Shown: positions 1 to 20,874 of the stretch, in pieces
Position numbering within the stretch: the first letter of the stretch is position 1
Layout of the letters: every line of letters starts with the position of its first letter
IMG/VR virus record: IMGVR_UViG_3300025108_000471
Span: 1-20,874 of that record
Source of the DNA: a virus
Strand: one strand, 5' to 3'
Length of the DNA stretch: 20,874 nucleotides
Made by a program: the position numbers and the translations under genes
Notes under the pieces: model-generated
Database searches by the model: none
What the model was told of the DNA's origin: nothing
What the model saw: the letters and a program-made list of their open reading frames with translations, nothing else

Positions 1-145
1 CAGGAGGAGTAAACCTCAATATGCTTCCAGAAGGATATACAGCACTTGTTATAGTCACATCTGCGCCAATATCAAATATTGGTCCTAATCTACCAGATTC
101 AATAGCGTTATCAGCTTTATTTTGTCCATACATTGGATTTGCCAT
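1..145 (-). CDS. Phage structural protein, N-terminal part (partial)
   Basis: The gene starts at ATG 145-143 and runs off the left edge, leaving 48 codons. The visible product begins MANPMYGQNKADNAIESG. It is preceded by a near-perfect Shine-Dalgarno sequence (TAAGGAGGT) that overlaps the stop codon of the major capsid gene, so the two are probably co-translated. I recognise no domain. Its position directly after the capsid gene suggests a head decoration, head completion or other virion protein (inference from context). The C-terminus is outside the window. Confidence 0.75.
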   Translation of the reverse strand, partial: MANPMYGQNKADNAIESGRLGPIFDIGADVTITSAVYPSGSILRFTPP

Positions 146-157
146 AGTCAAACCTCC

Positions 158-1702
158 TTACGCTGTCCAGACAGCATGACATTCAGGCATTTCCCACTGC
201 ATACCGGCTTCGGTAAGAATGAGATCTACTCTGCGGTCAATACCGCTGTTTTCTAATGTTTGAACTCCAACGTACACTGATGTGTCACGGTTAAGTCCGT
301 TACCTGCTAGTGGTCGATATTTACAGTAGTTCATATTTAGTCCTAAGATTTTAATATTTGTACCATCTAAGTGGATATTTCTAGCCACATTCATATCACC
401 ATAAGGAGTTGAGATAGTTGTAATATCTACACCAAACACCTTCTTTTTGCCTGTGATTGCCATATCAGCACGATAATTCTCAGATAGTTCAAGATTATTT
501 TTGAAATAACCACCAAGCTTATGTAGCCAGTTATATACTTCTGTACTACAGAAGAATACACTACCACTTCCAGTATTATATCGTGGATCTAAATAATTAG
601 ACATATCATCAAGGAAATCATCAGCTGTTTTATCATCAATGTCTAAGTCAAATTTATTTCCAAAGTTCATTGCAAAATCAACTGCGCCTTGAGTGTATTG
701 AATGCCATCACCATCAGTATATTGAGAACCAAACAATAAAGATTGTTCAATATCCCATTTATGTTCAATCAGTTTTTCACGCCAAATACGTGACCATTCA
801 TTCTGCTCATACTTAAGCTGTGTAGCTCTCATAGAGTTAGTCATTGCCATAGAAGTTTTCCAGATCTGAGTTTGCCCATAACCTGTACCATAAGGCTGAT
901 CTTTCCATGTTTCAGGATAACCAGAACCTTCAGCAAAAGCTGAACCAACAACATAAGATCTTGATGCTTCAAGGACACCATGAACAGATTGATCATGCAC
1001 ATCTTCATCACTACCATCACCAGCTGGATCAAAATCATTATCAAAAAATGATGATAATTCATTAGCGCCTGATTCAAACTTAACAATGGAACCTACTAAC
1101 TTTACGCTTTCTTTACCATCTGATGTTAAGCCGGACACTACAGAACTAACTTTCATAACATGATAACCACCATTACCACCACCACCTGCAGTAGAACTAA
1201 CAGGTATTTTTACTAATTGACCTGGTAAGAAAAATGCAGGTTCTGTACCAGAAGCACCTACATCAATTTTAGCATTTGATTGACCAAATACATTTTGAAT
1301 ATTACCAGAAGATTCATAATCAGTTGCCATATATAATTCAACATTTTGCCCTACGGCTGTAACTGCTGCTGCTGAATCAGACCGACTTAATGATGCATCC
1401 GTAAACTCATCACTACCATCAGCAACAAAACCAATAATATATGCATAACGTTTATGATATGAACCACGTTTTTCTGTGAACTTAAATGCAGGGTCATCAG
1501 TAGCCTGCTTACTTACCTTACTTACGAATCGAAAAAAGGGATCCTGTGCAATTGATAATTCTGATACACGATCACCGAAATTAAACTTACGTCTTAAGAC
1601 GCCAGTATCGAGATCTTGTCCGCCACGCGGACCACCAGTAGCACCTAAGCCATCATCACTTATTGCATTGGAGGGAGCCCCTAGATTAAAGATATCTGCC
1701 AT
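158..1702 (-). CDS. Major capsid protein
   Basis: A 514-residue protein following scaffold and portal in the usual head-gene order, which is the main basis for the call. The N-terminal 40 residues are rich in Gly, Ala and Asp and look flexible. A charged region around residues 37-85 (RRKFNFGDRVSELS, then FKFTEKR) resembles the N-arm and early core of HK97-fold capsid proteins of large environmental phages. The C-terminal half has alternating strand-like stretches (around 375-510) consistent with an HK97 fold, but the fold is inferred. The start ATG at 1702 has the Shine-Dalgarno AAAGGAG about 7 bases upstream. Codon use looks less AT-extreme than in the early genes, fitting high expression. 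The next structural gene starts 13 bases after its stop. Confidence 0.82.
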   Translation of the reverse strand: MADIFNLGAPSNAISDDGLGATGGPRGGQDLDTGVLRRKFNFGDRVSELSIAQDPFFRFVSKVSKQATDDPAFKFTEKRGSYHKRYAYIIGFVADGSDEFTDASLSRSDSAAAVTAVGQNVELYMATDYESSGNIQNVFGQSNAKIDVGASGTEPAFFLPGQLVKIPVSSTAGGGGNGGYHVMKVSSVVSGLTSDGKESVKLVGSIVKFESGANELSSFFDNDFDPAGDGSDEDVHDQSVHGVLEASRSYVVGSAFAEGSGYPETWKDQPYGTGYGQTQIWKTSMAMTNSMRATQLKYEQNEWSRIWREKLIEHKWDIEQSLLFGSQYTDGDGIQYTQGAVDFAMNFGNKFDLDIDDKTADDFLDDMSNYLDPRYNTGSGSVFFCSTEVYNWLHKLGGYFKNNLELSENYRADMAITGKKKVFGVDITTISTPYGDMNVARNIHLDGTNIKILGLNMNYCKYRPLAGNGLNRDTSVYVGVQTLENSGIDRRVDLILTEAGMQWEMPECHAVWTA

Positions 1703-1752
1703 GAGAAATCTCCTTTCATTACTTAATTAACTACTCAGGATAAGTACCATAC

Positions 1753-2610
1753 TTATCCAAACAACTCGTCAAAGTCAACAGCAGAATCTGTAAGTTTATC
1801 AAAAATTTGATCATCTTGCGATTGTTCTGCTCTTGGACTGTTAACACCGCCAGCGCTTGTTGGCATTGAGCGTACGTTCTTCATTTGTGATAGCATATCG
1901 TCTTTAGTCGAGCGGGCTATATTAGCGTTAGCTTGACCTTTATTAACTAAATAATACATATCCTCTAGTGATACACCACGAGTCCGAGCAGTATTAAAGA
2001 ACTCTTTAAACTGTTCTGGAGTCATATTGTGCTTTTGTGCAAATTCCATTGCTTCCTTTGCCTTACTCTGGATAGCTTGCTGTTTTTTAACAGCTTCATC
2101 TCTTTGGCTCATCTCAGTCTGCATTTTTCTTTGCACTAGCCCATCAACATGAGCAGCTTGAACCTTAGCAGAATCTGATTCGGGATCATTCATAGCCTCA
2201 TCTGGGTCATAAATAAAATCCTTATCTAATCCTAACTGTTCTTTGATACTCTGTGCTGGGGCACCACCTTTTTCCAAATAACCACGTACATGCTGTACAA
2301 GACCCTGGTCTTTACGCATTACATCGAGAAGTGGTACGAAAGGTTTAAGTTGTTGTAACTCACCTCGTATTCGAGTAGCTTCCCTACTGGAATCTTTGTA
2401 CCGTTTTTCCCAATCAACAGATTGAGAGTCGTTTTGAGAGCTTTCTTGGTCTATGTGGGTTACCTTTTCAGGGCCACTACTTTGAAAGGTTGTCTCTTCC
2501 TCATACTGTTCATCTAAAATAGCTCCATTAACTTGAGCTTCTAACTTGCCAAAAAAATCTGCAGAGGAGCCAGAGTTATCCGGGTTGCCACCACTTGGTT
2601 CATTTGTCAT
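1753..2610 (-). CDS. Capsid scaffolding protein
   Basis: A 285-residue, highly charged protein rich in Gln, Glu, Asp and Lys, with few hydrophobic core segments and no cysteine. The N-terminal ~70 residues are acidic and low in complexity. Residues ~65-110 and ~150-195 are predicted by eye to be helical or coiled-coil. The C-terminus is acidic (ends DSAVDFDELFG). This composition and its position between portal and major capsid protein are typical of phage scaffolding or assembly proteins, which template procapsid assembly and then leave. It starts at ATG 2610 with AGGAG about 9 bases upstream. No protease domain is visible, so it is not obviously a protease-scaffold fusion. The name rests on composition and gene order. 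Confidence 0.72.
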   Translation of the reverse strand: MTNEPSGGNPDNSGSSADFFGKLEAQVNGAILDEQYEEETTFQSSGPEKVTHIDQESSQNDSQSVDWEKRYKDSSREATRIRGELQQLKPFVPLLDVMRKDQGLVQHVRGYLEKGGAPAQSIKEQLGLDKDFIYDPDEAMNDPESDSAKVQAAHVDGLVQRKMQTEMSQRDEAVKKQQAIQSKAKEAMEFAQKHNMTPEQFKEFFNTARTRGVSLEDMYYLVNKGQANANIARSTKDDMLSQMKNVRSMPTSAGGVNSPRAEQSQDDQIFDKLTDSAVDFDELFG

Positions 2611-2644
2611 TTATTTTATCTCCTGTTTTCATTTTAATAATATA

Positions 2645-4942
2645 CTACTCTTTACCTTTGTTACGCAAGTTTTTTATTTCATCATTTACTGCTAGACCTA
2701 AAAGCTTGTTCGCACGCTCAACTTCATTCTTTCTTGTTTCACGTAAAAGCTTTTGTTGAGCTTTAGTAAGATTGAGTTCATTCTGTTGTTGCGATTGAGT
2801 TTCATGCTTCTTCTTGCTAATCTCAGTAGATGCTTGCATAACCTTGTTTTTAATACCTGCTTGAATGATTTGACGCTCAAGAGTTTCATTAGTACCTTTC
2901 TCTTTCTTAAGAGCTTCTTCCATACTAGCAACTTTACCTTGTAATTGAGAATAAAGACTTTTACGTTTAGCAATTTGTTCTTTATTCCTAATATCTGTTT
3001 CTGCAAGCAGAGCAATATCGTCTATTACGCCTAATTGCATTAATTGTTTCAATTCATCTAAGTATGCCCATCTATTAACAGGCAATGTAGATCCCGCTAC
3101 AACTCTAATATCAAACTTAGATGAACCATAATCTTTAAATTTACCAACAGCTTCACCTAAATCATTATACATTGGAACATTAATTTCAATCTGCCTGTCC
3201 TCTTGTAATGCTGAAGGCTGCACTATTCTAAATACTTTATGTGCTGTATAAACATGTTGACTAAATTGCTGCACAACAATACCAAGTTGTTTTAATGCAG
3301 GTTCAATCATATTTTTAAGCCAATGCTTTACACGTCTTGTGCCATATTCATCCATCGCAAGCATACCACGATAAGTTTCATGCTGAGCTGAAGTATCTCC
3401 TTGCATGGCTCCATAAATTCCAGCTAGATATTCCATATCTCCCTTACCTTCTTGTACGATACCAAAGAATGCATTAGATAAAGGTGCTGGCATTACAGGG
3501 GTTGGAGGAGTAGCTCCAGGTCTTATAGGTAGTAATGCTCCAGGGCTACTAGAGTATTGTTCCCAATAATCAGTATCAATACTTCCCTCCTCATGCATCC
3601 ATCTTAGTGAAGAACCTAATGATGCATTATGTACCATCAATTGATGTGCTTTGTTTAATTCTCGTTGTTTTCCAATAAGCGGAGACACAGCTGATATTGG
3701 ATATGGAGTCCCTGTCCATTTAAAATGAAATGGTACAATAGGATACTCTGTAATTCTTGAAGGTAAATATTTTGAACTTAAAGTTTTATCTCCTATTACC
3801 ACCGAATGCTTAATTTGATCTTTAAAGAAATTAACTTTATCTACTACCATAGAGGCAAACATTTTATCTTGCATCAAGATGGTAAATTCTTTTTTAGTAA
3901 TAACTTTATTTTCAATTTTAGAAGCTTCTGCCTGCAACTGACTCATATATTTCTGTTTAGCTTGTTCTAATTGCATTTTAACTTGATCCTGAGCTTTTCT
4001 CATTTCAAGTTCAAATCTTTCAGGAAGCATTTTGCCGCCCTGTACAGCTGCTTCCATCTGCTTTTGTTTTTCCATTAAACCAACAGACAATTCTTCCTGC
4101 AACTCTTTCAATTTAACCCTTACTTGTTGTTGGATCTGTTTTAATACTTCCTGACTAGGTGGTACTTTGTAAAAAACATTTACAAATTCTAATTTTTCTT
4201 TCTCATATAATTCAAAATACTCTAATAATTTATCATATTCACCACTCTTAGGATCAATACTTTCGCTCTCATCAATATCTTTATAGTGAAAATCTTTCTG
4301 GTCAGCTCCATATGATTTTTCAGTATAAACATAATCAATATTCTCTGATGAAGAAACATTTTTAATTTTTCTTTTATGATCAGGGAACAATTGCATGATA
4401 TGAGAAGCAGGTAATACTTTTCTAATCATTATGAAGGCAGCATCTCTAAATAACATATCTCTTGATTTAGGATCAATGAAAATGTCAAATGGTTCTGGCT
4501 GCTTTAATACTACATCTCCCATTCCCTGGTCACTATCAGGATTAACATCTACCATCATATATCCTATTGATTTGGTAATAGAATCATTAATAGCGTTAGC
4601 ATATAATGTACCGCCATCCGAATTATACCAAATATAGTCTGCCAAATCTGCGAACACTGCAGCCACATCTGAGTCTGAACCTTCAGCTGCTATAGCCTGC
4701 CATCTTGGAGTATTAGCTGTAGCATAGAAATTAAGCATTTCCACTACAGGCATAATACGATTAATGGTGAAAGTAGGCATACCCTGTTCTTCTAAAGACA
4801 CTCTTTCATCTTCAGTTAATTGATTGTCATTAGAAAAATCATGACCTTTTTGATTGATATACTCCCACTGTGTTCTCGTTTTAAGATTAACTTGGTTAAA
4901 TATCTGCCTAATTCTATTTGCTGTTTTATCTGTTTTTGCCAT
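2645..4942 (-). CDS. Portal protein (P22-like)
   Basis: A 765-residue protein forming the dodecameric DNA gateway at one capsid vertex. The N-terminal region (about 25-130: ERVSLEEQGMPTFTINRI, then FYATANTPRW and an aromatic-rich helix) is the recognisable portal start seen in P22-type portals, where the protein first meets the neck and head. A long Gln/Glu/Lys-rich coiled segment occupies about 265-350. The C-terminal ~110 residues are again helical and basic, compatible with a P22-like barrel. Length is near that of P22 portal (about 725). The start ATG at 4942 has GAGG 6 bases upstream. It lies 9 bases downstream of the lysozyme-like gene, which separates it from the terminase. Confidence 0.85.
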   Translation of the reverse strand: MAKTDKTANRIRQIFNQVNLKTRTQWEYINQKGHDFSNDNQLTEDERVSLEEQGMPTFTINRIMPVVEMLNFYATANTPRWQAIAAEGSDSDVAAVFADLADYIWYNSDGGTLYANAINDSITKSIGYMMVDVNPDSDQGMGDVVLKQPEPFDIFIDPKSRDMLFRDAAFIMIRKVLPASHIMQLFPDHKRKIKNVSSSENIDYVYTEKSYGADQKDFHYKDIDESESIDPKSGEYDKLLEYFELYEKEKLEFVNVFYKVPPSQEVLKQIQQQVRVKLKELQEELSVGLMEKQKQMEAAVQGGKMLPERFELEMRKAQDQVKMQLEQAKQKYMSQLQAEASKIENKVITKKEFTILMQDKMFASMVVDKVNFFKDQIKHSVVIGDKTLSSKYLPSRITEYPIVPFHFKWTGTPYPISAVSPLIGKQRELNKAHQLMVHNASLGSSLRWMHEEGSIDTDYWEQYSSSPGALLPIRPGATPPTPVMPAPLSNAFFGIVQEGKGDMEYLAGIYGAMQGDTSAQHETYRGMLAMDEYGTRRVKHWLKNMIEPALKQLGIVVQQFSQHVYTAHKVFRIVQPSALQEDRQIEINVPMYNDLGEAVGKFKDYGSSKFDIRVVAGSTLPVNRWAYLDELKQLMQLGVIDDIALLAETDIRNKEQIAKRKSLYSQLQGKVASMEEALKKEKGTNETLERQIIQAGIKNKVMQASTEISKKKHETQSQQQNELNLTKAQQKLLRETRKNEVERANKLLGLAVNDEIKNLRNKGKE

Positions 4943-4951
4943 TATAATCCT

Positions 4952-5632
4952 CTATCTCTGATAATTATGCATGTTCCATTGAGAGTCAAATATTGCATTC
5001 TCATTATTTGGTAAATAATTATAACTCTCTTTGGCTCTTTGATCCCATTTATTTTGCAATTGCGTGATATACCCCGTAGCCATATCTGTATCATTAGGAG
5101 CATTTTGGATTGATTGCTTATTTGCTGATAAATTATTTAAAATATTATTTTTTGTAGTTTTACTAATATTTCCTTTTGGACTCCCCGTAAAACTTTTATC
5201 ATGTACGGTAGCTGCTGTAATAATATCAATCGTTCCTGCCCTTCCTTGCTGCCATGTTAAATACTCTAACATATCTCTATCAATACCTATGCTAGCTGCT
5301 CGTTTATCAATATCATACTTTTTCCATGTTCCATTGTTCTTAGTATTCTTCTTTACTTGCTTTTTGTATAAATCTGTTGCCTTTTTTAGATCAAAAGCAT
5401 CTTCTAATGTCATATTATTTGTTTTTAACATATCTTGACTAACTTGCAATGGTCCTAAATATGTAGGTAATGTTTTCAATGCTGATAAAGATAAATTGCC
5501 AGAAGCTACTTGCTTTACAATCTTAGTAATATAAGCTAAAGCTTGATTAGTAGTTCCCGGGTGTGTTCCAAAGCTACTTTCCATCCCTACTGCAATTAGT
5601 GTACCTCTATCTTTTATTTGCTTTACATTCAT
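4952..5632 (-). CDS. Lysozyme-like / lytic transglycosylase-like protein
   Basis: 226 residues from ATG 5632, which overlaps the terminase stop as TAATG; an upstream in-frame TTG at 5647 is less likely. Seen: Glu18 in a MESSFG context, GPLQVS at 60-65, a helical stretch after it, and WQQGRAG around 127-133. These resemble, in order, the catalytic Glu (ES-F), the GLMQ-type segment and the aromatic-QG segment of goose-lysozyme/SLT-type transglycosylases. The remainder is Asn/Lys-rich and not recognised. Such proteins are carried in virions to cut peptidoglycan during DNA entry, or act at lysis. Placement between large terminase and portal favours a virion role (inference). The match is by eye and could be coincidental. 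Confidence 0.42.
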   Translation of the reverse strand: MNVKQIKDRGTLIAVGMESSFGTHPGTTNQALAYITKIVKQVASGNLSLSALKTLPTYLGPLQVSQDMLKTNNMTLEDAFDLKKATDLYKKQVKKNTKNNGTWKKYDIDKRAASIGIDRDMLEYLTWQQGRAGTIDIITAATVHDKSFTGSPKGNISKTTKNNILNNLSANKQSIQNAPNDTDMATGYITQLQNKWDQRAKESYNYLPNNENAIFDSQWNMHNYQR

Positions 5633-7188
5633 TATGCTACCATCCAATTCCTTGCTTTAGGTCTATGTTTTTTCCATTCCCCTTTTTTGCTTTTAGAAAG
5701 ACTCTTAGGAGGGTGAGCGTATTTACATGCATAAGCTAATGCATCTATTGTATCATCATGTCCCATTCTAGGACCAAATGTTAATATCTCATGCTGTAAG
5801 TCATACTGTTCTTTCTTAATATGCACAGCTCCTACTGAAAATCTTTGAGCTAAGATCTCTTGTATCCTATCTCTTTTAGACATTCTATTACCAGGCTTTT
5901 CAGCGTTATATTTAATAGTAAAATCATTTCTTCTTCTCATCTCTGCATTAATTGCCTGAAATACTGGTTTTGACATTGTTGTATCTTCAATAGTAAATAG
6001 ATTAGGTTTAAATGTTTTATTGTAATCAAAGACATAATCTACAATACCCTTTTTATGATCCCCTGGAATACCCAACACAGGAAGCGAACGCTTACGTAAA
6101 TAATCCAACACGTAAATATTATTATCAGCGTCAATAGCCACAAAAAGTAATACAGAAAAATCACTATCCCTACGAGTGGAGTCAGTAGCAGGGTCCACCC
6201 CCGCAAATACGTTAACTGGTTTAACATCCCCTTCTTTAGTATGAATAAACGAGATGCCAGTGTCTTCATCATGTACGAAGCTGCCTTCCCAAGTCCGAAT
6301 ATGGTTCCTAGTAAATATGGAATCAGCTTCATTCTGAACTTCCATCATATACTCTTGATAGAACTTTTGCGGCTGTCCTGAATCCGCATAAAACTTTTTC
6401 TTTCTTTTCATCTCTTTGTGGCCAAACCATGAAGGCCATAGAGGGCTCCCGTCTGGAAGTATTGCTTTGTAAGTTATTACTTTCCAAGAATAATCATCTC
6501 CATGCGCTAGGGCCTTATTATATCCATCCAATATTCTAGTAATAAATGCATCAAAATGAACAGGAGTACCATTAATACGGAGTCTACCATCCAACGGCTC
6601 CAACGCTGGGAATACAACCGCTGTAACCAAGTTAGCAATTTTTGCTCTGGATTCTGAAGTAACTGTATTGTTTTCATCCTCAAAGTCATCCAAAATAATA
6701 AGATCATATCTTTTATGCAGTTTAGCCCCACCGCGAATCCCTGAAAGATTCGATTTACTAATAAGTTTAGATCCATTTTTAAGTTCGATATCATCTTCTG
6801 TCCATTTTCTCCCTTTAAGATCACCGAAATAATACGAAATTCTTTCATTATATTCCAAGTGATATTTTACATAGTCTAAATTTGGTACTGAAATCTTACT
6901 TGATGCAGCCACCCAACCATAGAACAGTGGGTCTTGTGTGAATACAAAATCATGCACGATACTACATTTAGTTAATACAGTCTTACCATGCCCCCTAGGT
7001 AATACAACAGCTAGTTGCCTTATATTCTTATCATTTAATGCATCTACTACCTCATAATGAAAAAAGGGAGTTTCACTCCTCATAAAATCATCAGGAAGGA
7101 ATAACTTTCCAAATGCTACCAGATCATTCTTGGCCATCATCAGTTGTTCTTCCATCTTAGAAACATTATGTAGATTTATATTAGCCAT
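5632..7188 (-). CDS. terL: Terminase large subunit (ATPase-nuclease)
   Basis: 518 residues; the motor that pumps DNA into the procapsid through the portal and cuts the concatemer. Walker A is LPRGHGKT (about 63-70), and Walker B is YDLIILDDFED (about 161-171). The C-terminal RNase H-like nuclease domain shows Asp332 in AGVDPATD, Glu401 in FTIEDTT and Asp478/Asp479 in GHDDTIDALAYA, the expected acidic triad. The ATG at 7188 follows the stop of the upstream gene by only 3 bases and has no good Shine-Dalgarno, suggesting translational coupling. An internal ATG at Met17 or Met18, preceded by GGAAG, is an alternative start. The gene lies between the small terminase/unknown pair and the lysozyme-like/portal pair. 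Confidence 0.95.
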   Translation of the reverse strand: MANINLHNVSKMEEQLMMAKNDLVAFGKLFLPDDFMRSETPFFHYEVVDALNDKNIRQLAVVLPRGHGKTVLTKCSIVHDFVFTQDPLFYGWVAASSKISVPNLDYVKYHLEYNERISYYFGDLKGRKWTEDDIELKNGSKLISKSNLSGIRGGAKLHKRYDLIILDDFEDENNTVTSESRAKIANLVTAVVFPALEPLDGRLRINGTPVHFDAFITRILDGYNKALAHGDDYSWKVITYKAILPDGSPLWPSWFGHKEMKRKKKFYADSGQPQKFYQEYMMEVQNEADSIFTRNHIRTWEGSFVHDEDTGISFIHTKEGDVKPVNVFAGVDPATDSTRRDSDFSVLLFVAIDADNNIYVLDYLRKRSLPVLGIPGDHKKGIVDYVFDYNKTFKPNLFTIEDTTMSKPVFQAINAEMRRRNDFTIKYNAEKPGNRMSKRDRIQEILAQRFSVGAVHIKKEQYDLQHEILTFGPRMGHDDTIDALAYACKYAHPPKSLSKSKKGEWKKHRPKARNWMVA

Positions 7189-7191
7189 GAA

Positions 7192-7653
7192 TTAAATTGA
7201 TTGCTGTTTGAATTTCTCCTGTCTGTCTGCAGCAGCTATTGAAATCATTTGCCCTTTCAAAGCACTTGCTTTCATTAAATTACTATTACTTCCATAAACA
7301 TTTACCCATGCTGTGCTAATCTCACCAGCGTCAGGAGTTCTCAACTCTTTTTCAAAATTTATTTCAGGTCTATCAACTTTTAGAAAATTTTCAAATTCAA
7401 TACCATCATACACTTGATTATTAACCTTTGCATTTTCATGTTTCTCTGCAAAAAATTTGAATGATTTTAAATCATGTCTGCGCTGTTCCTGTGATGACAT
7501 ATAATTATATTCTGCATGGTTACCAGTACCCCAATCTTTAGGTTCTAAATCAGCAATAAACTGATTAATTAACTGATCTTCTAATTGCTCCTTTTGGATC
7601 CTTTGTTCTGCTTGAGGTTTGGATTCCCACCTATTCTTCTGTAATTGGGCCAT
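7192..7653 (-). CDS. Hypothetical protein between terminase subunits
   Basis: 153 residues, not recognised. It is charged and polar, with a Gln/Glu-rich N-terminal helix (residues 1-36), aromatic positions in the middle (W41, Y48, Y51, F65-F68), and a C-terminal helix ending KFKQQSI. No membrane segment, cysteine cluster or nucleotide-binding motif is visible. It starts at ATG 7653 with AAAGGAG 7 bases upstream; that Shine-Dalgarno lies inside the end of the small terminase gene, which it overlaps by 23 bases. Its stop lies 3 bases before the large terminase start. Sitting between the two terminase subunits suggests a packaging accessory role, but that is inference only. Confidence 0.7.
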   Translation of the reverse strand: MAQLQKNRWESKPQAEQRIQKEQLEDQLINQFIADLEPKDWGTGNHAEYNYMSSQEQRRHDLKSFKFFAEKHENAKVNNQVYDGIEFENFLKVDRPEINFEKELRTPDAGEISTAWVNVYGSNSNLMKASALKGQMISIAAADRQEKFKQQSI

Positions 7654-8380
7654 TGCTAATCTCCTTTGGTCTTTCTACTACATCTATCATATCATCACTA
7701 AACCCTTGAAATACTGCAGCTCCAAGCTGAGTAATTTGAGTTCTACTCTTATCTTCAAGGTCCATAATGTCAGCCAGTTTGAACAGAGCTTTTAACTTCG
7801 TATCGTCCTTCACTGTAGATTGGATTACCTCCTTGATATTCTCTAGTACATACCGCTCATCCAAGTCGAGTTCTGCCAAAACTGGCTTTAATTCTTCTTT
7901 CATTGCCGTTATTACCCTTTTTGTTTTTGTTAATACTGCAGCCTTCTCGTTAGCATAATGAGGATTATTAGTAGGAAATGCTTTCATATATGCCGCTATA
8001 GGCCCTAAGCCTCCTACTAAATACTGCACAAATATTGATTCTCTTCCTGTTAGCTTCTCTCTTGTTCTCACTGCTTCTTCTACAAACTTCTCTCCACCAA
8101 AAGAATAAATGTTCCTTCTTTTACTGGTATCCATCATTTTACCTTTGCGTACATAGAATGTTCCAGTACACGTACCAACATAATGAACTGTGCGACTCTT
8201 ACCCTTAGACTTTTGCATTGTGCCTCTACGAAGGACCTGAATCACACAGCCATCATCAGCCTTAACCCAATCGTCGATATTGCCTTCTTGCCAGTTCGAC
8301 CGAACAATCAGCCCATCCGGCAGGGTATCGTCAGGATCATAGACTTTATGTTCTACACCCTTAACTTTATAAAATCTCAC
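7631..8380 (-). CDS. terS: Terminase small subunit-like protein
   Basis: 249 residues. Residues ~105-175 read like a small terminase: LTGRESIFVQYLVGG, then AAYMKAFPTNNPHYANEKAA, then a helix ending in a leader to a long alpha-helical region (about 165-215). This matches the HTH plus oligomerisation layout of Terminase_2-type DNA-recognition subunits. The ~100-residue N-terminal part is an extra domain with strand-like segments (FYKVKGVEHKVY, GCVIQVLRRG, HYVGTCTGTFYV) that I do not recognise. The likely start is GTG at 8380, overlapping the upstream stop as GTGA, since there is no nearby in-frame ATG. A separate large terminase two genes downstream supports the role. Confidence 0.72.
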   Translation of the reverse strand: MRFYKVKGVEHKVYDPDDTLPDGLIVRSNWQEGNIDDWVKADDGCVIQVLRRGTMQKSKGKSRTVHYVGTCTGTFYVRKGKMMDTSKRRNIYSFGGEKFVEEAVRTREKLTGRESIFVQYLVGGLGPIAAYMKAFPTNNPHYANEKAAVLTKTKRVITAMKEELKPVLAELDLDERYVLENIKEVIQSTVKDDTKLKALFKLADIMDLEDKSRTQITQLGAAVFQGFSDDMIDVVERPKEISNGPITEE

Positions 8381-8547
8381 TTCTTACAACCCTTACAACC
8401 GTCAGTACGTCTGTAAGGAAACATCTCATTTAACTTCTCTTGGCGTTTTTTACAACCACCACATGGTTTAGCTTTACCTCTACTTAAAAGATCTAATGCA
8501 TTTTTTATACTATCACCAAGTCCCTTAGCTGGAGCTTTTTTCTTCAA
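8377..8547 (-). CDS. Small CxxC protein, possible zinc knuckle
   Basis: 56 residues from a TTG start at 8547, preceded by a strong GGAGGT five bases upstream; no in-frame ATG exists near the N-terminus. The product is strongly basic and has two Cys pairs, CGGC near residue 29 and CKGC near residue 51, a spacing consistent with one zinc site. Its stop overlaps the GTG start of the small terminase gene (GTGA), and its start overlaps the end of the next upstream gene by 23 bases. This packed arrangement plus the strong ribosome site makes it a credible gene. Its function is unknown; nucleic-acid binding near packaging is a guess. Confidence 0.6.
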   Translation of the reverse strand: MKKKAPAKGLGDSIKNALDLLSRGKAKPCGGCKKRQEKLNEMFPYRRTDGCKGCKK

Positions 8548-8710
8548 CTTTAACCTCCTTCTTTTTCTTAACCTTTTTTACAGGCTCTATTCTCTTTAGA
8601 GCTGCATAGACTTCTCTAAATGCTTCCCGCATCTCAAGCATCTGCATTGTAACATCAGCTCTTAACTTCTTTATCTCTTCATTCAAAGAATAACCATCTA
8701 AACTAGGCAT
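8525..8710 (-). CDS. Small charged helical protein
   Basis: 61 residues from ATG 8710 (MPSLDGYSLNEEIKKL), with GGGGAG 5 bases upstream; a GTG 27 bases earlier is less likely. Residues ~8-42 look like one amphipathic helix with heptad-like spacing (L, I, L, V, M, L, M), and the last ~18 residues are lysine/glutamate-rich (VKKVKKKKEVKVEEKSSS), probably disordered. Its end carries the Shine-Dalgarno of the following TTG gene. Not recognised; a small oligomeric accessory protein is possible. Confidence 0.55.
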   Translation of the reverse strand: MPSLDGYSLNEEIKKLRADVTMQMLEMREAFREVYAALKRIEPVKKVKKKKEVKVEEKSSS

Positions 8711-8843
8711 TTGTCTCCCCTTCCGTTTTATAAGCACTCAGCTCTGCTACACTATCCTCTAATGTACTAAGTCTATAATTCAACTCATCCATCAGCTTAT
8801 TCATATCCGTTAGCATTACCTCAACTTCATATACATCTATCAT
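8703..8843 (-). CDS. Tiny acidic coiled-coil protein
   Basis: 46 residues from ATG 8843 (MIDVYEVEVMLTDMNKLMDE), acidic and helix-prone with regular Leu/Met/Val spacing. It overlaps the next gene by 8 bases, and the next gene's Shine-Dalgarno lies in its last codons. In-frame ATGs at 8861 and 8867 would add 6 or 8 residues; none has a strong ribosome site, so the start is uncertain. Real-gene evidence is modest: tight packing and a sensible amino acid pattern. Function unknown. Confidence 0.42.
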   Translation of the reverse strand: MIDVYEVEVMLTDMNKLMDELNYRLSTLEDSVAELSAYKTEGETNA

Positions 8844-8888
8844 TTTAATCTCACTTTCCATTACCATTTAACAGTTAATAAGTCTAGC

Positions 8889-8929
8889 AAATTTTCCAAA
8901 GTGCCAGCGGCACTTGTATTGGGAAATTT
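8889..8929 (-). terminator. Strong bipartite hairpin at end of small leftward gene
   Basis: An inner perfect 7-bp stem (AAGTGCC 8899-8905 with GGCACTT 8909-8915, loop AGC) is stacked on an outer 9-pair stem (8889-8897 with 8921-8929, one G-U), separated by a small asymmetric bulge. It overlaps the stop codon of the leftward gene at 8928. There is no clear T-run on either side, so it is a weak intrinsic terminator at best; it may instead be an RNA-processing or stabilising hairpin. Confidence 0.4.
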
Positions 8930-9113
8930 ATGACTCCCCTAAGATGTAATCCTCAGAGAGCAGTTCAAGAGTTTCTTTATCAAAGTATTCATTCAAAAGT
9001 ATACCACCTATCATATAAAACTCCTGTCCGTCCTCTATACCTTCTTCAATATACTCTATTTCATCAGTCTTAGAGTCGTAAGCTATAGTTAAGTTATATA
9101 TTTTTTTGCTCAT
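8928..9113 (-). CDS. Small acidic hypothetical protein
   Basis: 61 residues from ATG 9113 (MSKKIYNLTIAYDSKTDEIE), with AAGGAG 7 bases upstream. An upstream TTG at 9119 is less likely. The protein is very acidic, with two predicted strands at the N-terminus (YNLTIAYD, EIEYIEEG) and a C-terminal helix (FDKETLELLSEDY). No known motif. It is the first gene after a leftward promoter candidate and ends in a hairpin, so it may be transcribed alone or with the packaging genes downstream. Small acidic early proteins of phages often inhibit host enzymes, but nothing here shows that. Confidence 0.6.
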   Translation of the reverse strand: MSKKIYNLTIAYDSKTDEIEYIEEGIEDGQEFYMIGGILLNEYFDKETLELLSEDYILGES

Positions 9114-9133
9114 AATCAAACTCCTTAATTCTA

Positions 9134-9181
9134 GTTAATATTAACCTCCACTAGTTTACTACTAATATATTTAACATGCAA
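9134..9181 (-). promoter_or_regulatory. Leftward promoter candidate with palindromic operator-like site
   Basis: Read leftward, TTGCAT (9181-9176), a 17-base spacer and TAAACT (9158-9153) make a plausible sigma70-like promoter. The predicted start near 9146 is followed at once by the perfect 12-base palindrome GTTAATATTAAC (9134-9145), then AAGGAG and the ATG at 9113. A palindrome at +1 is a typical repressor position (inference). Host promoter consensus is unknown. Confidence 0.4.
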
Positions 9182-9271
9182 GTCTTTTTTTTATCCTTGT
9201 AACTACTAACAAAACCAGACACTTATCAGAAAATGACTACTTTCAAAAATATGCAAAAAAAATCCGGAATG

Positions 9272-9430
9272 CTAATCCAAAAAATGATCAAGCTTTTTAA
9301 AGTAAATTAATACAGCTACCAATATATTTAAACAACCTACGATATGAGCAAATAAATTACTCGCCCATAAAACAGTAAATAAACCTACAATAAAATTAAT
9401 CCACATAATATGATTTTTGCCAAACTCCAA
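9272..9430 (-). CDS. Small two-helix membrane protein
   Basis: 52 residues from TTG 9430, with a G-run Shine-Dalgarno (AAGGGGGG) about 6 bases upstream; from ATG 9406 it would be 44 residues but with a poorly spaced ribosome site. The product has two hydrophobic stretches (WINFIVGLFTVLWASNLFA and IVGCLNILVAVLIYF) joined by a short polar turn, ending in a charged tail (KKLDHFLD). This is a credible inner-membrane hairpin. Small membrane proteins in phages serve as holins, antiholins or exclusion factors; nothing specific identifies which. It is the first leftward gene, just behind a promoter candidate. Confidence 0.5.
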   Translation of the reverse strand: MEFGKNHIMWINFIVGLFTVLWASNLFAHIVGCLNILVAVLIYFKKLDHFLD

Positions 9431-9454
9431 AAAAGGCCCCCCTTTCTAATGCAT

Positions 9455-9489
9455 AATATAATACAAAAAAAGTTAGAAACCAAAGTTTC
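9455..9489 (-). promoter_or_regulatory. Leftward promoter candidate with inverted repeat over -35
   Basis: Read leftward: TTGGTT (9483-9478), 17-base spacer, TATATT (9460-9455). The inverted repeat GAAAC-CAAA-GTTTC (9476-9489) covers the -35 element and could be an operator. It would drive the small membrane protein that starts at 9430. Confidence 0.4.
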
Positions 9490-9589
9490 AAAAATTGTAG
9501 CATTTTGGTGTGGGGGTAAAACTGGCCCCCTATCCCCTTGAGTGAGATTATTCGGATTTCACATTTAGTTAAAAATAAAAGGAGTTACA
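9490..9589 (+). promoter_or_regulatory. Untranslated control region before first rightward gene
   Basis: This is the pivot between divergent gene blocks and must hold the rightward promoter, but I see no convincing -35/-10 pair. It has a G5 run (9512-9516) and a C5 run (9526-9530) that could pair as a short hairpin. The Shine-Dalgarno AAAAGGAG lies just before the ATG at 9590. Phage promoters that use a non-sigma70 factor would be missed by eye. Confidence 0.35.
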
Positions 9590-9823
9590 ATGAAATTAGT
9601 TAAAGGCGTAGAAATTTCAATCTTTATTCAATATACAACAGCTAATGGTGAAGTAGTTGATTGGCCAGCAGACGTAACGTTTACAGGAGCACGTAAACAA
9701 GCAGGGGCTACTATACTTTATGAGATGATGGGTCGTAATCGTTCTTACTGGTGGTCTGGTGAGAAGATTAAAGTTATTTCTAAGGTTGAAGACCTTGAAC
9801 CTGTAGATGAAGCCGCTATTTAA
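9590..9823 (+). CDS. First rightward gene, small hypothetical protein
   Basis: 77 residues, not recognised. Alternating strand-like segments (VEISIFIQYTTANGEVVDW, then DVTFTGARKQAG) and an aromatic YWWSGEK stretch suggest a small beta-rich fold. It starts at ATG 9590 after AAAAGGAG, stands alone, and ends in an intrinsic terminator whose stem includes its last codons. Its codon use (GTT, CGT, GGT, GCA) is less AT-extreme than that of the following genes, which fits strong early expression. A single, strongly expressed first early gene is often a host-takeover protein (inference). Confidence 0.72.
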   Translation: MKLVKGVEISIFIQYTTANGEVVDWPADVTFTGARKQAGATILYEMMGRNRSYWWSGEKIKVISKVEDLEPVDEAAI

Positions 9824-9834
9824 AGTGGCTTTTT
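9811..9834 (+). terminator. Intrinsic terminator
   Basis: AGCCGCT (9811-9817) pairs with AGTGGCT (9824-9830; one G-U) around a 6-base loop, followed by a T5 run (9830-9834). The stop codon of the preceding gene sits in the loop, giving an independent transcription unit for that gene. Confidence 0.75.
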
Positions 9835-9954
9835 GTCTTTAAGGCATAAAGCATGTAAGGGGGTGTGGTCTTATTACTGCACCTCTATTATATCTAACTC
9901 ATACCTCACTCTTATAGGTAATAATAAATAAACTCAACATAAAGGAAACAACAA

Positions 9955-10218
9955 ATGACAATGAATACTTATGATTTAGTAAGATACATAGACGTAACAT
10001 TAAACAACTTTGGCTGGTCTGATACTATCATCTTCATAGATGAAGCAGGTCAACGATTAAAAGATGAGAAGGCAGTAGATTTCACTAACATGTATAACAT
10101 AATGAAAGCATGTGAAACTTCTTATTTTATCTACATGCCTGAAACTACTCTTGTTAAGTTTTACAAAGAACAGTACAGGACTAAAGTATTGGAGGGTAGA
10201 TGTTATGAATTGGTATAA
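9955..10218 (+). CDS. Hypothetical early protein
   Basis: 87 residues from ATG 9955 (AAAGGA upstream); a second ATG at 9961 is possible. The mixed alpha/beta pattern includes helix LVRYIDVTL, strand DTIIFIDEAG, helix VDFTNMYNIMKAC, strand SYFIYMP and a final helix. No known motif; the IIFIDEAG segment resembles a Walker B but no Walker A is present, so it is not an ATPase. It follows a 130-base gap after the terminator, so a promoter probably lies there, though I could not pick one. It overlaps the next gene by 14 bases. Confidence 0.65.
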   Translation: MTMNTYDLVRYIDVTLNNFGWSDTIIFIDEAGQRLKDEKAVDFTNMYNIMKACETSYFIYMPETTLVKFYKEQYRTKVLEGRCYELV

Positions 10219-10354
10219 ATGTTACAACTGGGGATTCTCGGAGTCTGAAAGGGCTCCAGTTTCCTTCATTGGTGTCATGCTTATGATAATCATCATGAGT
10301 ACAGCCATATCAATCTTCTGGATTTATATAATCCATAGACTTAATTTACTATAA
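10205..10354 (+). CDS. Small single-pass membrane protein
   Basis: 49 residues from ATG 10205, with GGAGGG about 9 bases upstream. A longer in-frame reading from 10112 has no ribosome site and overlaps the preceding gene, so the short form is preferred. The N-terminal 20 residues are polar, followed by one long hydrophobic span (about 20-43: FIGVMLMIIIMSTAISIFWI onward) and a short basic end. Likely an inner-membrane protein of unknown role. Confidence 0.6.
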   Translation: MNWYKCYNWGFSESERAPVSFIGVMLMIIIMSTAISIFWIYIIHRLNLL

Positions 10355-10374
10355 CAAAAAAAAAGGACAACATA

Positions 10375-10872
10375 ATGAAAAGACTAGAAATAATAATAGC
10401 AACTGCTTTTATAATATTAGGAGTATCGTTTGCATATTTTATGCATGATATAAGAAAAGATAATGAAGAAGCTTTATTTAATGCTGAAATAAGATTAGCT
10501 GATCTAATATCATACTTAGAAGAATGCGAAGAAGCTAACGCATACTATGAATACTTTGACGTAAATCATATAATGCCTGATGTTTATCCGTTTGAGCATG
10601 CATTTGAATCAGCCATATATTTATATGGTGAAGGTTCATTCTTTGAATGGCATGATGAACAGTATGCATTAGAATATGCAGAGCTTGCTACAACCACTTA
10701 TTCATCTAATTGGGTATTAAATTCAGATGATAAAGATGATAACTGTAGAAGTAACATACATGATGAATGTGGTGTTTGTGATGGTCCAGGTGCATATACT
10801 TGGTTTGCTGACACTGATAATGATGGTCTTGGTGATCCAGATAACTCTGTTAATAGTTGTTTCACACCATGA
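10375..10872 (+). CDS. Membrane-anchored protein with calcium-loop Cys-rich tail
   Basis: 165 residues. A signal-anchor helix spans about 5-22, followed by a helical acidic region (about 28-110). The C-terminal 45 residues contain ECGVCDG (131-137) and the Asp-rich loop DTDNDGLGDP (146-155), then a final Cys162. This Cys plus D-x-D-x-D-G pattern is the thrombospondin type 3/EF-hand-like calcium loop common in surface proteins of marine bacteria. Topology would place the tail outside the cytoplasm, where the Cys residues could form disulfides. It starts at ATG 10375 after AAAAAAGGA. A host-derived surface or superinfection-related protein is possible (inference). Its stop overlaps the next ATG (ATGA). 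Confidence 0.68.
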   Translation: MKRLEIIIATAFIILGVSFAYFMHDIRKDNEEALFNAEIRLADLISYLEECEEANAYYEYFDVNHIMPDVYPFEHAFESAIYLYGEGSFFEWHDEQYALEYAELATTTYSSNWVLNSDDKDDNCRSNIHDECGVCDGPGAYTWFADTDNDGLGDPDNSVNSCFTP

Positions 10873-11012
10873 CACATATTACTGATTACATTGATCATGT
10901 GAGTCACGATGAGAGGGTGCATTTAGCACCCTCAACTCGTGAAGAAATGGTAGCTAAAGTTAAATATTACATATTTGAACTTATAGTAAAAGAAAAGGAA
11001 AATAATGACTAA
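10869..11012 (+). CDS. Tiny hypothetical protein overlapping a hairpin
   Basis: 47 residues from ATG 10869, which overlaps the upstream stop as ATGA, so translation would be coupled. The sequence is polar at the start (MTHITDYIDHVSHDERVH) and helical at the end (EEMVAKVKYYIFELIVKEKE). It overlaps the next gene by 8 bases. A perfect GC-rich hairpin lies inside it, which would be unusual in a translated stretch, so it might instead be an untranslated leader. Coding is favoured but not certain. Confidence 0.48.
   Translation: MTHITDYIDHVSHDERVHLAPSTREEMVAKVKYYIFELIVKEKENND
10913..10933 (+). other. Perfect RNA hairpin
   Basis: GAGGGTGC (10913-10920) pairs perfectly with GCACCCTC (10926-10933) around the loop ATTTA. 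No T-run follows, so it is probably not an intrinsic terminator. It belongs to a recurring class with a G-rich 5' arm on the rightward strand. Confidence 0.65.
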
Positions 11013-11205
11013 AGATATCACCTTAAGGCAAGACAGATATTTCATATTAGTAACTTATAGAGATCTACTAAAGAAATTAAGACGTATTAAACCAGGTAAT
11101 TGTACTCAATATAATACTCCAGTATCATTAAAAATGATTAATATTATTCAAAGAAGGTATGAACAATTACAGTTACGTTATCATGTTTATAATAAATGGG
11201 AATAA
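11005..11205 (+). CDS. Small basic hypothetical protein
   Basis: 66 residues from ATG 11005 with AAAAGGA upstream. It is very basic (many Arg and Lys), with two helical stretches (YRDLLKKLRRIKPG and LKMINIIQRRYEQLQLRYHV). A nucleic-acid or host-protein binding role would fit the charge, but no motif confirms it. It is followed by a 95-base gap that carries a strong hairpin before the next gene. Confidence 0.6.
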   Translation: MTKDITLRQDRYFILVTYRDLLKKLRRIKPGNCTQYNTPVSLKMINIIQRRYEQLQLRYHVYNKWE

Positions 11206-11237
11206 TTTGTTGATCCTTGACAAATGAGTGAGTGAAT

Positions 11238-11268
11238 GAATAGGGAGTGCAACTTGTACTCCCTGTTC
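11238..11268 (+). other. Long intergenic hairpin
   Basis: A 13-pair stem (11238-11250 with 11256-11268, including two G-U pairs) encloses a 5-base loop AACTT. It sits between two small genes, about 20 bases before the next Shine-Dalgarno. No T-run follows. Just upstream is a perfect TTGACA (11217-11222), but no good -10 lies at the right distance, and a TGAG/TGAA four-base near-repeat fills the gap. Confidence 0.65.
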
Positions 11269-11299
11269 TAAATAACAAAAAGAGGAATTAAGGAATAAT

Positions 11300-11518
11300 A
11301 TGTATTATAGAGTATTAATGTCTATTAAAGACGATGAAAATAAAATAATAGATCATATGATTGGCTTACAAGACACAGAGATGGAAGCTGAGGCTTTTAT
11401 ATCAGGCTGGGCACAAGCAATTGTAGCACATACTGATGAAAAAGAATATGGTAAAATAAGAGGAATGTTCAGAATTGAACTTGTCAATAAAAAAGGAGAA
11501 ACAGATGAAAAAACATAA
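11300..11518 (+). CDS. Hypothetical protein
   Basis: 72 residues from ATG 11300 with AAGGA upstream. Predicted pattern: strand (YYRVLMSIKDD), strand (KIIDHMIGL), helix (EMEAEAFISGWAQAIVAH), strand (MFRIELVNKKGE). This alpha/beta layout is compact and acidic but not recognised. It overlaps the next gene by 14 bases, and its last codons carry that gene's Shine-Dalgarno (AAAGGAG), so the two are co-translated. Confidence 0.65.
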   Translation: MYYRVLMSIKDDENKIIDHMIGLQDTEMEAEAFISGWAQAIVAHTDEKEYGKIRGMFRIELVNKKGETDEKT

Positions 11519-11741
11519 AGCTAAACCATACATACTAGGTAATCAAGGATATCCAACTAAATTTAAAAACAAAGTTGTAAAGCATTATCTGACATCACAT
11601 CAACCATATAATGCACAGAAGACAGCTGAATATTTTAGACTTAGTCATATGACTATTCGTAAATGGGCATTAGATTATCAAATCAACCATCCGATCAAAT
11701 TTAAAATACTTAAAAAGATTGGAAGTATGTTACATGCGTAA
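11505..11741 (+). CDS. Small basic helix-turn-helix protein
   Basis: 78 residues from ATG 11505 (MKKHKAKPY), with AAAGGAG 8 bases upstream; the in-frame ATG at 11475 lacks a ribosome site. Residues ~15-58 form a homeodomain/transposase-like helix-turn-helix: helix KFKNKVVKHYLTSH, then NAQKTAEYFRLSHMTIRKWALDYQ, where the last part reads as the recognition helix. It is highly basic and is likely a DNA-binding regulator. It precedes and overlaps by 8 bases the AAA+ ATPase gene, so it may regulate or be co-expressed with the ubiquitin-like module. Confidence 0.65.
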   Translation: MKKHKAKPYILGNQGYPTKFKNKVVKHYLTSHQPYNAQKTAEYFRLSHMTIRKWALDYQINHPIKFKILKKIGSMLHA

Positions 11742-12999
11742 AGATGAAGTCATAGCTATGGAGCTTATTAACAGATATAAGGCAGATGTAAAAGATTCTG
11801 GGCCTGTATTTGTTGAAGCTGATAGTATGTATGGCTATGCATTTTTAAAGAGGCTGGTCAATCATAGTAAAAGGTATCAGACAAAAAGATTTCACTTGCA
11901 AGACATGGAACCTTGTTCTGGTACTAAGATGGCACCTATGATTTTTGGGTTATGTGCACCTAAAAAATATTCTAGAGACAAATCATTAAATTATAATGAT
12001 TCAACTGGAATGTGGAAGCTTAAATTTAACGATGGAAGTATCATATATCGTGCATGCATTATGACTGGAGCAGGTAGCAATAAAAGATTAGAAACTTTCA
12101 TAGCTACTGAAAAAGAAGTATTTTGGAAATGGTTAAAATATGTTAATAGACAAACAAACCGTTATCAAAAACCTAAACCAGGATTCTTTGTTGGACAAAT
12201 GACTCCTAATGGACTACTATATGTAGAACAAAAGAAGCCAGTACAAACTCCTGTAATTCATGAGGCTATTGATACAATGAAAGTTGATATGGAATATTTC
12301 TTTAACAATAATCATATATTTACTCGTTATAATATGCCTGGCACGCGCAAGATAATGTTAGTAGGTCCTCCAGGGACTGGTAAAACATCTATGTGCATTA
12401 AATTTGCCAGAGAATATAAAGATGATAAATCTATTGTTATAGCAAGTGATTTAGGTGCATTAGTTTCACATTTACGACGATGTGCACAACATAAAGTATC
12501 AACAATTGTAATTGTTGAAGATGCTGAAGCCATACTAAATGATACTGGTATGGGTACTTCTTCTCAATTACTGAATTTGTTAGATGGTATAAATCAACCA
12601 ACTAATAAAGCTGGAGCTTATATTATTATGACTACCAATCATCCTAATAGGATTGAAGATAGAATCCTAAAGAGGCCAGGTAGAATTGATAAGATAATTT
12701 CAGTAGGTCCCTTAAAGGATCAACAGGCTGTGGAGTGTGCTAAGTTATATTTTCCTGATGAGTTCAAAGACTGGACAAATCTAGAAAATGTAGTGAATAA
12801 CATGACAGGCGCGCAAATTAAAGAGCTAGCACAAAGTACGATGTGTTATGCTGCGCAAAACAGTCTTAAGTTTGATTTAAAGACTGTAAAACTAGTGAAA
12901 AGTAAGTTAACTGACGATCTAAGTGATGCATATAAATATGCAGAGGATAATACTATCGCTCAAAAAGGCAATAAAGTATCATTTGGATTCAATTCATAA
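11734..12999 (+). CDS. BCS1-type AAA+ ATPase
   Basis: 421 residues from ATG 11734 (GGAAG 8 bases upstream; an in-frame TTG at 11719 is less likely). The N-terminal ~170 residues are an unrecognised domain, followed by a linker helix before the AAA+ core. Walker A is GPPGTGKT (211-218). Walker B is IVIVEDAE (about 258-265), with the Glu-Asp order seen in BCS1-like ATPases rather than Asp-Glu. Sensor 1 is MTTN (about 299-302), and RPGR (314-317) supplies the arginine finger region. This class remodels or unfolds proteins as a ring. It ends 10 bases before the ubiquitin-like gene, in the same transcription direction, suggesting joint function. No protease domain is fused, so any proteolysis would need a partner. 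Confidence 0.85.
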   Translation: MRKDEVIAMELINRYKADVKDSGPVFVEADSMYGYAFLKRLVNHSKRYQTKRFHLQDMEPCSGTKMAPMIFGLCAPKKYSRDKSLNYNDSTGMWKLKFNDGSIIYRACIMTGAGSNKRLETFIATEKEVFWKWLKYVNRQTNRYQKPKPGFFVGQMTPNGLLYVEQKKPVQTPVIHEAIDTMKVDMEYFFNNNHIFTRYNMPGTRKIMLVGPPGTGKTSMCIKFAREYKDDKSIVIASDLGALVSHLRRCAQHKVSTIVIVEDAEAILNDTGMGTSSQLLNLLDGINQPTNKAGAYIIMTTNHPNRIEDRILKRPGRIDKIISVGPLKDQQAVECAKLYFPDEFKDWTNLENVVNNMTGAQIKELAQSTMCYAAQNSLKFDLKTVKLVKSKLTDDLSDAYKYAEDNTIAQKGNKVSFGFNS

Positions 13000-13009
13000 G
13001 GAGGGCATT

Positions 13010-13234
13010 ATGCCTAAGATTAAAATGTTATCAGGTGCAGGTTTTGTAGAACAAGAAGTTGCATCTTCAAGTGTAGGTGAATTAAGAGATGAATTAGATA
13101 TTTCATCTAACGCTGCTGTTTCAGTAAATGGAACTAATACTCGCAATTCAACCGCTATCAATGATGGTGATTTTGTTGCTGCAGTGAGTAATGACAAAAC
13201 AGGTGGACGTATTATTTCAGTCTGGTCTGTATAG
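13010..13234 (+). CDS. Ubiquitin-like beta-grasp protein with internal Gly-Gly
   Basis: 74 residues from ATG 13010, with a very strong TAAGGAGGG. The layout follows ThiS/MoaD-type beta-grasp proteins: strands PKIKML and GFVEQEVA, helix SVGELRDELD, strand AAVSVNGT, then INDGDFVAAV and a Gly-Gly at 65-66. The DGD-to-GG distance is 10 residues, against 9 in E. coli ThiS (from memory). Unlike mature ThiS, MoaD or ubiquitin, eight residues (RIISVWSV) follow the Gly-Gly, so maturation by a protease would be needed to expose it; the JAMM protease 2.7 kb downstream is the obvious candidate. The gene is followed by strong hairpins, and its codon use suggests good expression. An alternative is that GG is incidental and the tail is a final strand. 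Confidence 0.75.
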   Translation: MPKIKMLSGAGFVEQEVASSSVGELRDELDISSNAAVSVNGTNTRNSTAINDGDFVAAVSNDKTGGRIISVWSV

Positions 13235-13245
13235 TCTTTAACCTA

Positions 13246-13274
13246 GAGAGGTAGCTGTCGGATAGTTACCTCTC
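13246..13274 (+). other. Stem-loop after ubiquitin-like gene
   Basis: An 11-pair stem (13246-13256 with 13264-13274, one G-U) has a 7-base loop. It lies 11 bases after the Ubl stop codon. It lacks a T-run and belongs to the same G-rich 5' arm class as other intergenic hairpins in this window; it could protect the 3' end of the Ubl message. Confidence 0.65.
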
Positions 13275-13295
13275 ACAAATTTGTAAAACTCTAAA

Positions 13296-13386
13296 TGTTG
13301 AGGGAGTTACGGCTAAAACCACCAATCGTTAATGTTCTATGATGCCATATGGCAGTAGATAAGCGTGGTCTCTCTCAATATTTTTG
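13296..13386 (+). ncRNA. Structured intergenic RNA candidate with 3' T-run
   Basis: Positions 13296-13306 pair with 13370-13380 (11 pairs, two G-U). Inside, ACCA (13321-13324) can pair with TGGT (13366-13369), CGTT (13327-13330) with AGCG (13362-13365), TCTA (13336-13339) with TAGA (13356-13359), and TGCC (13343-13346) with GGCA (13351-13354) around loop ATAT. The result is one long irregular hairpin, with a 14-base unpaired bulge on the left (13307-13320). A T6 run broken by one A follows, so it could terminate transcription. It is not a tRNA (no T-arm or anticodon arrangement). It may be a small phage RNA, a leader sensor or an elaborate terminator. Confidence 0.5.
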
Positions 13387-13412
13387 TAACTTATTCACAT
13401 ACGAATTATAAG
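13384..13412 (+). promoter_or_regulatory. Sigma70-like promoter for E2-like/JAB/E1 block
   Basis: TTGTAA (13384-13389), a 17-base spacer and TATAAG (13407-13412) match a sigma70-type promoter at 4/6 and 5/6 positions. It overlaps the T-run of the structured RNA and lies 24 bases before the ATG at 13436. It would start a new transcript for the zinc-finger to E1 genes, uncoupling them from the AAA+/Ubl transcript. Confidence 0.5.
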
Positions 13413-13435
13413 ATTTATAAAAAAAAGGAAAAAGA

Positions 13436-13708
13436 ATGAGTAAATTAATTACATGTCCAGAATGTGAAGGTGAAGGTTATTTTATATGGTCATGCTGTGG
13501 AGAGGATATAAAAGATACTATAAATGAAACTGATTTATGCCCTCTATGCAATGAACATTGTGGAGATGAAAAAGAAGATTGTGATATATGTCATGGTGAT
13601 GGAGTAATATCAACAATAACTAAAGAGGTGAATGATGGAATATGCAGACATAGCCACACTCATGGTGACCGTTGTCTTACTTGTGGCGTGGATTTGGTGG
13701 GTGAGTAA
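13436..13708 (+). CDS. Multi-zinc-finger protein with DnaJ-type CxxCxGxG motifs
   Basis: 90 residues from ATG 13436 (AAAGGAAAAAGA upstream). Thirteen Cys are arranged as CPECEGEG (7-14), CC (20-21), CPLC (35-38), CDICHGDG (49-56), C70 and CLTC (80-83). The first and third are DnaJ-type CxxCxGxG zinc motifs that would pair with other Cys pairs to bind at least two zinc ions. There is no J domain. Such small zinc proteins bind unfolded proteins or nucleic acids. In a ubiquitin-like operon a zinc-binding adaptor or E3-like role is conceivable but not shown: the spacing does not match a standard RING. Confidence 0.68.
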   Translation: MSKLITCPECEGEGYFIWSCCGEDIKDTINETDLCPLCNEHCGDEKEDCDICHGDGVISTITKEVNDGICRHSHTHGDRCLTCGVDLVGE

Positions 13709-13809
13709 TGAATGCATGTGAAATGTGTGAAAGCAATGATGCTATCCGAAGAGAAGATAATATCTATCTTTGTGATACATGTAATAATAAATATCCAACA
13801 GGAGAATAA
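13708..13809 (+). CDS. Tiny zinc-ribbon protein
   Basis: 33 residues from ATG 13708, overlapping the upstream stop (TAATG). It has exactly two Cys pairs, CEMC near residue 4 and CDTC near residue 22, separated by a short hairpin-like stretch with aromatic and hydrophobic residues (NIYLCDTC). This is a minimal four-Cys zinc ribbon. Its very short length but coherent motif and overlapping start support a real gene. Function unknown; nucleic-acid or protein binding is typical. Confidence 0.62.
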   Translation: MNACEMCESNDAIRREDNIYLCDTCNNKYPTGE

Positions 13810-13812
13810 ATA

Positions 13813-14100
13813 ATGTATTATAATACAACTGGTTTATATGCAGATGATTTAAGAATGGCAAAAGCAAAAACTATGAAACAAGATGATGTAATTTTAGAAA
13901 TATTTGAATATTATCCTGAATGGTCTTATACACCAGGACAAATAATGAATATAGCTTCCAATAATTTTGGAAAAAGATATCCTATTACTAGTATAAGACG
14001 AAGTATTCATACTTTAACTAAAGCAGGTAAGTTACGTAAAACCAGTGAGTTACGTAATTGTATTTATGGTAAAAAAGCTCATTGTTGGGAATTGCAATGA
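13813..14100 (+). CDS. Winged-helix DNA-binding-like protein
   Basis: 95 residues from ATG 13813, with AGGAG 8-9 bases upstream. Residues ~22-92 read as a winged helix: helix DDVILEIFEYYPE, turn YTPGQIMNIASN, recognition-like helix TSIRRSIHTLTKAG, then the wing KLRKTSELRNCIYGKKAHCWEL. This resembles the short wHTH proteins found in many phages, which may be regulators or DNA modulators. The downstream gene overlaps its end as ATGA. Confidence 0.62.
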   Translation: MYYNTTGLYADDLRMAKAKTMKQDDVILEIFEYYPEWSYTPGQIMNIASNNFGKRYPITSIRRSIHTLTKAGKLRKTSELRNCIYGKKAHCWELQ

Positions 14101-14303
14101 GTTCTGTAGGGCGACATTACAAGCAACAAGACACTATTTCAAACAAATTATTTAAATGTAATAAATGTAATTTTGTTTGGACACAAATATATGAAATGGG
14201 AAGAACAAAACTTGTAGAATATTATAGAGATTTTCCCACTTATCAATTAACACGAAAAACATGTAAGGAATGCTTAAATGAATCGAATAGAAATAAAAAA
14301 TAA
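14097..14303 (+). CDS. Zinc-ribbon protein
   Basis: 68 residues from ATG 14097 (ATGA overlap with the upstream stop); an in-frame TTG at 14082 is less likely. Cys pairs CNKC (21-24) and CKEC (56-59) flank a strand-rich stretch (FVWTQIYEMG, then a basic helix-like region), a classic zinc ribbon of about 40 residues. The remainder is basic (N-terminus RHYKQQ, C-terminus NRNKK), which suits nucleic-acid binding. It overlaps the next gene by 26 bases. One of three consecutive small zinc or winged-helix genes placed between the Ubl and the JAB/E1 genes. Confidence 0.65.
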   Translation: MSSVGRHYKQQDTISNKLFKCNKCNFVWTQIYEMGRTKLVEYYRDFPTYQLTRKTCKECLNESNRNKK

Positions 14304-15876
14304 TATACAAAATTGGAATGGAATCAAGGAACTACAAGATCAAATAATTTTAGGCCCTCAAGCTGATATATTATCAAGCTTGGCTCGTATTAATACTCGA
14401 TATAAAAGCAACTTTGGTATTACTAAAACTTTTAGATGGTCTCCTGGTTTTACTAAAGAAAGAAATAGAGTAGTATTGGAAATGTTGGGATTAAATAAAA
14501 AAGGTAAAACTACTACTTATTCTAATCGTATAGACAATAGCCAATGGTACAGAACTCATTTATTTAACAATTTAATAGCTGCTGAAAATTCTTTAAGTAA
14601 TTTAAGGAATAATAATATACTTTTTCAAGATAATACTGATATTGTAAATGATATAATAACTTTTATTCGCAATAAAATTGAACAAGAATTGTTAGTTGTT
14701 AATCAAGCATTCAGTCATAAATGTTCATTATCTACTTATATTACTGATAGTACGCCTGATGGAGAGTATTCTTCTGCAATAGCAATAGAATGGTCTATGA
14801 AACCATATAATATTCAATATTATCCTTCAGTTTATGCAAAAGAAGCTATTGATATTCCTGCAAATAAAACAATGATTGTAGGATTTATTCCAATGGTACC
14901 TTTATTAACTCATTTGGGTAAATATTTAGCTGATAATCAAGATATTGATCAAGATGTAGCATTGGAAAATGGATTGTTATCTTTTAATCAGATGAAAATA
15001 AAAGGAATTTATGATAATCAGTATAAATTAAAACACCCTTATATTTGTCCTCGTTGGGAAACTAGCGGACGAGAAGAATATATTAATCCAAATACTGAAA
15101 CAACACATATGCTACATAATACATGTACTGGAACTTATGATAATTTAGGACGATTAATTACTCAATTTGACTTAGTTTCTGCAACAAATATTATCATACA
15201 ATGGTTGTCAAGATTTATTGAAGGAAAGACTAATCCTCTGAATAATATGAAATATACTTTTGCAGGAAAACCTGCAGGATTAGAAAACACTTCATTATTA
15301 TCTGATCGATCAGAATTTAGATGTTTTAACCTCAAGGTAAAAACTGACTATTGCAAATCAATAGATTGTACGTTAAAAGATACATGTCTTAGAAATGAAC
15401 TTGCAAATGATTCAACAACAGCAAATATAGATGAAGATAAATTACATTTATTTTGTACTTCATTTTTTCAATATTATTTTAGAAATGATAATCATGCTGA
15501 ACGTTTAATACTTGATTTACTTTCAGATAATGAGACAATTCAAACATTAGCATCAGCTATGTATGAAACAATGTCTTATCATGGATCAATATGTGATTTA
15601 ATATATTCACTCATGCAACATGCATATGATTGGGATGATTATGAGGTTCATGTAGAATATTTTAAAGTATGGCATCATGATACATGCAAATCATATTATT
15701 CTTTAGAGGAATATTATGAACAATATGATTTATTTCTGAATACGCCTATGCAATCAGATCCTGAATCTGAAGATTGTTTAAAAGAAGATACTAGAGAAGC
15801 TGATATGATGATCTGGTTAAATTCTAATAATATATCATTAGAAAATGTTAATCAAACATTAAATGAAGTTTTTTAA
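14278..15876 (+). CDS. Large unknown protein, E2-like candidate in Ubl operon
   Basis: 532 residues from ATG 14278 (TAAGGA upstream). Residues ~125-145 form a helix, followed by strand-like segments (150-205 and 236-255) and then KHPYI (252-256) and NTCTG with Cys283, followed by a long helix (298-316). This order (helix, strands, His-Pro, Cys-x-Gly, helices) is that of ubiquitin-conjugating E2 folds, with a longer His-Pro to Cys gap than usual (30 residues versus 8-10). A second cysteine cluster, C349, C359, C364, C370, could hold zinc or Fe-S. The rest (about 380-532) is acidic and helical. Position directly before JAB and E1 genes matches the E2 place in PRTRC-type operons, as I recall. 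The function is not established by motif alone. Confidence 0.42.
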   Translation: MNRIEIKNNIQNWNGIKELQDQIILGPQADILSSLARINTRYKSNFGITKTFRWSPGFTKERNRVVLEMLGLNKKGKTTTYSNRIDNSQWYRTHLFNNLIAAENSLSNLRNNNILFQDNTDIVNDIITFIRNKIEQELLVVNQAFSHKCSLSTYITDSTPDGEYSSAIAIEWSMKPYNIQYYPSVYAKEAIDIPANKTMIVGFIPMVPLLTHLGKYLADNQDIDQDVALENGLLSFNQMKIKGIYDNQYKLKHPYICPRWETSGREEYINPNTETTHMLHNTCTGTYDNLGRLITQFDLVSATNIIIQWLSRFIEGKTNPLNNMKYTFAGKPAGLENTSLLSDRSEFRCFNLKVKTDYCKSIDCTLKDTCLRNELANDSTTANIDEDKLHLFCTSFFQYYFRNDNHAERLILDLLSDNETIQTLASAMYETMSYHGSICDLIYSLMQHAYDWDDYEVHVEYFKVWHHDTCKSYYSLEEYYEQYDLFLNTPMQSDPESEDCLKEDTREADMMIWLNSNNISLENVNQTLNEVF

Positions 15877-15898
15877 TTAATAAAAAAGGAGAAAAAAA

Positions 15899-16738
15899 AT
15901 GTTTTACATTCACAATAAAACATGGAAAAAAGTAATACAATATGCTGAGTCTGCACATACTCAGTTTAAATCTGAAATCAGTGGTATGCTTATAGCCACA
16001 TTGGATGATGAAGGAGATTGGGAGGTTCATTCTCCCGTTATTCTTAAACAAAAAGTAAGTGCAGGTAATACTGTTTTAAATAAAGAAGAATTAGCTAAAT
16101 ATTATGCTAAAACAGGGAAGAAGTATAAAGGAGCAGTTAAATTTGTATGGTGGCATAGTCATCATACTATGTCTGCTTTCTGGTCAGGTACTGATCATGA
16201 AGCTATTAAAGAGTATGCAGATGGTGATTGGTCTTTAGCATTAGTAGTTAACTTAAAAGAAGAATATAAGTTTAGAGTATCTTATTGGAATCCAATAGAA
16301 TCTCATGAAGATATTGATTTATTATTTATAGATAATGACAATAAACCAACTAAAATTATTAATGATGAAGTGAAAAACCTATGTAATCAAAAGGTTGTTC
16401 ATAATAAAACATACAAAAGAAATTTTCAAAATGGTATTCGAAATTCTTATAATGATTATTATCCTCACGAAAATGATGGGCAATATGAAATATGGGAAGG
16501 ATCAGACTCTATTTTGATTAAAACTTTAGACTTTATTGACAATATTAATGGTAAATATTTCATAGGAACTATTAATTATGAAGAATGGAAGGAACAAGCT
16601 GTTAGTTGGAATACAAAAGATCTTGCAAAACAAGATTTTTATATTGAAATTTGTACTGAATCAGTGCTTGACGATAAATGCATAACAGATGTAAATTCTT
16701 CATTTATAAAAAGATCAATGATTGGAAGCTTAGTATGA
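15899..16738 (+). CDS. JAB/JAMM metalloprotease (deubiquitinase-like)
   Basis: 279 residues from ATG 15899 with AAAAAAGGAG upstream. The JAMM zinc-protease signature is complete: Glu26 in SEISGML, then His86 and His88 in WWHSHH, Ser96 and Asp99 in SGTD, i.e. H-x-H-x7-S-x2-D. JAMM proteins cut isopeptide or peptide bonds after ubiquitin-like Gly-Gly; in prokaryotic systems they both mature precursors and remove tags. The MPN core spans about 10-135. Residues 140-279 are a C-terminal extension without recognised motif and may dock the E1 or substrate. Its stop overlaps the E1 start (ATGA), so the two are made together. Cytoplasmic, no signal peptide. Confidence 0.9.
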   Translation: MFYIHNKTWKKVIQYAESAHTQFKSEISGMLIATLDDEGDWEVHSPVILKQKVSAGNTVLNKEELAKYYAKTGKKYKGAVKFVWWHSHHTMSAFWSGTDHEAIKEYADGDWSLALVVNLKEEYKFRVSYWNPIESHEDIDLLFIDNDNKPTKIINDEVKNLCNQKVVHNKTYKRNFQNGIRNSYNDYYPHENDGQYEIWEGSDSILIKTLDFIDNINGKYFIGTINYEEWKEQAVSWNTKDLAKQDFYIEICTESVLDDKCITDVNSSFIKRSMIGSLV

Positions 16739-17388
16739 TTAATGAAAGATCAGAAGGAATAGTTAATAATCTTCAAAATTATACTTTTCATATTTTAGGC
16801 TGTGGAGCTATTGGTAGCTCTGCAGCTGTGCAATTAACACGTATGGGAGCAAAGAATTTGTGTCTGTATGACATGGATATAGTAGAGCAAGCTAATATAG
16901 GAGTATCTCAATATGAGATATCTGATATTGGAAGTAATAAAGTTGATGCTTTAAGTAAAATATTAAAAGGTATTGAGTCAAATACCAATATTTATACTTA
17001 TCATGAACCATTTAGTGAATGGTATTACCAAGATATGAAAGATATAGTGATATTAGGATTTGATAATATGGATGCACGTTTATTAGCTATGGAAATAATT
17101 GAACATCATCCAAAAAAGCCTCTATTCTTAATCGATGGAAGAATGGGTGCAGAACATTACCAACAATATACACTACCTAAACCTACATTAGCTAAATATA
17201 AGAAGATCTGGTACGCTGAAGGAAGCCCTGAACCATGTAATGCAAAAGCTACTAGTTATTGCAGTAATATGGCTGGATCCTTTATATCCAATACAGTTAG
17301 AAAGCTTACTACTAAACAACCTTACAATAAGGTGTTAAATTTTAACTTTCCAACTTTAATCTTGGAAAAGAGTACTATGTATTCGTAA
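16735..17388 (+). CDS. ThiF/E1-like adenylating enzyme
   Basis: 217 residues from ATG 16735 (ATGA overlap with JAB; an in-frame ATG at 16678 inside the JAB gene is unlikely). The Rossmann nucleotide site is HILGCGAIGSS (19-29), then Asp46 and Asp48 in YDMDIVEQ, Asn54, Lys69 in GSNKVDAL and Asp110 with Arg114 in GFDNMDARLLA: the E1/ThiF adenylation motifs that activate the C-terminal Gly of a ubiquitin-like protein with ATP. Candidate thiol Cys are C168 and C176. Unlike MoeB or ThiF it lacks the paired CxxC zinc motifs and has GVSQ where NLxRQ is usual, with no arginine there. It is short for an E1. Its partner is most likely the 74-residue Ubl upstream. Confidence 0.85.
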   Translation: MINERSEGIVNNLQNYTFHILGCGAIGSSAAVQLTRMGAKNLCLYDMDIVEQANIGVSQYEISDIGSNKVDALSKILKGIESNTNIYTYHEPFSEWYYQDMKDIVILGFDNMDARLLAMEIIEHHPKKPLFLIDGRMGAEHYQQYTLPKPTLAKYKKIWYAEGSPEPCNAKATSYCSNMAGSFISNTVRKLTTKQPYNKVLNFNFPTLILEKSTMYS

Positions 17389-17389
17389 A

Positions 17390-17414
17390 TTATCACACCT
17401 GATAAAGGTATGAT
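17390..17414 (+). promoter_or_regulatory. Inverted repeat with possible -10 element
   Basis: TTATCA (17390-17395) and TGATAA (17400-17405) form an inverted repeat around CACC, followed by TATGAT (17409-17414), a good -10 match. No -35 is obvious. If it is a promoter, the UUCG hairpin downstream would be in the leader of the ERF transcript. Low confidence. Confidence 0.3.
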
Positions 17415-17431
17415 ACACTCCTTATACAGTG

Positions 17432-17454
17432 AGGGGAGCTTCGGTTCCCCTTTC
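17432..17454 (+). terminator. UUCG-tetraloop hairpin between Ubl and replication modules
   Basis: AGGGGAGC (17432-17439) pairs with GTTCCCCT (17444-17451, one G-U) around a TTCG tetraloop; a short T3 run follows. This is an exceptionally stable RNA hairpin. It can act as a terminator for the E1 transcript or as a protective leader for the next gene; the short T-run makes termination possible but not strong. Confidence 0.55.
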
Positions 17455-17498
17455 TGGCCTCAAGGAGTTAATAATCAAAACATAAGGAGAGAAACCTC

Positions 17499-17999
17499 GT
17501 GGATCAAATACCCACAATAGAAAATCAACCTCAGCAGAAACTAAATCGTCGTCAAGGTGAATGGAAATCTGAAGAGATTGATCAATTAGCAACCGCTCTA
17601 AGCTTAGCTCAAAGTGAGTTAGAAGGAGCAAAAGCATCATCAACCAATCCTTTTTTCAACAGTAAATATGCAGACTTAAACGCAGTAATGGAAGCTAGCC
17701 TTCCTTCTTTAAGTAAAAATGGCTTATCTGTTGTACAAGGAACTAGATTTTGTGATATAACTAATGGCTTTTATGTATCAACTACATTAATGCATAAATC
17801 AGGTCAATGGATAAAATCAGAAACTCGAATGCCAATAGGTGGGAAAAAGGATGCTCATGCAATTGGAGCAGCAATAACATATGGTAGAAGATATGGTATG
17901 GCTGCAATGGTAGGCATAGCACAAGCAGATGATGACGGTAATAGTGCAACCGACAAAGCACCAAGACAATCAAACTATAAACAAGGAGTGCAAGAATGA
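17499..17999 (+). CDS. erf: ERF-family single-strand annealing protein
   Basis: 166 residues from GTG 17499, with AAGGAGAG about 8 bases upstream; no in-frame ATG lies between the upstream stop and the conserved region. Residues ~25-145 match the ERF recombinase layout: a helix with LATALSLAQ, then FFNSKYADLNAVMEASLPSL, GLSVVQG, strands to about 105 and GAAITYGRRYGMAAMVGI (128-145), followed by DDDGN. ERF proteins promote annealing of complementary single strands and circularisation or recombination of phage DNA. The last ~20 residues are a polar tail. It overlaps the SSB-like gene by ATGA, which suits a joint role on single-stranded DNA. Confidence 0.85.
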   Translation: MDQIPTIENQPQQKLNRRQGEWKSEEIDQLATALSLAQSELEGAKASSTNPFFNSKYADLNAVMEASLPSLSKNGLSVVQGTRFCDITNGFYVSTTLMHKSGQWIKSETRMPIGGKKDAHAIGAAITYGRRYGMAAMVGIAQADDDGNSATDKAPRQSNYKQGVQE

Positions 18000-18520
18000 A
18001 AACTTTCACAGTAAGAAAAGGTAATACTACAAATTATAATCCAGGATGGCATACTAATACTATTTCCAAAGCTACATATGGGGAGTGGAATAATAGTAAA
18101 TATCTTGATGTATTTTTTGAAGGATATAAAGATAATTTTAAAATGCGTGTTTATGAAAAAACAAATGCAGAAGGAGAAGAATTTGCTATATCTAATGTCT
18201 TTAGATTTGCCAATGCAGGGATAGCAGATGCATTAGAAGGTGGAAAAGATATTGTAGTTAAATTTGATGATTCAGAGGCACAATTAACAGGTAAAACTTT
18301 AAATATTTATTATTATAAAGATGCAAAAGGTTATACTAATTGTTTAAATCAAGCAGCACCTACAGTATTTAAAAATATTGTTGATGATTTTTCAGAAGAT
18401 AGTGTAATGTATTTTAAAACAAAAGCAGAGAAATATTTTAATACTTATTTAGCACCTAAAATTGCTGAAAAAACTACAGAAACAACATCAACTGAAGAAA
18501 CTAGTGATGTACCATTTTAA
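17996..18520 (+). CDS. SSB-like single-stranded DNA-binding protein
   Basis: 174 residues. The C-terminus is acidic and ends TEETSDVPF; the last four residues match the SSB C-terminal tip (DIPF in E. coli SSB) that recruits partner proteins. The body has alternating strands with aromatic residues (TFTVRKGNT, YLDVFFEGY, NFKMRVYEK, EFAISNVFRFA, LNIYYYKDAKGY) compatible with an OB fold. I do not see a known SSB consensus in the core, so the call rests on the tail, the strands and the neighbours: ERF upstream (ATGA overlap) and primase-helicase downstream. Confidence 0.65.
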   Translation: MKTFTVRKGNTTNYNPGWHTNTISKATYGEWNNSKYLDVFFEGYKDNFKMRVYEKTNAEGEEFAISNVFRFANAGIADALEGGKDIVVKFDDSEAQLTGKTLNIYYYKDAKGYTNCLNQAAPTVFKNIVDDFSEDSVMYFKTKAEKYFNTYLAPKIAEKTTETTSTEETSDVPF

Positions 18521-18531
18521 TTAACGGGAGA

Positions 18532-18569
18532 ATAGAGGGTAGGTTTGATCTTCTCTTCCTGCCCTCTAT
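18532..18569 (+). other. Twelve-pair intergenic hairpin
   Basis: ATAGAGGGTAGG (18532-18543) pairs with CCTGCCCTCTAT (18558-18569), one G-U, around a 14-base pyrimidine-rich loop. It sits 12 bases after the SSB-like stop and about 6 bases before the Shine-Dalgarno of the primase-helicase gene, where it could tune that gene's translation. No T-run. Confidence 0.65.
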
Positions 18570-18585
18570 AATATAAGGAGTTATT

Positions 18586-20376
18586 ATGATAAAAGAATAT
18601 GCATTCTCATTATCAAACAGACATTACTTTCAAGATGTAACAGAAATGGGTAATTGGATTGGGTTGGAAAATGATACTTTTATGTCTTTATATGATTATG
18701 ATGACTATATAGTAGATTATTTTGCAAAGAAAAATACTCTTTCTGGGTTTGATGGATTAATTTATATCCCTGATGAGTTCATTCTTGATGTAGATGGTGC
18801 AAATTATAAAATTGGACGAGATAAATCAATTGGATTAAGCTTGCTATTAGAAGATTTAAGCATTCCTTTTCATTTATATTTCTCTGGTACAGGATTTCAC
18901 TTTCACATCCCTAGCCAAGCATTTAGATGGAAGCCTGCTAAAGATTTACATATAAAAGTAAAAGAAGCATTACATCGTGCAGGTATATTTGAATATGCTG
19001 ATCCATCTGTTACAGATAAAACTAGACTTATTAGAGTACCAAATACTCGTAATAGTAAATCTAATTTATATAAAGTAGCAATACAATATGAATGGTTGCA
19101 TGATGTAGATGGTGAAGCAAAAATACTAGCTCATGCTAAAAATCCTAAAAATCTTCCTAAAGTAGAAATGGAATGTGAACCAGTATTTGATGCACTATCT
19201 GCTCAAAAAAATGAGGATGATAAAGACACCCCTACATTTATATCTCAAGGCAGAAATCCAGATCCAGTAAACTTCCCATGCATTAGTCATATGTTACAAG
19301 ATGGTAGTATTGGAAGCAGACATATGGTAGCTTTAAGATTAGCTGCATGGTTTAGATGGAGATATCCTGAGAATATTGTAAGATTAATTCTAGAGAATTG
19401 GAGGCAGTCAGTTGATAAACAAGATAGTAGATTTACTGAAAAAGAGCTTGATAGTATTGTTAATAATTGTTATGATGGGCATGGGGGTAACGGCTATCGT
19501 TATGGTTGTACTGATCCTATCATGGATAATTATTGTAAACAAACTTGCAAACTATATAAATCAAAAAAAAGCCAATCAGTTATGGATGCATCGTCCATGG
19601 AGAAAGCTTTAATAGACTGGTTACGATCAGATAGTGAACCTATTAATTTAGGAGGATTATATCCTGGTGAAAATTTTCCAATTTACCCTGGTGAAGTAGT
19701 AATAATACAAGCACCACCTAAAAGTATGAAAACTATGTTATTACAAAATTGGATGGTTGGATTTAAAAGACCTACTTATTTCATGGAAATGGAAATGAGT
19801 CCAAGACAAATATGGTCTAGATTTGTAATGATGGAAATGAAATGGTCAGAAAGTGAATTAACTAAACATTATCAACAGATGCAAAATGGTATGGATAAAA
19901 AGTTTGAATGGTTAACAGTAGATTATTCAGCTCCATACGCTAATGAATTGGAAAAGCGAATACAAATGCTACCAATTAAACCAGAGATAGTTGTAGTAGA
20001 CCATATGGGATTGTTTAAATCTAAACAACGCGATTCTAATATGAAAATAGAAGAAGTATCTCAAGCGTTAATGGAATTAGCAGTAAAGAATAATATAATA
20101 GTATTTACAGTAAGTGAAATTACTAAACAAGCTTTTCATGAAGGTATGAATTTAGCTTCAAGTAAAGGCTCATTTAGAACAGCATATAATACTAATAAAT
20201 TATTATCTGTTACACCATTAAAATCTATGTCAACTGGGTTAATAGAAGAACTACATATCAAATGTGAGGCTAATAGAGAAAGAGAAAATATTGATGTTAG
20301 ATTAAAAGTAGATAATGCTAATATTTACAAAGAAACTCAAGAAGAATTACCTCCATTAAATGAAGTATTATTATAA
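18586..20376 (+). CDS. AEP primase-RecA-like helicase fusion
   Basis: 596 residues from ATG 18586 (AAGGAG upstream). The N-terminal part is an archaeo-eukaryotic-type primase: the DVD motif at 68-70 (metal-binding), FSGTGFHFHIP at 99-109, and LIRVPNTRNSKS (148-159) as the nucleotide-binding basic motif. Residues ~228-325 form a PriCT-like helical segment with C232, C308, C317 and C321, a likely zinc or Fe-S site. The C-terminal RecA/DnaB-like domain has Walker A APPKSMKT (376-383), where Met replaces the usual Gly before Lys-Thr, and Walker B EIVVVDHMG (467-475). This is a self-contained replicative primase-helicase. It sits in an operon with SSB-like and ERF genes. Confidence 0.85.
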   Translation: MIKEYAFSLSNRHYFQDVTEMGNWIGLENDTFMSLYDYDDYIVDYFAKKNTLSGFDGLIYIPDEFILDVDGANYKIGRDKSIGLSLLLEDLSIPFHLYFSGTGFHFHIPSQAFRWKPAKDLHIKVKEALHRAGIFEYADPSVTDKTRLIRVPNTRNSKSNLYKVAIQYEWLHDVDGEAKILAHAKNPKNLPKVEMECEPVFDALSAQKNEDDKDTPTFISQGRNPDPVNFPCISHMLQDGSIGSRHMVALRLAAWFRWRYPENIVRLILENWRQSVDKQDSRFTEKELDSIVNNCYDGHGGNGYRYGCTDPIMDNYCKQTCKLYKSKKSQSVMDASSMEKALIDWLRSDSEPINLGGLYPGENFPIYPGEVVIIQAPPKSMKTMLLQNWMVGFKRPTYFMEMEMSPRQIWSRFVMMEMKWSESELTKHYQQMQNGMDKKFEWLTVDYSAPYANELEKRIQMLPIKPEIVVVDHMGLFKSKQRDSNMKIEEVSQALMELAVKNNIIVFTVSEITKQAFHEGMNLASSKGSFRTAYNTNKLLSVTPLKSMSTGLIEELHIKCEANRERENIDVRLKVDNANIYKETQEELPPLNEVLL

Positions 20377-20387
20377 GGAGAGTTATT

Positions 20388-20810
20388 ATGAATAAAAAAA
20401 CATACGATAATTTATTAAACTATATTATCAAAGAAGTTAAAGTTACACGTGACGATGGACAGAAAGAATATGCCAGAACAGATGAGGATGTTTTGGCTAA
20501 CTTCAATAGAATAAGCAAGTTAGCCAATATTTCTCGTGAAAAAGTATTAATGGTATATTTGTACAAACATATTGATGGTATAGCATCTTATGTTGATGGC
20601 CATGAATCACAACGTGAAGATGTAAGAGGTAGAATTAAAGATGTTATAGTATATCTTACGTTGTTATGGGCAATGATAGATGATACAGGACATGGTTCTG
20701 TTTCTAAACATACAACATACAATAAAAATACTGGAGAAGTAACATATGACTCTACAGAAGAAGTAATGTTAAAAGAGATGGGTTTTAAAGCAACAAAAGG
20801 AGTAGAATAA
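20388..20810 (+). CDS. Possible nucleotide-modification-associated protein
   Basis: 140 residues from ATG 20388, with TAAGGAG upstream. It is helical throughout: residues ~33-100 (ANFNRISKLANISREKVLMV, then YKHIDGIASYVDGHESQREDV, then RIKDVIVYLTLLWAMI) resemble the DUF1599/Nmad1-type helical domain of phages, with a K-H and E-x-x-x-D layout that could bind metal and nucleotide. The C-terminal 35 residues are polar. This is a by-eye resemblance; it could also be an unrelated helical protein. Located right after the primase-helicase, and overlaps the next gene by one base (TAATG). Confidence 0.45.
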   Translation: MNKKTYDNLLNYIIKEVKVTRDDGQKEYARTDEDVLANFNRISKLANISREKVLMVYLYKHIDGIASYVDGHESQREDVRGRIKDVIVYLTLLWAMIDDTGHGSVSKHTTYNKNTGEVTYDSTEEVMLKEMGFKATKGVE

Positions 20811-20874
20811 TGACTATAGATAGATTAGTAGAAATGTCTGATAATCAAAGAGATTGTAATTTTCATGAAGTACA
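20810..20874 (+). CDS. Unknown gene, 5' end (partial)
   Basis: Starts at ATG 20810, overlapping the upstream stop (TAATG), with AAAAGGAG 7 bases before it. The 21 visible codons (MTIDRLVEMSDNQRDCNFHE) run off the right edge, too short to assign. The context suggests another replication-module gene. Confidence 0.6.
   Translation, partial: MTIDRLVEMSDNQRDCNFHEV

What the first reader, a model, noticed from the sequence alone, without database searches (positions are those of the whole stretch)
11734..17388. A phage-borne ubiquitin-like conjugation and deconjugation system
One rightward region holds a beta-grasp Ubl (13010), a JAMM protease with the full E...HSH-x7-S-x2-D motif (15899), a ThiF/E1-like enzyme (16735), an E2-like candidate (14278) and an adjacent BCS1-type AAA+ ATPase (11734). 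JAMM and E1 are translationally coupled (ATGA). The order Ubl...E2-like-JAB-E1 parallels, from memory, the plasmid PRTRC system (proteins C, F, B, A, ThiF) and the theme of bacterial Bil operons. Those are plasmid or host systems; a copy between early genes and replication genes of a lytic-type phage suggests the phage tags proteins itself, either host factors, its own virion or replication proteins, or as an anti-defence measure.
Basis: partly seen in the sequence, partly recalled or inferred. Interest (0 to 1): 0.93.

Follow-up and report, generated by a model that had tools for sequence, protein, structure and literature searches.

The report
Ubiquitin-like tagging kit in phages
This phage, with over a hundred uncultured relatives, carries a four-gene set that looks like a complete ubiquitin-style system for sticking a small protein tag onto other proteins and removing it again; such sets were known from plasmids and bacterial defence, but not, as far as I could find, as core phage genes.

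Summary
The observation largely holds. In an uncultured tailed-phage fragment, genes for a ThiS-type Ubl (13010-13234), a 532-aa protein (14278-15876), a JAMM protease (15899-16738) and a ThiF/E1 (16735-17388) lie in that order before ERF, SSB-like and primase-helicase genes. In 64 of 64 distinct related IMG/VR loci with enough upstream sequence all four are present. Ubl Gly-Gly (76/76), the JAMM motif, the E1 ATP-site residues and one candidate catalytic Cys of the E1, and Cys283 of the 532-aa protein (88/88) are invariant. Homologous E1 and JAB genes sit in the same order in crAss-like and Flavobacterium phages, annotated 'thiamine biosynthesis protein'.

The E2 role of the 532-aa protein is inferred: it has an HP[YF]I...C motif, its best profile matches to UBC and to the crAss gene are in register on that Cys, and its position equals PRTRC protein B; but it has no Pfam/NCBIfam match and no E2 fold hit in the PDB. 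The AAA+ gene is not part of the module.

Best reading: a phage-encoded Ubl conjugation/deconjugation system, PRTRC/Iyer-6d-like but below every tested PRTRC model. The target is unknown; linkage to replication/recombination genes in three phage lineages suggests that machinery. No biochemistry exists.

The parts
13010..13234 (+). Ubl modifier, 74 aa, beta-grasp; invariant G65-G66 followed by an 8-aa tail RIISVWSV
   Evidence: PF02597 above cut-off; AF2 model and Foldseek to ThiS/MoaD/SAMP1; GG in 76/76 relatives, 30 of which end exactly at GG; Shine-Dalgarno AAGGAGGG at 12998-13005
14278..15876 (+). Candidate E2 (532 aa): invariant Cys283 after HPYI (253-256), W309, P320, then a C349-C359-C364-C370 cluster; conserved N-terminal GPQ...TKxFRWxPG
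   Evidence: Conservation in 88 relatives; in-register best matches to UBC HPN..C (P 0.035) and crAss gp78 family (P 0.0013); present in 72/72 eligible loci; PDB fold search negative
15899..16738 (+). JAMM/MPN+ metalloprotease (predicted Ubl processing and deconjugation)
   Evidence: PF14464; Rpn11 profile match; E26, H86-S87-H88, S96, D99 invariant; homologous to crAss gp77 family, 1.9e-9
16735..17388 (+). E1/ThiF adenylyltransferase, 217 aa, no rhodanese and no CxxC zinc site; candidate catalytic C168
   Evidence: PF00899 3.8e-20; profile hits UBA6/UBA5/MccB/ThiF/Cap2; G22/G24/G27, D46, D48, N54, K69, D110 and C168 invariant; the C168 column is Cys in crAss, FpV4 and PRTRC E1s too
16735..16738 (+). 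ATGA overlap of the JAMM stop and E1 start
17499..17999 (+). ERF-type ssDNA-annealing protein (constant neighbour, not a Ubl component); in some relatives the gene after E1 is a PF13479 AAA_24 protein instead
   Evidence: PF04404 4.6e-24; phrog_2324
17996..18520 (+). Conserved 174-aa neighbour, SSB-like position (no Pfam family)
   Evidence: conserved neighbour
18586..20376 (+). Primase-helicase (constant neighbour)
   Evidence: phrog_16345 and phrog_19; tblastn to AEP-type primases of Thermus and Bacillus phages
11734..12999 (+). AAA+ ATPase: adjacent, but NOT part of the conserved module
   Evidence: PF00004 5e-14; in 1 of 107 other distinct loci

Best explanation
A phage-encoded ubiquitin-like conjugation and deconjugation pathway. 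JAMM trims the Ubl tail to expose Gly-Gly (not needed in relatives whose Ubl already ends at GG). E1 adenylates the Gly-Gly carboxylate and probably captures it as a thioester on C168. The Ubl passes to Cys283 of the 532-aa E2-like protein and from there to amine side chains of target proteins; JAMM also removes it. The genes belong to the replication/recombination module, so the likeliest targets are phage or host proteins of DNA replication/recombination during infection. Shown here: the genes, their order, invariant catalytic residues, strict co-conservation, Ubl fold prediction. Inferred: thioester chemistry, the E2 role, conjugation itself, the targets.
For: All four genes in 64/64 eligible distinct loci; 90/90 JAMM and 72/72 P532 where the contig is long enough. 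GG invariant with free or extended C-terminus, the pattern a JAMM processor would explain. JAMM motif complete, profile nearest to Rpn11, a deubiquitinase. E1 ATP-site residues and C168 conserved, C168 also in crAss-like, Flavobacterium-phage and PRTRC E1s. P532: C283 88/88, P254 87/88, W309 87/88, P320 88/88; best UBC alignment places HPY on HPN and C on C; the crAss gp78 family matches with the Cys in register, score 34.4 against 19.3 or less for unrelated phage families and 17.3 or less for 58 column shuffles. Same gene order Ubl-like, E2-candidate, JAB, E1 in crAss001 and FpV4. PADLOC E1-E2 models match the E1 at 1.9e-16. Co-occurrence of E1, JAB, E2-like and Ubl genes without metabolic genes is what Iyer et al. 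2006 (PMC1779556) predict for Ubl transfer.
Against: P532 has no significant database match and its AF2 model has no E2-like PDB hit; the UBC match alone (P 0.035) is not significant and the P532-crAss P value is for one comparison chosen by gene position. The crAss Ubl-like domain lacks Gly-Gly (KSG[A/G/K/S]), so the chemistry may differ between lineages. No E3, no identified target, no experiment. ThiF-type E1s can also serve sulfur transfer.
Confidence: 0.68

Rival explanations
1. E2-less conjugation: E1 hands the Ubl directly to targets, as in archaeal SAMP, and the 532-aa protein is the dedicated substrate, scaffold or an unrelated enzyme using Cys283.
For: No E2 fold hit in the PDB and no family match; P532 varies from about 400 to 835 aa, unusual for an E2; SAMP1 is among the Ubl fold neighbours.
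Against: One invariant Cys after HP[YF]I in register with E2 HPN..C, and position equal to PRTRC_B.
Confidence: 0.15
2. Sulfur carrier system: the Ubl is thiocarboxylated by the E1 and donates sulfur for nucleotide, tRNA or cofactor thiolation; JAMM only matures the Ubl.
For: Ubl family is ThiS-like; E1's best NCBIfam hit is ThiF PRK08644, below its cut-off.
Against: No rhodanese, cysteine desulfurase or PP-loop thiolase among the Pfam-scanned conserved neighbours; a conserved large Cys protein and a JAMM are not part of the ThiF/MoeB pathways; Iyer 2006 argues the same for JAB-linked E1s.
Confidence: 0.1
3. Counter-defence: the module interferes with host Ubl-based immunity (Bil, CBASS Cap2/Cap3), by JAMM stripping host conjugates or by E1/Ubl acting as decoys.
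For: E1 matches CBASS E1-E2 models; Bil and CBASS conjugate phage or self proteins (PMC12948488, PMC10097602).
Against: A decoy needs no complete invariant catalytic set; the module is universal in the sampled relatives and sits with replication genes rather than in a variable anti-defence locus.
Confidence: 0.12

Closest known systems
PRTRC system (plasmid proteins C, F, B, A, ThiF; I equate it with operon type 6d of Iyer et al. 2006)
   Same: Order Ubl - E2 - JAB - E1; single-domain E1 without rhodanese; shared catalytic-Cys column PSCS/EPCN; E1 profiles match 1.8e-11
   Different: No PRTRC model cut-off reached; no ParB seen; B and F not recognisable; invariant Gly-Gly in the Ubl, where the PRTRC C proteins fetched do not end in Gly-Gly; phage replication context
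crAss-like phage gp79-gp76 and Flavobacterium phage FpV4 homologues
   Same: Same order; E1 (4e-32) and JAB (2e-9) clearly homologous; E2-candidate match with Cys in register
   Different: Ubl domain fused to a C-terminal region and without conserved Gly-Gly; E2 candidate about 380-440 aa, no Cys4 cluster seen; annotated 'thiamine biosynthesis protein'
Bil operon (BilA-D)
   Same: Four-part Ubl/E2/JAB/E1 logic
   Different: Bacterial anti-phage defence; no PADLOC Bil match for the window proteins among the hits shown
Type II CBASS Cap2/Cap3
   Same: E1 domain and JAB relatives
   Different: E2-E1 fusion and cGAS as the conjugated protein (PMC10097602); no CD-NTase here
Lambdoid TAPI/TAPK tail-assembly pair
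   Same: Phage Ubl + JAB
   Different: No E1/E2; tail module; the phage case reported in Iyer 2006

Membership tests
PRTRC system | E1 reaches TIGR03736 cut-off (144.75 bits) | tested here: not met
   29.5 bits
PRTRC system | JAB reaches TIGR03735 PRTRC_A cut-off (101.8 bits) | tested here: not met
   15.5 bits
PRTRC system | E2 matches PRTRC_B TIGR03737 | tested here: not met
   No match in any of 67 P532 members among the families listed; hhalign not significant
PRTRC system | Gene order Ubl - E2 - JAB - E1 | tested here: met
PRTRC system | Associated ParB-family gene | tested here: not met
   None among the right-arm genes that were scanned; the window is a fragment
Ubl conjugation systems (function) | beta-grasp Ubl with C-terminal or processable Gly-Gly | tested here: met
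Ubl conjugation systems (function) | E1 with ATP-adenylation residues and candidate catalytic Cys | tested here: met
   (by sequence)
Ubl conjugation systems (function) | E2 fold with catalytic Cys | tested here: inconclusive
   Invariant Cys and motif in register; fold search negative
Ubl conjugation systems (function) | Covalent Ubl-substrate conjugates | not testable with these tools
   Needs biochemistry
JAMM/MPN+ proteases | E...HxH-x7-S-x2-D | tested here: met
   Invariant
Bil | BilA-D models | tested here: not met
   No Bil hit for the Ubl, P532 or JAMM, and none among the 25 best E1 hits

The most novel reading that the evidence does not exclude
A large group of uncultured phages, together with crAss-like and Flavobacterium phages, modifies proteins of the replisome or recombination machinery with its own ubiquitin-like protein through a divergent E1-E2 relay with a previously unrecognised E2 family, as a core step of infection.
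Probability: 0.35. Interest if true: 0.93.

Novelty: new variant of a known kind. Interest (0 to 1): 0.82.

Why it matters
Prokaryotic Ubl conjugation is known from bacterial defence and plasmids. A complete, invariant set among the core genes of many phages would show viruses of prokaryotes running their own protein-tagging system, offer an unrecognised E2-like family, and give function to genes labelled 'thiamine biosynthesis protein' in cultured crAss-like and Flavobacterium phages, where the idea can be tested at once.

Tried and rejected
AAA+ as a component: rejected, not co-conserved. P532 as a known family: no Pfam, NCBIfam, PHROG, PADLOC or PDB sequence hit. E2 by Foldseek: no PDB hit; the viral library gave six full-length relatives and one 420-aa protein at probability 0.96 (A0A1B0WLX5), the same length as the FpV4 gene, but its identity could not be confirmed. 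P532 or crAss gp78 against PRTRC_B/F: not significant. Column-shuffle null: 2 of 60 shuffles scored about 132, both 5-8-column end artefacts of hhalign; the rest were at most 17.3. Cellular relatives: one genome scan gave only an ordinary ThiF/MoeB-like protein (L157); the scan is pattern-limited, so absence is not shown. TIGR03737 search over three records rang nowhere, controls included: uninformative.

Full report
What is there. The window is a 20,874-base IMG/VR virus record, linear, probably a fragment. The left arm (minus strand) carries terminase and large structural-type genes; the right arm (plus strand) carries the module, then ERF, an SSB-like gene and a primase-helicase. The closest isolate terminase is only 26% identical (Roseobacter phage CRP-4), so the phage has no close cultured relative and its host is unknown.

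The four components. Ubl: ThiS family above the Pfam cut-off, predicted beta-grasp (E-E-H-E-E, pLDDT 82), structurally nearest to Mth1743, ThiS, MoaD and SAMP1 (best E 1.8e-3, modest because it is 74 residues). In 76 distinct relatives the Gly-Gly is invariant and the nearby Lys63 nearly so; 30 proteins end exactly at Gly-Gly, the others have tails, eight residues in the window and up to 103 in L057. JAMM: all metal and catalytic residues invariant; profile nearest in the PDB to an archaeal Rpn11. E1: invariant ATP-binding residues; a Cys at position 168 shared with crAss-like, Flavobacterium-phage and PRTRC E1s, while C176 is not. It has no rhodanese domain. 532-aa protein: Cys283 and P320 in 88/88, P254 and W309 in 87/88, Cys4 cluster in about 90%.

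More than chance. Relatives were collected with the JAMM and E1 (257 and 218 hits, best 80 kept each). Among 108 distinct E1 loci including the window, of those with enough upstream sequence 90/90 carry the JAMM, 72/72 the 532-aa family and 64/64 all four. Because loci were gathered by JAMM or E1, the independent information is in the Ubl and 532-aa counts. The family definitions came from iterated profiles, which could drift, but the invariant residues argue against that. The AAA+ gene is in one of the other distinct loci only.

Is the 532-aa protein an E2? For: a single invariant Cys after HP[YF]I, like HPN...C of E2s; the best alignment of its profile with three eukaryotic UBCs puts HP on HP and Cys on Cys (P 0.035); its profile matches the crAss gp78 family over 137 columns with the Cys in register (P 0.0013, score 34.4; unrelated phage families at most 19.3); it lies next to the JAMM, as PRTRC_B is upstream of PRTRC_A. 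Against: no family hit, no PDB fold hit for the model (pLDDT 76.5, pTM 0.69), and a length of 400-835 aa. I give about 0.7 that it carries the Ubl as a thioester.

Spread. crAss001 gp79-gp76 and Flavobacterium phage FpV4 have the same order: Ubl-like, E2 candidate, JAB, E1. Twelve IMG/VR loci found with the crAss E2 candidate also carry the Ubl-like and JAB genes, and 10 of them an E1 within the fetched stretch. There the Ubl-like domain is fused to a further region and continues KSG[A/G/K/S], so Gly-Gly is not conserved.

Function. In the window family the gene after E1 is an ssDNA-annealing protein, ERF (PF04404), or an AAA_24 ATPase (PF13479, Sak4-like by my reading), usually followed by SSB-like and primase-helicase genes. 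In crAss001 the neighbours are primase, uracil-DNA glycosylase, resolvase and exonuclease; in FpV4 a toprim protein and uracil-DNA glycosylase. This repeated linkage in three lineages is the basis for proposing replication/recombination targets; it is inference, since phage gene order also reflects timing of expression. No sulfur-transfer enzyme was seen among the scanned neighbours.

Known or new. Iyer et al. 2006 (PMC1779556) described operons with Ubl, JAB, E1 and E2-like genes in bacteria (type 6d) and, for phages, only the tail-assembly TAPI/TAPK pair. CBASS Cap2/Cap3 (PMC10097602) and Bil (PMC12948488) are bacterial defences. Nine searches of the open-access library found no paper on a phage Ubl-E2-JAB-E1 module; subscription papers and preprints are not held, so priority is not established. 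The PRTRC model cut-offs and the Bil models tested are not met, so I file it as a new variant of Ubl conjugation systems, working like PRTRC without being a member.

Noticed in passing
L153:3253-7663 (crAss001 gp79-gp76); L154:2619-6630 (FpV4): Cultured crAss-like and Flavobacterium phages carry a homologous module whose E1 is annotated 'thiamine biosynthesis protein'; probably a misannotation.
   Followed up: partly
L156:695-1898 (uncultured phage cr106_1): The Ubl-like gene is split: an HNH endonuclease gene (975-1490) lies between the Ubl-like part, which ends KSGKF, and the rest of the protein.
   Followed up: no
L057:637-1191 and L009:6001-6438: Ubl carries a further 60-103 residues after Gly-Gly, as if expressed as a fusion to be cut.
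   Followed up: no
window 17499-17999 and equivalents in relatives: The gene after E1 is ERF in some relatives and a PF13479 AAA_24 (Sak4-like) protein in others: apparent exchange of recombinase type at one position.
   Followed up: partly
window 10375-10872: 165-aa ORF with a membrane-anchor-like N-terminus and a C-terminal 'DECGVCDGPGAYTWFADTDNDGLGDPDNS' segment; from memory this resembles calcium-binding TSP3-type repeats of marine bacterial surface proteins, a possible lead on the host.
   Followed up: no
window 13436-14303: Three small genes between Ubl and P532 (two Cys-rich, one matching phrog_9069); patchily conserved in relatives, so probably not core.
   Followed up: partly
L160:6596-8329; L162:7723-10212: PAPS-reductase-family genes lie a few genes from PRTRC ThiF on Shewanella and Vibrio plasmids.
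   Followed up: no

Follow-up and report, generated by a model that had tools for sequence, protein, structure and literature searches.

The window analysed here is the whole stretch of a virus record, 20,874 bases in length, and it bears a gene for a small ubiquitin-like (Ubl) protein on its plus strand. The minus strand contains large open reading frames (ORFs) resembling capsid, portal, and terminase, where the terminase call is based on similarity to annotated phage terminases and the capsid and portal calls on size and order. An ERF recombinase is encoded on the plus strand. The features of the Ubl gene and of the genes associated with it are listed in Table 1.

Table 1. Positions of the Ubl gene, its parts, and the associated genes in the window.
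Feature	Position	Strand	Basis
Shine-Dalgarno sequence AGGAGG of the Ubl gene	12999..13004	+	Sequence
Ubl gene, 74 aa, ThiS/MoaD-type beta-grasp precursor (predicted)	13010..13234	+	Pfam ThiS; 51 distinct relatives; MoaD/ThiS/TtuB/SAMP2-like model
Codons for Gly65-Gly66, predicted mature C-terminus	13202..13207	+	Gly-Gly in 51/51 relatives
Tail RIISVWSV (residues 67-74), predicted to be removed	13208..13231	+	Length 0-60 and mostly unrelated sequence among relatives
13-bp hairpin directly 3' of the Ubl stop	13246..13274	+	Fold; alignment with L002
E2-like ORF, 532 aa; UBC-like domain at about residues 124-329; Cys283 at 15124-15126	14278..15876	+	44-sequence alignment; structural matches
JAMM/MPN+ metalloprotease, 279 aa; Glu26; HSHHTMSAFWSGTD at 16154-16195	15899..16738	+	Motif; Prok-JAB; structure match
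E1/ThiF-like adenylating enzyme	16735..17388	+	ThiF, E 4e-20

The Ubl ORF has an ATG start, 74 codons, and a TAG stop, and it is a real gene; its translation is MPKIKMLSGAGFVEQEVASSSVGELRDELDISSNAAVSVNGTNTRNSTAINDGDFVAAVSNDKTGGRIISVWSV, with DGD at residues 52-54. The protein passes the Pfam ThiS profile (E 9e-5, 23.4 bits, cut-off 22.5), and 16 of 35 Ubl relatives match this profile at E ≤ 0.5. Both the window protein and its relatives contain a single Ubl domain. Over the 66-codon body, the window gene and that of its nearest relative, locus L002, differ by 21 synonymous and 2 non-synonymous codon changes (dN 0.044, dS 0.67), and the gene is under purifying selection. The Gly-Gly is not the C-terminal end of the protein as encoded in the window; the eight residues RIISVWSV, which the first-pass annotation had placed after it, are read directly from the bases. 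The hairpin that follows the stop codon has a folding energy of −19 kcal/mol (z −4.1) and is terminator-like without a T run. It recurs in L002, where a compensatory change has turned T-A into C-G, and no match to it was found in Rfam.

The Ubl, E2-like, JAMM, and E1 genes form a cassette in which all members lie on the same strand. When each contig with an E1 was counted once and sufficient upstream sequence was available, the E1 was linked to a JAMM in 73 of 73 cases, to an E2-like gene in 51 of 51, and to a Ubl in 41 of 41. The genes run Ubl-E2-JAMM-E1 in 51 contigs, and another 2 contigs have E2-JAMM-E1-Ubl. The JAMM stop of the window overlaps the likely start of its E1 in the four bases ATGA; the longest E1 ORF begins at 16678, and the overlapping ATG is that at 16735. 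Because these four genes are found together in dozens of related viruses, the set looks like a phage-owned protein-tagging system, and no report of a Ubl/E2-like/JAMM/E1 cassette in phages was found in the open-access literature. The first-pass annotation had pointed to a JAMM encoded nearby, which is borne out by the ORF with its zinc motif; the predicted system is larger than that annotation saw, as an E2-like gene and an E1 stand in a fixed cassette with the Ubl and the JAMM. In L002, no E2, JAMM, or E1 is encoded in the 4.7 kb downstream of the Ubl, up to the contig end. In L031-L034, about 3.3 kb of extra sequence lies between the E2-like and JAMM genes, the cassette being otherwise tight.

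Several other genes lie on the upstream side of the Ubl gene. An AAA ATPase (11719-12996), with weak matches to the IetA and TRIP13 defence models, adjoins it; this gene was rejected as a cassette member because it is absent from all the relatives fetched. A 72-aa protein encoded at 11300-11518 has relatives in 22 fetched loci, and in several of them (L002, L017) it is the next gene upstream of the Ubl. A further protein, encoded at 10375-10872, has a hydrophobic segment at its N-terminus and ends in a Cys-rich region that resembles calcium repeats (CGVCDGPG...DTDNDGLGDP).

Direct searches with the Ubl returned near-identical copies only, including L002, whose tail is RLISVWPGK. Further relatives were obtained by a scan with a conserved terminase-adjacent protein followed by tblastn, and their Ubls end in DKTGG-DKE (L017), NKTGG-LEVINFVICK (L019), and DKKGG-K (L020), where the hyphen marks the end of the Gly-Gly. 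Scans of IMG/VR phage contigs with the Ubl and E1 alignments then gave 86 contigs with an E1 and 51 distinct Ubls; these contigs are metagenomic, and several represent close populations. A tblastn search of annotated phages and plasmids with the Ubl gave nothing convincing, and the strict DNA pattern DGDxV...DKTGG had no match in viral contigs. A single match in genome_contigs (L044, Marinicaulis) was rejected as spurious, since the matched stretch has no Gly-Gly and no E2, JAMM, or E1 lies near it.

The Gly-Gly is present in all 51 distinct Ubls, and the invariant positions of a 35-member alignment are F12, E28, V39, A57, K63, G65, and G66. This conservation is not a product of the searches, because the scan patterns did not contain the Gly-Gly and many of the Ubls were entered via the E1. 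The sequence beyond it varies widely. The tail has 0 residues in 8 Ubls, in which the Gly-Gly is thus C-terminal as encoded, 1 residue in 10, 2 in 13, 3 in 5, and 6-60 in 15, and there is no constraint on the residue directly after the Gly-Gly, which may be D, E, K, R, C, I, A, T, L, S, Q, or G. Among Ubl pairs whose bodies are at least 95% identical, the mean tail identity is 0.42, and the tail is common to 6 of the 23. Three identical bodies have the different ends GG-C (L113), GG-IK (L112), and GG-AK (L121). In a near-identical pair, L104 stops at the Gly-Gly and L106 continues as GG-MTYYIKYSK; their DNA agrees through the second Gly codon, at which point L104 ends and L106 has an insert, after which the agreement resumes. 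The tail is largely kept between the window and L002, with R[I/L]ISVW common to both. The eight tail-less Ubls are all of a single sequence type, I[N]LL.NGEFTSRDV, and therefore look like a single clade in which the tail was lost.

This combination of a constant Gly-Gly and variable tails is that expected for a precursor undergoing processing, as the first-pass annotation had proposed, and the opposite outcome, in which the tail is kept and the Gly-Gly is lost, is excluded among the 51 relatives. Simple translation onward to the next stop is a poor explanation of the tails, as 36 of 51 have at most 3 residues against about 27-32% expected from the local stop frequency; the binomial probability of this excess, 1.9e-10 to 2.9e-8, is too small a figure because the Ubls share ancestry. 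In L050 and L051, the Ubl ORFs (671-1108 and 3075-3512) carry a 60-residue extension fused after the Gly-Gly, and their close relative L048 ends in GG-KTI. The fused long tails of L051 and L053 had no match in any of the other loci.

A predicted model of the Ubl, built from a 5-sequence alignment, has a mean pLDDT of 71.2, and its structural matches are TtuB, TGS, MoaD, and ThiS at Z 4-5.8; SAMP2 bound to PfJAMM1 (5lda) is also among the matches. Residue 65 of the model is aligned with the final Gly of MoaD (1jwb; model residues 8-65 on chain residues 12-81) and likewise with that of TtuB (5ztb; 4-65 on 1-65). The earlier claim that Gly65-Gly66 lies where ThiS/MoaD proteins end is thus in accord with the model. 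The alignments of ThiS, MoaD, SAMP, and ubiquitin to the model end at residues 61-67.

The E2-like ORF had no family match, and Pfam, NCBIfam, and PADLOC gave no known E2 family for it. Across 44 E2-like sequences, C283, W309, G330, C364, and C370 are invariant, and [H/F]P[Y/F]I occurs at residues 253-256, upstream of Cys283. In E2 enzymes, an HPN motif is followed by the active-site Cys. The arrangement in the phage protein recalls this layout, with the Asn of HPN replaced and a longer spacing to the Cys. A single predicted model has a mean pLDDT of 73.8, and a plain Foldseek search of the PDB with it gave nothing significant. Structural re-alignment of residues 124-329 gave UbcH5c (Z 5.5 over 130 residues at 3.7 Å), the Cap2 E2 domain (Z 5.2), UbcH5b, the TSG101 UEV, and Ube2W, all at Z 4.7-5.5 (E2/UEV chains overall at Z 4.5-5.5), where a Z near 5 lies within the range that unrelated folds can give. 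That several of these matches belong to a single superfamily is suggestive of an E2/UBC-like fold. Six viral proteins match strongly, with E 1e-17 or better, and presumably belong to the same family. Cys349, 359, 364, and 370, in residues 349-370, are nearly invariant and may form a zinc site beside the UBC-like domain.

The JAMM motif H-x-H-x7-S-x2-D is intact in all 63 distinct sequences, and the Glu is present in 62 of them. The window JAMM scores 23.8 bits against Prok-JAB, slightly under the cut-off of 25. When the JAMM profile was compared with solved structures, one family had a meaningful score, namely the Rpn11-like protein of C. subterraneum (6fjv, 6fnn, 6fju; E 4.6e-5). An intact JAMM also adjoins all eight tail-less Ubls. 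Because these Ubls have kept it, the JAMM as predicted from these gene neighborhoods must also, and perhaps mainly, deconjugate; deconjugation must be at least part of its job, and maturation cannot be its sole role. Regarding the earlier proposal of a precursor matured by the JAMM, the precursor layout is supported, and the JAMM as a dedicated maturase is not.

The E1 has UBA5, MccB, ThiF, and MoeB as solved relatives. Its ATP site is conserved, with the glycine motif GCGAIGS in 63 of 63 sequences, and a Cys in a C..K motif (codon 17236-17238 in the window) is equally invariant; in the E1s of crAss-like phages this Cys is present as CSYKQT. In L118 (4128-4832), the E1 is apparently split into two ORFs, which may reflect a frameshift, a sequencing error, or inactivation.

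Among known systems, the bacterial BIL locus (BilABCD) is similar in that it comprises Ubl, E2, JAB/JAMM, and E1 as four genes, where the letters A-B-C-D correspond to the order Ubl-E2-JAMM-E1; the phage order matches this layout, with the identity of one gene as an E2 resting on a weak structural match. In BIL, the JAB enzyme BilC opens the Ubl precursor BilA before conjugation (PMC11354881). BIL is a host defence locus, whereas the present cassette is carried by phages. BilA has two Ubl domains and the phage Ubl has one, and the cassette is therefore not filed as BIL. The phage E2-like protein further differs from the BIL E2 in its 532 aa, its large extra helical regions, and its failure to match known E2 profiles. 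A masked Gly-Gly, a JAMM, and separate E1 and E2 are also found in Caldiarchaeum subterraneum, where the Rpn11-like JAMM removes a nine-residue tail from pro-ubiquitin and the E1 ignores the uncut form (PMC5654768). That system is archaeal, has the JAMM gene in the opposite direction of transcription and a RING-type E3, and uses a ubiquitin homologue as the modifier; in contrast to its nine-residue tail, those of the phage Ubls are hypervariable and in some cases missing. In Haloferax, HvJAMM1 cuts precisely after the glycine of SAMP1 in a linear fusion (PMC4443979).

Type II CBASS resembles the cassette in that the phage E1 matches CBASS E1-E2 models (E 1.5e-16), the JAMM matches CBASS JAB models, and the E2-like model matches the Cap2 E2 domain. 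However, Cap2 is a fused E2-E1, whereas the phage E1 and E2-like proteins are encoded by separate genes in all contigs and a Ubl is present. No cyclic-nucleotide synthase was recognised among the window ORFs scanned by general profiles. Against the PRTRC A, ThiF, and C profiles, the cassette scores were far under the cut-offs or absent. Assignment to CBASS or PRTRC was rejected, as there is no fused Cap2 and the PRTRC scores are far too low. Bacterial operons of the type Ubl-E2-JAB-E1 were described by Iyer and colleagues, as was a Ubl of phage tail assembly that is accompanied by a JAB (PMC1779556). The latter, the lambda-type TAPI with the TAPK JAB, is likewise a phage Ubl with a glycine whose release by a JAB peptidase is predicted (PMC1779556), but these are tail-assembly genes without E1 or E2, and the Ubl is fused to another domain.

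The crAss-like phages (phi-crAss001 gp79-gp76) have an E1 of about 30-36% identity, a JAMM with HSH..........SGTD, and a Cys-containing ORF (PC[TL]GxGPI) before the JAMM in the same order, together with a protein in which a variable extension follows a conserved KKI[KR]SG. They differ in having SG instead of GG and extensions that are mostly much longer. Comparing profiles of the Ubl and E2-like families with those of the crAss proteins did not support a relationship, so the crAss link consists of the E1, the JAMM, and the gene order only. In L006, L007, L008, and L123-L127, all crAss-like, a primase, the KKI[KR]SG protein, the PC[TL]GxGPI protein, the JAMM, and the E1 always follow one another in this order; most of them are annotated as hypothetical, metalloprotease, or thiamine biosynthesis. 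In L007 (cr106_1, 1695-2898), an HNH endonuclease gene interrupts the gp79-type gene directly behind KKIKSG-KF, and the C-terminal part of the latter is a separate ORF.

Taken as a whole, the cassette probably provides the phage with a BIL-like system of Ubl conjugation in which the precursor is masked. In the pathway we infer, the Ubl would be made as an inactive precursor of ThiS/MoaD fold whose Gly65-Gly66 is capped by a disposable tail, and the JAMM of the cassette would cut after Gly66. The adjacent E1 would adenylate the freed glycine and probably accept the Ubl on its conserved Cys. The E2-like protein would then receive the Ubl on Cys283 and transfer it to amino groups on proteins of the phage or the host, from which the JAMM would also take it off again. 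One possibility for why most members keep the tail is that the mask may delay activation until the JAMM accumulates.

The Gly-Gly is, with high confidence, the working end of the Ubl. The different reading that the tail is a functional peptide or a strand of the Ubl, with the Gly-Gly as a coincidental turn, draws on the model, in which residues 67-73 appear as a strand, and on the R[I/L]ISVW kept in L002. However, that strand is drawn weakly, at a pLDDT of about 63-66, and the ThiS/MoaD-type fold matches stop before it; across the relatives, the Gly-Gly is constant, whereas the tail is absent or has 1-3 residues in 36 of 51. The structure prediction, which the first-pass annotation had named as a means of placing the tail, speaks weakly against a removable tail in the strand drawn and for it in the end of the fold alignments, and the reading as a whole is largely refuted and hardly credible. 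Another reading takes the E1 product to be a Ubl thiocarboxylate, a sulfur carrier for biosynthesis or RNA modification without protein conjugation. The Ubl and E1 do score to the ThiS/MoaD and ThiF families, but no ThiG, MoaE, rhodanese, or other sulfur gene was recognised among the window ORFs scanned, and wherever the contig is long enough, a JAMM and an E2-like protein with its invariant Cys are present, which makes this reading very improbable.

A closer competitor accepts the Gly-Gly as the working end and supposes that the JAMM only deconjugates, short tails being trimmed by host peptidases or tolerated. The intact JAMM beside all eight tail-less Ubls, the predominance of tails of 1-3 residues, and the lack of constraint on the residue after the Gly-Gly agree with it. 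However, tails of 6-60 residues are found in 15 of 51 distinct genes, which makes trimming by non-specific peptidases less likely; moreover, an archaeal JAMM does both jobs (PMC5654768), and another cuts after a Ubl glycine in a linear fusion (PMC4443979). Restriction of the JAMM to deconjugation is thus considered unlikely, and the JAMM is the likely enzyme for exposing the Gly-Gly.

In the widest form of the proposal, to which we give an even chance, this phage group would own a complete Ubl/E1/E2-like/JAMM tagging pathway, used in infection on phage or host proteins, and its modifier would be made with a masking tail whose turnover is much more rapid than that of the protein itself. A similar principle may apply to the crAss-like phages of the gut, where a long detachable domain would take the place of the tail. 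The precursor allows a simple first assay, the mass change of one small protein, and the natural Ubl pairs with and without tails are built-in controls for the importance of masking. Bacteria use BIL-type Ubl tagging against phages, and a phage-owned equivalent, if true, would turn the same chemistry to the side of the virus; the origin and use of Ubl conjugation in viruses would then become directly testable.
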